DNA of 58,498 nucleotides from Okeania sp. SIO2B3 (lineage in GTDB: Bacteria; Cyanobacteriota; Cyanobacteriia; Cyanobacteriales; Microcoleaceae), in contig NZ_JAAHGH010000022.1 in the NCBI RefSeq assembly GCF_010672525.1, positions 1 through 58,498 on the forward strand, in the 5' to 3' direction. Position 1 is the first letter of the stretch; each line of letters begins with the position of its first letter. A program made the position numbers and the translations under genes. The notes under the pieces are model-generated. The model had not been told where the DNA came from. It did no database searches and was given only the letters and a program-made list of their open reading frames with translations. Positions 1 to 58,498 of this stretch are shown piece by piece.

Positions 1-303
1 AGCATTCCTGTGCAAAACCCCCTAACTCTAGTTTTCAAGGTGCAAACGCTACAAGTTAGGTAGCTATAGGTTTTTAGAGCGGTTGAATACCTTTGCGCTT
101 TTATAAGTATAACATAAAGTTGCCCTAAAAGGGCAAGGCTTTAAACCCAATTTTTCGGTAAAAGACTTAAACTTTTGCTTTCTTGGAATAGACTGGCTAT
201 CTAACCATAATTTATCAAAAATATGTCAACTTTATATAAAGCGATCGGCGAAAAAGTAAAAATTGCTGATTGCTTTGTTTTATCTATGAATGTATTAAGT
301 AGG

Positions 304-512
304 TATTTCAACAATTAATAATTAATTATTAATTATTAACAGTTATCTCTCCTTAAAAAGAAGATGATTGATGCGGAGCGTGAAAATTTTTTTTCTCTTG
401 GTCGATTGGATCTGGCGCAGGTTTTCTCGCCATCCCACCCTACGGGAAGCTCCAAAGTTCGGCTGCTTTTCTCCTTTAAAGGAGAGACTTTAAAACTTAA
501 TTATTTGGTAAA
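304..512 (+). repeat. R1 dispersed repeat, long form
   Basis: Begins with heptameric AATTATT repeats, continues with a purine-rich AAGAAGATGATTGA segment and a block reading CGCCATCCCACCCTACGG, and ends AGGAGAGACTTTAAAACTT plus ATTTGGTAA. The same arrangement recurs at 7268-7455 and, inverted, at 32580-32770; shorter forms lacking the middle block are at 16856-16990 and 45772-45904. Confidence 0.7.
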
Positions 513-522
513 ATTATTTGCA

Positions 523-604
523 TAGCAGAATCAAGAAGGAAAAATCTTACATTGTCTGAGTTTTAAGCTTTTTATTTGCCCTAACCTTTCCTTCGACTGA
601 TATA
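523..604 (+). repeat. R4 dispersed repeat
   Basis: The segment from TAGCAG to a TATA end contains TTGTCTGAGTTTTAAGCTTTT and CCTTTCCTTCGACTG. Related copies are at 11542-11650 (inverted), 26984-27084 and 46729-46803. The termini TATAGCAG and CTGCTATA form a short inverted repeat in the better preserved copies, so it is MITE-like. Confidence 0.6.
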
Positions 605-1146
605 TATTTACAACTATTGACAAATCCTTTTTACTAAAGCAATTTAAAAAAAACCAATGTATATGTCTAGAGAGAAATTGAGCATGGAAATAATTAGTAG
701 TTAATAACTGCATTTTTAGAAATACAATATATTGCTGGTTTATGATGTACAGACAATCATAATTTTAATGGAAGAATATTGTTATTCTGCCGTTGGACTT
801 CACTTACTTGAAAAGTTTTGTATTTGATGTTCTGCTCCAAATTAGTTGAAAAAAATGAATAATTAATAATTAATAGATTGAATGTATCAGGAAATATAAA
901 AAAGAAAATGGGTAATAGGGAACGGAGGAGTGTTCTTTTCACAGAACTACTTTCTATCTGTCAACTTAGAATTCTGAATACCGATACACTAATGTGTAAT
1001 TCGGATTTCAATCCTTAGACTCCTTCCTACTTTTATATGAATCTTGAGCCATAATCTTTTAATACTTATTTGATTGGGCAAATAGTCTCTAAAATTTACG
1101 CAGTTCCGACTATAGGAGGCTAACTAATAACTGATAACTGTTAACG

Positions 1147-1167
1147 TTTGCGTAGCATTCCGTAGGA
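1147..1167 (+). repeat. 21-bp small dispersed repeat (SDR)
   Basis: A 21-base unit starting TTTGCG, with core AGCATTCCG and ending AGGA. Close copies are at 8850-8870 (minus), 14998-15018, 20395-20415, 54315-54335 (minus) and 54429-54449. Looser versions are at 8936-8956 and 41839-41859. Confidence 0.8.
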
Positions 1168-1682
1168 AAGTTCCTCCGGAGGAGGCTAACTGAAATGACC
1201 TTCCCTTAAAAACTATAGGATCGAATAAAATGATTTTTTTCTGTTTTTCCTTGATGCGTAGAAGCTTTAAGTCTTAATTATTGGATAATTTTTTTCTTCT
1301 AGCAAAAATTCGCGTATTATCTCCTTCTATTTCCTATTACCTCAAACATCTAATTTTCTATTCATATATCAAATGTAAATACTATTTTAGGCGAAAAATA
1401 TGATATGCTGATCTAAAAATATAATAAACCATACTGGAAAATAGCAATTATACCAACTAACTAACTCTCATACCAAGAATTCTATCTTCTTAAAAATTAT
1501 AGATGTAATTCACTTGAGAATTAAGTTGAATCAAGTGAACAATTCTCCACAAATTTATATATTTATAGATTTAAAATATTTTGCTTTGCCAAACCTCAAA
1601 TATTTTTTGCTACATTAAATAGCCATCAACCCCAAGGCTTCCTCTTCAAAACCAACAAAATAAAAGTCTAAGAACCGAAGCC

Positions 1683-4600
1683 ATGCGTCGAAAATCCATT
1701 TTAGGGATTATTTTATTCTTCCTAACCCTAGCATTAACTATTTTACATGGGTCACTAATAGATAAATATATACAAAATAATCAATTATCAAATCAGATAA
1801 AAGAAGGTACAATACAGCAAATTTATAATTTAGACTTAGAAAATTCTTGCTTTGATATATCCCCAGAATTTCAGTTTATAGAACCCCAAAATTTCCATAA
1901 TACTCAAACTGTTATTCCTAGAAAAAATCAACCCAGACTGAAAAGTATATCAACTTCCCCACCTCAACCTACCTACGAAGCTATTGATATTTTGTGGATA
2001 TTACTTTGTTCTGGGTTAGTATTTATCATGCAGCCTGGATTTATGTGTTTAGAGTCAGGACTCACCAGGTCAAAAAATAGCATTAACGTTGCAATTAAAA
2101 ATTTAACTGATTTTGGTATTTCAGTTACCTGTTTTTGGAGTTTTGGATTTGCCTTTATGTTTGGGGCTTCATCTTCTGGAATAATTGGCCATAGTAAATT
2201 TTTCCTGGCAACCGATCTACAAGCTTTTGACGCGGCCTTCTTTTTATTTCAATTAATGTTCTGTGGTACAGCTACGACTATCGTTTCTGGTGCAGTAGCT
2301 GAACGGATGAAGTATTCCTCCTATCTATTTGTTGCCTCCCTAGTTTCAGGTTTAGTCTATCCCATATTTGGTCATTGGGTTTGGAATGGAGCTGATATTG
2401 GTATATTAACAGGTTGGCTTGGACATAATGGTTTTGTTGACTTTGCAGGTTCGAGTGTTGTCCATAGTATTGGTGGGTGGGTATCTCTGGCAACTTTATT
2501 AGTTATTGGTCCTCGAACAGGTAGATTTCCTCCTGGTCGTCCACCAGAAAAAATTCATGGTTCTAATTTACCCCTATCGGTTTTGGGGGCAATGCTGATT
2601 TGGTTTGGTTGGTTTGGGTTTAATGGTGGAAGTACCTTGGCATTAAACGAACAAGTAGCAGGAATTATTGTCAATACAATTCTTGCTAGTGCAGCAGGAA
2701 TGATTATTACTCTTGGTATTACTTGGTATATCAGAGGAATACCCAGTGTTGAGGGACTAATTAATGGTACTCTTTCTGGTTTAGTTGGCATTACAGCAGC
2801 TTGTCATGCTGTTACGGCTTTTTCTGCTATTTTGATTGGTATTATTTCTGCCATAGTCACTATGTTGGTAGAGCAAGCTTTAGAAAAAATTCGAGTTGAT
2901 GATGCTGTTGGAGCTATTCCAGTTCACCTTGGTGCAGGTATTTGGGGAACTTTAGCAGTAGCTTTTTTTGGGAAGGCAGAGGTTTTAGATACTGGTCTTA
3001 GTTTTAGCCAACAATTGACAGTTCAGCTATTAGGAATTTTGGCAGCTTTTTTATTAGGATTTTGTTTGGTATATCCAATTTTATTTATTACAAATAAACT
3101 TTATTTATTCCGAGTTTCAGAAGCGGATGAAAATATCGGTTTAAATGTTTCGGAGCATCAAGCGAAAACAGAAATATTAGACTTATTTAGAGTAATGGAT
3201 TCTCAAGCTCGTACACAAGATTTAAGTTTGCGAGTACCTGTAGAACCTTTTACAGAAGTAGGTCAAATTGCCGAGCGCTACAATCAGGTAATGAATGCTT
3301 TGGAGGAAGTTACTGCGAGAAATGATGCCATTATTAAAGTGGCGACAGATGCAATTATTACTTTTACTAAACCAGAGCTAGAAATTATTAGTATAAATCC
3401 TAGTGGTGAGAAAATTTTTGCCTACAAAAATCAAGATTTAGTAGGGAAGTCTATTTATCAAATATTTGACTTTACTATTAATCCATTAACTTTGGAAAAA
3501 ATGGATGCCGATTATTTATTAATGGCACCAGAAGAATTAATAGAAGAATCATTAAAACTATGGGTTAATCCCAACTTTATTGCCTATTCTACTCAGGAAT
3601 TTATAGATTATTGTTATGTATTTGATTTACAAGATATTCAACCGGAAAATTGGCAATTTCCCTTTCCTAGCTTTTTGCATTTACTAGAGGAGAATTTAGT
3701 AGATAGTCAAACAGAGTCGGAGACACAAAAAAAAATTAATAAGCAAATTAAATATATAGAATTAATGATATCTAAAATTGCTTATAGTGGAAACCTTTAC
3801 GAATTAGTTGGTATTCGTGCAGATGGTTCCTTATTTCCGATGGAAATTGCAGTTAGAGAAGCAAAATTTAATCAAAAAACTTTTTACACAGGAACTTTTA
3901 GAGATATTACAGATAGAAAGGAATCAGAAATAAAGCTCAAGGAAAATGAGCAAAGATTTCGGAGTTTATCGAGAGCTACCTTTGAAGGAATTATTATCCA
4001 TGAACAAGAAAAAATTATGGATACAAATATTGCTGCTGCCAATATGTTTGGATATGAATTATCAGAAATGGTGGGTATGAGTGGATGGGAATTAATTGTT
4101 CCAGAATACCACGACTTAATAGTTGAAAAAATGACTTCTGGCTCAGAAAAAGCCTATGAAGTAATTGGGGTTAGAAAAGATGGTTCAACTTTTCCTTTAG
4201 AAGTTGAGTCTAAGGTTTTTTTATACAGAGGTAATCAAAATGGAGTGGCAGCTTTAAGAGATATTACTGAGCGAAAATTAGCAGAGGCGGCATTACGAGA
4301 AAGTGAGGAAAGATTTAGAGCAGTAATGGAACAAGCAGCAGATGCTTTTATTATTCACGATTTAGAAGGAAAAATTATTGATGTAAATCAAAGTACCTGT
4401 AAAAGTTTGGGATATTCTCGTCAAGAACTATTGAATTTATATGTAGAAGATATTGAAGAAAATTTTGTCTATCAAGGGTTTCCTAAAAAATGGAAAAATT
4501 TGATTCTTGGCAGACCAATGACTATAGAGGGAATTCATCGTCGCAAAAATCGTACAACTTTTCCAGTAGAGATACGTTTAGGTTTATTAAAAGCAGGCAA

Positions 4601-5309
4601 TGGCAAATTAATCTTGGCTCTTTGTCGTGATATAACTGAACGTAAAAAAGCAGAAACAGCTTTGCTCCTAGAACGAGAAAAGTCAGAAAAATTGTTGTTA
4701 AATATTTTGCCGAAACCTATTGCTGATAGATTAAAAGAAGGTGATAGTACAATTGCAGAAGGATTTGCAGAAGTTACAGTTTTATTTGCAGATTTAGTAG
4801 GGTTTACTGAGTTAGCAGGTCGTGCAACTCCTCAAAGATTAGTTTATTGGTTAAATGAGATTTTTTCCAGGTTTGATTTACTAGCAGAAAAATATGGTTT
4901 GGAGAAAATTAAAACTATTGGAGATGCTTATATGGTTGTGGGTGGGTTGCCAGACCCAATGGAAAATCATGCTGAGGCGATCGCTCTAATGGCTATAGAT
5001 ATGTTGCAGGAAGTAGCCCATTTTGCTGATCAACAGGAACAAAACTTTAATATTCGTATTGGTATAAATACTGGCCCAGTCGTCGCTGGTGTTATTGGAC
5101 GTAAAAAATTTATATACGATTTATGGGGTGATACTGTGAATATTGCTAGTCGTATGGAGTCTCATGGTATACCAGGTGTTATCCAAGTGACAGAAGATAC
5201 CTATCAGATTTTACAGCACAAATTTTTATTTGCGGAGCGGGGATTGATTGATATTAAAGGCAAAGGTTACATGAAGGCTTATATTTTGCGGGAGAAAAAA
5301 AAGTTATAG
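1683..5309 (+). CDS. Ammonium transporter-PAS-adenylate cyclase fusion protein
   Basis: Probable membrane ammonium sensor that makes cAMP. Residues 5-27 form an extra N-terminal hydrophobic helix, followed by a ~70-residue loop. Residues ~97-475 are a complete Amt domain with both twin-histidine pore residues (His261 in VVHSIGG, His415 in VHLGAGIWG) and the GAVAERM motif. A conserved Amt tail (GLNVSEH) leads into a HAMP-like segment (~497-545) and then three PAS domains (~545-745 with a long insert, ~753-865, ~872-990). The C-terminus (~1003-1206) is a class III nucleotide cyclase with metal aspartates 1037 and 1081, purine-specifying Lys1077 and Asp1146 (adenylate rather than guanylate type), and transition-state Asn1153 and Arg1157. 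Every key residue I can identify is present, so both halves look functional. Amt proteins end in the cytoplasm, which places the PAS and cyclase parts there. It stands alone with no glnB beside it. Coupling of ammonium to cAMP is inferred. Confidence 0.93.
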   Translation: MRRKSILGIILFFLTLALTILHGSLIDKYIQNNQLSNQIKEGTIQQIYNLDLENSCFDISPEFQFIEPQNFHNTQTVIPRKNQPRLKSISTSPPQPTYEAIDILWILLCSGLVFIMQPGFMCLESGLTRSKNSINVAIKNLTDFGISVTCFWSFGFAFMFGASSSGIIGHSKFFLATDLQAFDAAFFLFQLMFCGTATTIVSGAVAERMKYSSYLFVASLVSGLVYPIFGHWVWNGADIGILTGWLGHNGFVDFAGSSVVHSIGGWVSLATLLVIGPRTGRFPPGRPPEKIHGSNLPLSVLGAMLIWFGWFGFNGGSTLALNEQVAGIIVNTILASAAGMIITLGITWYIRGIPSVEGLINGTLSGLVGITAACHAVTAFSAILIGIISAIVTMLVEQALEKIRVDDAVGAIPVHLGAGIWGTLAVAFFGKAEVLDTGLSFSQQLTVQLLGILAAFLLGFCLVYPILFITNKLYLFRVSEADENIGLNVSEHQAKTEILDLFRVMDSQARTQDLSLRVPVEPFTEVGQIAERYNQVMNALEEVTARNDAIIKVATDAIITFTKPELEIISINPSGEKIFAYKNQDLVGKSIYQIFDFTINPLTLEKMDADYLLMAPEELIEESLKLWVNPNFIAYSTQEFIDYCYVFDLQDIQPENWQFPFPSFLHLLEENLVDSQTESETQKKINKQIKYIELMISKIAYSGNLYELVGIRADGSLFPMEIAVREAKFNQKTFYTGTFRDITDRKESEIKLKENEQRFRSLSRATFEGIIIHEQEKIMDTNIAAANMFGYELSEMVGMSGWELIVPEYHDLIVEKMTSGSEKAYEVIGVRKDGSTFPLEVESKVFLYRGNQNGVAALRDITERKLAEAALRESEERFRAVMEQAADAFIIHDLEGKIIDVNQSTCKSLGYSRQELLNLYVEDIEENFVYQGFPKKWKNLILGRPMTIEGIHRRKNRTTFPVEIRLGLLKAGNGKLILALCRDITERKKAETALLLEREKSEKLLLNILPKPIADRLKEGDSTIAEGFAEVTVLFADLVGFTELAGRATPQRLVYWLNEIFSRFDLLAEKYGLEKIKTIGDAYMVVGGLPDPMENHAEAIALMAIDMLQEVAHFADQQEQNFNIRIGINTGPVVAGVIGRKKFIYDLWGDTVNIASRMESHGIPGVIQVTEDTYQILQHKFLFAERGLIDIKGKGYMKAYILREKKKL

Positions 5310-6026
5310 CAAGGAAAGAGTTGCTTAGGACAGAGATTGATAATGAACCTGAGACGCCAGAAATGCTTTTTCCACTGTTCCCTGTTCCCTCCTTTATAGA
5401 ACCCCTAAGTGTATCTTTAAATTTTCTCTTTTTTGTCAGTCAGGCGATCGCCAATCATCCAAAAGTAGTTTCACCCCTCAAAATTAGACAAGAAGGGAAA
5501 ACTATAGATTTAACTTATCACCTCAGTAATTAAAATTATTTATTTTAATCAAACAAGTTCCGATTTTCCCCAAATTATTACAAAATATTTCACGCACTTG
5601 CGTTATTTCAGGCATTTGGTATCATAGTTTGTACATAAAGTATTGTGCCAATATTGTATTTAAAAGTAAAAGATTCTGGATTGAATCAAGCTACAAGCAA
5701 GTATTTACGTTAATATCATCCAGAATATTTACATTTTTGGCATTGGTGAATAATCTCAAAACGATAAATTTTAGACAAGCAGAAATGCTTAAAGTTTTTA
5801 TGGCTATTGACAGAGAACAAGTTAATAGAGTAATAAGTTGCGACAGGCTTTTATAGTCCTAAGTTCATAATTTTTCAGTTTCCAGCAACCCTTATAGTTG
5901 TTAGGCTGGGTGAAAACGGCTTTCTGTCAGCCTTTGTATTTCAAGAAAAGAACCCATTTGGGTTCTATAATAAAAAATTGTCAGTCATTGTAAAAATTTC
6001 TGATTTGTGTGTTATATTAAAATTAT
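5310..6026. other. Gene-free stretch between the Amt-cyclase gene and tRNA-Leu
   Basis: Two short plus-strand ORFs (5321-5533, 5629-5856) have no recognisable domain or ribosome binding site and I do not call them. The stretch contains a HIP1 octamer near 5444 and a small perfect hairpin at 5949-5966. Confidence 0.5.
5949..5966. terminator. Possible weak terminator hairpin
   Basis: A 7-bp perfect stem AGAACCC/GGGTTCT closes on an ATTT loop. On the minus strand it is followed by a short T-rich run; on the plus strand it is not. Similar AACC/GGTT hairpins occur downstream of infB, so it may be a dispersed motif rather than a dedicated terminator. Confidence 0.35.
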
Positions 6027-6108
6027 GCGGATGTGGCGGAATTGGTAGACGCGCTAGATTTAGGTTCTAGTTTCTTCGGAAGTGGGGGTTCAAGTCCCTT
6101 CATCCGCA
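6027..6108 (+). tRNA. tRNA-Leu (anticodon UAG)
   Basis: An 82-nt class II tRNA. The acceptor arms GCGGATG and CATCCGC pair, followed by the discriminator A; CCA is not encoded. The D-arm contains GGTAGACGCG. The anticodon stem CTAGA/TCTAG holds the loop TTTAGGT, giving anticodon TAG, which reads CUA leucine codons. A long variable arm, as expected for leucine, precedes the T-arm GGGGGTTCAAGTCCC. No neighbouring RNA genes are seen. Confidence 0.97.
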
Positions 6109-6273
6109 TTTAATTTAAGAAGTAAGAAGGAAAAAGGCAGAAGGCTGAAAAGTCTGAAAAAAAACTTAGATTTCCTCATGTTTAATCTAAGTTGAGAAAA
6201 ACGAAGCTGCTAATTAATTATAGAAAATTCAGGTACAGAAATAACTCTACGTCACTTTCTAGAAATATCAGAC

Positions 6274-6954
6274 TTAAGACACAGTTAAAGGCATTCCATT
6301 ATCACTAGATTTGAGCTTCAACAAAAAAGGAACAGCTTTCTTTACCCAAGAATGCACAGGAGTACAGGACTTTGCTGCCTCCCCAAAACAAATGTCTAAC
6401 ATCTCAGTATGAATAACTCCAGGGTTCAAAGGAATAGCGGCCATTCCTGACGGTAACTCTTGGGCTAAAGTACGGGTCAAACCCTCAATTGCCCATTTTG
6501 AAGCACAATAAGGTCCCATTTGTGGAGAACTAGAACGTCCCCACCCAGAACTAAAATTAACAATTATTCCACTCTTTCTAGAAATCATAGCAGGGAGAAA
6601 ATGACGCATCACATTTGCCACACCCTTAATATTAATATCAATTAATTGTGAAAATTCCTCACTATCAACTTCCCAAACAGACCCTGGTTGATTAATTATA
6701 GCGGCATTATTTATTAATAAATCTGGCGGTGAATAATTACCTAATGTTTTAGCTGTCCACTCTCGCACAGATTTTTCATCTGCTACATTCACACAAGTAA
6801 ACTGATGTGGATTACCATATTTAGTAGTTAATGTTTCAACAGCAGATGCAGAACGAGCACAACCGATAATAGTATGGCCTAACCTAATAAATTCATCAGT
6901 CATAGCTTTACCTAAACCACGGCTAATCCCTGTAATAACAATGACCTTTTTCAT
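6274..6954 (-). CDS. Short-chain dehydrogenase/reductase (SDR family)
   Basis: A 226-residue classical SDR oxidoreductase, cytoplasmic, NAD(P)H-dependent. The Rossmann glycine motif TGISRGLG is at residues 8-15, the structural NNA motif at 82-84, and the catalytic Ser135/136, Tyr149 and Lys153 (PYCASK) are all present. The Arg directly after the first glycine-motif residues and Arg34 suggest NADP preference, which is an inference. The C-terminus is short for the family but covers the substrate loop. It converges on tRNA-Leu and has no operon partner, so the substrate cannot be deduced from context. Confidence 0.88.
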   Translation of the reverse strand: MKKVIVITGISRGLGKAMTDEFIRLGHTIIGCARSASAVETLTTKYGNPHQFTCVNVADEKSVREWTAKTLGNYSPPDLLINNAAIINQPGSVWEVDSEEFSQLIDINIKGVANVMRHFLPAMISRKSGIIVNFSSGWGRSSSPQMGPYCASKWAIEGLTRTLAQELPSGMAAIPLNPGVIHTEMLDICFGEAAKSCTPVHSWVKKAVPFLLKLKSSDNGMPLTVS

Positions 6955-7082
6955 CAGTTATATATATTTTTTACTTAACTATTATTATAATTAAAATCTG
7001 TTCTAATTTAAGAAGGAAGAAGTAAGAAGGAAGAAGGAAAAAGTGGATAGGGACTCAAACCTCAACCAATTGTCAAAACCGT

Positions 7083-7455
7083 GTAGACGGCGGTTCAACA
7101 ATTAATTATTAATTATTAATTATTAATTATTAATTATTACCGAAAAATTGTGGTTTAAAGCCTCCCCTTTTAAGGGGATAATAAAGAAAAATTTTCATCT
7201 CTTTGTCAATCCTCTTCTTTCAAGGAGAGGTAATTATTCATTATTCATTATTCATTATTCATTGTTGAACTCTCTTTGGAAAGAAGAGAATTGATTAAAA
7301 GGAATTTTTTTTCTTCTCTTGGTTGATTGGATATGGCGAGGAGACTTCGCCATCCCACCCTACGGAAAGCTGCGCTTTTCATGTCGCGTAGCGAAACGAC
7401 CGCTTTTTTATCTTTTAAAGGAGAGGCTTTAAACCTTAATTATTTGGTAATTAAA
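7083..7455. repeat. R1 repeat cluster with heptamer tracts
   Basis: Five or more tandem AATTATT heptamers run into an inverted R1 end (ACCGAAAAATTG, then GTTTAAAGCC). This is followed by ATTCATT heptamers and a direct long-form R1 containing CGCCATCCCACCCTACGG and ending TTTAAACCTTAATT plus ATTTGGTAA. The arrangement matches 304-512. Confidence 0.7.
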
Positions 7456-7664
7456 CCCAAAACCAAAAGATAACAATAATAAAACCCGATCTTCATTAAT
7501 GGATAATGGATAATGGATAATTACCTCTGGTTAAAACCGTTACGGAATTGAATATAAGGAATATTCTCTTTTTTTTCCCCTTAAAAGGGGAGGCTTTAGA
7601 GCTAATTTATAAAGTAAATATTAATGAGGATAAATGCTTTACAGTGTCATTTCAGTTATCAGTT

Positions 7665-7689
7665 AGCCTCCTACGGAGGAGCTACGCTA
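7665..7689 (+). repeat. Palindromic small dispersed repeat
   Basis: The core CTCCTACGGAGGAG is followed by CTACGCTAA. A near copy (core CTCCTCCGGAGGAG, then CTACGCTA) is at 56016-56041, and a partial one (CCTCCGGAGGAGG) is near 1173-1186. It behaves as a second short dispersed repeat family. Confidence 0.6.
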
Positions 7690-7926
7690 ACAGTTATCAG
7701 TGAACCTCCTACTTTAGTCGGAGGCTTGAAATACTGAGTTAAATATTTTTTCATCCCCTTAAAAGGGGAGGCTTTAAACCACAATTTTTCGGTAAGGTTT
7801 CGACACTATCTAAGCCCCCAGGGCATAATTTTCGACAAACCCATGCTATAAATCAGTTTCAACTCAGTTTACAAATCAGCTCTTAAACCAGAATTATTTA
7901 ATTATTAATTATTCGGTAATTTAATA

Positions 7927-8841
7927 ATGTTAGCCATTGACAAACAACAATTAGCAGCTTGGGTAGAAACAGCATTAACTCAAACAAAACTAGGTTATTT
8001 ACCTACTTATATTCCTTCACTTGCTGAAGCTAACCCTAATAATTTTGCCATAGTTTTACAAAGTATTGAAAATCAGATTATCTCATTAGGCAATGTAGAA
8101 ATAAATTTGTCTCTAATGAGTGCAATTAAACCTTTTTTGCTGTTGTATTTATTATGTGAATTTGGCAGTAATTTTGTCTTTAAAAGAGTAGGAATAGAAT
8201 CTTCAGAAAAGCCTTTCAATTCTTTAGAACAACTAGAAATTGATGGTGGATGGCCAAGAAATCCAATGATTAATAGTGGAGCGATCGCTTTATCATCGTT
8301 ACTACCAGGAAATACTTCTGAAGAGCGCTGTGAAAATTTTTGTTCTTGGCTAAACGAGTATGGAAAATGTCAATTATTTTTAGATACAAATATATTAGCT
8401 TCTGTTAGGTCTTTACCTAATCAGAATAATCAAGCTATAGCTGAAAAATTGGTAGAAGCGGGTTATATTCAAGACTCGAAAATTGCTCTAGATACTTATA
8501 ATCAAATCTGTTGTTTATCTGGCACAACCTTTGATTTAGCTAATCTAGGAATGTTGTTAGTAAAATATCCTAATTCTGAATGGAAAAAACACTGTTGTAC
8601 AGTTAAAGCACTAATGACTACTTGTGGTTTGTATGAAGCATCAAGTTGTTATGCTGTAAAAATAGGAATTCCAATTAAGTCTAGTGTAAGTGGAATTGTT
8701 TTGGGAGTAGTTCCTAGTACAGGAATAATTGTTTGTTATAGTCCTCCTCTAGATAAACAAGGAAATTCTGTAGTAGGTTTATTTCTCTTAGAACTAATTT
8801 CTCAAAATTTAAATTTAAGTGTCTTTTGCTCAAAAAAATAG
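7927..8841 (+). CDS. glsA: Glutaminase (glutamine to glutamate + ammonium)
   Basis: A 304-residue member of the serine-dependent beta-lactamase-like glutaminase family, hydrolysing L-glutamine to glutamate and ammonia in the cytoplasm. The catalytic Ser-x-x-Lys is Ser65-Ala-Ile-Lys68. Family signatures follow: PFNSLEQLE, RNPMINSGAI, the tyrosine-containing segment DTYNQICCLSG, MTTCGLYEAS, and SPPLDKQGNSVVG near the end. The length is normal. The region just upstream of the ATG is an R1 repeat end and I see no good Shine-Dalgarno sequence. It is transcribed alone. It lies 2.6 kb from the Amt-cyclase gene, with tRNA-Leu and the SDR gene between; a functional link to nitrogen sensing would be speculative. 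Confidence 0.92.
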   Translation: MLAIDKQQLAAWVETALTQTKLGYLPTYIPSLAEANPNNFAIVLQSIENQIISLGNVEINLSLMSAIKPFLLLYLLCEFGSNFVFKRVGIESSEKPFNSLEQLEIDGGWPRNPMINSGAIALSSLLPGNTSEERCENFCSWLNEYGKCQLFLDTNILASVRSLPNQNNQAIAEKLVEAGYIQDSKIALDTYNQICCLSGTTFDLANLGMLLVKYPNSEWKKHCCTVKALMTTCGLYEASSCYAVKIGIPIKSSVSGIVLGVVPSTGIIVCYSPPLDKQGNSVVGLFLLELISQNLNLSVFCSKK

Positions 8842-8848
8842 TAAGCAT

Positions 8849-9060
8849 TTCCTGCGGAATGCTGCGCAAACAGCAGTCAATTATTAGCTATCAGCTATAA
8901 ACTTATTATCTTAGAAAGAGAAATTCAAAATTATGTTTGTGCAGCATTCCGCAGAAAAGAAAAAGGTCACTAGCTAACCTTAATAGTCCTGTACGTTCAT
9001 GCATCTGTTTGCGTCGCATGACAAACGGAAATGCTGAATACTTATAGCTGAATTTATAGC
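8849..9060 (+). repeat. R6 dispersed repeat
   Basis: Shares a long common order of motifs with 14786-15020 (inverted) and 41768-41960: the SDR, CAGCAGTCA, TTAGCTATCAGCT, GAATTCAAAAT, a second SDR-like piece, AAAGAAAAAGG, AGCTAACCTTA, and a terminal GGAAATGCTGAAT. Copies differ in which SDR-like piece they carry. Confidence 0.65.
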
Positions 9061-9175
9061 AATGCACTCTGGCATATTTACACATTATTTTTTGTATATC
9101 TTTTCGCTTACTGCACTTAATAGCTCTAAGTTGTAAATACCTGAGCGCGCATTGCTATACAAAAAATAAGGTCTT

Positions 9176-9420
9176 ATACCAATTTGATAAATGTTTGCTA
9201 CATTTTCGCATTGCGGGGGACCCACCCCTAACCCCTCCCAGGAGGGGAAATAGGGGAGTGAGTAGGAACGTTGCATGCAACGTCCGTACAGGGAGAAGTA
9301 AAAATAAGCATAATTAACAATAACTAGCTAACAATTATCAAAAAAGTTATTTAGTCTGTGTTAATTACTTAATAATTGAAGTACAACTTAAGTATAGTAT
9401 TCTTTTTTTGAATTGCTATT
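9176..9420 (+). repeat. R3 dispersed repeat
   Basis: Starts ATACCAATTTG and ends near AATTGCTATT. It contains TTTGCTACATTTTC, the GC-rich module ACCCACCCCTAACCCCTCC and later AATTAACAATAACT, CTTAATAATTGAAGT and AAGTATAGTATT. The same order is found at 26540-26805 and, inverted, at 12211-12465. The ends are imperfect inverted repeats, so it is MITE-like. Confidence 0.65.
9268..9283. repeat. Perfect 16-bp palindrome
   Basis: ACGTTGCATGCAACGT, followed by CCGTAC. It resembles half of the longer palindrome at 53119-53146 and may be a variant of that short repeat. Confidence 0.5.
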
Positions 9421-9604
9421 AAGCCTCCCCTTTTAAGGAGATAGAAAAGAAAATCCTACACTTCAACTCTCCCTATTTTAGAAGAAAGGTACGAATAATT
9501 GATCACTGAATTGACAGTAAGTTTTATCGAATATATCGTGCAGTTAGGCGGGTAAATTATTATTGTCTAAAACCCTAAATTTGATCTCTCATTGAACTGA
9601 AAAG

Positions 9605-9726
9605 ACTATATATAAAAATCCTAAATTATTTGTGATAATTTAATTGCTTAAGTGTTTCTCATTCCCTATTCCCTAATTCCCTAAAATCTACAATATCTCA
9701 CAACTCAAATAAGATTGCTGTATATC
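9605..9726 (+). repeat. R5 dispersed repeat
   Basis: Nearly the same sequence as 20895-21020. Shared pieces are CCTAAAT, ATTTGTGATAATTT, ATTGCTT, GTGTTTCTCATTCCC, CCTAAAATCTACAATATCTC and ACAACTCAAAT, ending near GATTGCTGTATAT. The ends (ATCC and GATTGCT) suggest a small inverted-repeat element. Confidence 0.6.
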
Positions 9727-9998
9727 GACCAAGTCACTCCAACAACTCCGATCTAGAAAAGTGAAAAAGCTTATAGCTAAGGTGCTAATTGCTTTGTATA
9801 ACTTATCTAGGCTTGAAAAGCTCATCTTGAGTCGCTCCCTAAGATCATTTTTTCAACAATAAAAACTCTCCAATTATCTTCCTTTGTTTCCTATTCCCTC
9901 AAACATTTAACTCACTGTTAATATTTTAAATCTAAATGTTGAAGTAATCTCTGCTTAATTGATTAACTGTCAATATTTTGAGCAATTTATCGGCAAAT

Positions 9999-10487
9999 CT
10001 AAGTGGTACAAAATTTATAAGAATTAGAATTAGATTCTATTTCTGGGGATAAAATTCTCACACAACCTTGCTTATAAAGAAACTGGTCGCTATAGCTATA
10101 TTTGTTCTTGACATTTGCAATGATATTAAACCTGGCCATTATTGCCATTAACTCATATTTTTTTACAGGTTTGCTAATATAACCATTAGCCCCTTGTTTC
10201 ATTGCCCAATATACATCAACTTCCTCATTTTTACTAGAGCAAAAAATTACAGGTATATTCATTATTGTCGGCTCTGATTTAATTTGACGACAAACTGAAT
10301 AGCCATTCATTTTTGGCATAATAATGTCTAAAAGTACTAAATCAGGACTTTCTAGTTTGATTTTTTCTAGTGCTTCTAAACCATTACTTGCCAGTATAAT
10401 ATTTAATCCCATTTTGGCAAGAATGTGTGAACCTAGTTTTCTGACAATTTTGCAGTCATCTACTATTAATACTGTTTTTTTAACCAT
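9999..10487 (-). CDS. Single-domain response regulator (CheY/PatA-type receiver)
   Basis: A 162-residue receiver protein with no output domain. It has acidic pocket residues Asp10 and Asp11, phosphoacceptor Asp54 in LLDIIMP, Ser84/85 at the conserved Ser/Thr position and Lys106 in YISKPV, so phosphotransfer chemistry is intact. The extra ~40 residues after the receiver fold have no recognised domain. Such proteins act as phosphate sinks or binding partners in phototaxis or cell-pattern signalling in cyanobacteria, but no histidine kinase gene is nearby, so the partner is unknown. It is monocistronic and flanked by repeats. Confidence 0.9.
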   Translation of the reverse strand: MVKKTVLIVDDCKIVRKLGSHILAKMGLNIILASNGLEALEKIKLESPDLVLLDIIMPKMNGYSVCRQIKSEPTIMNIPVIFCSSKNEEVDVYWAMKQGANGYISKPVKKYELMAIMARFNIIANVKNKYSYSDQFLYKQGCVRILSPEIESNSNSYKFCTT

Positions 10488-11541
10488 GATTATATAGTGA
10501 AGCTAATGTATAGTTACCGAACTTAATTGAAGTGTAGATTTAGCACCCATGAATTGGGTTATTTAATACCAGTGTCAAAAAATATTGCTACAAAGTATGG
10601 GGTTGCTAGTAGTCAGTAGTTAGAAGCCATGGATTCATACTATTTCTTTTATATAAGACTAAAATGCCTCTATCATTTACTTAGCAGAGTTCTGTCAACT
10701 AGATAATTGTGTTTTGACAGACAGGCATTTTTATATTTGCTTCCTGTTGTCTGAGCAAGTTTATTAACAGTTTTGTACTCACTTCTACTGTAACTATCTT
10801 TTTGAAATTTGGTATAATACTTGGATTCCTGACTGTTTTCCCAATTGCAGGAGGTTAAATTAATCAATTCAGTTAATAATGAAATTTTCAACCAAGAGAA
10901 TATTAAAATTATTAACCTAGTATCATAATTTTTTGGTAGAGCATAAAATTGTATTTACCTGTAATTATAATACACATTATAAGTAGAATATCAGAAGTTT
11001 TACCGAAATTTGTGAAGTTATGGTGAAGTTTTCATAGCGAGGAGTTAATTAGCTAGAAAAAATTGAGTATTGAGGCAAAAATTCAAAGTAGTTATACCAA
11101 TTACCAAAAATAATGCTATACTTAAGTCCAACTTCAATACTTCAGTAATTAGTCGAATTTTATAGCAATTCCCAAGAAAGGTATTTACCTTATCTCCTCA
11201 AATCCTATACACCGCTTTTTACTTTGATTTTTTTGAGTATAAGTTTACTTAGGCAGGATTGGTATGAGATTTGAAAATTGTTTCAGCTTTTGTGGTGTGT
11301 AAGTCCGGATATAATATCTAATTAAATTTAAAATCAAAAATACTCTCCGTTAAATACATCAAGTTCTCAAGCTTTAGGAAGAAATAAAACAATTAAATTG
11401 AGGTGAAAATCACAGTAAGTATTCAGCATTTAGCTATTAGAAGTAAGCCATAAAAATGAAAGACGAATTTAGCACATTAGCCCATATAATTCTTGACTAA
11501 AAAATGTAGAGGTTGCCCGATGGGTAGTATCTAGTTTGATG

Positions 11542-11650
11542 TATAGCAGTGGAAGCAAAGGGCGCGGACATATCAAAAGCTTAAAACTCAGACAACGCCA
11601 GATTTTTCCTTTTCCCCTAGATAATTAAACACCTTCTTCCTTCTGCTATA
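11542..11650 (-). repeat. R4 dispersed repeat
   Basis: An inverted copy running from TATAGCAG to CTGCTATA, containing AAAAGCTTAAAACTCAGACAA and CTTCTTCCTTCTGC. It also carries GGGCGCGGACAT, a motif that bounds the 527-bp segment at 20737-21263. Confidence 0.6.
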
Positions 11651-11750
11651 GCACTACGTATTTTGGTATTTGACAATAAATTTTAGTTGTAACCCACATT
11701 AAGTAATTAGACCTTTTTGATAATTAGCACCCCAATAGCGTGTTAATTAT

Positions 11751-12023
11751 TTAGGGTTTGCTGAAAAAGTCTTTTAGTAGGGGTAGGAGACAGGAGACAA
11801 CCCACCCCTCGCCCCTCCCCTTCCCAGGAGGGGGAAACAGGAGAAATGGGAATGAGCGAGGAGACAGGAGCTAAGTTTTGTCCCAAGATTGTTCTGCTTA
11901 ACTATGGGCCTAAAATACGCTCCTTTTTGAGCGTTTTAGACTGAAACAGGCGCACTTTTTCCAAGCCCAAAAAGGCACTTTTCTTTAGATGTCAATACTT
12001 TGAGATTTAATCAGCAAGCCCTA
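11751..12023 (+). mobile_element. R2 MITE, copy 1 (273 bp)
   Basis: Starts TTAGGGTTTGCTGAAAAAGTC and ends TTTAATCAGCAAGCCCTA, so the termini are inverted repeats. Inside are a GGAGACAGGAGACAACC segment, a GC-rich CCCACCCC module and GGCGCACTTTTT. It matches copies at 47771-48043 (inverted, same length) and 52133-52409. No transposase ORF is present, so it is non-autonomous. Confidence 0.75.
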
Positions 12024-12210
12024 TTTATATTTTTACTACGACAGGGGAAAGAATTGATGGATAAAAGTGCAATAATTGATTTTATTTTTGATGATTGGAG
12101 ATGTCTATTTATGTACTTAAATATCAGGAGATGGGGAGATGGTTCTTCTGGGGGAAAATTTCCACCTTTTTCCCTATTCTATTTCTCGCTCTCCTAACTC
12201 CTGACCCCTG

Positions 12211-12465
12211 ATACCAATTCCCAAAACTGTTGCTATACTTGAGAAGTACTTCAGTTGTCAACTAATTAACACAAGAAAAATCACAATGCAAGCTAATTTC
12301 AGCTTGCGTTAATGTTAATTATTCTTATGTTTGCCTCCCCTCCACCGGAGGGGGAGGGGTGAGGGGTGAGTCCACTCCCCCACTCCCCTATTTCCCCTCC
12401 ACCGGAGGGGTTAGGGGTGGGTCCCCTATTCAACAAAATGTAGAAAAGTTTTTGAGAAATGGTAT
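12211..12465 (-). repeat. R3 dispersed repeat
   Basis: An inverted copy of the repeat at 9176-9420, bounded by ATACCAATTC and ATGGTAT. Its GC-rich core carries the CTCCACCGGAGGGG module twice, showing that the core is variable between copies. Confidence 0.65.
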
Positions 12466-12521
12466 GACTCTTTTGTCAAAAACCTGTACCACCTACAAAG
12501 ATACTAAATGGGTTCTATAAA

Positions 12522-14282
12522 TTACATTCTTTCTAAAACAGAAATTCCAAGCAAAGATAATCCTAACTTTAGAGTTCTAGCAGTCAAGTCACATAATAAT
12601 AATCTAGAAGTACGCGAAGGTTCTTCTGAAGTTAAAACTGGGCAATTCTCAAAAAATTGATTAAACTTTCCACTCAATTCATATAAATATTCACAAAGAC
12701 GATTAGGCAATAATTCAACAGCCACCATATTTAACACTTCATTCAACAATAATAGATGTTTTCCTAACACCAACTCTTGCTCATCTTTCAAGATTATTTT
12801 GCCATCCTCTCTCAACTTTTCAAACTCAATTTCTCCCTTCCGAGCAATTCCTTTTACCCGCACATAAGCATATAACAAATAAGGAGCAGTATTTCCATTC
12901 AAAGCCAACATTTTATCAAAACTAAAAACATAATTACTATTCCGATTTTGACTCAAATCTGCATATTTCACAGCACTTAAACCAACAACTTTAGCTATAT
13001 TTTCAATAAACTCATCACTCTCCGAACGACTCTCATCTTTCAGCCTCTTTTCCAAATCATTCCGTGCCCTATTTATAGCCTCATCTAATAAATCTTTTAA
13101 CCTAACAGTTTCCCCAGAACGAGTCTTTAACTTCTTCCCATCTTCTCCTAATACCAAACCAAAAGAAACATGAACAACATGCACATTTTCTGGAATCCAA
13201 TTAGCACGTTTTGCCACTTGCCAAACTTGAGAAAAATGATTAGCTTGACCAGCATCCGTAACGTAAATTAATCGCTTTGCACCCTCTTTTTCAATCCGAT
13301 GACATAAAGCAGCTAAATCAGTAGTTGCATAATTATAACCACCATCAGATTTTTGTACAATTAACGGTAAACGCTCGCCTTCCTTATTACTAAATCCCTC
13401 TAAAAATACACATTGAGCACCATTATTTTCCTCCAATAAACTTAACTTATTTAACTCTTCAACAACCCCAGACAACATAGAATTATAAAAAGATTCTCCC
13501 CGCTCATTTAACTCAATATCAAGTAAGTCATAAATAACCTGAAATTCCCGGCGAGATTGATTACATAAAAGTTGCCAAGCATAACGACTATCCTCCGCAC
13601 CAGCTTGCAAATTTACTACTTCTTCTCTCGATTTTTCCTTAAAAATTTCATCCTCATCAAACCTTTTTTTTGCCTGTCGATAAAAAGCAACTAAATCTCC
13701 TATATCTAAAACATCAGCAGTTTTTAAAGCTTCCGGAAAAGCTTCTCGTAAATAAGTAATTAACATTCCAAACTGAGTACCCCAGTCTCCCACATGATTT
13801 AACCTGAGTACATCATGTCCCTGAAATTCTAGAACCCTTGCCAAAGAATCTCCAATAATTGTTGAACGTAAATGTCCAACGTGCATTTCTTTCGCAATAT
13901 TGGGACTAGAAAAATCAATGACAACTCGCTGTGGATTTTTTGTAGGGGAAATACTGAGTCGTTCATCTTTGATAATCTGTTGTAAATGAACTTCTATATA
14001 TTCTGGTTTGAGGGTAATATTTATAAAGCCTGGTCCAGCAATTTCTGGAGGCTTACATATATCGTTAATGTCGAGCTTTTCGATAATTTGACTAGCGATC
14101 GCTCTTGGTTTATTCTTTAATTTCTTAGCTAAAGACATTGCTACGTTACATTGATAATCTCCAAATTTGGGATTACTAGCTGGAACGACCATTGGATCTG
14201 TATTGGCTAAATCTTGACCAAAAGCAGCAATTATAGCTTTGTCAAATTTACTTTTTAGTTGTTCAAGAATAGAATTAATCAT
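12522..14282 (-). CDS. argS: Arginyl-tRNA synthetase
   Basis: A 586-residue class I aminoacyl-tRNA synthetase that charges tRNA-Arg in an ATP-dependent, tRNA-dependent reaction. The N-terminal Add-1 domain covers residues ~1-110. The HIGH-type motif is HVGH in [17 protein letters not shown]; the KMSKS region has the usual ArgS form GKKLKTRSG. The C-terminal DALR anticodon-binding domain is recognised from the [20 protein letters not shown] stretch to the end ([14 protein letters not shown]). The length is typical of bacterial ArgS. It is transcribed alone, with long repeat-rich flanks on both sides. Confidence 0.97.
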
Positions 14283-14419
14283 TATGTTTAAGATTTTAAA
14301 TTTCTATAGATAATAATTTTCTGCTATAAAAAAAAGCACTGATATCCGATCAACTTATCTTAAATATTTAACTAGATAAGGAATTTTGTACTTCATGCTT
14401 CTTGGGAACTGCTATATTT

Positions 14420-14534
14420 GGCATTGGTGATGCGTGGCTATGATTGTGCTTTAATGGCAATTGCCAAACTATTAACTGAAAAGCATTTGATATTTGGCCA
14501 AATTTAGGTTTCATAGCTTGATTCACCAAAGCCC
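14420..14534 (+). repeat. R9 dispersed repeat
   Basis: Starts GGCATTGGTGATGCGTGGC and ends GATTCACCAAAGCCC. Related to 33033-33145 and 38524-38625. The ends form an imperfect inverted repeat. Confidence 0.5.
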
Positions 14535-14785
14535 TATACTACTATTTAAGTGCTTATGCAAAATTTGTCAGAGTAAGGTAATTTTCAAAAAAGTTTAATT
14601 TAGGTTAATTAGGCAGGCAATAATAACTAGATTTAGTATCAGATATATTTTCTGTTCCCAGATTTAGTATTTGATCTATAATAATGTTAAATTAATTGGG
14701 CACAAATACTTACCTAATATAATTTATTTCTACTTTGTAGCTAGTTTTTTAACTGTAGTATTAATGTAGTTTTTTTAAGGTATTG

Positions 14786-15020
14786 GATTCTGAATGTTGA
14801 ATCTCCAATTGTAAAAATTCAGCTATTAGCAAATAGCATTTCCGTTTGTCATGCTGCGCAAACAGCTTTTGAGCGTAATAATATACTAAGGTTAGCTTGT
14901 TACCTTTTTCTTTCCTGGTGAATGCTGCATAAACATCATTTTGAATTCTCCTTCTAAGATAATAAATTAATAGCTGATAGCTGATAGCTGACTGCTGTTT
15001 GCGCAGCATTCCGCAGGAAA
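14786..15020 (-). repeat. R6 dispersed repeat
   Basis: An inverted copy of the repeat at 8849-9060, ending in the SDR at 14998-15018. It also shows an 8-bp tandem TAGCTGA repeat. One internal SDR-like piece is altered (TTTATGCAGCATTCACCAGGA). Confidence 0.6.
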
Positions 15021-15168
15021 TGTTTACCTCCAATTTAACTTGAAATATTGAGATTAGCAATAATTATCTGATAGTTTTGTGATTTTAATAATAAGTATAA
15101 AAAAATGATCGACAGACAATTTTAAGAAATGTTAAAATTATTGACAATCATACTTGAGGACATTAATT

Positions 15169-15591
15169 ATGTTATCTAAGCCAACTTTTGACGATCATTC
15201 CCTAAGTGAATCTTTCTATCAAGCACTAATTAATCTCTTCTATGAATCTTTAAGTCTTTCCACTCAATCCTTATTAGGTGAGTGTAGTTTTGGCTTTGCT
15301 CCCGACTCTCTTGGAGTCAAAACTTTTTTTATTATCGCTCCTTCTATATTGGAAGCAGATCGACTAATTCAAGATATTGACAGTCTCAAAAATCGAGTAA
15401 TGTCTTTAATGGGAGGAGTAGGAAAAATTGCTATTTGTGTAAATCCATTGAAAGAAACAGAGGGGACTAATTCTCAAAATTATGAAGAGGAAAAATTTAG
15501 AGATTGTGTTGATCAAGCCAGAGAAATTTTACCACAGTATATGATGTGTAAAATTTTTCCTATAGATTTATCGAATCAAAATCTAGACTAA
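15169..15591 (+). CDS. Unknown small cytoplasmic protein
   Basis: An acidic protein of 140 residues with no signal peptide or membrane segment and no domain I recognise. I start it at the ATG at 15169 because GAGGA lies eight bases before it; the in-frame TTG at 15154 would overlap that ribosome binding site. The middle (VKTFFIIAPSILEADRLIQDIDSLKNRV, then MGGVGKIAICVNP) looks like an alpha/beta fold, and two late cysteines flank EILPQYMM. It converges on the DUF2330 gene with 30 bases between them. It is probably a conserved cyanobacterial hypothetical. Confidence 0.7.
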   Translation: MLSKPTFDDHSLSESFYQALINLFYESLSLSTQSLLGECSFGFAPDSLGVKTFFIIAPSILEADRLIQDIDSLKNRVMSLMGGVGKIAICVNPLKETEGTNSQNYEEEKFRDCVDQAREILPQYMMCKIFPIDLSNQNLD

Positions 15592-15621
15592 TTTTTCCAT
15601 ATAGTTAGATACTTTTGATAT

Positions 15622-16851
15622 CTAAAACTTTTCAAATATTGTTTTTAGTTCAACCTCCGAAATAACTTTACCAGAAGGATTTTTAACTTTAACTTTGCCG
15701 TCGAAATAGTTAGTACCTTCATCGTTTCTACCTTCATGGTAGTAACGTGGTAACAAGATATATCTTCCTTGATAGAGAGTTTGATCGGAGGTAATCGTAA
15801 ATTCTAAATCTTGATTATAAGTGTTCTTTGTATACTGTAAATGTAATCTGGTGATAAATGCTTGTTCGTAGTTCATACCCAACTCATTCAACTCTTGAGA
15901 ATTTAACGGTATTGTATTACACGGGTCACAAAAACCTGTATCCCAAGCATATTCAATGACTGCAATTTCTTTGTTTGTAGCTTGAATAGTTGAAGTCAAC
16001 AATTCTCGATAAAATTCGCTAAATTTCGACTCTATGTTTAGTGGTACATCAAAGTTACTAGGAATCACCACATTTTCATAATTACTAACTTCAGCACGAC
16101 CAGTTTCACTCAAAAAATAAACAATGACATTTTGAGTATCCTCTGAATTAATTTTTCCTAATTGAAAAGGTAACATAATCTGAGGATAATTCTTAACAGT
16201 AAACTGAAGAGGTCTTAAATTTTGAAAACCTAGTTTTTCTTGTGCTTCTAAGTTAACCCTTACCACAAAAAAGAAAAGTTTCTTATTAATATAAGGTTTC
16301 AGATATTTAGCAGCACCCCGAGGAATTTTATACTGATTATCCCTTAACCAACTTTCCAAAGAATTCGACTCTGTTGCACTTAAAATAACAACATCATATT
16401 CTCCCACTGTAAAATTTTCAAGAACTGTTACATTTTGGCGGGGTATAACTAAATTTGAATCTTCCCTACCTCTAAGACCACCTCTAGGACCATTACCTTC
16501 AAAAAAATCATATACAACTAATCTAGGAGCAGTAAAATCATCTAAGCGTTGAAAAAGTTTTGGTGAAATAACTCTTACATCTTGCTTTTTTAGTACAACT
16601 GGTACTGGTAAAATTAGCGCAAACTCTTCAGGTTCCCCCTTATAATCAAAAGCTAAACTGTAAGTTGTTTGATTATCTTGATGAGGGATCGCCACTTGTG
16701 AGCGGTTATTAAACATTTCAGCATCAACTTTTGCCACAAAAAAGCCACAAAAACTTCTGACTTTTTTGACATCTATAGACATACAAACTAATATTAAGCT
16801 TCCTACTATAGATAATTTGATAATTTTTTTTAGCCTGAGTTTTAAAAACAT
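15622..16851 (-). CDS. DUF2330-type exported protein
   Basis: A 409-residue protein with a basic N-terminus and a hydrophobic helix (residues ~10-24) that should act as a signal peptide or anchor. After it comes the DUF2330 hallmark SFCGFFVAKVDAEMFN, followed by a beta-rich body containing YKGEPEEFALILPVPVV, where conserved F-A-x-x-L-P-x-P-x residues match the family. The function of DUF2330 is not known; it is found in exported bacterial proteins. A CDPCNTI motif near the C-terminal third adds a cysteine pair. Upstream, AATTATT heptamers of an R1 repeat reach to within ten bases of the start codon, so translation initiation signals are weak. Confidence 0.82.
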   Translation of the reverse strand: MFLKLRLKKIIKLSIVGSLILVCMSIDVKKVRSFCGFFVAKVDAEMFNNRSQVAIPHQDNQTTYSLAFDYKGEPEEFALILPVPVVLKKQDVRVISPKLFQRLDDFTAPRLVVYDFFEGNGPRGGLRGREDSNLVIPRQNVTVLENFTVGEYDVVILSATESNSLESWLRDNQYKIPRGAAKYLKPYINKKLFFFVVRVNLEAQEKLGFQNLRPLQFTVKNYPQIMLPFQLGKINSEDTQNVIVYFLSETGRAEVSNYENVVIPSNFDVPLNIESKFSEFYRELLTSTIQATNKEIAVIEYAWDTGFCDPCNTIPLNSQELNELGMNYEQAFITRLHLQYTKNTYNQDLEFTITSDQTLYQGRYILLPRYYHEGRNDEGTNYFDGKVKVKNPSGKVISEVELKTIFEKF

Positions 16852-16855
16852 ACAA

Positions 16856-16990
16856 TCAACAATTAATAATTAATAATTAATAATTAATAATTACCTCTTA
16901 TTTTCAAGGAGAGGATTGATTCAAAGGAAAATTTTTTCTTGTTTATCCTTTAAATGAGAGGCTTTAAACCTTAATTATTTGGGAAATAAA
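16856..16990 (+). repeat. R1 dispersed repeat, short form
   Basis: AATTAAT heptamers, then AGGAGAGGATTGATTCAAAGG, AAAATTTTTTCTTG and GAGAGGCTTTAAACCTTAATT, ending ATTTGGGAA. Nearly the same as 45772-45904. Confidence 0.7.
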
Positions 16991-17054
16991 TATAGGATTT
17001 TTAAAATTAGTAATATACACAAATTTCGGATATTAGAGAACAGGAAAAACGACA

Positions 17055-18215
17055 AAGATAGAAACTAATATTCAGTTTCCAGCTCTAGAGAATTTAGTGA
17101 CTTTTTTCAGTATGACTTAGTAGAATATATTAGCCAAGAAATATTAATCTAGCTTCAGATTCTTTTGACATCAAACAGTCATAGTTTCCATTTCAAATTT
17201 TTCCTCTCCCCAAAAATCAGGAAGTTTTCCAACTATTTTTCACCTCCCTTCTCTAGAGATAGAAACTAATATCCAGCTCCCCAAAAATCAGAAAATTTTC
17301 CAACTACTTTTCACCTCTCTAAAGATAGAAACTAATATTCAGCTTCCAACTCTAGAAAATTTAGTGATTTTTTTCAGTATGACTGAAGAATATATTAGCC
17401 AAGAAATATTAATCTAGCTTCACATACTTTTGACATCAAACAGTCATAGTTTCCATTTCAAATTTTTCCTCTCCCCAAAAATCAGGAAGTTTTCCAACTA
17501 TTTTTCACCTCCCTTCTCTAGAGATAGAAACTAATATCCAGCTCCCCAAAAATCAGAAAATTTTCCAACTACTTTTCACCTCTCTAAAGATAGAAACTAA
17601 TATTCAGCTTCCAACTCTAGAAAATTTAGTGATTTTTTTCAGTATGACTGAAGAATATATTAGCCAAGAAATATTAATCTAGCTTCACATACTTTTGACA
17701 TCAAACAGTCATAGTTTCCATTTCAAATTTTTCCTCTCCCCAAAAATCAGGAAGTTTTCCAACTATTTTTCACCTCCCTTCTCTAGAGATAGAAACTAAT
17801 ATCCAGCTCCCCAAAAATCAGAAAATTTTCCAACTACTTTTCACCTCTCTAAAGATAGAAACTAATATTCAGCTTCCAACTCTAGAAAATTTAGTGATTT
17901 TTTTCAGTATGACTGAAGAATATATTAGCCAAGAAATATTAATCTAGCTTCACATACTTTTGACATCAAATAGTCATAGTTTCCATTTCAAATTTTTCCT
18001 CTCCCCAAAAATCATAAAATTTCCCAACTATTTTTCACCTCTCTAAAGACAGAAACTAATATTCAGCTTCCAACTCTAGAAAATTTAGTGATTTTTGTCA
18101 GTATGACTGAAGAATATATCAGCCAAAAAATATTAATCTAGCTTCACATACTTTTGACATCAAACAGTCATAGTTTCCATTTCAAATTTTTCCTCTCCCC
18201 AAAAATCGGCAAATT
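17055..18215 (+). repeat. 265-bp tandem repeat (minisatellite), about 4.3 copies
   Basis: The landmark CTTTTGACATCAAA recurs at 17162, 17427, 17692, 17957 and 18151: three spacings of exactly 265 bp and a last one of 194 bp. The middle units look identical. Each full unit also contains a sub-repeat: GATAGAAACTAATAT occurs twice per unit, once followed by CCAGCTCCCC and once by TCAGCTTCC. The short last spacing lacks one ~71-bp sub-unit. There is no open reading frame through it. Confidence 0.92.
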
Positions 18216-18763
18216 TCAAGAGTATTTTGGATAAAATAACACCCACTAAATCTTTTCAAGTTGCATAATTCCATATCCTAATATTCTTCATAAATTTATA
18301 ACTTGTAGCAACCTGAAAATTATCTATTTTATATAAAAATAAGGAATCAGTTATGATAATTGAGGCATTTTTTGAAAGCATAGAATATGCCAGTTATCAT
18401 ATTCATATATACTCGTTTTTTTATTCTTCCCTGTTCCCTGTTCCCTACTTTTGGAGAATAACTATATTTTAGTCAACATTGTTAGAGGATTTTTTTCTGG
18501 TTAATAGTTGTATATGATTCAGTATTCCCTCCAACCTACTACCTATTCTTTTTTTTAGATTTACTTAACTATATCAGTCTCTTAATTATCTAGTAGAGAA
18601 GGTTAATTATTGACATTTTATAGTTTCAGTTACTCCATTACTCAAGAGTAATAAAACCATAAATGAAGAAAATCCTGATTAAACCCAAGAAATGCTAAAT
18701 CAGACTTAACATTAACTACGATAATACTAAAATCTAGAAATCAAAACCTAGAACAAACCTAAC

Positions 18764-20152
18764 ATGGTACAACTAACACCTAATCCCTCATTTAGTCTAA
18801 CAATTCGCCTCGAAACTCCTAACCGCACCGGAATGTTGGCCAGCGTTACCCAAGCCATCGCATCAGAAGGAGGTAATATAGGCCACATTAACTTACTAGA
18901 GCAAAGTCGCCGAATTACACTCAGAGAAATTACAGTTGATGCCTATAGTACCGAACATTCCGAGAAAATTGTCCAAGCGGTTAAAGCATTAACAGAAATA
19001 AAAGTAGTTGATGTCTATGACAGAACCTTCAATTTACATCGTGGTGGTAAAATAACAGTCCAAGGTAAAATACCACTAAAGTCCCAATCTGATCTATCAA
19101 TGGCCTATACCCCAGGAGTAGGCAGAATATCCAAAGCAATTGCAGAAGACCCCGAACAAATCTATAAACTCACTATTAAACAAAATACAGTAGCCATTGT
19201 TACAGATGGTAGTGCAGTTTTAGGATTAGGTAATCTAGGTCCAGGAGGAGCCTTACCAGTAATGGAAGGTAAGGCCATGCTATTTAAAGAATTTGCTGGA
19301 GTAGATGCTTTTCCGGTCTGTCTCGCTACTCAAGACACTGATGCTATTATCGAAACAGTTAAAAATATTGCTCCTGTATTTGGAGGAGTAAACTTAGAAG
19401 ATATTGCTGCCCCTCGTTGTTTTGAAATAGAAGCCAAACTACGCCAAATATTAGACATTCCAGTATTTCACGACGACCAACACGGTACTGCAATAGTTAG
19501 TTTAGCTGCATTGATTAATGCTTTAAAATTGGTCAAAAAATCTATAGAAGATATTCGTATTGTAATTAATGGAGCTGGTGCTGCAGGAATAGCGATCGCT
19601 CGTTTGTTACGCAAAGCAGGAACCAATAAAATTTGCTTATGTGACTCTAAAGGTATAGTATCAAAAGGTCGTGCAGGTTTAAACCCAGAAAAACAAGAAT
19701 TTGCTGTTGAGTCTTCAGGTACTCTAGCAGACGCTTTGGTAGGTGCTGATGTATTTTTAGGTGTAAGTGCTCCAGGAGTTGTTACTCCAGAAATGGTCCG
19801 TTCTATGGCTAAAGACCCTATAGTATTTGCTATGGCTAATCCTATTCCGGAAATACAACCAGAGTTAATTACAGGGGATGTGGCAGTCATGGCCACAGGC
19901 CGCAGTGATTACCCAAATCAAATTAATAATGTTTTGGCATTTCCCGGCATATTTCGCGGTGCCTTAGATTGTCGGGCCACTACTCTCACATCTACAATGT
20001 ATTTAGAAGCTGCTAGAGCGATCGCCTCATTAGTCAAAGTTTCAGACCTAGACAAAGAAAATATTATTCCTTCGGTCTTTGATACTAGGGTAGCTACTGC
20101 TGTTGCAGGTGCAGTTGCCCATGCTGCTCGTCAAGAAGGAGTAACCATTTAA
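18764..20152 (+). CDS. Malic enzyme with N-terminal ACT domain
   Basis: A 462-residue oxidative malate decarboxylase (malate to pyruvate + CO2, NAD(P)-linked). Residues ~10-85 are an ACT domain (TIRLETPNRTGMLASVTQAI, GGNIGHINLLEQ), a small-ligand regulatory module, probably for amino acids. The catalytic part follows: YTPGVG, the lysine-containing VMEGKAMLFKEFAGVDAFP, metal-binding acidic residues in VNLEDIAAPRCFEIE and the FHDDQHGTAIV signature, then the Rossmann segment INGAGAAGIAI. It is a short prokaryote-type malic enzyme. Allosteric control through ACT is inferred. It is monocistronic. The 265-bp repeat array ends ~550 bp upstream. Confidence 0.94.
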   Translation: MVQLTPNPSFSLTIRLETPNRTGMLASVTQAIASEGGNIGHINLLEQSRRITLREITVDAYSTEHSEKIVQAVKALTEIKVVDVYDRTFNLHRGGKITVQGKIPLKSQSDLSMAYTPGVGRISKAIAEDPEQIYKLTIKQNTVAIVTDGSAVLGLGNLGPGGALPVMEGKAMLFKEFAGVDAFPVCLATQDTDAIIETVKNIAPVFGGVNLEDIAAPRCFEIEAKLRQILDIPVFHDDQHGTAIVSLAALINALKLVKKSIEDIRIVINGAGAAGIAIARLLRKAGTNKICLCDSKGIVSKGRAGLNPEKQEFAVESSGTLADALVGADVFLGVSAPGVVTPEMVRSMAKDPIVFAMANPIPEIQPELITGDVAVMATGRSDYPNQINNVLAFPGIFRGALDCRATTLTSTMYLEAARAIASLVKVSDLDKENIIPSVFDTRVATAVAGAVAHAARQEGVTI

Positions 20153-20202
20153 AAGCTTTTGGATCTTTAAAATATAAATATCTTAAGAAGTAAACATAAA
20201 AA

Positions 20203-20640
20203 ATGACGGGAGGAAGTACGCAGCGCCTGTTTTAACGGCTGGATGAATAACGACACGCGGGTTTTAACCCGGAGAAAAATTCTGCTATACTAGAAATAGT
20301 GAGTAAGAATAAGGTTTGTCGCCATGACATGACCGCGCTTTGCGGTGAAATTCCGGCAGACAGGAGACGGGGAAAATGCTTCCTACGACGGCTGTTTGCG
20401 CAGCATTCCGCAGGAAAAGCAAGTAGGCAGCTAGAGCAGCGAGAAGATTGCTCCAACATCTTGAGTAAAACCACTCGTGAAAGCTACAAAAAAAAAGTAA
20501 GCTCACAGCTAGAGTATAGTCTATGCCGAGGAGTTTAGGAGTCTGTTGACAGGCTTTAAGTAAATGTGGATTTATATTTGCGGTGGACTAACCACAGAAT
20601 CTAGGGTGTTTCAACCCCTGGAGATGTCAAATATTGCTAT
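20203..20640 (+). ncRNA. Candidate structured RNA, possibly a HEARO/omega-RNA without its ORF
   Basis: GC-richer than its surroundings and full of perfect hairpins: CGGGTTTTAACCCG at 20258-20271; ACCGC/GCGGT at 20332-20346 enclosed by GTCGCC (20318-20323) pairing with GGCAGAC (20355-20361); GAGCA/TGCTC near 20436-20453; GTGG/CCAC near 20582-20595; and AGGGT/ACCCCT near 20603-20619. It begins just after ATGA (20203). An SDR (20395-20415) sits in what would be a loop. No ORF follows it. Its layout reminds me of HEARO RNAs, the guide-RNA scaffolds of IscB/IsrB elements, but this rests on memory of the family. Exact ends are uncertain. Confidence 0.45.
20395..20415 (+). repeat. 21-bp small dispersed repeat (SDR)
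   Basis: Same unit as at 1147-1167 (TTTGCG, core AGCATTCCG, end AGGA), lying inside the structured RNA candidate between CGGCTG and AAAGCAAG. Confidence 0.8.
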
Positions 20641-20668
20641 CTTTGCCAAATAGTGAGTTGAGTAGTGA

Positions 20669-20695
20669 GACCCCAGGGTCTCATTTTTTCTTGAA
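20669..20695 (+). terminator. Rho-independent-type terminator
   Basis: A perfect 7-bp stem GAGACCC/GGGTCTC with a two-base loop, directly followed by ATTTTTTC. It lies downstream of the structured RNA candidate and could end its transcript or read-through from the malic enzyme gene. Confidence 0.75.
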
Positions 20696-20736
20696 ATTAT
20701 TTTTTCTGACTATATAGTACCACGTAAATAGGGCGC

Positions 20737-21263
20737 GGACATTCCTCTATGTTTTATTCTCCACTCCCTTTTCACTCAAATTTATTGTCAAACGCCAAAG
20801 AAGGTATACCATTTTGAAAAAAGAATGTTACGAATAATCAGCCTGACTTGTAAGAAATATCTAGCTATTTGTAGCAAACATTTGTCTAATGTATATATAT
20901 AGCAATCCTAAATCATTTGTGATAATTTTATTGCTTCAGTGTTTCTCATTCCCAGCTTTGGTGTTCCCTATTACTTATTCCCTAAAATCTACAATATCTC
21001 ACAACTCAAATCAGATTCTTATAAATATAACTGTCTAAAATGAATTGGAGAAGCTCCTTTTCAGGCTGATCGAGACGCACCTTTTTCTAACATTCTTTTT
21101 TCAAACTGGCATAAAGTATTATTGATCAAAAAAATTAAAGATATAGAAAAGTTTCAAACATACCTTAATCTGAAAAAATATAAAATATATCAGGGAACAA
21201 AGAACAGTGGAAAAACATTTCTCCTGATTCGGATCGTCTTTACTCTATGTCCGCGTCCTATTT
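20737..21263. mobile_element. 527-bp segment with 17-bp inverted ends (MITE-like)
   Basis: The left end AAATAGGGCGCGGACAT and right end ATGTCCGCGTCCTATTT are inverted repeats with one mismatch in 17. There is no transposase ORF. An R5 copy (20895-21020) is nested inside. GGGCGCGGACAT also occurs at 11570 inside an R4 copy. Confidence 0.5.
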
Positions 21264-21303
21264 GTCTATTGCTATATATCAAAACAAATAAATCAAATCA
21301 TCA

Positions 21304-22752
21304 ATGACAACTACAAAAAAGATTCGTCGGAAAATTCGCAAAGTTTCAATATTTGAAAGAATCATGGCAATCTTAGTCCTAGTAAATTTTATTCTAGTGC
21401 TATTTAACATGACCTATATTACCTTTCGTGATTTTTATTTTGAGCAGATCCCAATGCTCACAAAAATATATGACCCAATAAAAGGAATTGAACCTAACAG
21501 AGATACAGAAAAATATTTAACTCACCTTCAAGAGTTGAAAAATCAAATTTCTCAAGGTACTGGTTCTTTAATAGTACAAGAAGAGTTGGCAGAATTACGA
21601 GAACTTAGTGCAGAAATGATAGATCAAAATCCTTTTGCAGTTGCTAACAAAAGCGGTTCTTTAGAAAAAATAAAAAATCGGATTAGAGACCGAATTCGTA
21701 ATCCCGAAGACTCAGCCAAAGAATCATTTAGAACTTTCTGGAGTGAACAATATTTAACACAAAATGAATTAACTGAAGAACTTAAATGGTTTGAAACAGA
21801 AATACAACCATTAATTGCTAAAAATTATTATCGTGGTATCGGTGAAAGTGGAGGACTAGCTGATTATTTTGGCATAATTGACTTCCCATTCATCATGATA
21901 TTTGGTATTGAATTTCTAGCCAGAACATTCTTAATTAGTCGCCGTTATCCTAGTGTAAATTGGCTAGAAGCAACCCTATGGCGTTGGTATGACATTTTTC
22001 TACTATTACCATTTCTACAGATTTTACGAATAATTCCTGTAACAATTCGTCTCAATGATGCTCAAATTATAGACCTAGAAACAATCAGGGCACAAGCTAG
22101 TCGAGGTTTTCTTGCTTCTATTGCTCAAGAACTAACAGAAGTAGTAATAATGCAAGTAATTAATCAGGTGCAAAAAGATGTCAAAACAGGAGAATTAGCA
22201 AAGCAAATATTTTCCTCTCAAGAAAAAACTTATATCGATCTAAATAACATTAATGAAATCGAAGCGATCGCTACTAGATTAGTACAAGTAACTGTTTGTA
22301 AAGTCATACCTCAATTACAACCAGATATAGAAGCTTTAATCCGTTACAATGTAGAGAAAATAGTAGAAGAATCACCAGCTTTTCAGAGATTTCAGCAAAT
22401 ACCAGGAGTAGAAAACTTAGCAAACCAACTATCAGAAAGATTAATCAAAGAATTATCCAATCTTGCTACCGAAGGACCGCAAAATGCTTATGAAACAATT
22501 AAAATAGCAATGGCAGATCCAGTAGGAACAAAATTATCTAACCAGCTAGTTCAAAACTTCGGTAAAGCACTAAGTACAGAATTACAACAAGAACACACAT
22601 TAGAAGAACTTCAATCCTTAGTATCAGCCCTTCTTGAAGAAGTAAAAATTAACTATGTGATGCGGATGAGTGACGAAGATATCGAAAAAATTTTAGAGCA
22701 AACCAGACAACTACAGCTTAAAGCTAATCAACCCCAAAATAATATAAACTAA
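21304..22752 (+). CDS. Unknown membrane protein with amphipathic C-terminal half
   Basis: A 482-residue protein I do not recognise. It has a basic N-terminus (KKIRRKIRK) and a first membrane helix at ~20-42. A helical, charged region follows (~55-185). Two further hydrophobic segments are at ~197-217 (FPFIMIFGIEFLARTFLI) and ~233-255 (YDIFLLLPFLQILRIIPVTI); the spacing resembles the start of ion-channel voltage-sensor units, but no pore signature is seen. The C-terminal half (~265-480) is a long series of amphipathic helices with a repeated pattern of hydrophobic residues and no cysteines of note. It is probably a conserved cyanobacterial inner-membrane protein. It is monocistronic and followed by a small inverted-repeat element. 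Confidence 0.75.
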   Translation: MTTTKKIRRKIRKVSIFERIMAILVLVNFILVLFNMTYITFRDFYFEQIPMLTKIYDPIKGIEPNRDTEKYLTHLQELKNQISQGTGSLIVQEELAELRELSAEMIDQNPFAVANKSGSLEKIKNRIRDRIRNPEDSAKESFRTFWSEQYLTQNELTEELKWFETEIQPLIAKNYYRGIGESGGLADYFGIIDFPFIMIFGIEFLARTFLISRRYPSVNWLEATLWRWYDIFLLLPFLQILRIIPVTIRLNDAQIIDLETIRAQASRGFLASIAQELTEVVIMQVINQVQKDVKTGELAKQIFSSQEKTYIDLNNINEIEAIATRLVQVTVCKVIPQLQPDIEALIRYNVEKIVEESPAFQRFQQIPGVENLANQLSERLIKELSNLATEGPQNAYETIKIAMADPVGTKLSNQLVQNFGKALSTELQQEHTLEELQSLVSALLEEVKINYVMRMSDEDIEKILEQTRQLQLKANQPQNNIN

Positions 22753-22902
22753 TACCGTTTCACGGAAGTCAAAAGTTAAAAGTTAAAAGTTAAAAGTTAG
22801 ATTTAATAGACAGAAAACTTTGAGTTTTCAAGACTTTCAACGGATTATTTGACATAATAACTTTGAAGCTATTTGTGACATCCTTAAAAGTGAAACGGCA
22901 TA
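22752..22902. repeat. 151-bp inverted-repeat element with AAAGTTA heptamers
   Basis: Starts ATACCGTTTCAC and ends GTGAAACGGCATA, which are inverted repeats. Inside, 22772-22799 is a four-fold tandem of the heptamer AAAGTTA. No ORF. It abuts the stop codon of the preceding gene, which lies at 22750-22752. Confidence 0.6.
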
Positions 22903-23815
22903 ACAAAATTAATTGCAATCGGAGAAAAAATCAACTTGCTGATCAATAAAAAATATGATATAAATAATTACTAGCAGTTTAATAGAACTAATAAGTAGGG
23001 AAAACCTATCCCAATTTAAACTTCTATAATAAAGATTGTAAACAAATATAGTCAGATATAGTTAAATATAGTCTTTTGTCTCCAGAAATCTGGGCAACTA
23101 TTGAGATAATTTAACTTTTGCTTGCTAGAGCTAAAAAACATAGACTATCCAAGACTTATATCTACAAAATTTCCATGTTTTTACGCCATTAATTTGTGTT
23201 ATTATCACTTATGTCTGCTAAGACCAGAGGATTTTAGCAACGATTATGGAGTGTTTTGCACTCGACTTTTCATAAGCATGAAAACCCCAGAGGGAATCCT
23301 AAACTCAATGTGTTTGAGCGGAACATCAGCCTTCTTTGCCAGTATACTTATGGACGGGTGAGCCGGAAAATCGCTTAACCTCACCGATGGAGAGCGTGTC
23401 TAGGATTGTCTGGATTTTTAGAAGGTGCATTACTAGATTTTATAATCCCTGGCAATTTCCTGAAAATAGTGTGATGATAGAAGTTGGAAAATAACTGACA
23501 ACTGAGTATCGCGTTATTTCGCTCCCGACTTTGAGTCATCCCTAATGGTTGCCAAGTCTTGAAAAAGAAAGCGCAAAATAAATACTCATGTGAGTTGGCC
23601 ATAAATAAGTCAAAAAATAGCGCTTTGGGGATTTTCCTTGAAGCATTGCGAGATACCGCCTGCGTTGATGGTTTTGCTGTCACGTTGCTATGAACGGTTT
23701 TCCCGACTTTTGCCGGGAATTGCCGGGCTTGATGTATCTGTAAAGGATTTAAGTTAATGTTAACAGTTGTTAACAGGGAGTGGGTGAAGCCCACTTTTTT
23801 TGTTGCATTTGTCCT
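22753..23815. other. Gene-free stretch upstream of rimP
   Basis: After the 151-bp repeat element I see no gene. A plus ORF at 23122-23361 and a minus ORF at 23381-23824 have no recognisable product. A segment near 23700-23730 has the inverted pair CCCGAC and CCGGG. The rimP leader hairpin lies at 23779-23801. Confidence 0.5.
23779..23801 (+). promoter_or_regulatory. Hairpin with U-tract in the rimP leader
   Basis: GTGGG/CCCAC with loop TGAAG is followed immediately by seven T residues, 15 bases before the rimP start codon. It has the form of an intrinsic terminator placed in the leader of the rimP-nusA-infB cluster, so it may act as an attenuator. As NusA itself affects such hairpins, autogenous control is possible but inferred. 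Confidence 0.55.
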
Positions 23816-24277
23816 ATGAGTCATCCATTAATACCACAAATCATCAAATTTGCTACCCCTATTGCCGAGTCCCTAGGATTGGAATTAGTAGGAGCAGTAT
23901 TTCATACAAATCAGCATCCTCCAGTGCTGCGTTTGGACATTCGGAACCTTCATCAAGACACAGGTTTAGATGATTGTGAACGGATGAGCTATGCCATAGA
24001 AGAACCACTAGACGCAGCAAATATCATTTCTGAACCATATCTACTAGAAATATCCAGTCCTGGTATTTCTAAATTTTTAGATAATGACCGAGATTTTATT
24101 GCCTTTAAAGGGTTTAGCGTTACTGTTAATACCTCCGAACCCTATAAAGGTAAAAATCAATGGACGGGACAACTGGTTGGTCGCGATCAAACAGCAATTT
24201 ACATTAACCAAAAAGGACGACAAGTAACTATTCCACGCCCTCTAATTATAACTGTTGAATTACAGGAAGGAAAGTAA
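23816..24277 (+). CDS. rimP: Ribosome maturation factor RimP
   Basis: A 153-residue cytoplasmic protein needed for 30S subunit maturation. I start at the ATG at 23816 (MSHPLIPQI), since the upstream in-frame GTG at 23780 lies within the leader hairpin. Family signatures: the N-terminal domain with the ...[12 protein letters not shown] segment, [15 protein letters not shown], the hallmark [14 protein letters not shown], and the C-terminal SH3-like half beginning near [10 protein letters not shown]. The length is normal. It heads the conserved rimP-nusA-ylxR-infB cluster; the 307-bp gap to nusA is long for these genes. Confidence 0.95.
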
Positions 24278-24584
24278 TTAAAAGAGACTAGAAAATATCA
24301 AAGGACAAATATTAATTACGGTCTTAAATTTCTTGTTTGATTGCTTGTCAGATTTAGACTTTTTTGAAGAAGGTTGTAGTTAAAAAAATTACCGTGCCAT
24401 CTCACAATAAATATTAACTTCGGCCTCCTTCTTTACTTGTTGTTTCAATTCTCAAAGTCTCAACTCTCGAAAAAACAAAAAATACTTCACTTGAATACCT
24501 AAATTATTAACATCCTAATCTCACCAGGATGAAAAACACTCGCCTCGAAGCACAAAAATTTAGAAAAATAGAGGATAAAAAATT
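24278..24584. other. Intergenic gap rimP-nusA
   Basis: About 300 AT-rich bases. I see no hairpin terminator, repeat or ORF. It may contain a secondary promoter for nusA, but no clear boxes are visible. Confidence 0.4.
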
Positions 24585-25982
24585 ATGTCAATGGTCAATT
24601 TGCCTGGTCTTAAAGATATGATCGAAGGTATTAGTAAAGAGCGCAATTTACCAAAACAGGCAGTTCAAACTGCTTTACGTGAAGCTCTATTAAAAGGATA
24701 TGAACGCTACCGACGCACTCAACGTCTAGATGGAATTCATTTCACAGATGATTACTTTGACAACTTTGAAGTAGAGTTGGATGTAGAAGAAGAAGGATTT
24801 CGGGTGTTGGCCACTAAAACCATTGTTGAAGAAGTAACCAATCAAGACCACCACATAGCTCTGCAAGAAGTTATAGAAGTAGCTCCAGAGGCCCAGTTAA
24901 ATGATACCGTATTCTTAGACGTCACACCAGAACAAAATGAATTTGGTCGCATGGCCGCTATCCAGACCAAACAAGTATTAGCTCAAAAACTACGGGATCA
25001 GCAGCGCAAGATGATTCAAGAAGAATTTCAAGATTTAGAAGGCGAAGTTCTTCAAGCCAAAGTCCTAAGATTTGAAAGACAATCAATTATATTATCTGCA
25101 AGTAGTGGTTTTGGTAGACCAGAAGTAGAAGCTGAACTACCTAAGCGAGAACAATTACCCAACGATAACTACCGTGCTAATGCCACATTCAAAGTTTATC
25201 TCAAGCGAGTATGTGAAGGCTCAACCCGTGGGCCTCAATTACTTGTATCCAGAGCTGATGCTGGTTTAGTAGTTTATTTATTTGCCAATGAAGTCCCAGA
25301 AATTGAAGATGAGATAGTCAGAATTGTAGCAGTAGCTAGGGAAGCAAATCCACCATCCCGATATGTTGGCCCTCGGACTAAAATTGCAGTCGATACTCTA
25401 GAAAGAGATGTAGATCCTGTCGGAGCGTGCATTGGCGCTAGAGGGTCGAGAATTCAGGTAGTTGTGAATGAACTGAGGGGAGAAAAAATAGATGTGATTC
25501 GCTGGTCTCCAGATCCTGCCACTTATATTTCCAATTCTCTGAGTCCAGCTAGAGTAGACGAAGTTCGTTTAATTGATCCAGAGGAAAGGAGAGCCCATAT
25601 TTTGGTATCTGAGGATCAACTTAGTTTGGCTATAGGTAAGGAAGGACAAAATGTGCGTCTGGCCGCTCGCCTAACTGGCTGGAAAATTGATATTAAGGAC
25701 ACTGATAAATACGATCATGCTGAAGAAGATAGCAAAATTGCAGCGGAAGTTTCTCATCGACAAGCATTAGCTGAACAAGAAGAAGCTGAACAAGCATTAG
25801 CTGAACAGGAAGAAGCTAAACAAGCATTAGCTGAACAAGAAGAAAACGATACTGAGGAATTAGAGTTAGAGAGTACAGATTTTGACGATACTGAGGAATT
25901 AGAGTTAGAGAGTACAGATTTTGACGATCCAGATAATTATTCTGAAGTTGATGAAGCTGAATATCCTGTGGAATTAACTTAA
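24585..25982 (+). CDS. nusA: Transcription termination/antitermination factor NusA
   Basis: A 465-residue RNA-polymerase-binding factor. The N-terminal polymerase-binding domain is ~1-125, S1 RNA-binding domain ~135-205, KH1 ~225-300 (GACIGARGSRIQVVV) and KH2 ~305-370 (LAIGKEGQNVRLAARLTGWKIDI). The acidic repeats that end proteobacterial NusA are absent, as usual for cyanobacteria. The tail is odd: from ~residue 388 there are three copies of a ten-residue unit (QALAEQEEAE/K) and then two identical copies of a 13-residue unit (DTEELELESTDFD, 39 bp at DNA level), giving a very acidic, probably disordered or coiled-coil end. Start: ATG at 24585 after a GAGGATAAAAA sequence. Confidence 0.97.
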   Translation: MSMVNLPGLKDMIEGISKERNLPKQAVQTALREALLKGYERYRRTQRLDGIHFTDDYFDNFEVELDVEEEGFRVLATKTIVEEVTNQDHHIALQEVIEVAPEAQLNDTVFLDVTPEQNEFGRMAAIQTKQVLAQKLRDQQRKMIQEEFQDLEGEVLQAKVLRFERQSIILSASSGFGRPEVEAELPKREQLPNDNYRANATFKVYLKRVCEGSTRGPQLLVSRADAGLVVYLFANEVPEIEDEIVRIVAVAREANPPSRYVGPRTKIAVDTLERDVDPVGACIGARGSRIQVVVNELRGEKIDVIRWSPDPATYISNSLSPARVDEVRLIDPEERRAHILVSEDQLSLAIGKEGQNVRLAARLTGWKIDIKDTDKYDHAEEDSKIAAEVSHRQALAEQEEAEQALAEQEEAKQALAEQEENDTEELELESTDFDDTEELELESTDFDDPDNYSEVDEAEYPVELT

Positions 25983-26101
25983 ATGTTAAGGATTATAATT
26001 TCAGAGATACAGTTAATTATTTACAATTAAAATCATTTCGGTTTGCCAGTTCAAAAAGCACTTCTTCATAGATTTGTATGGTATTAAAAAAATCAAGCTG
26101 T

Positions 26102-26365
26102 AATACCAAATTCATTTCTAAGTTGCATAGAATAATATTTTAATCAGAGTTGACTGTAGATGAAGACAGACAAGTTAATAAATCAGGACTTACCCATGCA
26201 ACTCCCTTGAAAACGCCATATGTAGGGGTGTTAACGATAGTTATGCCAAGCAAATGCCATTTGCGTTCCGCAGAGCTGCCAAATTGCGCCCTCACTAGAT
26301 TTGGTGTCCGTGCGTAAGTCCTGTAAATTTTATAATTCTGTGCAGCTTTACATAAAATTGGTATA
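26102..26365 (+). mobile_element. R7 repeat copy A, interrupted by R8
   Basis: Starts ATACCAAATTCATTTCTAAG and ends ACATAAAATTGGTATA, an inverted-repeat pair. Its first ~80 bases match 27494-27577 almost exactly, then the R8 element intervenes at 26185-26322, after which homology to copy B resumes (TATAATTCTGTGCA). Confidence 0.65.
26185..26322. mobile_element. R8 MITE, copy 1 (138 bp), nested in R7
   Basis: Starts AGGACTTACCCATGCA and ends TGCGTAAGTCCT, inverted terminal repeats. It contains CATTTGCGTTCCGCAGAGCTGCC, a distant SDR-like piece. A second member with perfect 13-bp ends is at 26846-26934. Confidence 0.65.
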
Positions 26366-26539
26366 AAACCTAAAACCTAAAACCTAATTCTGTGCAACAT
26401 CACATAAAATTAGTATAAGTTGTTAACTATTGCTAATTAAGAAGTTATCTGGATTTTGCTATACCAGGGGCGATCGATGTTTGTTTGTTAAAAATACTTA
26501 GGGTGTTGATAGTGGTCAGTAGTCACCAAGGTAGGTCTT

Positions 26540-26805
26540 ATACCATTTCTCAAAAACTTTTCTACATTTTCTTGAGCAGGAGACCCACCCCTAGCCCCTC
26601 CCCCTCCCAGGAGGGGAAGTAGAGGAGTGGGGGAGTGGGGGAGTAAACCAACCCCTAGCCCCTCCCCCTCCCAGGAGGGGAAATAAACATAAGGATAATT
26701 AACATTAACTTGACTCAAATTAACAAAAAAATTATTCTACCTGTTTTAATCACTTAATAACTGAAGTGTTACCTAAGTATAGTATTAATGCATGGGAATT
26801 GGTAT
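26540..26805 (+). repeat. R3 dispersed repeat
   Basis: Bounded by ATACCATTTCTC and GAATTGGTAT. The GC-rich ACCCACCCCTAGCCCCTCC module occurs here twice. The flanking order is the same as at 9176-9420. Confidence 0.65.
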
Positions 26806-26845
26806 TAAGCATTTCTGGGAATGAGGCTTGATTTTTAGCTCTTTT

Positions 26846-26934
26846 AGGACTTACGCAGATACGCTATATATAGCGCTCAATACTATTGTCCAATAGTTAA
26901 TCAACTTTATAGATAGTGCCTTTGCGTAAGTCCT
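26846..26934. mobile_element. R8 MITE, copy 2 (89 bp)
   Basis: AGGACTTACGCA at the left and TGCGTAAGTCCT at the right form perfect inverted ends. The centre has a palindromic GCTATATATAGC. No coding capacity. Confidence 0.7.
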
Positions 26935-26983
26935 GTCTTTGATACATGATGGGTAAAGTGTCTTACTTCACTTTGATTATTTG

Positions 26984-27084
26984 TATAGCAGAAGGAAGAA
27001 GGAAAGACCGAAAGACCGAAAAATTTTGCGTTGTCTGAGTTTTAAGATTTTGATATATCCCAGCCCTTTCCTTCGAGTGCTATC
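26984..27084 (+). repeat. R4 dispersed repeat
   Basis: TATAGCAGAAGGAAGAAGG, GAAAGACC tandem, then TTGCGTTGTCTGAGTTTTAAG and CCTTTCCTTCGAGTGCTAT. Same order as 523-604 and 46729-46803. Confidence 0.6.
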
Positions 27085-27493
27085 ACATTCTTGATGAAAA
27101 TTGGTATTGTACCAATTTTCATAATTAACTTATCCACAAACCGCTATGATTACAATTCATTTAATCTACTATCATAGAATTAAATAATTAAAAGCTTTTA
27201 TTCAGATAAAATGTTGACTTTAGATTGATAAAAGTAACTACTCTTAGTATTAATTTATGCAATAATTTCTTGGCATATATCAAAATTAGATATTTTCAGT
27301 AAAATGTCATTATGTTTAATTAATCAATGGGATTTAATGAAGATTAAAATAAAGAACTTTTATGATTATGATATCAAATCCGTCTAATTGCACATATATC
27401 AAATTGAGACCAATAGGTCATAGGGAATAATAAAATTTCTAGCAATACTAAACGTTTAAGGGTTTAGCATCCCCTACCAACTACTAACTACTA

Positions 27494-27647
27494 ATACCAA
27501 ATTCATTTCTAAGTTGCATAGAATAATATTTTAATTAGAGTTGACTGTAAATCCAGATAGACAAGTTAATAAATTTCATAATTCCGCGCCACCGCGCCAC
27601 CCAATACCTAACACCATTAGGTGTGCAATCTCACATGAAATTGGTAT
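27494..27647 (+). mobile_element. R7 repeat copy B
   Basis: Starts ATACCAAATTCATTTCTAAG and ends ACATGAAATTGGTATA. It lacks the R8 insertion of copy A but has its own ~35-bp extra segment with CGCGCCACCGCGCCACC. Confidence 0.65.
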
Positions 27648-27815
27648 AACTACTGACTTTTGATATAATTTTAAATTTGAAACATCAGAGAATCAAAATT
27701 TTTAAGTAAAAACATTAAGAAAAATATCTATAAATATATTAGTTAAAATTTGCTAATTTATTCTGAAAAAAATAACAACTAATTGAGTAAAAATTTAATT
27801 AACGAAAAAGTAAAA

Positions 27816-28094
27816 ATGAAGCCAAATTACCGTCGGTGTGTTAGTTGTAAAAAACTTGCTCCTAAAGAAGATTTTTTGCGAGTTATTCGTCTTAAAAAAT
27901 CTTCTACCATTAAATTAGATCAAGGAGAAGGACGTTCAGCCTACATTTGTCCACAAACAGAATGTTTTCAAATTGCTCGTAAAAAGAATAAATTAGGGCG
28001 TTCACTTAAAACTTATGTATCACCAGAAATATATCAAGCATTATGGCAAAGATTGAAAGATTCTTCATCCAAAAATACACAAAATGACCGCTGA
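27816..28094 (+). CDS. ylxR: YlxR/DUF448 RNA-binding protein
   Basis: A 92-residue small basic protein of the YlxR family, in some bacteria an RNase P or RNA-binding modulator. The N-terminal signature YRRCVSCKKLAPKEDFLRVIR is complete, followed by GRSAYICPQTECFQIARKKN and KTYVSPEIYQALW, all expected for the family, with the four cysteines. I start at ATG 27816 (MKPNYRRC) because the family begins there; the in-frame TTG at 27783 would add 11 residues. It lies in the conserved nusA-ylxR-infB order, 734 bp ahead of infB. Confidence 0.93.
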   Translation: MKPNYRRCVSCKKLAPKEDFLRVIRLKKSSTIKLDQGEGRSAYICPQTECFQIARKKNKLGRSLKTYVSPEIYQALWQRLKDSSSKNTQNDR

Positions 28095-28828
28095 AAATAT
28101 TCGTAGAACAGAATAATATTTGCATTATCCATAAACGAACTCTAAATTACTAAATAAATCAAATACCACAATTAATTTTGTGTATCTTCTCTAGCAGTTA
28201 GATATTTCATGTCTAAAATTAATATCTGCCTATAAGTTACTAAACTATAGTGCATTTTAATTTGAGATAGCTGAATCTCTTGTGAAACAGTATGCCCATT
28301 TTCAAACTAAATGCTGAATAGCTTAAGACAGCATTCAGACCGCAGAAAAATTATAAATCCTGCTAAGATAGAGATTCCAAGGACAATAAATGTCTGAGGA
28401 AACTTAAATTATGATTGAAATAAATATATCTATAAAGTCAAACCCTTGACTTAAGTACCATAAAGATTATCTGTATAAAAAATAACAAAATTTTATGAAT
28501 AAAATTGCTTAAAACTTTAAACTTATATGTATAATTTTTAACCTATTACCAAAAGATAAAGTCTAGTTAATAAATGGAGCAAGTAGACTTTCAGGGAACT
28601 ACTCTGAAATACTCATTTCTCCAATCTAAATAGTGATGGGTTTTAACTAAAAATATAAACTTAATCAAGACAGTAGCTAAAAAGTTCATAAACTCAAAGC
28701 AGTAAAAATAAAAAAAAAGCTTTTAAGTAGCTAAACTGAGCCTAAAGCTAGTATGATTGTAGTGTAGTCGTTAAATCAACATTATGACAATGTAAAACTA
28801 TAGATTTGTAAAAAAGAGGGTAGAGTGG
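28095..28828. other. Intergenic stretch ylxR-infB
   Basis: AT-rich, no ORF of note and no R-family repeat recognised. It probably contains an infB promoter, as the gap is too long for a simple operon, but I cannot mark the boxes. GAGGGTAGAGTGG just before the infB ATG could serve as the ribosome binding site. Confidence 0.45.
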
Positions 28829-31800
28829 ATGAACAACGGAAAAGTAAGAATTTACGAATTATCAAAGGAATTGAATTTGGATAACAAAGAGATATTAGCA
28901 GTTTGTGAACAACTCAACATATCTGTAAAGAGTCACAGTAGTACTATTACAGAACCAGAAGCAGAACTAATCCGCAAAACAGCAGAAAGCTTACCCCACT
29001 CTCCCAGTAGGTCTGCTGTTCCAGAAAAAAGTAACTCTCAAAATCAAGAGTCAACTTCTAATAACGAGGGTAAAAAACAGCAGATATTAGAAATACGCAA
29101 ACCAAGACCAAAACCATTAGAAGAAAGATCTAAACTCAAAAATCAAACCCAAACCAATAATAATAACGTTCAATTAGTGGCAACTCCTCCAAAACCTCCA
29201 GCACCAGAAGCATTAGACCGGCAAATTAAACCTATTAGTAAACCAAGACCAAACCTATCTCCAAAGCTAGAGGGAGAAAAAGGTAAATCTGTATCAGAAG
29301 TAGATAAAAACTCTACAGATATAGGTCTGGACATATCATTAGAAAACACTGTCACGGAAGTCCCCCAGTTAGTAGGACCACCTGTAAGACCAGCACCTCC
29401 TAGCAGAAATCGAAATCTACAAAGTCCCTCTACAACAAAGCCTAGTCCAAAAAATAAGAAAATAAAGCCCGAAGGTAAAAAAAGAAAAGATAGAGAAGAA
29501 AAACCTTCTCAAAAACCTGCAATTATTAATAAAAAGGAAAACAAAGATACTTCTCAAAAAGAAAGTGTAAAACTAGCTATTCCAGGCTCTGAAACTTCAA
29601 GTCAGTCAAAACAAAAACATCGAGATAGACCTACAGTTAAAGCAAAGCAAGTTCAAGAATTACCAAAACCTCAGCTTGCACCAAAACCGAGACTAAAAAC
29701 ATCAGTTGATTCTCCAACAGAGACAGATATTGATTTAGATATAACAGAAGAAAAAGAGCCAGAAGAAAAAGTAATAGAATTAGATTATAATGAGATAGAA
29801 AAACCAAGACGAAAAATAATATCCCCAACTAAGACTTCATCAGCGAAATTAAAGAAAAGTCCAACTTGGGAAGAAGAAGAAGAAGATCCAAGCGAAATTT
29901 CTCAGAAAAATGCAAAAGCTAGTGCCAAAGCTAAACGTCTTCGCCCAAAACCACTGCTGGAAGATGATGATGAAGATTTAGAAGAACTTTTAAATAAGCC
30001 AGAACCAGTAACAATGAGCTTATCTTTAGCTCGCCCACCAAAACCAAACAGTAGTCCTGGCAAAACTAAGTCCAATTCTGGTAACAACGCTCCCAGCATC
30101 AAAAAGAAATCTAGTAAATCACAGCAATCTGCCAAGTCTGAAATTGCTGAACAAAATCAATCTGTTGAAGCTAAACCTTTAGAAAAGCTAGTAATCAATT
30201 CGAGCATGACAGTTCAAGAATTAGCAACAGCTTTGGCAGTAGCAGAAACAGAAATTATTAAAAGACTGTTTATCAAAGGTATAGCAGTCAATATTACAGA
30301 AAGCTTAGATATTGCCACCATAGAAATGGTAGCAGAAGAAGAAGGAATTCCTGTAGAAGCCCTAGAAGAAGAATCAGCAGCGAAGAAAACCACTGAAATG
30401 CTAGAAGATGCCGATCTAGAAAAGCTGGAACGTCGTCCACCAGTAGTAACAATTATGGGACACGTCGATCATGGAAAAACCAGTCTTCTAGATTCAATCC
30501 GTGCAACTAAAGTAGCAGCAGGGGAAGCAGGCGGTATTACTCAACATATTGGAGCTTATCATGTTGATGTTGAACATGAAGGCAAGATGCAACAAGTAGT
30601 ATTCTTAGATACTCCTGGTCACGAAGCTTTCACTGCAATGCGAGCAAGAGGAACAAGAGTTACAGATGTCGCAGTGCTAGTTGTGGCAGCAGATGATGGG
30701 GTACAACCACAGACGATAGAAGCTATTAGCCATGCGAAAGCTGCGGGAGTACCACTTATAGTAGCAATTAACAAGGTCGATAAAGAAGAAGCCAACCCAG
30801 ATCGTGTTAAGCAAGAATTGATGGAACATGGCTTAGTTCCTGAAGAATGGGGTGGTGACGCTATTATGGTTCCAGTTAGTGCGCTCCAGAAACAGAATTT
30901 GGATAGCTTACTAGAAATGATTCTGTTAGTGTCCGAGGTAGAAGACTTACAAGCGAACCCAGAACGTTTGGCCAAAGGCACCATAATTGAAGCTCACTTA
31001 GATAAAGCTAGAGGACCAGTAGCTAGTTTGTTAGTACAAAATGGAACTTTGAGAGTAGGAGATATTGTAGTTGCTGGTTCTGTCTACGGAAAAGTGCGGG
31101 CAATGATTGACGATCGAGGCAACCGGGTGGAAGAAGCTAGTCCATCCTTTGCGGTAGAAGTTCTTGGTCTCAGAGATGTACCTCAAGCTGGTGATGAGTT
31201 TGATGTGTTTGAAAATGAAAAAGATGCTTCATCAATTGCTACAGACAGAGCAGATGCTCAAAGAGAATCCCGTATCATGCGTAGGACAACTCTTGGTGCT
31301 GTTTCAGCTCGTGCCCAAGCAGGAGACCTCAAAGAACTAAACTTGATACTCAAAGCAGATGTTCAAGGTTCTCTTGAAGCTATTGTTGCAGCTCTGCGAC
31401 AACTACCTCAAAGAGAGGTCCAACTAAGGCTATTATTTTCTGGAGCGGGAGAAGTAACAGAAACAGATATTGATTTAGCAGCTGCTAGTGAAGCTGTGAT
31501 TATTGGCTTTAATACAACTATGGCATCAGGAGCACGTCAAGCAGCGGATGCCGCAGGAGTAGATGTGCGGGAATACAACGTCATATACAAACTCTTGGAT
31601 GATATTCAAGGAGCAATGGAAGGTCTATTAGACCCTGAGTTAGTAGAGGAGCCATTAGGTGAAGTAGAAGTACGTGCTGTGTTTACGATTAATCGTGGTG
31701 CTGTGGCAGGTTGCTATGTACTTTCTGGCAAGGTTATCCGTAACTGTAAGGTGCGAGTACGTCGCAAAGGAGAAGTTATTCACCAAGGTATACTGGACTC

Positions 31801-31945
31801 ACTAAGGCGTATTAAGGATGATGTCAAAGAAGTCAACGCAGGTTATGAATGTGGTATTAGCTTAGACAACTTTAGTAATTGGGCTGAAGGTGATATAGTT
31901 GAAAGCTACCAAATGGTAACTAAGCGCCGAAAACTGTCTGTTTAA
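28829..31945 (+). CDS. infB: Translation initiation factor IF-2
   Basis: A 1038-residue GTPase that brings initiator tRNA to the 30S subunit. It has an IF2_N motif at the start ([21 protein letters not shown]), a very long Pro/Lys/Glu-rich low-complexity linker (~50-450) typical of cyanobacteria, and a second IF2_N (~467-515). The G domain has G1 GHVDHGKT at 544-551, G3 DTPGH at 594 and G4 NKVD at 648. Domains II, III ([15 protein letters not shown]) and the C-terminal fMet-tRNA-binding domain ([25 protein letters not shown]) complete the protein. Last gene of the rimP-nusA-ylxR-infB cluster. Confidence 0.98.
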
Positions 31946-32030
31946 AATACTCATTATCAGGCAGAAGTAATATCCCTGTTTTGTAACTCTCTGGTTTTTC
32001 CTATTATTTGAACTTCCACCGAAAGAAGCT

Positions 32031-32053
32031 ATAGAACCCCAAATTGGTTCTAT
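32031..32053. terminator. Possible terminator hairpin after infB
   Basis: A perfect 8-bp stem ATAGAACC/GGTTCTAT with a seven-base loop, ~85 bp downstream of infB. It is followed by TTAAAAATAG rather than a U-tract, so termination is uncertain. The same GGTTCTAT word recurs near 5960, 12511 and 32174. Confidence 0.4.
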
Positions 32054-32299
32054 TTAAAAATAGAGTGGCAGATGGGTGGATGGGGAGATGGGGTATATTG
32101 AATTATTTTCAATTTGCCTCTATCCCACGGACGACTCTATGCTTCAAAATTGTCATCAAGGTCAAGATACCACTGATGGGTTCTATAACAAGAAATACAA
32201 AGTTTGACGATCAAATTTTGGCAATTTCATAGCTCTCAGGAATTTCTAGAAAGAAAAAAGCTGGCGATCGCCTGATATACAAAAGCTCTATAATTTAGA

Positions 32300-32770
32300 A
32301 ATTACCGAATAATTAATAATTAATAATAATTAAATAATTCGCGCCTTGAGGCCTCCCCTTTTAAGCTATCCCTTATAAGGAACTCCTGAAAACCTTGTGG
32401 GGAGAAGGGGAGAAGGGAGAAATAGTCAATAAAGCTTGGCAAAACTACTTAACTTATCCAAAATTAATGTACTTTTAAATACATTTTTTCTCAGGAAAAA
32501 GCCTTTTGAAAAGAAAAACATAATTTGTCTATAATGTCAAGTGTTATGTCAAGAAAGATCTTTATAAAGCATAGCCTTTTAAAGGGAAAAAAAGCGGTCG
32601 TTTGCTTTTGCTTCGCAAAACTGGCGTAACGCAACGCTGACGCGAAACGCGACAGCGGAACGGAGTTCTATCTTCGGAGCTTCCCGTAGAGTGGGATGGC
32701 GAGGTCTCCTCGCGGGGTGACCATCGACCAAGAGAAGAAATAATATTTCCTGATATTCAATTCTGTAACG
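32300..32770 (-). repeat. R1 repeats, including an inverted long form
   Basis: AATTAAT heptamers and a GCCTCCCCTTTTAAG end near 32300-32390, then an inverted long form at ~32580-32770 with GAAGCTTCCCGTAG-like, GTGGGATGGCGAGG and CATCGACCAAGAGAAG pieces. The middle is enlarged by a CGTTTGCTTTTGCTTCGCAAAA and CGCGAAACGCGACAG insert. Confidence 0.6.
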
Positions 32771-33032
32771 GTTAAAACCCGAGGTCATTATCAATTATCC
32801 ATGCTCAATTATCAATTAATGAAAAGAGTTTTCGGAGAGTTACAAAAAAGGGTTATATCAAGTCACATTAATTAACCCGCATATAGGGATTTTGTATGGA
32901 ATATCCCTATGGGTTAAGAAAAGCAATGTTTATTACAATTGTTGAATCAGACATGATATTACTAGCAAATAATTTGAGAAATAGGTAGGCATTAAACCTA
33001 CCTATCTTAATTTTTAAATAAATTAAAGATGA

Positions 33033-33145
33033 GGCGTTGCTGATGTGTGGGTATGATTTGTATTTTTGTGTGATTGCTAAACTATTGAATAACAAATATT
33101 TGAGATTCTTCCATTTTTATTTTCATACCTTAATTCAGCAACTCC
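33033..33145 (+). repeat. R9 dispersed repeat
   Basis: Starts GGCGTTGCTGATGTGTGGG and ends TTAATTCAGCAACTCC; inverted ends. Relatives are at 14420-14534 and 38524-38625. Confidence 0.55.
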
Positions 33146-33282
33146 AAAGATTATACCTAAAAGTCAAGATTTGATGACATATATAGTCCTAGACTAATAC
33201 CTGGTTTGTGAATAGTAAGCTATCTTTAAAGAAGTAGAAGCTATAAATCTCAGGAACTTTATCATTAACTCAGGTAAGTATT

Positions 33283-33513
33283 ATGAATAAATTTAATGTT
33301 ACCTCTTGGAATAATAATTCAGCCAAAGTAATTACAAAAAATGAATCAGAATCTCGAATGTGGGATGGTTTGAAGCAAGCGATCGCTGTAAGTTCAGGTT
33401 TTCAGAGATGGCAATTAGAGCGTCAGATGAATGAAGGTCAGCAGCAAAATATATCCTTAGATCGGCAAGTTAGTATATATTTACGGGAAACTCTAGAAAC
33501 ACTAGCTTATTAA
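33283..33513 (+). CDS. Unknown small protein
   Basis: A 76-residue soluble protein, no membrane segment, not assigned to a family. It has a polar N-terminus, then a probable long helix (SRMWDGLKQAIAVSSGFQRWQLERQMN) and a second one (ISLDRQVSIYLRETLETLAY). Reasons to call it: an ATG start with CAGG about ten bases upstream, a HIP1 octamer inside in frame, and a strong terminator ~180 bp downstream of its stop. It is probably a conserved cyanobacterial small protein. Confidence 0.65.
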   Translation: MNKFNVTSWNNNSAKVITKNESESRMWDGLKQAIAVSSGFQRWQLERQMNEGQQQNISLDRQVSIYLRETLETLAY

Positions 33514-33941
33514 TAACAGTAGTCTATATTACAAATCTTCTTTTTCGTTTTTTACAGTAGTTTTTGACTTGATGAGATACAAAGTTTCATTACTTTTAAA
33601 GACAGGGAATTGATAGTAAGATTAAGCCGTATCTTAAACCATCCCAAAAAGTGCTGTAATTTTACCAGAATTCTGAGAACAACTCAAATTACAAAACGCC
33701 TAGTCCTAAATATATTAGGACTAGGCGTTTTGCTTTTAAAAAAGGTTTTTTATATTTAGGGCCTTTATGTGAACTGACCCCACTTAAATATTTAAGGTCT
33801 TTATTTTGAGCCGACCTCAATTTATACTCATGTACTATTTAATAGCAACTTGACAGGGATCGGCGATTTCGTAATGTTTTCTTTATTTTTTTGTATTTTT
33901 ATAGCAAAATATATATCAATACTACACAATTTAAACTTTTG
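33514..33941. other. Gene-free stretch with a strong terminator
   Basis: Only the hairpin at 33693-33731 is recognisable. The plus ORF at 33850-34149 is the reverse shadow of the DUF3493 gene and is rejected. Confidence 0.5.
33693..33731 (+). terminator. Strong rho-independent terminator
   Basis: A perfect 17-bp stem: the left arm AAAACGCCTAGTCCTAA and right arm TTAGGACTAGGCGTTTT close on the loop ATATA, followed by GCTTTT. As the stem begins with A and ends with T runs it could work in both directions. Confidence 0.88.
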
Positions 33942-34238
33942 TTATTTAGATGAAGAGGATCGATTACTGGCCTTTTGCTCCAAACGAAACAGGACAATCA
34001 TCAGGACTACAATTCCGACTTGTAAAGCAAAATTAGGGAAAGCAGAACCGATATTCTGGCCTGCAATAATTTTTGCTAAAAAAATAAAAGCTCCGATGAA
34101 ACCAGAAGCTCCGAAAGCTATGTATATAAATTGTCGTAGTCCTCGATAAGGTGCATCCAGTTCACCTTTGAGGCGAGCATATTTTTCTGGGCTAAGTTTA
34201 GTTTGAGAAGAGTTATTATTTGAGTTTGGAGTTGACAT
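33942..34238 (-). CDS. DUF3493 small membrane protein
   Basis: A 98-residue protein with two membrane helices (~37-60, IYIAFGASGFIGAFIFLAKIIAG, and ~70-86, FALQVGIVVLMIVLF). The hallmark LSPEKYARLKGELDAPYRGLR precedes the first helix, matching DUF3493, a family confined to cyanobacteria and plastids. Its exact role is not established; a thylakoid membrane location is an inference from the family's distribution. The tail is a short basic/serine stretch. The 600-bp gap to the DUF445 gene makes an operon unlikely. Confidence 0.85.
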   Translation of the reverse strand: MSTPNSNNNSSQTKLSPEKYARLKGELDAPYRGLRQFIYIAFGASGFIGAFIFLAKIIAGQNIGSAFPNFALQVGIVVLMIVLFRLEQKASNRSSSSK

Positions 34239-34863
34239 AGTGTTTTATACCAATTTGATAAATATTTGCTACAAATAACTAGGTTATTTCTTAGGAGTCA
34301 GGACTCAGGACTCAGGATGAAAGTAGGAATTATCTGGGGATATTCCAGCATTTTATATTTGCATTGAATTAAAGTAGAAAGTGCGATAACTTTATAACCG
34401 GATTTGATCAAAATAATATGGGTCGCGCAACCCTACCTTTTAAGGCGATCAGGTTTTTTGGAGCGAAGCTCAAATCCCCTACTTGCCCTCCACGGTCGGA
34501 GTCCGCGGGTGGGTTAACTTCTGAGTGTAATGAAGTGTGTCTTACATTCTGGAGGGGCTGTGTACGGAATTACTTCCGCACAGTAGGGGCCCCGTAGGAG
34601 ACCTCAGAATTACACACTCGCTTCTGACTTCTGACTTCTGACTTAGTTAAATCACTACTGGATTTATACCTTTTTGACCTAAAAACTTCTCCCTATATAT
34701 ATAGATTTAAGTACTTTTTTTGCCTGATTTTTGTCTAAGTCCTATTAGTAGTTGGTAGTTGGTAGTTAATATTTATAAAACAGAATCAATTCCAGCCAAA
34801 TATTTACAACTTACTCAATGAATAAAAACCTCTATATTAGAAGTATTAACAATAATTTTTAAC
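34239..34863. other. Gene-free stretch with GC-richer repeat material
   Basis: Holds an R3-like end (ATACCAATTTGATAAATATTTG) near 34248, tandem AGGACTC and CTTCTGA heptamers near 34290 and 34620, and a GC-richer block at ~34420-34610 with several short inverted pairs (for example GGGGCCCC). No ORF. Confidence 0.45.
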
Positions 34864-36090
34864 TTACCTTTGTAGCAACAACAATATTGTCTGAAGTAAA
34901 CCAACCACAACACCTAGAATACCTCCCAAATTAACAATAGCTTGCAACTCATTTTTGACAATTACATTGACAGCTACTTCCAAGTCTTCAGGAGAAGTAC
35001 CCTTAACACGGTCAATAATTACTTGGTCAATATTTAAAATTGGAATTGCTTGAGCCACAATATTTTCTAAATCCCGCTCTAAATAACGTTCTAAAACCAA
35101 AGCTAATTCTTGACTCACCAGCTCTAGAGAACTATTCATTATAGATGAAGCTTGTAAACGATTAATAATTAAATCAGCAATATGTTCCCAATCTATAGAT
35201 AAACTTAAACCTTGGATTAAATCAGCACCGCGTTCTTGCAAGTATAGACGTACACTATCTCGCATTGTATTTCTTAACTGGCGTACTGTAGAAACAGGTA
35301 AATTTTGCATGGAAAGATTTTGTAACCATTCCTGAATTCTTTCTCTAACACCTAATGCTCTAATTAATTCTTTTAAGCGTTGATTAGTTAATTCTCTCTC
35401 ATCTAAACAAAAAGTTCTTAATCTAATTAAAGTATTACGTAGTCCGAACAAATTAGCTACTACCCAATAAGTACCACTAGCTTTTTCGCGAAAGCCTTCA
35501 TCAATAATTGAAATATTTTGATCCGTGAGAAAATCAATTAAGGTCTGCCTTAATATATCTGGTGGTAGTACAACTTTAAGCAACCAATCTGATAGTTGAA
35601 TTGCCTGCATTTCTGTTAGCTGAAACTCTAGCAATACTTGGTCAAAAATTTGGTTGAGTTGAGCTTCCAAAAAATCTTCTCTTTTTGCCCAAACTTTGAG
35701 AAGTCTTGGTAAAGATTGACCTAATAAATCCCGTAGGATATTTGCTAGAATTTTAGCAGTTTTCTTACTTGTATCGATTTTAAATTGTTCTAAAGACATT
35801 TGTAGCAGCCAAAGAATAGCTGCCTCCATTCGCTCCGTTTCCAACAAACGACGTGCTAAATTCTGCAACTCTGAAGGAGTTAACAAAGAACCCATTATAG
35901 TATCAGCAACTCGCTTTGCTAAACGTTCTTGGTTAGCAGGAATTAAGCCAGGAGTAAAGGGTAGCTTTTGCCCAAAAGTATAGTAAGGACGATAGGGGCG
36001 AAATAGCATTTTAATCGCTATATCATTAGTGAAATACCCAATAATTCCGCCTGCGATTGGTGGTACAAAATAAAGCCAGATATTAAACAA
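34864..36090 (-). CDS. DUF445 family membrane protein
   Basis: A 408-residue protein of the DUF445 (YheB/YjiN-like) family. The N-terminal hydrophobic segment ([29 protein letters not shown]) carries the family signature, followed by [24 protein letters not shown] long helical middle with leucine-rich amphipathic stretches follows, and the C-terminus is a membrane helix ([19 protein letters not shown]). N- and C-terminal membrane anchors with a large soluble helical body are typical. Function is unknown; proteins of this group are linked to the cell envelope in some bacteria. It lies 70 bp downstream of menG on the same strand, so co-transcription is likely. Confidence 0.87.
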
Positions 36091-36160
36091 CTTTAATTAT
36101 TTCAGACTATCTACTTTTGAAAAAACTAATAACTAATTATAAGATTATAAGTTGACAAAA

Positions 36161-36862
36161 TTATTTTGTAATTACTAATATTCCCATCATACCCCCAGCA
36201 ATAGGGTAATGTTTGGCATTGACAAATCCTGCTTGATATGCTATTTTAACTTGCTCTATCCCAGTGGGAAATTTTGTCAGACTTGGACTAATATAAGCAT
36301 ATTCCTTAGTTAACTCCAAATTACGAGCTACAGGAACTACTATTGTATCCAGATACCACTGTTGAAAACTTCTTACTAAAGAAGCACTAGGGCGGTGCAT
36401 ATCCAGAATCGCTGCCTTAGAATTGGGCTTAAGGACTCGATATAACTCTTGTAAACAATGAGGAATATCCAAGACATTACGCAAACCATATCCCATGGTA
36501 GCACAATCGAAATAATTATCGGCAAAGGGCAAATTCAAAGCATCTGCTTCTACCCAGTTAATAGGACTAACCTGACCAAATAAAGGTGATTTGCGATTAC
36601 GAGCGATCGCCAATTGTTGTACAGAAAAATCTAGTCCATACACTAGACCTTGACTACCCGCACATTTGGCCAGCATCCAAGCCAAATCTCCACTACCACA
36701 ACATAAATCCAAGCAGGTATCACCATCATTAGCTTCGCTCCACATTACAGCCATTTGCTTCCAGATTTTATGTAGTCCCAGACTTAGTGCATCGTTAAGT
36801 TGGTCATAAACTGGGGCAATTCTGTTAAATATGGCCTGAACCTCTGTGGAGTTATTAATCAT
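36161..36862 (-). CDS. menG: Demethylphylloquinone/demethylmenaquinone methyltransferase (UbiE/MenG)
   Basis: A 233-residue SAM-dependent C-methyltransferase. In cyanobacteria the UbiE-family enzyme makes the last step of phylloquinone (photosystem I cofactor) synthesis. The SAM-binding motif I is LDLCCGSGD at 51-59, the acidic residue ending motif II is in GLDFS, and the UbiE signatures YDQLNDALSLGLHKIWK, GYGLRNVLD and PIAGGMMGILV are present. The length is standard. Assignment to phylloquinone rather than ubiquinone follows from the organism type, not from residues. Probably in an operon with the DUF445 gene. Confidence 0.94.
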   Translation of the reverse strand: MINNSTEVQAIFNRIAPVYDQLNDALSLGLHKIWKQMAVMWSEANDGDTCLDLCCGSGDLAWMLAKCAGSQGLVYGLDFSVQQLAIARNRKSPLFGQVSPINWVEADALNLPFADNYFDCATMGYGLRNVLDIPHCLQELYRVLKPNSKAAILDMHRPSASLVRSFQQWYLDTIVVPVARNLELTKEYAYISPSLTKFPTGIEQVKIAYQAGFVNAKHYPIAGGMMGILVITK

Positions 36863-37209
36863 AAGTAGCAGTTTTAATTTTTACATCTTTAATAGTAAGT
36901 TTATAGATACTTTTGCTTAATGGCATGAGACAGCTATGCTAAGTGCAGAAGTTATAGCCACTTTAGTAAAGTTGTAGAGAGAAACAGAGCTAGGAACGTA
37001 AATTTATCGGAATACAAATATTTGGTTTACCTAAAATTACTTATCAATTAAAATTTATCTTTTCTTTTGCAGGTTTAATACCCCACCGTCAACAGAGGTG
37101 CTGAAAATTGTTTGGGGTGATAGGACACGAAGTAAGCGATCGTTGACTATTCAGAAGCAATTTTTCCTTCTGCCTTCTGCCTTCTGCCTTCTTCAAAGTA
37201 TGCCTGAAG
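36863..37209. other. Intergenic stretch menG/receiver-GAF gene
   Basis: Contains the upstream region of menG and, near the receiver gene stop, a tandem CTGCCTT heptamer run (37170-37192). HIP1-related GCGATCG at 37136. Nothing else recognised. Confidence 0.45.
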
Positions 37210-38148
37210 CTATGCAAAACTATTCAAAACCAATGCTAGTAGTTGAGTACAGATATTAATTGTATCAAGTTTTTCTGGACGTATCTTACTGGGTTGTTGC
37301 CATTGTAAGGAGATCAAGGCCACAAGTTTTTGCCGATAGGAAATTGGAATGACAATATGAGTATTTATTCCTGAAGTTTGATAATTTGCCACATTAGAAA
37401 GCTCAGTATCTGCTGATACGTCCATCACTGCTTGTAACTTTTGAGAGGCGATCGCTTCAATTGCGAGAGGATCGTTAGCCAACCAATTGTCCACTTGGCC
37501 TACATTACTGTTAACTCCTTGAATCGAAGTTAGAGCATTATCTTCAATCAATTGCAAAATACATACATCAGAAGAAAAAGCCTCGCTGTAGACAGACGCA
37601 ATTTTCTCTAAAGCTTGCTCTATTGTCTCAGAATTTTGAGAGATATTAATCACATTGCTCAATAATTCCAATTGAGTTTGAGCTTTTAGCAATTCTTCAG
37701 TACGTTGATTCAAAAGTTCATAAGTGTGTGCCGCCTTTTGTACAACTTTTTTTAGTTCATTAGGGTCCCAAGGCTTAGTAATATACTTATATACTTGTCC
37801 AGAATTAATTGCTTCCACCAAATCTTCAATATCAGTAAATCCTGTGAGAATAATTCTGATAGTATTAGGAAATTCGGGCAACGTTTTACTTAAGAACTCT
37901 GTACCCTTCATTTCTGGCATTCTTTGATCGGAGATAATGACAGCCACCTCTCCCTCTGATGCCAAAATTTCTAAAGCCTGAATCCCACTTTCAGCTTTTA
38001 GTACACTAAAATCTCGTCTGAAGGTGCGGTAGAGCAAGTCCAAGTTATCTGGTTCATCATCTACCACTAGCATTTTAGGCTTTTTTCTTTTAGTTAAGCT
38101 CATCAGTTGGCTTTTTATGCTATCTAACTGTTGAGGAATTGCTTCCAT
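37210..38148 (-). CDS. Response regulator with GAF domain
   Basis: A 312-residue two-part signalling protein. The receiver covers ~25-140, with Asp30/Asp31, phosphoacceptor Asp74 (ISDQRMP), Thr102 and Lys125 (ITKPW) all present; the QRMPxMxGxEFL and ITKPWDPNEL wording is characteristic of the receivers that precede HD-GYP or cyclase outputs. A short coiled coil (~140-168) joins it to a GAF-like domain (~170-310, ending IRPEKLDTINICTQLLALVLNSF). No DNA-binding or enzymatic output is present, so it probably signals by protein interaction. It is divergent from raf1 across 620 bp; no kinase nearby. Confidence 0.87.
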   Translation of the reverse strand: MEAIPQQLDSIKSQLMSLTKRKKPKMLVVDDEPDNLDLLYRTFRRDFSVLKAESGIQALEILASEGEVAVIISDQRMPEMKGTEFLSKTLPEFPNTIRIILTGFTDIEDLVEAINSGQVYKYITKPWDPNELKKVVQKAAHTYELLNQRTEELLKAQTQLELLSNVINISQNSETIEQALEKIASVYSEAFSSDVCILQLIEDNALTSIQGVNSNVGQVDNWLANDPLAIEAIASQKLQAVMDVSADTELSNVANYQTSGINTHIVIPISYRQKLVALISLQWQQPSKIRPEKLDTINICTQLLALVLNSFA

Positions 38149-38767
38149 TCAAACAAACCTCTGCAATTGTAACCCGAAAGTAACATAATACTAATTCAAT
38201 TTTCGACATCTTCCCCATACTTTTAAAACTTATTTATGCCAAGGATAGGTTAAACACAAAGCTGATGTAATTGGATACTTAAGAGTTTCCTCTTAATTTT
38301 ATTATCTTATCCAGTCTTAACTAGGCCAGGCATAAGAAAAGCCCAACTTTCATCAGAAGCAATTTGTTTCATGTCCACTTAGTGGCATAATATTAACAGA
38401 TTGTGGTGTTGTTTTGCGAATAGGCATTATCCATGAAATACTACTTTAACTACATTATCATCTAACAACCGTCTATCTTAAAAGTTGTCAGCATTCAACC
38501 GAAACCTTGTATAGCCAAAAATTAGGTGTTGCTGAAATGTAATGGTAAGTAGCTGAAGGTAAAATTGAAAAACTTATGTTTTGCGTTGATACTTAATTTA
38601 AAAATCATTACCATTCAGCAACGCCAAAAATTGTTCCACTTGATTTTTGGTCTTATATCCCAGAAATAAATTAACTTATGGCCTTATATCCCTAGCTGAT
38701 ATATTTTTAGGTAGCATGGTCAAAGGCTTATCCATTCATTTAAAATAAAAAAAGTGCGCCCTCAACT
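38149..38767. other. Divergent promoter stretch with an R9 repeat
   Basis: Lies between the receiver-GAF gene and raf1. An R9 copy is at 38524-38625. No clear promoter boxes or operators recognised. Confidence 0.5.
38524..38625 (+). repeat. R9 dispersed repeat
   Basis: Starts AGGTGTTGCTGAAATGTAATGG and ends ATTACCATTCAGCAACGCC; the ends form an inverted repeat of about 15 bp with a few mismatches. Confidence 0.6.
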
Positions 38768-39886
38768 ATGATCGAAACACCAGAAAATTCCCCTAACTCT
38801 CAAGAAAAATCAACAAACCCAGTAGAGATAGAAAACTTAATTGGTTTGCTACGTCGCAAAGAAAGTAATTGGGTAGAGTGGGGACAAGCTTGTGCAAAAC
38901 TACAAAAAGCTGGATATACTTCCCAGCAAATATTTGAAGCAACAGGATTTGAGCCTGTACAGCAAAATCAGGTGATAGTAGGATCTCAAGTATACACAAG
39001 TATTGTCAATGCCAAAACCGAAAAAAATGTGGAGTTGCAAAGTGGAACAGATTTTTTATCACGCTTTGAGAGATCGGGCAGTGATATTCTTTACGAATTG
39101 AGAATTTTAACTCAAGAGCAAAGAGTTATAGCAACTGAGTTTATAGTTGAGCATAATCTTGATGTTGATGATGCTAAAGACTTAGCAAAGGCCATTAAGG
39201 AATTTGCTCGGATGAGAACAATTCCAGAAGGATTTTCTGATCGCCCTGGAGATATAGTAGCTTATCAATGTTGGAAACTAGCTAGGCAACAAAACGACTT
39301 ACAGCAACGGTCTCGTCTTATTGCTAAAGGTCTTAAATTAGCTAATTCTCAAACAGCTAGAAAACAACTTGAACAGTTGCTAACTGATTTTACTATTGTT
39401 TCCCAGAGACCAGCACCCCGTCTGCCAATTTATCGAATGGAGTCAGAAGAAGAGCTACCCCGTGTTTTACCAGTGGTGGGAAAATTACCCCTTAACACGG
39501 AAGATTTAAAAGCTGTACCTATAGTTGAGGAGGTGGGGTCTCATGGAATAGTAAAGTTTTCTGGTGGAACAGGTGCTTGGGTAGGGATACCTGGATGGCG
39601 AGTTGTTATGCAAGCAGAAGATCCTGTAGCAGTTATTGAAAATAGCGATCGCTTGCCTACTCCAATACCAGGAGCAACTGAGGAAGTTTTGTTAATTATT
39701 GATAGGTCTCAACGTGAATGGCATGAGGATGGTTATTTTATCATAGACCAAGCTGGGAAGATAGAGATGCAGTGCTTTGATGAATTACCTAATATACCTC
39801 TACTTGGACGGGTTTTGTTAGTATTAAGACCTAAAAAGATTCTCGATCAAGAATTTGTGAAAGACCTTTTACAATTTGAGGAATAA
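38768..39886 (+). CDS. raf1: RuBisCO accumulation factor Raf1
   Basis: A 372-residue chaperone that holds RbcL dimers during assembly of the L8S8 RuBisCO. The N-terminal alpha-helical domain contains LLRRKESNWVEWGQACAKLQKAGY and TPQQIFEATGFEP-like sequence, the middle IPEGFSDRPGDIVAYQCWKLAR, and after a linker the C-terminal beta-sandwich dimerisation domain (APRLPIYRMESEEELPRVLPVVG ... VVMQAEDPVAVIENSDRLP ... LLGRVLLVLRPKK). The order and length match cyanobacterial Raf1. It stands alone; rbcLXS is not in the window. The ATG at 38768 begins MIETPENS, a polar disordered start. Confidence 0.95.
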   Translation: MIETPENSPNSQEKSTNPVEIENLIGLLRRKESNWVEWGQACAKLQKAGYTSQQIFEATGFEPVQQNQVIVGSQVYTSIVNAKTEKNVELQSGTDFLSRFERSGSDILYELRILTQEQRVIATEFIVEHNLDVDDAKDLAKAIKEFARMRTIPEGFSDRPGDIVAYQCWKLARQQNDLQQRSRLIAKGLKLANSQTARKQLEQLLTDFTIVSQRPAPRLPIYRMESEEELPRVLPVVGKLPLNTEDLKAVPIVEEVGSHGIVKFSGGTGAWVGIPGWRVVMQAEDPVAVIENSDRLPTPIPGATEEVLLIIDRSQREWHEDGYFIIDQAGKIEMQCFDELPNIPLLGRVLLVLRPKKILDQEFVKDLLQFEE

Positions 39887-40591
39887 TAGTTCACTGAAAG
39901 GGAGCAGGGAGTGGGGAGATGGGGAGATGGGGAGGCACACAAGGATTTGCCACGGATACAGGGATATAGGGATTAATGATGGGGAGATGGTGAAGAAGGA
40001 GGCAAATTTCCGCCTTTTTCCCTATTCTATATTCTCTAGCTCCTGACTCGGTTCTCCTGATGACTTACTCCTTTGCCAAAAACCCGTACTGCGGTCTAAT
40101 AGACATCTCCAAAAATTAAAAATCAAATCAATTCTTATCCATAAATTATCAATTATTTCTTTCTGTTGCCTGTTGCCTGTTGCCTGTTGCCTCTTTTCTG
40201 GAGATGTCTAATATTCCAAATTGTTTCTATAGAAGAGTAGAAAAAAAGATTAAATATCGGGACTTTGATATTTTTGAGGGCAAAAATAGCTGAAAAGCAT
40301 ACAGAGCAAGGGAAATATCTCAAAAGGCTCAAATAGCTAAAATCTAGATATATCAAGCAACAAGCTGATTTGACGTTAAATTTTTTCTATGTAAGCTTTT
40401 TAGGGAATTTTTCAGGTGTTTTTGAATAAAGTCCCGATATTTACAATATCTCCGTGCTAGAAAATTTTCTACTTAAGGCAGAAAATACAGATTTAATATA
40501 TAACTACCTGGCGTGAATTTGGTACTATCTAAATGACAAATGCTATATATAAATTTTTGCTCCTGCTTACTTCTTTCTTTATGCACAAATT
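39887..40591. other. Gene-free stretch with tandem heptamers
   Basis: GGGGAGATGGGGAGATGG tracts near 39910 and a four-fold TGTTGCC heptamer at 40165-40192. The minus ORF at 40153-40356 is without support. The 90 bases before the PhyH gene are AT-rich. Confidence 0.5.
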
Positions 40592-41767
40592 ATGAGCAAA
40601 ACAACAGATAAAAAGTTTACTCCTCCTCTGATGAATTTACCTTTGGTAGATTCGCCATTTTTTGAAGAAATTTTTAGCCAGTTAACTTTAGACAAAGAAA
40701 CAAAAAAACTTGTCAAACAATTTGCCGAACAAGGATATATAATCATCGACGACTTAGGCATAGAAAATATTGCAGAAACTACAGACAGAATAGTCAAAGA
40801 CTTAACTCCCATATATGGAGACAAAGGCAAAGTAGAATCAGCTTGGATTTATCACGACCGAATTCAGGATGCTTGGACATTCAATCAAGATGTCAAAAAA
40901 ATTGCCACTTCTCCCAAAATTATTAACTTATTAAAAATACTTTATCAGCGAGAACCAATCCCATTTCAAACTTTAAATTTTAAGTTTGGTACTCAACAAT
41001 CTACTCATAGTGACAGTATACATTTTAGTTCAATGCCAGCTAGATTTATGTGTGGAGTTTGGATAGCTCTTGAAGATATAGATGCAAATAATGGTCCGCT
41101 ACATTATTATCCTGGCAGTCATAAATTACCAATGTTTGATTTAAACGACTTAGGAATTACAGGTAGTTATCAAAATAAACCTTATGATGTTTATCCTATA
41201 TATGAAGAGTTTTTACAGTCATTAATTGAACATAATGGTTTAAAAAAAGTAGAACTTTATGTTAAGAAAGGGCAAGCTTTAATTTGGGCTGCAAATTTAC
41301 TACATGGAGGTAGTCCAGTTTTAGATAAAAACCGCACCAGATATAGTCAAGTAACGCATTATTATTTCTCTGACTGTATGTATTATATTCCTTTACTTTC
41401 AGACCCATTTTTACATAGAATTCATCTGAAAGAAGTGAGAAATATTATGACAGAAAAGGTCGTCGATCATATTTATAATGGTGAGAAAATTGAGGTTAAT
41501 CCCGAACAGTATGAAATAGAAAGATTAAAATATGAACTGTTACAATTTCAAGAGGAATTAGAAAAATTACGACCTATGGCAATGGAATCTCAAGATGAAC
41601 TGAGTGTATTAAAACCTCAACTTCAAACAGTTGAGTCAGAATTAGAAAAGTTACGTAGTCAGTTATATGATTATCAAACAAAATTTCAATTATCAGAAGC
41701 TCAAAATCAGTCAATTGAGACAGAATTAAAAAGACTAAGAACTCAGTTATATCAATCTGAATTATAG
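40592..41767 (+). CDS. Phytanoyl-CoA dioxygenase (PhyH) family protein with coiled-coil tail
   Basis: A 391-residue protein. Residues ~45-290 form a double-stranded beta-helix non-haem iron, 2-oxoglutarate-dependent oxygenase. The iron ligands are visible: His139 and Asp141 in HSDSIHF and the distal His238 in NLLHGGSPV, with an arginine ~12 residues on (RTRYS) that can bind 2-oxoglutarate. The PLHYYPGSHKLP segment is a family hallmark. From ~305 to the end is a leucine-heptad coiled coil (YELLQFQEELEKLRP ... LESELEKLRSQL) not part of the normal fold, likely for oligomerisation or partner binding. The substrate is unknown. It converges on cysC, which may be coincidence. Confidence 0.88.
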   Translation: MSKTTDKKFTPPLMNLPLVDSPFFEEIFSQLTLDKETKKLVKQFAEQGYIIIDDLGIENIAETTDRIVKDLTPIYGDKGKVESAWIYHDRIQDAWTFNQDVKKIATSPKIINLLKILYQREPIPFQTLNFKFGTQQSTHSDSIHFSSMPARFMCGVWIALEDIDANNGPLHYYPGSHKLPMFDLNDLGITGSYQNKPYDVYPIYEEFLQSLIEHNGLKKVELYVKKGQALIWAANLLHGGSPVLDKNRTRYSQVTHYYFSDCMYYIPLLSDPFLHRIHLKEVRNIMTEKVVDHIYNGEKIEVNPEQYEIERLKYELLQFQEELEKLRPMAMESQDELSVLKPQLQTVESELEKLRSQLYDYQTKFQLSEAQNQSIETELKRLRTQLYQSEL

Positions 41768-41960
41768 TAAATTCAGCAGTCAGCATTCAGCTATTAGCTA
41801 TCAGCTTCTTATTTTAGAAGGAGAATTCAAAATGTATATTTGCACAGCATTCCGCAGAAAAGAAAAAAGTAACAAACTAACCTTAGTAAGTTAGTTTTGT
41901 ACATTACAAAACCTGGCAAGAGTAGCATGAACCAGGAAATGCTGAATGTTAATAGTTTAA
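41768..41960 (+). repeat. R6 dispersed repeat
   Basis: Starts directly at the PhyH stop codon: CAGCAGTCAGCATTCAGC, TTAGCTATCAGCTT, GAATTCAAAATG, an SDR-like piece at 41839-41859, AACTAACCTTAG and GGAAATGCTGAATG. Confidence 0.6.
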
Positions 41961-42000
41961 TGCTTACGAATTATAATTCTAGTTTTTCTCAGTTGAGTAA

Positions 42001-42129
42001 TATAATGCCCGGATAATTAGTGATAAAAAAAACTGCCTTCTCCTTAATATCTTAAAACCTCCTCTTATTTCCTCCTGAATACTGACTCGTTAGTCGTTTA
42101 TTTATAACTGTTCAACCGGGCATGATATT
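42001..42129. mobile_element. R10 MITE-like repeat, copy 1
   Basis: Left end TATAATGCCCGGATAATTAG, right end TTCAACCGGGCATGATATTA, an inverted repeat. It shares GTGATAAAAAAAACT and GTCGTTTATTTATAA with 52899-53022. Confidence 0.6.
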
Positions 42130-42140
42130 AAATAAATTTC

Positions 42141-42722
42141 CTAAATTCGTACAAAATTACCGTTAATATGAGAGCGATCGCTAGGTTCTAAATAACCTAA
42201 ATTATTCATCTTCAGTATAATTTTCTCCTTACTTTCAGCAACTGTTTCTAAGTCAGTTAGACATTCAACTTCAGGATGAGGAGGTGCTTCATAAGGTAAG
42301 TCAATGCCAGTAAATTCTTTAATTTTTCCAGCTCTGGCAAGTTGATAAAGTCCTTTTTTATCTCGTGCTTCGCAAACTTTTAAAGGTGCATTCACATATA
42401 CTTCCATAAAATTACCAATTCTTTTTCTAACCTCAGCCCGAACTTGATTATAAGGAGAAATAGCAGAGACTAAAACAATTACACCATTACGAGTTAAAAG
42501 ATGAGCTAAAAACCCAATTCTGCGGATATTTTCATCTCGGTCTACTTTACTAAAACCCAAACTTTTACCAAGGTCTTGACGAACAACAGTACTATCAAGA
42601 ACTTCTACCGTATAACCAAGCGATCGCAACTCTTCTGCCACAGCTAAACTCAGAGTAGTTTTACCAGCACAGCTTAAACCAGTAAACCATACTGTTAGAC
42701 CAGTTTGATTGATTTTTTCCAT
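42141..42722 (-). CDS. cysC: Adenylylsulfate (APS) kinase
   Basis: A 193-residue P-loop kinase that phosphorylates APS to PAPS with ATP, in sulfate assimilation or to supply PAPS for sulfation. The Walker A motif is GLSCAGKT (15-22). APS-kinase signatures follow: LDSTVVRQDLGKSLGFSKVDRDENIRRIGFLAHLL, the SAISPYNQVRAEVR mobile loop and FMEVYVNAPLKVCEARDKKGLYQLARAGKIKEFTGID. The usual D-G-D of DGDxxR is replaced by D-S-T (residues 42-44), a conservative departure that could alter substrate handling. It is not accompanied by cysN, cysD or a sulfotransferase. Confidence 0.93.
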   Translation of the reverse strand: MEKINQTGLTVWFTGLSCAGKTTLSLAVAEELRSLGYTVEVLDSTVVRQDLGKSLGFSKVDRDENIRRIGFLAHLLTRNGVIVLVSAISPYNQVRAEVRKRIGNFMEVYVNAPLKVCEARDKKGLYQLARAGKIKEFTGIDLPYEAPPHPEVECLTDLETVAESKEKIILKMNNLGYLEPSDRSHINGNFVRI

Positions 42723-43091
42723 TCACAACATACCTATAAAAAACAAAGTTTAAATCCCAAATAAAAATAGGAATTTTAGGAATTTAAAGTTTCATCATTA
42801 TTCTTGACTTGAAATATTTACTATGATATCATAAATGTTTAGCTTGCCACAAGTTAAAATAGTGTAAAATTTAACATCTCAATCAGTTATCAAAGCCATA
42901 TTGAAAGAGTAAAAATTATTTTAAATTCCTCATAGCATCACCAATTTAACCCAATGTCGCAAGAATTCCCCATCCCTCTATAGAGTGAGGATGAATTATG
43001 ACCAGTGGATAATCTGCAGGAGCGACCACTCTCAGCAAATCTTGTGCCATAATAATTTGTTGTCAACCTGAGTTTTTTTGCCCTATCTATT
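42723..43091. other. Upstream region of cysC and left end of the tnpB element
   Basis: A hairpin CATCC/GGATG with CTC/GAG inner pairs at 42971-42993, flanked by AATT on both sides, probably belongs to the left end of the TnpB element. The precise element boundary is not visible. The remainder is AT-rich. Confidence 0.45.
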
Positions 43092-44300
43092 TTGTACAGA
43101 GCCATCAAAGTCAGAATCTACCCATCAGCCGAACAATCCCAAAAACTAACTCAAGTTATGGGGTGTGCTAGATGGTGGTGGAATTATGCCTTAAACCTGT
43201 GCAATGAAACTTATCAACAAACAGGCAAGAGATTAAGCCAAGTTGCTCTCAATCAAGTTTTGCCCAAACTAAAAAAATCTGAAGAAACTGCATGGTTGAA
43301 AGAATGTTATTCTCAAGTTTTGCAGTCAACGACCCTGAACCTAACCAAGGCATTTAAGAACTTTTTTGAAAAAAGGGCTAAGTACCCGAGATTCAAATCT
43401 TATCATGGGAAGCAATCCTGTCAATATCCTCAAAACACATCTGTAGTTGACAATGGAGTGAAAATCCCTCAAGTAGGGGTAATTAAAGCCTCAATTCATA
43501 GATTGTTTGACGGTCAATTAAAAACTGTAACTATTACTAAAACACCCACAGGAAAGTATTATGCATCATTGTTATTCGACACTGAACAAGAAACTCCTGA
43601 GATTGTGTTAACTGGTAAGGTTGTTGGTATAGATCTGGGGTTAAAAGATTTCTGTATTACCCATGATGGAGAAAAAACATCTAAATATGGTAATCCGAGG
43701 CACCTCAAGAAACATGAGCGAAACTTAGCAAGAAAACAAGCGAAATTAGCTCGTAAGAAAAAAGGAAGTATTTCAAGACAAAAAGCACGCCAGCTAGTGG
43801 CTAGGGTTTACGAACGTATTAGTAATGCCCGTCAAGACTTTCTACATAAATTATCAAGAAAAATCGTCAATGATAATCAGGTAGTGGTCGTTGAGAACTT
43901 GAATATCAAGGGTATGGTTTGTAATCATAAGCTAGCTAAAGTAATATCTGATGTCGGATGGGGGATGTTTGTCAATTTCCTTGAGTATAAACTACAACAA
44001 AAAGGTGGTTTGTTAATAGAAATTGACAGATGGTTTCCTAGTTCTAAAACTTGCTGTAATTGTCTCTACCAAATGTCAGAAATGCCATTAGAGATGAGAG
44101 AGTGGACTTGTCCGAATTGTGGCACACACCATGATAGGGATGAAAATGCCAGCAAGAATATCAGAATAGAAGGCATCAGACAATTATCAGTCTTGGGAAC
44201 CAGGACTGCTGCTGAAGGAGGGGAAGTAAGACCAAAAGCTGGGCGTAAGTCCGTCTTGAGGCACTCCCCTGTGAGTTCAGAAGCCCCAACTTTAGCGTAG
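43092..44300 (+). CDS. tnpB: TnpB-family RNA-guided nuclease of an IS200/IS605-type element
   Basis: A 402-residue intact TnpB. It starts at TTG 43092 (YRAIKVRIYPSAEQ, the expected N-terminus). The helical N-terminal part contains ARWWWNYAL; the RuvC-type catalytic residues are Asp181 (VGIDLG), Glu268 (VVVENLN) and the C-terminal aspartate of HDRDENA (348-350). The zinc finger is CCNCLY...CPNCG. Both catalytic and zinc residues are kept, so the nuclease looks competent. The protein ends within the right-end hairpin of the element, typical for this group, whose 3' region usually encodes the guide RNA. There is no tnpA beside it, so mobility would depend on a transposase elsewhere. It sits 41 bp before a transporter gene. 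Confidence 0.95.
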   Translation: MYRAIKVRIYPSAEQSQKLTQVMGCARWWWNYALNLCNETYQQTGKRLSQVALNQVLPKLKKSEETAWLKECYSQVLQSTTLNLTKAFKNFFEKRAKYPRFKSYHGKQSCQYPQNTSVVDNGVKIPQVGVIKASIHRLFDGQLKTVTITKTPTGKYYASLLFDTEQETPEIVLTGKVVGIDLGLKDFCITHDGEKTSKYGNPRHLKKHERNLARKQAKLARKKKGSISRQKARQLVARVYERISNARQDFLHKLSRKIVNDNQVVVVENLNIKGMVCNHKLAKVISDVGWGMFVNFLEYKLQQKGGLLIEIDRWFPSSKTCCNCLYQMSEMPLEMREWTCPNCGTHHDRDENASKNIRIEGIRQLSVLGTRTAAEGGEVRPKAGRKSVLRHSPVSSEAPTLA

Positions 44301-44310
44301 CAAGTTGGGG
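44284..44310 (+). repeat. Right-end hairpin of the tnpB element
   Basis: A perfect 9-bp stem CCCCAACTT/AAGTTGGGG with loop TAGCGTAGC; the tnpB stop codon (44298-44300) lies in the loop. It is followed by TAGTTCAC. This is the expected position of the right-end transposition hairpin and the end of the guide-RNA scaffold. Confidence 0.8.
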
Positions 44311-44341
44311 TAGTTCACTCTCCGCAATTTAACTCATGTAA

Positions 44342-45769
44342 ATGGAAAATATCAGACATCTTCGTAGTTGGTTACGCATATCTCGCCAACCTAAGTATCG
44401 TTGGCTTTGGTTTGTAGCTGCAGCACTGATCTATGTAAGTATTCTCCTGTTTCCAATAGCAGGAATAGAAAAAGAGGCAAAAGGAGCTTTAGCAGTATTT
44501 GGAGTAACAGCTTTCCTGTGGGCAACGAATACCTTACCAGTAGCAGTCACAGGCTTAATGGTCTTATTTTTAATCCCCCTAAGTGGTAGTATGTCTGCCA
44601 CAGAAACTTATGCTTATTTCGGCAACAAAGCAGTATTTTTCGTATTAGGAGCATTTATTTTAGCCAGTCCTATTCAACGTTCAGGACTGAGTACCCGTCT
44701 AGCACTAACAGTAGTTTCCCGTTTTGGCAAGACCCAGAATACTTTAATTGCCTCTATTTTAATTCTTTCCGCTGTAATGTCTTTTGTGATTAGTTCCTAT
44801 GCTGTTACGGCAATGTTATTTCCAGTGGTGATAGAAGTTATACAAGCAGCAGGAGCTAAACCCGGTGGACGTTTTGGACTAGCAGCATTCTTAGCTTTAG
44901 GGTGGGGTTGCGGTATTGGTGGTATTGCAACTTTACTTGGAGGTGCCAGAGCACCACTAGCATTAGGAGTTCTTCGCAGCACCACTAATGGAGAATACGA
45001 TGTCAGTTTTGTGGAATGGTTTATCTGGTCTATTCCTTTAGTCATATTACTGTTGACAGTGGCTTATTTTATCTTACTCCAAATAGGAAAAGGTACAGTT
45101 GTGTCTTTACCAAACGCCCTAAAATTTCTCAAAATTAGGTCAAAAAGTCTGGGAGGAATTTCACCAAGAGAAATTGGTACATTAGTATTAGTGACAGGGA
45201 TAGTTTTATTGTGGATTTTTCGAGGAACAGTTTGGGGACTAGATACAATAGCTTTTTTTGGGGTGATGTGTAGCTTCATTTTTGGGTTAGCAAGTTGGCA
45301 AGAAGTAGAAGAAGATGTTAACTGGGGTATTTTTTTGATGTATGGTAGTGCTATTGCTCTAAGTGCAGTATTAAGAGATACGGGGGCAGCACAAGCATTA
45401 GCAGAGAGCTTATTGGGATCGTGGATTAATTCTGGTTTAATTTGTTTTGTAGCAATGGTGTTGATTATTACCATATTGACAGAAGGAATGAGTAATGCTG
45501 CTGCTGTGGCAGTCTTGATGCCAGTTGGACTTGCTTTAGCAGCTAAATATGGCATAGACCCTAGAGCAATGACATTGGGTATTACTCTGCCATCAGGTCT
45601 GGCTTTTCTTTTGCCAGTAAGTACCCCAGTAATGGCCATTATTATTGGTAGTGGTTATGTGTCGCCTGCTGAAGCTTTTAAGCGTGGCTTATTGCTAAAA
45701 TTAGTAGGGACTTTGATATTCTTGGCAATGGCGAAATTTTATTGGCCTTTATTTGGGCTGGGGGTTTGA
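44342..45769 (+). CDS. DASS/SLC13-family anion transporter
   Basis: A 475-residue polytopic protein (about 11-12 membrane helices) of the divalent anion:Na+ symporter family, which moves sulfate or dicarboxylates. The two conserved substrate/sodium motifs appear as SSYAVTAM in the first repeat and as SNAAAVAV in the second, with PVSTPVMA near the end; the first is altered from the common SNT form. The first ~20 residues are basic and cytoplasmic. The substrate cannot be read from the sequence, although a sulfate role would fit cysC 1.6 kb away. The tnpB element lies immediately upstream, so its promoter is either inside or supplied by that element. The Usp-like gene follows on the same strand. 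Confidence 0.85.
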   Translation: MENIRHLRSWLRISRQPKYRWLWFVAAALIYVSILLFPIAGIEKEAKGALAVFGVTAFLWATNTLPVAVTGLMVLFLIPLSGSMSATETYAYFGNKAVFFVLGAFILASPIQRSGLSTRLALTVVSRFGKTQNTLIASILILSAVMSFVISSYAVTAMLFPVVIEVIQAAGAKPGGRFGLAAFLALGWGCGIGGIATLLGGARAPLALGVLRSTTNGEYDVSFVEWFIWSIPLVILLLTVAYFILLQIGKGTVVSLPNALKFLKIRSKSLGGISPREIGTLVLVTGIVLLWIFRGTVWGLDTIAFFGVMCSFIFGLASWQEVEEDVNWGIFLMYGSAIALSAVLRDTGAAQALAESLLGSWINSGLICFVAMVLIITILTEGMSNAAAVAVLMPVGLALAAKYGIDPRAMTLGITLPSGLAFLLPVSTPVMAIIIGSGYVSPAEAFKRGLLLKLVGTLIFLAMAKFYWPLFGLGV

Positions 45770-45771
45770 AC

Positions 45772-45904
45772 AATTAATAATTAATAATTAATAATTAATA
45801 ATTAATTATTACCTCTCCTTGAAAAGAAGAGGATTGACTAAAAGGAAAATTTTTTCTTGTTTCTCCTTGAAAGGAGAGGCTTTAAACCTTAATTATTCGG
45901 TAAG
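45772..45904 (+). repeat. R1 dispersed repeat, short form
   Basis: AATTAAT heptamers begin three bases after the transporter stop codon. They are followed by CCTCTCCTTGAAAAGAAGAGG, AAAGGAAAATTTTTTCTTG and GGAGAGGCTTTAAACC, ending ATTCGGTAA two bases before the next ATG. The whole intergenic region is this repeat. Confidence 0.75.
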
Positions 45905-45906
45905 AT

Positions 45907-46341
45907 ATGAATATTTGGTTAGTAGTTGCAAATCCCTATGCTTACGATAAAGCAATGGGGAAAGGAATCTCAGAAGCTCAACAAAATCAAGCTAAATTGA
46001 GAGTTGTATTTTTTATTAATAATAATTCAATTAATGATGTTATTGGGGAACTGGGACAAACTGGTTGGTTAGGGTCTAATCCTTTGCATAAACTTCAAAA
46101 CTCTATGTTGGATGGTTATCGCGCTCTAGCTAATGATGTTTTGAAACGGGTAAAACGTAAAGCTAAAGAAAAAGAAGTAGAATTAGACATTCAGGAAGTA
46201 ATAGAAAGACCTAGTTTAGAAGAATATTTGTTTGAGCTTGTAGAGGAAGATGCAATAAAAATTATTGTTGCTGGTCCTCAGTTACTTACTGCCAAAATTG
46301 GCCACTTACCGAGTATAGCAGAGTATATTGAGGAAGATTAG
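45907..46341 (+). CDS. Usp-like alpha/beta protein
   Basis: A 144-residue soluble protein. The layout, a first beta strand MNIWLVVANPYAYDKAM, a second strand LRVVFFIN, a helix ending ANDVLKRVKRKAKEKEVELDIQEVIE, and then YLFELVEEDAIKIIVAGPQLL, follows the universal stress protein fold, but the ATP-binding G-x2-G-x9-G is incomplete. I assign it at moderate confidence. Such proteins often sit beside transporters; here it follows the DASS gene with only the R1 repeat between, so joint expression is plausible. The R1 end leaves no room for a separate ribosome binding site. Confidence 0.6.
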   Translation: MNIWLVVANPYAYDKAMGKGISEAQQNQAKLRVVFFINNNSINDVIGELGQTGWLGSNPLHKLQNSMLDGYRALANDVLKRVKRKAKEKEVELDIQEVIERPSLEEYLFELVEEDAIKIIVAGPQLLTAKIGHLPSIAEYIEED

Positions 46342-46354
46342 GAACAATATCATT

Positions 46355-46401
46355 TCAGTTATCAGTTATCAGTTATCAGTTATCAGTTATCAGTTATCAG
46401 T
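46355..46401 (+). repeat. STRR heptamer array (TCAGTTA)n
   Basis: About 6-7 consecutive copies of TCAGTTA. A shorter set is at ~46575-46600. Short tandem heptamers (STRRs) are known from filamentous cyanobacteria. Confidence 0.8.
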
Positions 46402-46728
46402 ACTTCTGCAATAAGGAGGCTTAAAGTCTGGAATATTCTCTTTTTTTATCCCCTGAAAAAGGGAGGCTTGAGAGCAAAATTTTCTGTCATCAATTCTTGT
46501 AGTTTGTTATTTATTTGTTTATTGAAGTTCTAAAAATATTTATCTCATCAAGTTAAAAATTGGTGTAGGTAATTTCAGTTATCAGTTATCAGTCATCAGT
46601 CATCAGTACCTCTGCAATAAGGAGGCTTGACATAAGGAATATTCTCTTTTTTTATTTCCTTAAAAGGGGAGGCTTGAGACCAAAAATTTTCGGTCAATAA
46701 TATATTCAAATAATCAGTTATATCAGAA

Positions 46729-46803
46729 GGAAGAAGGAAAAATCTGGCGTTGTTTTAGTTTTAAGCTTTTGAGATGTCTGCACCCTTTACTTCAACTGCT
46801 ATA
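46729..46803 (+). repeat. R4 dispersed repeat
   Basis: TATCAGAAGGAAGAAGG, ATCTGGCGTTG, TTTTAAGCTTTTGAGATGTC and CCCTTTACTTCAACTGCTATA. Same order as the copies at 523-604, 11542-11650 and 26984-27084. Confidence 0.6.
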
Positions 46804-46960
46804 TCAAAAAACATAGCTTCTTGCTGATGAATAATCTCCCTCCAGATTTTCTATTACTCACTATTTTAGATAAAATTATTTATCTGAATTGAGCGACAAA
46901 ATATATATTTTTCTGTTTTTTTTCCTGATTCCTCGCATACAAACAATCTTGACGAAAGAA

Positions 46961-47539
46961 GTGAATCTGATAGTACAAGTTAAACATAAATTTCAAAGTT
47001 TTGAAGAATATTTATCATACAGTAATAATTCAGAAAAACTCTGTAAATTATTTAATGGTGAATTAATTGAAATTCCTCAAGAATCAGGTTTAAATGTTGA
47101 AATTGCTACTTTCTTGTTGCTGAAATTTGCCTTACTTTTAGGTCATCGTCAAGTACGGGGTCAAGGATTAGAATTAGAGGTTAGAGGTGAGCCGAAAAAC
47201 CGTTATCCCGATCTGACTATAATCCGAGAAGAACATATTCAACAATTATTAAAGCGGAATACAATTCGCCTTTCTATGTCTCCTCCTTTATTAGTTGTTG
47301 AAGTTGTTAGTCCTGGAGAAATACAAAGAGAGAGAGATTATATTGCGAAGAGAATTCAATATCAAGATTGTGGTATTCCTGAATATTGGATTGTTGACCC
47401 TGAAAATCAAACTCTTCTAATATTAGAATTAATTGGCAAAAATTATACAGAAGTCGGTAGTTTTTCTGGTAATGATTTAGTATTATCTCCTAGATTTAGA
47501 ACGCTTAATTTGAAAGTTTCCGCAATTTTTGATGGTTGA
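46961..47539 (+). CDS. Uma2 family (DUF820) PD-(D/E)XK nuclease-like protein
   Basis: A 192-residue protein of a family greatly expanded in cyanobacteria. N-terminal FQSFEEYLSYSNNSEKLCKLFNGELIEIP, the acidic YPDLTIIREEH (Asp), and LLVVEVVSPGE followed by RIQYQDCGIPEYWIVDPENQTL (Glu, Lys replaced by Gln) mark the restriction-endonuclease-like fold. I start at GTG 46961, which gives the N-terminus expected for the family; the longer ORF from 46889 would add an unlikely hydrophobic leader. The family's function is unsettled. Nothing beside it suggests a partner. Confidence 0.85.
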   Translation: MNLIVQVKHKFQSFEEYLSYSNNSEKLCKLFNGELIEIPQESGLNVEIATFLLLKFALLLGHRQVRGQGLELEVRGEPKNRYPDLTIIREEHIQQLLKRNTIRLSMSPPLLVVEVVSPGEIQRERDYIAKRIQYQDCGIPEYWIVDPENQTLLILELIGKNYTEVGSFSGNDLVLSPRFRTLNLKVSAIFDG

Positions 47540-48067
47540 AGAAGGAAGGATTCATTAATTGATAATGGATAATTACCTCTGGTTAAAACCAAGAGAAGAA
47601 AACATTTTATTTATAGCGGTTTTCACTCATGTTGACTACAGTAAAAATTATAGATATACCTAAAGTTTAATAAGCTACAGAAATAGTTGTATTCTATGTT
47701 AATGAAAACCGCTATAAGCGTCAATCATCTTCTTTTCAAGGAGAGGTAATGATTAATTATTAATTATTAATTAGGGCTTGCTGATTAAATATAAAAGTCT
47801 TTACATATCAAAGTTTTAGCCTTTTTAAGTATCAAAAAGTGCGAGGTTTTAAGTGGTAATGGTTCAAAAATGAGCGGATTTTGCTCAAGAGTTGGGCAGA
47901 AAAATTAAGGGGCTATTCTTCCTACTATCTCCTCTATAGTTCCCCGTTCCTCCTGTCTTCCCCTCCTGGGAGGGGGAGGGGCGAGGGGTGGGTTGTCTCC
48001 TGTCTCCTGTCTCCTACTAAAAGACTTTTTCAGCAAGCCCTAATTATTAATTATTAATTATTAATTA
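47540..48067. other. Gene-free stretch with an R2 MITE
   Basis: GGATAAT and AATTATT heptamers, a short R1 fragment, the 273-bp R2 copy at 47771-48043 and AATTATT heptamers that run into the stop codon of the ABC permease gene. Confidence 0.65.
47771..48043 (-). mobile_element. R2 MITE, copy 2 (273 bp)
   Basis: Starts TTAGGGCTTGCTGA and ends TCAGCAAGCCCTAA: perfect 14-bp inverted ends. It is inverted relative to 11751-12023 and has exactly the same length. It is embedded in AATTATT heptamers. Confidence 0.8.
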
Positions 48068-48856
48068 TTAAGCCCCCATCCCCGAATATTGTTTTAACCC
48101 CTTTCGCCACAACCAACGATTTAATCCCAAAAATATCGCACCCCAACCAAACATTATCAATAACCCACGCCCAATATCCACAGGCAAACCCACTAAGATA
48201 GAAGCAGGAAAATAAACTATATAAGGAAACGGAGTCCATAACGCTATTTGATAAACTGACTCTGGAAACACTTCTAATGGAGCAGTTATTCCCGATAAAA
48301 ACATATAAGGTAAAAACCAAAGCTGTTCAAGGGCGCTAACTCTTTCTATCCAAAAGGCAAATAAAGCCATTGTATATTGAATTAAAAATCGTAATGCAAA
48401 TGCTATTATTACTACAATTAAAAATAACAAAAAATTGCTCAAACTTGGCAGCCAAAATATCCTGGGATACAGAACAAAAAATAATAATATTAAACCTAAT
48501 ACAAAAGGTCCTCTAGCAAACCTTTCTCCAATATGACCAAAGAAATGATGCCACACCGGATCTATAGGTTGTAATAATTTAGGAGATAATTTCCCCTGAA
48601 CTACTTCTATTTCAAAATCCCAAATTACCCAAACAGGAGTAATTGAGCGGACAATAAATACAGCTAAGAAATAATGAGAAAACTGCGATTTATCTAATGC
48701 AAATTCACCTGCTACTGAAGCTTTTACCCAGACTCCCATCATAATAAAAGGCAAAGAAGATGACAACATCCATAAGAATAATTCGGCTCTATATTCTAAC
48801 ATATAGGCGTAATAAGTAGATAGAAAAACTTTGGCTATTTTGATGATTTTTTTCAT
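48068..48856 (-). CDS. ABC-2 type (DUF990-like) exporter permease
   Basis: A 262-residue integral membrane protein with about six helices, of the ABC-2 family 6 type. The N-terminus KVFLSTYYAYMLEYRAELFLWMLSSSLPFIMMGVW is the family hallmark; LSPKLLQPIDPVWHHFFGHIGER and PLEVFPESVYQIALWTPFPYIVYFPASILVG are also conserved. I start at ATG 48856 (MKKIIKIAK); the longer ORF to 48946 runs into GAAGAAGG repeats. Its ATPase partner is probably 50123-51121, in the same orientation. The substrate is unknown. Stop codon TAA lies in AATTATT heptamers. Confidence 0.88.
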   Translation of the reverse strand: MKKIIKIAKVFLSTYYAYMLEYRAELFLWMLSSSLPFIMMGVWVKASVAGEFALDKSQFSHYFLAVFIVRSITPVWVIWDFEIEVVQGKLSPKLLQPIDPVWHHFFGHIGERFARGPFVLGLILLFFVLYPRIFWLPSLSNFLLFLIVVIIAFALRFLIQYTMALFAFWIERVSALEQLWFLPYMFLSGITAPLEVFPESVYQIALWTPFPYIVYFPASILVGLPVDIGRGLLIMFGWGAIFLGLNRWLWRKGLKQYSGMGA

Positions 48857-48926
48857 GGTTGAAGAAGAAAGAAGGAAGAAGGAAGAAGGAAGAAGGAAAA
48901 ATATTATAAGTATTATAAGTACTATA

Positions 48927-49637
48927 TTAGGCACAAGCCCAACCAAATGCTACCTGATTTTTATGATATTTGCATTGAGTAATATGACCACAACCAAGGT
49001 CTCCAAACATAAAGGGTAAATTATCTTCAGAATCAACCTGAAAAACTAACCGCATTCTTTCACCACAAATCGGACAATTAGGATATTCTATTCCCTGAAC
49101 CCATAGAGGCCAACCTGCTAATTTATCTCCTTCAATTGGGAAATTATCGAAAAATAATTCATCTAAATTCAAATCTAATTCTGCACCAAATTCTGTTGCT
49201 TCTTCATAATTAGGATAATCTTCTAGATATTGCCAATCGACGATTAATTTAGGAGGAAAAAATTCTTGATTTTCAGGAATTTTTACATCTTGTGCTTTTC
49301 CTTCTGGCTGAACTATTCTAATTAAATGAATGTCGGAAAATGGTTCCCATCCTTCATAATCGCAATCACAAAGTAGTTCTTCATTAGTGCAATAAAACAT
49401 CTGTAAAATACCACTACCAAATTCATTTTTTAATGCTTCTGATAGGGTATTAAGGTTTAGCTGAAGAAAGAATTGTAAAGGATTTTGGCAATGGGGACAT
49501 TTCGGCCATTGTTCATCTTTTCCTAACCAAGGTTTACCTGCAAATTTAGAAGCAGTTAAATCTCCATCTCCATCAATAGTTATTGGTTTCCAAGCGTGAC
49601 GTTTATAGGGTTGAATTTCTGGGGGAATATTAGTCAT
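48927..49637 (-). CDS. DUF1963-like zinc-binding protein
   Basis: A 236-residue acidic cytoplasmic protein with two C-x2-C pairs (CPHC near residue 47 and CPIC near 193). The layout WKPITIDGDGDLTASKFAGKPWLGKDEQWPKCPHC ... LNLNTLSEAL ... FYC ... FQVDSEDNLPFMFGDLGCGHITQC resembles DUF1963 (YwqG) proteins. Function unknown. It lies between the two ABC exporter genes on the same strand, 70 bp ahead of the permease start. A decayed second copy of its 3' end is at ~49757-49840. Confidence 0.75.
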   Translation of the reverse strand: MTNIPPEIQPYKRHAWKPITIDGDGDLTASKFAGKPWLGKDEQWPKCPHCQNPLQFFLQLNLNTLSEALKNEFGSGILQMFYCTNEELLCDCDYEGWEPFSDIHLIRIVQPEGKAQDVKIPENQEFFPPKLIVDWQYLEDYPNYEEATEFGAELDLNLDELFFDNFPIEGDKLAGWPLWVQGIEYPNCPICGERMRLVFQVDSEDNLPFMFGDLGCGHITQCKYHKNQVAFGWACA

Positions 49638-50122
49638 AATATTTATTTGTAGAAAGAATTAATCAACTATTTGGAGGATAGTAATTAATTTAAAAAATTG
49701 AACGTTTCAGATTATTTATTACATTAGTTCATAAATTAGTAATTTAGCGATCGCCTCACAAGCTAGACCAAAAAAATGCTAACTGATGTTTATGATTTTG
49801 ACATTGAGTAATATATAGGAAAGAGTTTGCCCACATTTAAAAATACCCTTTATTCAAAAAGTTGAATTATTTCATTGCCATCTCTCTTTAACTATTAGTG
49901 CTGGTACATATATTTGGCGCTAAAGCGCAACTACAAACTTACAGAAATTTTGAGGATAATGAGGTACAGTTATCAGACTATTTATTCCTTCCCTGTTCCC
50001 CGTTCCCTGTTCCCTGTTCCCTAAAGCAATACAACTTTGTACCTCATCAACTCGGTAACTGCTGTAATAGAATTCGGAAATTTTCCAACTTTTGAATTTT
50101 GAATTTTGACTTTTGATTTCAA
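49638..50122. other. Intergenic stretch with a partial duplicate of the DUF1963 gene end
   Basis: Contains a HIP1 octamer at 49747-49754 and the decayed fragment at 49757-49840. CCCTGTTCCC heptamer-like tandem near 49990-50020. No complete gene. Confidence 0.55.
49757..49840 (-). pseudogene. Fragment of a DUF1963-like 3' end
   Basis: The segment CACAAGCTAGACC...AATGCTAACTGATG, TTTATGATTTTGACATTGAGTAATAT matches in order the 3' end of the gene at 48927-49637 (CACAAGCCCAACC..., TTTATGATATTTGCATTGAGTAATAT). Only the last ~25 codons are left, with the C-H-Q-I pattern disrupted. It looks like the remains of a tandem duplication. Confidence 0.55.
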
Positions 50123-51121
50123 CTATACTTTCCCTGCACGAAAAACTCTACCAATGACCTCCTCAATAGGTGGATCAGTCACCGTTAAATCTTGCACTTC
50201 TAATTCTGCCAAAATCTGAGCTACAGTTGCCGTTAAATTTTCCCGCCGCACCAACAAATGTACTGACTGACCTTCCAACATTTCCACCTCCCCATAATTA
50301 GATAAATGTTGCTCAAAATTATCTACATCTGTAGACACAGGATTAAGTAATTCTATTTGTACCTCTCGATAAGGAGCAAAGCGATCGAGTAAACCATCTA
50401 AACTGCCATCATAAATTAATTGACCTTGATATATCAATAACACGCGCTTACATAAAGCCGTAATATCAGCCATATAATGACTCGTCAACAATACAGTTGC
50501 CTGATAACGTTGATTATATTCTTGCAAAAACTCCCGCACTGCCACTTGTGCATTTATATCTAAACCTAAAGTTGGTTCATCCAAAAATAAAACTTTCGGT
50601 TGATGCAACAAGGCGGCCATCAACTCTGCCTTCATCCGCTCCCCCAGAGATAATTTTCTGACTGGTTGCTTCAACTTTCCCTCTAGGGACAACATTTCTG
50701 TTAATTCCATCAACCGACTATAATACTCTTTGTCAGAAAGACCGTAAACAGCAGCATTAATTTTCAGGGAATCTAACACTGGTAAATCCCAGATTAACTG
50801 TTGTTTTTGCCCCATGACTAAAGTAATTTGTTCTAAAAATTTTCTCTTGCGTTCAAAGGGTACATAATCTGCTACCTTAACTATACCGTTAGACGGATGA
50901 ATTAAACCTGTGAGCATTTTCAGAGTAGTAGTTTTACCAGCGCCATTGGGTCCGAGAAACCCCACTACTTCCCCCGGGTCTATTTCAAATGTAATATCTT
51001 CAACTGCCTTAACATATTGGTAGTTGCGACGTATAAAATGACGTAGTGTTCCCTTAATTCCTGGTTCTTTGATGGCTACTGGGTAAATTTTGCTCAGATT
51101 TTTAGCGAGTATAATAGACAT
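50123..51121 (-). CDS. ABC exporter ATP-binding protein
   Basis: A 332-residue ATPase that powers the neighbouring ABC-2 permease. It has Walker A GPNGAGKTT (57-65), a Q-loop in VMGQKQQLIWDLP, the signature as LSLGE (157-161, replacing LSGGQ), Walker B VLFLDEP (177-183) and the switch histidine in LLTSHYMAD. The first ~35 residues (IKEPGIKGTLRHFIRRNYQYVKAV) and the C-terminal ~90 residues are the extensions typical of the subfamily working with DUF990 permeases. The DUF1963 gene lies between it and the permease on the same strand. Divergent from the RTX gene. Confidence 0.93.
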   Translation of the reverse strand: MSIILAKNLSKIYPVAIKEPGIKGTLRHFIRRNYQYVKAVEDITFEIDPGEVVGFLGPNGAGKTTTLKMLTGLIHPSNGIVKVADYVPFERKRKFLEQITLVMGQKQQLIWDLPVLDSLKINAAVYGLSDKEYYSRLMELTEMLSLEGKLKQPVRKLSLGERMKAELMAALLHQPKVLFLDEPTLGLDINAQVAVREFLQEYNQRYQATVLLTSHYMADITALCKRVLLIYQGQLIYDGSLDGLLDRFAPYREVQIELLNPVSTDVDNFEQHLSNYGEVEMLEGQSVHLLVRRENLTATVAQILAELEVQDLTVTDPPIEEVIGRVFRAGKV

Positions 51122-51210
51122 AACTTTTGAATATTAATTTGAGTTACAGACAACATTTGACATAAATAGAACAGCAAAAAATTTAGCATATTTAGGAGAC
51201 ATACTAAGTT

Positions 51211-52014
51211 ATGGTACTTACTCAAGATTTTTCAGATTCTTTTCCTCGTTTATTGGGAACAAGTGATAATGATAATGAGATTCTCACAGTAGAGCAATCT
51301 ACTTCTTTTCCTGGGGGAGTATTAGCTCTCAGTGGTGATGATATCATTACTGGTTCATCTGTCAACGACTTAAATTTTGGTGGTAGAGGAGAAGATCAGT
51401 TATTTGGAGGGGGTGGTAATGATAGTTTGTATGGTAACAAAGATACAGATTTTCTTGATGGTGGTTTTGGTGATGACATATTGTATGGAGGTAAGGGTGC
51501 CGATCTATTAAATGGTGGAGAGGGTAATGATACTCTAATTGGTGATGCTGGTGTTGGTATTTATCAAGGTGGTTTGGGAAGTGATGTGTATGTTTTCAGA
51601 ACGGAGTTAGCAGGAATAACACAAGATTTAAGTGATATTATTTCTTTATTTCCAGGAATTCCCAGTACTGTTGAATTGCCTAATGCAATTATTACTGATT
51701 TTAACTCTACTGAAGATATTATTGGATTAACAGGAGGGATGACAAAATCCGATCTGATATTTGAAGATTTTAATAGTTTTGAGGAGTTTGGGATTAATAC
51801 AAGTTTGATTTTACCATTTATCGGTGATGAAGTCGAACTGTTAACCAAAGCAGGTATTTCAGAACAGGATTTAGACCCAAATAATGATGGTGTTTTAGAG
51901 GGTACTGCGATTAAAATGAGTGGTACAAATCAAATGTTAGGATATGTGTTGAACACAAGTTCGACAGAAATAGCAGCGTTGCCAGAGTCACAGTTTATTA
52001 GTGTTAATTTTTAA
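51211..52014 (+). CDS. RTX-type calcium-binding repeat protein
   Basis: A 267-residue acidic protein. Residues ~41-115 carry about six GGxGxDxLxG nonapeptide repeats (for example GGGGNDSLYGNKDTDFLDGG), which form a calcium-bound beta-roll. The rest has YQGGLGSDVYVFRTE and a domain ending DFNSTEDIIGLTGGMTKSDL, frequent in cyanobacterial hemolysin-like proteins. No N-terminal signal peptide is seen; such proteins usually leave by type I secretion, but no TolC/HlyBD genes are here. The adjacent ABC-2 exporter is of a different class. Start: ATG 51211 with AGGAGA ten bases upstream. Confidence 0.88.
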   Translation: MVLTQDFSDSFPRLLGTSDNDNEILTVEQSTSFPGGVLALSGDDIITGSSVNDLNFGGRGEDQLFGGGGNDSLYGNKDTDFLDGGFGDDILYGGKGADLLNGGEGNDTLIGDAGVGIYQGGLGSDVYVFRTELAGITQDLSDIISLFPGIPSTVELPNAIITDFNSTEDIIGLTGGMTKSDLIFEDFNSFEEFGINTSLILPFIGDEVELLTKAGISEQDLDPNNDGVLEGTAIKMSGTNQMLGYVLNTSSTEIAALPESQFISVNF

Positions 52015-52132
52015 GGAAATAGATAAAGAATTTAGGGATGTTTTATGGAACATCCCAAACCTACATTCCGCACTTCAAAGCTTAGTATAAAAGGCAAGTA
52101 GTTATTAGTCAGTAGGAAATGATGCTTGCTAA

Positions 52133-52409
52133 TTAGGGTTTGCTGAAAAAGTCTTATGGGTGAGGGTAGGAGACAGGAGACAACCCACCCCTAACCCCTC
52201 CGGTGGAGGGGAAGACAGCTATACTGGAGAAATGGGAATTATAGAGGAGGTAGGAGGAATTATTGTCAGAGTGATTTTTCTGCCATAATCATCCCAAAAT
52301 ACTAGCGTGCATGGGCTTTTTGAGCTGAAAACAGGCGCACTTTTTAAAGGCCAAAAAACGCACTTACCAATATCAGTCAATGCTTTGATATTTAATCAGC
52401 AAGCCCTAA
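52133..52409 (+). mobile_element. R2 MITE, copy 3 (277 bp)
   Basis: Starts TTAGGGTTTGCTGAAAAAGTC and ends AATCAGCAAGCCCTAA. Shares GGAGACAGGAGACAACC and GGCGCACTTTTTAAAGGCC with copy 1. Four bases longer than the other two copies. Confidence 0.78.
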
Positions 52410-52504
52410 TTATCTGGCTCCATCAAGTATTTCTGCTTAATTTATTCAATAGACATCTCCGATAATCAAAAATCAAATCAATTATCGTGCATAAATTATC
52501 AATT

Positions 52505-52715
52505 ATATCATGTCCGGTTGAATAGTTATAAATAATAAGGGAGTCCTCAGGAGTCAACCCACCCGCGGGCTTCTCCCAGGAGGGGAGGGGAACAACCGAG
52601 TTAGGAGGAAATAAATATTGGAGGAATAGTATTGATAATTTCAGTATTTCTTTGGTACTGTCGGTACCCGGAGTCCTTAAATTTTATTTATAACTGACCC
52701 GTCCGAACATGATAT
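52505..52715. mobile_element. R10 MITE-like repeat, copy 2
   Basis: Bounded by TATCATGTCCGGTTGAATAG and TGACCCGTCCGAACATGATATT, an inverted pair. It includes a GC-rich AACCCACCCGCGGG module in its interior. Confidence 0.5.
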
Positions 52716-52898
52716 TATTTCCCCCTACTCCCTACTCCCTACTCCCTCTTTTCCGGAGAGGTCTAATTTTTATTGGGTTCCCGTCTCAGTTAAATTATAA
52801 TGATTTATATCATGTTCGGATGATCTCTGATAATAAAGCCAAAATCATTATAGTAGAAGTATTCAGAAGTTATATCAAATCCGTTGGCTTCGGAGTAA

Positions 52899-53022
52899 TA
52901 TCATGTCCGGATAATTAGTGATCAAAAAAACTTTCTCCTCTTTATTCTTTCTTCTTCTTTCTTCCCTCCTGACTCCTGACTCCTCAGTCGTTTATGTATA
53001 AGTATTCAACTGTACATGATAT
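52899..53022. mobile_element. R10 MITE-like repeat, copy 3
   Basis: Left end TATCATGTCCGGATAATTAG, right end TATTCAACTGTACATGATATA. The interior matches 42001-42129. A further partial left end begins at ~53025. Confidence 0.55.
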
Positions 53023-53118
53023 AATATCATGTCCGAATAATTAGTGATGAAAAAACTTATCCTCTTGCTTACAGCGCTTTTGCTCATTGATGAACCACAT
53101 CTTCACACATCAAACCTT

Positions 53119-53146
53119 GTAGGGACGTTCCATGGAACGTCCCTAC
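53119..53146. repeat. 28-bp perfect palindrome
   Basis: GTAGGGACGTTC, then CATG, then GAACGTCCCTAC: a perfect inverted repeat. A half copy (AACGTCCCTGTGGTCTACCG) is near 56180, and GTGGTCTACCG follows both. Confidence 0.85.
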
Positions 53147-53480
53147 TGTGGTCTACCGTGCAGGAAAACTGCTGTAAACAGTAAATCTTTCTATTTTCCC
53201 CTCCTAGGAGGGGAAGGGGCGAGGGGTGGGTCCCCTACTCCCCTACTCCCCTACTCCCCCGCAGGGCTAATTCATTGCCTGGGGAGAATATTCATAAGAA
53301 ATACATTTAATTGTGCAAATATACAAATCTCCCCATCCCCCCCATCTCCCCATCTCCCCATCTCCCCACATTCCCCTCCTGGGAGGGGCTAGGGGTGGGT
53401 ACTCCATCCCCCCATCTAATTACACCGATGCTACCGGATTTTATATTACTTCTGCTCACCAAGAAAATGGGTCTGAAGCC

Positions 53481-53498
53481 TCGCCCATAAGCGGGCGA
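53481..53498 (+). repeat. Left-end hairpin of the decayed tnpB element
   Basis: The stem TCGCCC/GGGCGA, with loop ATAAGC, followed by CTTTTTATT and GTTTATTG tandem copies. It lies 84 bases ahead of the tnpB start; it has the form of an element-end hairpin or a terminator. Confidence 0.5.
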
Positions 53499-54314
53499 CT
53501 TTTTATTGGTTTATTGGTTTATTGGTTTATTGGTGAAAAAGTAGTAAGTATGCTATCATATTATTAGTTTAAATAAAAATTATGAAAGCTAGATTTAAGT
53601 ATCGTATTTATCCAGCACCGGGACAAAAAGCCAGATTAGCAAAGCTGTTTGGTTGTGTTCGTGTTGTGTGGAATGATAGTCTAGCTTGCTGTCAGGAAAA
53701 GTACAGATTAGGAGAAAAGAAACCCACTAATTCTGAGCTACAAAAACTCTTTATTACTCAAGCAAAAAAGACTGAAGACAAAGAATGGTTATCAGAGGTT
53801 TCAGTTGTACCATTACAGCAATCACTGAATGATTTAAACCAAGCTTATCAAAACTTTTTCAGTTCGACAAAAGGCCAGAGAAAAGGCCAAGCCATAAAAC
53901 CTCCCAAATTTAAAACCAGGAAATCAAAACAGACTGCCAGGTTTACCTTGAGAGGGTTTAAAGTACACCAAGATAAAGTTTATTTAGCTAAGATTGGAAA
54001 GCTTAAAGTAGCCTGCTATGCGAAAACTACCCAGTGAGCCTAGCTCAGTAACAGTAATCAAAGATTCAGCTAATAGATACTTTCTTAGTTTTGTAGTAGA
54101 AATACAACCAGAAACTTTACCAAAAACGGATAATTCAGTAGGTATAGATTTAGGAATTAAAACTTTTGCTACATTAAGTAATGGTCAAAAAATTGATGCA
54201 CCAAAACCACTAAAGAAACGAATTAAGAAATATCGAAAGTTAAGCAAATCATTATCTAAAAAAACTAAAGGATCTAAAATATATGAAAAAGCTAGGTTGA
54301 GGGTAGCTAAATTT

Positions 54315-54335
54315 TCCTACGGAATGCTGCGCAAA
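54315..54335 (-). repeat. 21-bp SDR inside tnpB, inverted
   Basis: The reverse complement of the SDR unit, inserted in frame and translated as SYGMLRK between VAKF and HAKLKDTRTDF. Other TnpB proteins read VAKLHAK here without the seven residues. Confidence 0.85.
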
Positions 54336-54428
54336 CATGCCAAACTGAAAGATACAAGAACTGATTTTCTGCATAAATTATCTACTAAAATAATTAGTGA
54401 AAACCAAACAATTGTTTTAGAATATTTG

Positions 54429-54449
54429 TTTGCGAAGCATTCCGAAGGA
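54429..54449 (+). repeat. 21-bp SDR inside tnpB, direct
   Basis: Direct SDR unit, translated as FAKHSEG between VLEYL and NVSGMVKNRKL. Family members read VLEDLNVSGM without them. Confidence 0.85.
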
Positions 54450-54762
54450 AACGTTTCTGGTATGGTGAAAAACCGTAAATTATCCAGAGCAATTTCTGAT
54501 TTAGGTTGGAGAACTTTCAGAACATTCCTAGAAGGAAAAGCAGAAAAATATGGTCGTAATTTTAGAGTAATTAGTCGTTGGGAACCAACGTCCCAAATAT
54601 GCTCATGCTGTGGCTTTAAAGGTGGTAAGTTAGACCTTCAGGTGCGAGAATGGGAGTGTCTCAACTGCGGTACAAGACACGATAGAGATGAGAATGCAGC
54701 AATAAATATATTAGTCGCGGGCGGGCAGTCCGAGACATTAAACGGACGTGGAGGCAAGCGTA

Positions 54763-54806
54763 ACCCACCCCCATCCCCTCCCGGGAGGGGAGCAAGAGGG
54801 GTGGGT
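54763..54806. repeat. 44-bp GC-rich hairpin module in the tnpB tail
   Basis: ACCCACCCCC at the left and GGGGTGGGT at the right with CCCCTCCCGGGAGGGG inside: a self-complementary module also found at ~9225, 11800, 12345, 26585, 47960, 52185 and 53375, in variants. Confidence 0.7.
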
Positions 54807-54857
54807 GCAGCAGCCTGTGAAACGTTAACCCGCCGAAGAGCTGCAGCTCGGTAGGAA

Positions 54858-54880
54858 TCCCCGTGCCTTTAGGCCGGGGA
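54858..54880 (+). repeat. Right-end hairpin of the decayed tnpB element
   Basis: Stem TCCCCG/CGGGGA with an inner GCC/GGC pair around TTTA, followed by GGATGTCAAG. Placed just after the tnpB stop, as in the intact element at 44284. Confidence 0.75.
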
Positions 54881-54885
54881 GGATG

Positions 54886-55686
54886 TCAAGAATGCACGTT
54901 CTCCACAGAAACAATTGCCACTAAGCTGTCTAAAATTAACTGACCAAAAACTTGTTCCATTTCTGTTGCTATACGTCCATACTCTCCTTCATAGGGTGTT
55001 GTTTCACCCCGATGCTTAATTAAGGACTGTAGAACTGTTACTGCGTGTTTTTTAAACTGTGTCGCTCGCCAAAACAAAGCAGCAGTTTCCATATCCCAGG
55101 CACTCTTTTTCTGGGTACTGCTTTCTAAGATATTAATCAGACTTTTAACATTATCAGTTCTTTCTCCGATTAGCTCAGGGTAATTATAAGCATGATAATC
55201 TTCAACATGATGGCAAATCATTAACTGTACTGGGTAAAACAGTGATTCTGTCTGATGCCGAAGACTGTCTACCAGTAAGGAAGAAGCAAAAACACTCTGA
55301 CCCCATTGTGAAGCAGAAAGACCCGAATCGCGCATCAAGCCATAAAGGTTATTAGCTTCGTCAATGATATTAATGTCTCTAAGATTGTCTGGAGTTACAT
55401 ATCGATCATTAGAGCCGTAGCGAACAATATAATCAGCTTCAGCAGCATACATTTCCAGAAAGGCAAAGCCAGAGCCGCCAGCACCCATTGGTACACTGGC
55501 AACAAACATATAGTGTCCCTGGTAACTACCTGTGTAAATAACTATGCCCCAACTGTCGGTATGCAATTGAGCTGAAGGAAAATAACGGTTGACTAGACGC
55601 TGAGCGCGCTGAGGATTGGAGCAAACAATACCTGCTGCAGGGAGAGGTTTCTTGATAATTACGTTTTCGGATATGGTGAATTTCAT
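54886..55686 (-). CDS. Nucleoside phosphorylase-like protein
   Basis: A 266-residue protein of the purine/uridine phosphorylase fold. The recognisable features are the N-terminal IVIYTGSYQGHYMFVASVPMGAGGSGFAFLEM (phosphate-binding and trimer-forming region), YIVRYGSND (the family usually has R-x-G-x-x-G), and WDMETAALFWRA, the metal/ribose-binding Met-Glu signature. These enzymes cleave nucleosides with phosphate. The N-terminal half of the substrate pocket is divergent, so the base specificity is uncertain. The stop lies six bases past the right end of the decayed tnpB element, and the gene faces it. Confidence 0.8.
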   Translation of the reverse strand: MKFTISENVIIKKPLPAAGIVCSNPQRAQRLVNRYFPSAQLHTDSWGIVIYTGSYQGHYMFVASVPMGAGGSGFAFLEMYAAEADYIVRYGSNDRYVTPDNLRDINIIDEANNLYGLMRDSGLSASQWGQSVFASSLLVDSLRHQTESLFYPVQLMICHHVEDYHAYNYPELIGERTDNVKSLINILESSTQKKSAWDMETAALFWRATQFKKHAVTVLQSLIKHRGETTPYEGEYGRIATEMEQVFGQLILDSLVAIVSVENVHS

Positions 55687-56285
55687 GGGAGTTTCGACTT
55701 AGTTAACAATTTGCGATACGGAGCGCGATATAATACGCTAGTTCTCACACGCAAGTAGTAACGATGGTGACGCTTTGTATCTTCTGCACTAATCGCGACT
55801 TAAACATTTCTGGCAGTCTATCTATATAGACATAGACCTCAGAAGAAATCCCGCTCCCTAGGCTAAAACGGCGCAGTTAGGGTTTGAGGATTTTTTCTGA
55901 TGTTGATTGACAAAGACTTAAATGCAGGTATAGACTGTACAGATGCGGTCGGCTCGACCGTGAATGCCTGTGGATGAGTAACCGCCGACGGCCTCACAAG
56001 AAGCAGGAAGTAAACAGCCTCCTCCGGAGGAGCTACGCTATCAATTTGTCATGTTATGTGACGCTTTGTGTCAGTTTTATAGAGCAGCAGCAGCAGTACA
56101 TTAACTTTTCAGGTCGCGGAGCAAAGCGGAAAGCTTCTACGTTAGCAAATGGCCATTTGCTGGCGCATAACTATCGTTAACGTCCCTGTGGTCTACCGAA
56201 ATGAAAACCGCCGTAAGCGATCATCCGAAAATGATATAATATAATGTAGATGGGTAAATATTACGAAATTTACCCACCCTATTAC
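55687..56285. other. Gene-free stretch with short dispersed repeats
   Basis: Upstream of the phosphorylase-like gene and downstream of the DUF4912 gene. It holds the palindromic repeat at 56016-56041 and a half copy of the 28-bp palindrome near 56180. The ORF at 55974-56180 overlaps these repeats and is rejected. Confidence 0.5.
56016..56041 (+). repeat. Palindromic small dispersed repeat
   Basis: Core CTCCTCCGGAGGAG followed by CTACGCTA. Counterpart at 7665-7689. Confidence 0.65.
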
Positions 56286-58498
56286 TTAGGAATATAACTT
56301 AGCTACAGAAACAGTAAGTTCTCCGTTATTATCATCAGGATAAGTATCGACAAACAAGGCATACAAAGTAGTCGTTTCCAAGACCTCTAACGTTAGTGTT
56401 TCGTGAGACCCATTCAAAGTTGACCAGGTTTGCCCAACCGGAATATTTGTCTTTTTATTCTTCACTTTTCCACCAAAAATCCAAAGTAAAACAAATGGTT
56501 CACCAGAGGGACAGATATTAGAACCGTAACAAAATGTACCACTTTTAATCCGCACAATATAAATCCCTGGTTCAAGGGTTTCAGAGACTGCTGTTTCTTG
56601 CATTCCCTTAATTTGTGCATCATTTAGTGAATAGCAATTGTTACGACTATGGACAACAAGATGCTGAATTTCACAGTCACCAGGGGTGATGTTGCTTGTT
56701 GCGATCGCTGTTTCTTCTTTGCTTCCCGATCTTTGAGAAATTAAATCTGCACCAATAGTTGCTTCACCAGGAAGAATTGTTCCTACTGCCTCAAGATTTT
56801 CAGTTTGAGTCAAAACAGTTATTCGCAGTGGGTTAGAACGAGCAATCCTTAGCCACTGCAAATTATCAGTGACATAACCAATCTCTGCTAAATAATCAAC
56901 ATAACTAAGAGAACTAACATTGATAGGTATTTCTTTTTTCTGGATAGACTCCTCACAATCGTATTGTTGTATCTTTTGAGCTTTTTGTGAGTCTATATCA
57001 ACATCTGTAACATCATAAATCCGCAATTGGTATTGTTGTCCACCTTGTTGTTTGGCTGCATCTTTAGCAGCTTGAGAAACTACTAAATGAACACAAGCAC
57101 TCTGACGATCGTGAGGCACTATAGTAATCCAACTAGATTTCAATGCTTCCTCTGGAATCGTTGCTGTAGTGGGAGTTGTATCTAACTGTGTACTTTTTAC
57201 TTCATCACTGTCTACAGTAAAATTAGGTACAGGCATCCGGATACGGTTAGAACGAGCCAATTTTAGCCACTCATCCTCATCGGTGACATAGCCTATTTCT
57301 GCCTGGTAATCGCGGTCACTAACAAAAACAGGTACCTGCCTTTGCTGAGTAGATTCCTCACAATCATAGGCTTGTACATTGTATGCTGGCTGTGTATCCA
57401 AGTCAATACCTGTAACATCATAAATTCGCAACTGGTATTGTTCTCCCCCCTGTTCCTTCATTGCATTTTTCACAGTTTGAGGAACTTCCCAAGCTACCAT
57501 CATATTCTCTGGATTATCAGGAGCAATAGTAATTTTACACGGAGGTAATACCCATTTTACTGGTGTTTTACCTAATATTTCTGGTTCTTGTGCTACATTT
57601 TTATCTTCATCTACACGATATTCTGATATCCGAACTCGGTTAGAACGAGCCAATGGTAGCCACTGACCATCATTAGTAGCATAGCCTATTTCTGCTTGAT
57701 ATTCGCAATCATCTAGTAAATTTCCTACTTGCCACTGCTGATTTGACTCTTCAGAATCATAATACCTTGTACTGTGAGCTGGTTGTGATTCTAAGTCAAT
57801 ATTTGTGACATCATAAACCCGCAGTTGATATTGTTTACCTCCATATAATTTAGCTGCATCTTTGTCTGCTTCTGGAACTGACCAAGTTGCTGATGCACTT
57901 TTACTATGATGGGATTTCAGATTTATTTTACTATTTAGTTCCCGTTTTCGATTTGCCCATGCTGCTAATAATCCTGCTCCTCCTAATCCTAATGCTATTT
58001 CCCCTATTCCAATACCATCTGTTGGAGTTGTTTGATTTTCATCAACTGGTGTTGTTCCTGTATCTGTTGTCTCTACCTCTGATTCTGGTGTTGATACTCC
58101 TATACTTGGATTTTCATCCACCCTCGTGACAATTTCTGGTCTTGATATCCTGAGTTTCTCTGAACGAGCTAACTTTAACCACTGACCATCATCTGTTACA
58201 TAACCTATTTCTGCCTGATATTCATGTTCTGCTTCTAGAGAATCTAGTTGTTTTTCTGTGGTTGATTCTGAACAATCATACTGCTGCACACTTTGAGCTG
58301 GTTGTGAGTCTAAGTCTATATCTGTGACATCATAAACTCGTAGTTGATATTGTTTACCTCCTAGTGATTTGGCTGCATCTTTGTCTGCTTTTGGTACTGA
58401 CCAAGTTGCTAATCCATTTTGATTTGGTTGTGCTGTGAGATTAATTTCACTATTTTTGTCTCGATTTGCCCATGCTGCTAATAATCCTGCTCCTGCTA
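56286..58498 (-). CDS. DUF4912 repeat protein (5' end beyond the window)
   Basis: The reading frame is open to the right edge, so the true start is outside; an internal Met at 58289 is not taken as the start. It contains four or more DUF4912 units, each recognised by QYQLRIYDVTDIDLDSQ, then AEIGYVTDDGQWLKLARSNRIRI, and joined by variable threonine/glutamate-rich linkers. Two units are preceded by a glycine/alanine-rich hydrophobic segment (GLGGAGLLAAWANR), maybe a membrane anchor. The C-terminus (~last 130 residues) is a separate beta-rich domain with CEIQHLVVHSRNNCYSLN and GTFCYGSNICPSGEPFVLL. DUF4912 proteins are known in cyanobacteria without a settled role. Confidence 0.8.
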   Translation of the reverse strand, partial: AGAGLLAAWANRDKNSEINLTAQPNQNGLATWSVPKADKDAAKSLGGKQYQLRVYDVTDIDLDSQPAQSVQQYDCSESTTEKQLDSLEAEHEYQAEIGYVTDDGQWLKLARSEKLRISRPEIVTRVDENPSIGVSTPESEVETTDTGTTPVDENQTTPTDGIGIGEIALGLGGAGLLAAWANRKRELNSKINLKSHHSKSASATWSVPEADKDAAKLYGGKQYQLRVYDVTNIDLESQPAHSTRYYDSEESNQQWQVGNLLDDCEYQAEIGYATNDGQWLPLARSNRVRISEYRVDEDKNVAQEPEILGKTPVKWVLPPCKITIAPDNPENMMVAWEVPQTVKNAMKEQGGEQYQLRIYDVTGIDLDTQPAYNVQAYDCEESTQQRQVPVFVSDRDYQAEIGYVTDEDEWLKLARSNRIRMPVPNFTVDSDEVKSTQLDTTPTTATIPEEALKSSWITIVPHDRQSACVHLVVSQAAKDAAKQQGGQQYQLRIYDVTDVDIDSQKAQKIQQYDCEESIQKKEIPINVSSLSYVDYLAEIGYVTDNLQWLRIARSNPLRITVLTQTENLEAVGTILPGEATIGADLISQRSGSKEETAIATSNITPGDCEIQHLVVHSRNNCYSLNDAQIKGMQETAVSETLEPGIYIVRIKSGTFCYGSNICPSGEPFVLLWIFGGKVKNKKTNIPVGQTWSTLNGSHETLTLEVLETTTLYALFVDTYPDDNNGELTVSVAKLYS

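Follow-up and report, generated by a model that had tools for sequence, protein, structure and literature searches.

Can a single cyanobacterial polypeptide detect ammonium outside the cell and answer with cAMP? The question is raised by an amt-cyclase fusion gene in the DNA analysed here, hereafter the window, a stretch of 58,498 nucleotides from Okeania sp. SIO2B3 (contig NZ_JAAHGH010000022.1), which begins where its contig begins and belongs to a draft assembly. A preliminary description had claimed an ammonium sensor with cAMP output. This is supported as the best reading because the fusion is conserved, its Amt part groups with signalling Amts and is structurally nearest to the receptors Sd-Amt1 and Ks-Amt5, and Ks-Amt5 was shown to couple ammonium to kinase phosphorylation (PMC5764959). 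The fusion protein thus probably, though by no means certainly, controls cAMP synthesis as a membrane receptor for ammonium.

A single reading frame and its parts

The fusion gene is one uninterrupted open reading frame on the plus strand (1683..5309) that starts with ATG, has no internal stop and encodes 1208 aa, in the order hydrophobic N-terminal helix, complete Amt, HAMP-like linker, three PAS domains, helical element and class III adenylate cyclase; all features of the protein given below are therefore on the plus strand, and the structure model is that of a single chain. The extra N-terminal helix that had been noticed earlier is present as a hydrophobic stretch at aa 5-23 (1695..1751; hydropathy peak 2.21), probably a signal anchor or signal peptide. 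It is similar across the family copies except copy 2 of genome G001, and was not seen in L015, whose frame reaches the end of the available stretch. The following residues, aa 24-100 (1752..1982), are predicted to be periplasmic and are weakly constrained, with dN/dS of 0.54-1.02 over aa 1-100; values for the Amt domain and the cyclase were 0.10-0.27 and 0.14-0.26, each range from five pairs.

The Amt domain and its pore

The Amt domain (aa 104-495; 1992..3167), which has 11 predicted transmembrane helices, was placed by Pfam, the structure model and PDB matches to Sd-Amt1 and Ks-Amt5. It matches Ammonium_transp (PF00909) with an E-value of 1.3e-118 and 396.7 bits against a cut-off of 23.2, and TIGR00836 with 409.4 bits against a curated cut-off of 343.3. 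Its best structural matches are entries titled 'Receptor Sd-Amt1', in the OFF and ON state, with the 'Sensor Amt Protein' Ks-Amt5 fourth.

Residue alignment bore out the claim that both pore histidines are kept: H261 (codon 2463..2465) and H415 (codon 2925..2927), together with the Phe gate F193/F313 and the selectivity filter W234/S317, occur in 11/11 Amt-cyclase rows. (Residue tables, linker identities and tail-motif counts cover loci L001 to L156 or a selection of them.) The histidines are likewise found in all 13 plain transporters of the comparison set and therefore do not demonstrate sensing. At the ammonium site of Ks-Amt5, five of seven residues are identical in the fusion (Q24, E31, N47, D50 and T109), while T112 is replaced by Ser and T51 by Phe, and most transporters share this site as well (Q in 10/13, E in 12/13, N in 11/13, D in 10/13 and T in 12/13). 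A deduction of sensing from the pore or from this site was rejected on the ground that plain transporters keep the same residues; a long loop 5 was also rejected as a mark of sensors, since the distance between its flanking columns is likewise 20 residues in 12 of the 13 transporters. The pore-blocking residues F27/Y30/F34 of Ks-Amt5 correspond to F120/L123/L127, so that one of three is kept, and a counterpart of F120 is found in 12/13 plain transporters too. The whole trio is present in none of 60 signalling rows and is thus not defining for the Amt receptor group. Because two of the three differ in the fusion, its pore may still conduct.

These residues bear on a version of the preferred reading, overlapping with it, in which the protein is a transceptor, transporting ammonium and signalling the flux through cAMP, much as yeast Mep2 signals to PKA, but on one chain. 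The intact Phe gate, filter and histidine pair and the absence of two blocking residues are what it would predict, whereas the top structural match is titled a receptor and, according to PMC5890159, activation of PKA by Mep2 does not proceed through a rise in cAMP. We regard this version as rather unlikely.

A linker and tail motif shared by signalling Amts

A linker of ~70 residues (aa 477-545; 3111..3317; supported by profile, identity and model), which forms a helix-loop-helix in the structure model, recurs C-terminal to the Amt domain across different outputs and is kept even in relatives where no PAS comes next. Median linker identity is 65-70% in HK, HK-RR-AC and output-less relatives versus 56-59% for their Amt domains; in SpoIIE, GGDEF and MCP members it is 45, 51 and 41%, below that of the Amt domain. 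The earlier term 'HAMP-like' holds as a likeness, six of ten homologues without an output domain reaching the HAMP cut-off, but the linker of the fusion itself stays below it (PF00672; E 0.072, 13.9 bits versus 25, with about half of the model aligned).

Within the start of this linker lies a motif of the Amt tail, which is G-L-N in 71 of the 74 extended Amts (Asn488 in the fusion, 3144..3146, by motif comparison) and G-L-D in 57/57 scorable plain Amts; the extended Amts with D are L003, L081 and L099, and the Asn also occurs in Ks-Amt5 and Sd-Amt1. The search pattern missed two of the 74 extended frames, which were read by eye (L134, N; L003, D), and 15 of 72 short frames, which were left out of the count and include the contig-cut fusion piece L027. 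The cross-output linker and the difference between G-L-N and G-L-D tails are new here, and together would provide a simple first test for separating signalling Amts from transporters in genomes.

In an unrooted tree of 73 Amt domains, drawn from 13 selected transporters, 7 of 11 Pelagibacteraceae loci and other rows, with the PDB receptors Ks-Amt5 and Sd-Amt1 standing outside it, the Amt part of the fusion clusters with Amts that bear kinase, kinase-receiver, SpoIIE, GGDEF or kinase-receiver-cyclase outputs. The branch with 59 signalling rows has support of 99/83, and the HK label that L049 bears in the tree was confirmed. L069 (Amt-MCP) is placed among the transporters, and the long-branched plain Amt L104 adjoins the signalling rows.

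The PAS region and the cyclase

PAS families (PF13426 and PF00989) matched above cut-off, with 137.3 and 76.6 bits, over three to four Pfam stretches, in keeping with the three PAS segments that had been described between Amt and cyclase: PAS1 (aa 546-745; 3318..3917; Pfam, alignment and model) and PAS2 (~aa 764-862; 3972..4268; Pfam and model), both with limits set by eye, and PAS3 (aa 876-986; 4308..4640; Pfam). The long insert reported in PAS1 is present at ~aa 610-679 (3510..3719), with pLDDT below 50 and a dN/dS of 0.37-0.71 over aa 610-690. A LOV motif was looked for in the PAS domains and not found, and a LOV-type PAS was rejected. The helices that the model places at aa 985-1022 (4635..4748) form what we take to be a cyclase-transducing-type element.

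Class III cyclases act through two metal-binding Asp residues, a Lys/Asp pair that recognizes adenine and an Asn/Arg transition-state pair. The catalytic domain (aa 1026-1203; 4758..5291; Pfam and alignment) matches Guanylate_cyc (PF00211) with an E-value of 5.2e-64, and all six residues that had been listed as kept (D1037, K1077, D1081, D1146, N1153 and R1157) are invariant in nine aligned fusions. The same set, DKDDNR, is found in 11/11 fusion rows and in 20 other cyclases of the set. The predicted product, judged from these residues, is cAMP; 13 cNMP-binding matches over cut-off are encoded in the same genome.

An explanation that gives the leading role to this region is a membrane-anchored PAS cyclase, in which the PAS domains respond to something other than ammonium, such as redox, light products or a metabolite. 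The Amt part would then serve chiefly as an anchor or as an ordinary transporter, and ammonium would control the cyclase little or not at all. This explanation accommodates the separation of Amt and cyclase by three PAS domains, the many cyclases of relatives that match the fusion over the PAS3-cyclase part only, and pore residues that are the same as in transporters. It is unlikely, however, in the light of an Amt part that clusters with signalling Amts and away from transporters, a linker that persists across outputs with or without a PAS behind it, a separate plain Amt (L001) in the same genome, and the missing LOV motif.

Less probable by some way is the reverse direction, in which the cytoplasmic part, through ATP or the state of the PAS domains, would gate ammonium uptake via the tail, making the protein a regulated transporter with cAMP as a secondary matter. 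The C-terminal tail and the neighbour's loop 5 do matter for transport in plain Amts (PMC5764959), and the pore residues of the fusion are intact; yet the six catalytic residues never vary, relatives bear kinase, phosphatase and GGDEF outputs, and Ks-Amt5 is described in the same paper as binding ammonium rather than translocating it.

Distribution and gene neighbourhood

Of 59 genomes searched, 10 encode Amt through cyclase in a single frame; nine of these are among the 61 genomes of the family, and one is from another family. In a phylum sample the fusion occurs in 3 of 386 genomes. A comparison of homologues had been suggested, and it revealed a conserved fusion, aligned from nine copies, rather than a one-off assembly join. 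The fusions form one clade in the Amt tree (support 98/93, starred) and one in the cyclase tree (93/96, just short of a star), which was built without three long-branched HK-RR-AC rows. An assembly or annotation artefact, which a draft assembly and a window at the contig start might suggest, has a negligible chance against the same fusion in 10 genomes that is one clade in two trees. A generic-pattern scan of contigs returned at least 80 loci with an Amt frame, 0/80 with a cyclase on that frame; no cyanobacterium was among them, so the scan is no gauge of Amt-cyclase reach. No Amt-adenylate cyclase was among the matches listed from the open-licence PMC literature.

Neighbourhood comparison identified two conserved neighbours, given for context only: a short-chain dehydrogenase (6274..6954, minus strand) and a glutaminase (7927..8841, plus strand), an enzyme that releases ammonium. 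The glutaminase occurs in seven of eight stretches compared (the window, L137 to L141 and L143), the eighth, L142, stopping ~1 kb past the fusion gene. It was counted as synteny only, and not as a functional partner, because the stretches come from close relatives and an opposite-strand gene intervenes in the window. The upstream sequences of eight genes, each taken to a length of at most 450 bp, contain no NtcA-type GTAN8TAC. This gives no sign of nitrogen control, and control by NtcA was rejected.

A proposed model for ammonium-dependent cAMP synthesis

In the model that follows we infer ammonium binding, gating of the cyclase and the sign of the response, as well as the coupling path, the oligomers, the trimer-to-dimer coupling and cAMP output. 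Outside ammonium would enter or bind the Amt trimer, and the change would be sensed by the C-terminal tail (G-L-N-x-x-E-H), the part that regulates transport in plain Amts. The signal would then pass to the HAMP-like two-helix transmitter (aa 477-545) and through the three PAS domains, which may supply a second input, and the helical element to the class III cyclase, presumably acting as a head-to-tail homodimer. Since Amt assembles from three chains and the cyclase from two, the effect of ammonium may be to allow pairing, either of two chains within one trimer or of chains from two trimers. The cNMP-binding proteins of the same genome would be the downstream targets of cAMP.

Outputs in extended Amts comprise kinase, kinase-receiver, SpoIIE phosphatase, c-di-GMP enzymes, perhaps a chemoreceptor, and class III adenylate cyclases. 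We tentatively propose, as a plausible generalization, that bacteria possess an ammonium-receptor chassis built on an Amt trimer. Through a change from Asp to Asn, the tail of the trimer would have become the opening segment of a HAMP-like transmitter able to drive almost any output; the fusion would be a direct ammonium-to-cAMP converter, a threefold receptor driving a twofold enzyme. As part of this same tentative proposal, a class III cyclase output may have been acquired twice independently, by the fusion and by one other lineage.

If the fusion is indeed an ammonium receptor with cAMP output, an Amt protein would be a cAMP-generating receptor on one polypeptide, and Amt/Mep transceptor signalling would become directly testable, ammonium in and cAMP out, with no unknown partner needed. 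It would also pose the structural puzzle of how a receptor that is a trimer drives a cyclase that is a dimer, and cyanobacteria would gain an outside-ammonium input beside PII and NtcA.

Comparison with known systems

One of the closest known systems is Sd-Amt1 of Shewanella denitrificans (8qj3, 8qj4 and 8qpf), whose Amt is 44-46% identical to that of the fusion in the structural match. The sequence match takes in the linker as well, ending at residue 447-448 of the Sd-Amt1 chain, which shares the G-L-N tail and carries its output on the same chain, and two of its entries are titled OFF-state and ON-state. In contrast to the fusion, the output is GGDEF-like, the chain aligning through the GGDEF domain of L060, and is therefore expected to involve c-di-GMP rather than cAMP; no PAS domain intervenes in the L060 alignment. 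Ks-Amt5 of Kuenenia stuttgartiensis (6eu6; 40% identity in the structural match) is likewise an Amt sensor with a G-L-N tail joined to a signalling output. It differs in its histidine kinase and in two pore-blocking residues that are replaced in the fusion, and according to PMC5764959 it has no HAMP-type transducer. Yeast Mep2 resembles the fusion as an Amt/Mep protein signalling ammonium towards the PKA pathway, but does so across separate chains, by a mechanism that is not understood and without a cAMP rise (PMC5890159).

On the output side, the catalytic cores of Rv1625c (4p2f) and a bacterial cyclase domain (5o5k and 5o5l) are 48-49% identical to the fusion cyclase, although these entries lack an Amt domain. 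Cyanobacterial PAS-cyclases share DKDDNR (20 compared), and match the fusion over the PAS-cyclase part only. Three proteins of the cyanobacterial family f31 (L145, L146 and L147), like the fusion, combine Amt, linker and class III cyclase on one chain; they differ in that they form a separate Amt clade, a kinase and receiver intervene, and the cyclase reads DKDTNR, which we take to mark a CyaC-like subclass.

An intact fusion, rare in its phylum

The fusion of an ammonium transporter (Amt) to a cyclase, claimed in the preliminary description, is real: the frame at 1683-5309 (+ strand) encodes 1208 residues with no internal stops, and Pfam finds an ammonium transporter domain at aa 104-495 (E 1.3e-118) and, at aa 1026-1203, a nucleotide cyclase catalytic domain (E 5.2e-64), with PAS families matched in three to four stretches; TIGR00836 is likewise above cut-off (NCBIfam). 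Modelled with AlphaFold2 (mean pLDDT 76.6, pTM 0.46), aa 97-1208 show 11 Amt helices by our count and three PAS folds, as well as a helix-loop-helix near aa 498-553 and helices at about aa 985-1018 ahead of the cyclase fold. The insert claimed in PAS1 is present at aa 610-679, with very low model confidence, and the extra N-terminal helix appears as a hydrophobic 19-mer at aa 5-23, ahead of the Amt fold. If kept, this segment would place the protein N-terminus inside, the Amt N-terminus outside and the cyclase and PAS domains in the cytoplasm, matching Amt topology. No NtcA-type site (GTAN8TAC) was found in the stretch, up to 450 bp long, that precedes eight of these genes.

Amt through cyclase lies on one open frame in 10 of the 59 genomes compared, its own included (G000-G004, G010, G011, G016, G025, G042), and the fusion is thus conserved; the one-frame copy of G001 lacks the N-terminal extension, and the frame of G042 reaches the end of the stretch covered. 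Partial copies, at contig ends or broken or fragmentary, occur in G005, G021, G031 and G034. The Amt-cyclase genes of G001 form a tandem pair (locus L137, 2589-10558), the first copy being two ORFs broken between PAS3 and the cyclase and the second being the one without the N-terminal extension.

Nine of 61 genomes of the window's family carry the fusion, including all five of its genus. Another genus, g3, matches the Amt-linker part in 9/10 genomes, and a kinase stands in place of the cyclase in the six matching g3 genomes examined, likewise in G007. Across the phylum sample, 31/386 genomes match at 1e-100, one of them (G014) by a cyclase only; the other 30, classed by the main match of each and with six SpoIIE or kinase rows sorted by phmmer alone, comprise 3 Amt-PAS-cyclases, 6 SpoIIE proteins, 10 kinases or kinase-receivers, 3 kinase-receiver-cyclases and 8 proteins without a Pfam-detected output domain. 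The Amt-PAS-adenylate cyclase is therefore rare in the phylum and steady within its own lineage. Beyond the phylum, among the matches listed, none of 80 loci had a cyclase on the Amt frame.

Origins, selection and genomic setting

A tree built from 73 Amt domains puts all 11 Amt-cyclase rows, which come from 10 genomes with G001 counted twice, in a single clade (98/93), in which G042 is sister to the window's family; the kinase-receiver-cyclases of another cyanobacterial family (L145-L147) form a separate clade (99/98), split off by a starred branch (97/88). The 11 fused cyclases also group together among 31 cyclase domains (93/96, unstarred; 92% of bootstrap trees). Six catalytic positions read DKDDNR in them and in 20 other cyanobacterial cyclases, as against DKDTNR in L145-L147. 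The separate clade and the differing residues argue that the receptor captured cyclases at least twice, with a single origin for the window-type fusion and a second, independent one for L145-L147.

Across five pairs, dN/dS was 0.10-0.27 for Amt, 0.09-0.42 for the linker, 0.25-0.27 for PAS2-3 and 0.14-0.26 for the cyclase; the first 100 residues gave 0.54-1.02, the PAS1 insert 0.37-0.71 and the PAS1 core 0.26-1.25, where the top value rests on few synonymous changes. These ratios point to purifying selection on the gene, with a loose N-terminus and PAS1 insert.

The window starts at base 1 of its contig, and the upstream side of the gene is absent from it. Relatives carry on one side a peptidoglycan-binding-domain gene, then an M32 carboxypeptidase where the stretch is long enough. 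Their opposite flank holds genes for a short-chain dehydrogenase, a glutaminase and, in most cases, a receiver protein. ORFs at 43092-44300 and 53582-54854, the second in two overlapping frames, we take by eye to be TnpB-like transposon ORFs. The genome, which spans 10.0 Mb over 249 contigs (GC of the window, 35.4%), has two PsaA/PsaB matches and is on that ground a cyanobacterium; of 14 control genomes, only Synechococcus elongatus gave such matches. It also has two strong NifH-family matches, in keeping with NifH and ChlL. Elsewhere in the genome lie two Amt fragments 2 kb apart (L004 and L005, contig C124, about 70.8-73.6 kb), the second with internal stops, perhaps remnants of a broken Amt gene.

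A linker and tail motif shared across outputs

The Amt tail continues into a linker of some 70 residues (aa 477-545), which is found again in Amt proteins with other outputs. Compared with the window's copy, this linker has a median identity of 88% in Amt-cyclases (Amt domains 84%), 65% in kinases (59%), 70% in kinase-receiver-cyclases (56%) and 67% in output-less proteins (56%), and is weaker in SpoIIE, GGDEF and MCP members (45, 51 and 41%; Amt domains 51, 52 and 49%); only 5/13 plain transporters could be scored over the region, at 21%. Described earlier as HAMP-like, the segment does resemble about half a HAMP domain, although its score in the window protein is below the cut-off; HAMP exceeds the cut-off in 6/10 output-less homologues.

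At the linker start, all 57 short Amt ORFs holding the motif (15 further ORFs were unscorable) read G-L-D, as against G-L-N in 71 of 74 distinct extended Amts. The exceptions are L081, an Amt-chemoreceptor by Pfam, L099, whose tail looks similar, and L003 (769-2640), an Amt of 624 residues from the same genome as the window, whose tail of >200 residues has no Pfam match. Because the rows are mutually related, G-L-N is best taken as a mark of the group, not as 71 independent events.

Candidate marks of sensing were rejected: the pore residues are present in 13/13 transporters as well, the ammonium-site residues of the sensor Ks-Amt5 are common to most transporters in the set, and loop-5 length is identical in 12/13.

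Other combinations were seen. In Pelagibacteraceae (SAR11-type; L061-L068, L070, L071, L110), Amt is fused to SpoIIE-type phosphatase domains, called mostly by phmmer and by Pfam for L063 and the second L110 gene; L110 has two such genes in a row. An MCP-type chemoreceptor tail, assigned by Pfam in the first two and by tail likeness in the third, follows Amt in Vibrio sinus (L069, 5857-8169), Orenia (L081, 5872-8142) and Halonatronum (L099, 967-3216), possibly as ammonium chemotaxis receptors; L081 and L099 look like a separate origin because they keep the G-L-D tail. In several cyanobacterial families (L149, L150, L152-L155, not L151), an output-less Amt-HAMP-like gene adjoins a gene for a TrkA-type ion channel, assigned by Pfam in L150 and L153 and by likeness in the others, and the two products perhaps act together. 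A 544-residue Amt-PAS protein of G018 (L019, 1444-3075) ends inside its PAS domain and may be a receptor that has lost its output.

Discussion

The most useful new result is the shared putative transmitter with its tail motif. For transport by plain Amts, the C-terminal tail and loop 5 of the neighbouring subunit are described as important, and the authors propose that contact as the route to the kinase of Ks-Amt5 (PMC5764959). From the recurrence of the linker across outputs and the difference between G-L-N and G-L-D, we propose that the transport-regulating tail may have become the head of a transmitter, which would pass the state of the Amt trimer on to any output.

The ammonium-to-cAMP sensor envisaged in the preliminary description is still the best reading, with the coupling of ammonium to cyclase putative. 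Besides two P-II matches, the genome has 29 cyclase-domain matches, the fusion among them, and 13 cNMP-binding matches that pass the cut-off, so cAMP, the predicted product, would join a crowded network. Earlier reports describe cAMP as a high-CO2 signal in Synechocystis (PMC10117731) and the ammonium activation of PKA by yeast Mep2 as not proceeding via a cAMP rise (PMC5890159).

Both tree and model place the Amt part of the fusion itself among receptors. In the tree, whose midpoint root serves for drawing only, 59 rows make up a branch (99/83) of signalling-output Amts with output-less proteins interspersed, from cyanobacteria, Verrucomicrobia, Planctomycetes, Gammaproteobacteria and Pelagibacteraceae; the long-branched plain Amt L104 sits beside it, and the Vibrio sinus Amt-MCP protein groups with transporters. 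The model's best structural matches are, in rank order, Sd-Amt1 'OFF' (45% identity), Sd-Amt1 'ON' (46%), 8qpf (44%) and Ks-Amt5 (40%), with plain Amts and Mep2 lower. The fusion is thus probably one of the Amt-type ammonium receptors, and its output is likely to be cAMP. Ks-Amt5, whose structure is titled 'Sensor Amt Protein', has been shown experimentally to be an ammonium sensor kinase (PMC5764959), and both it and Sd-Amt1 read N in the tail motif. Because the alignment of Sd-Amt1 extends through the GGDEF domain of an Amt-GGDEF protein (L060), its output is GGDEF-like, whereas that of the window's fusion is a predicted cyclase.
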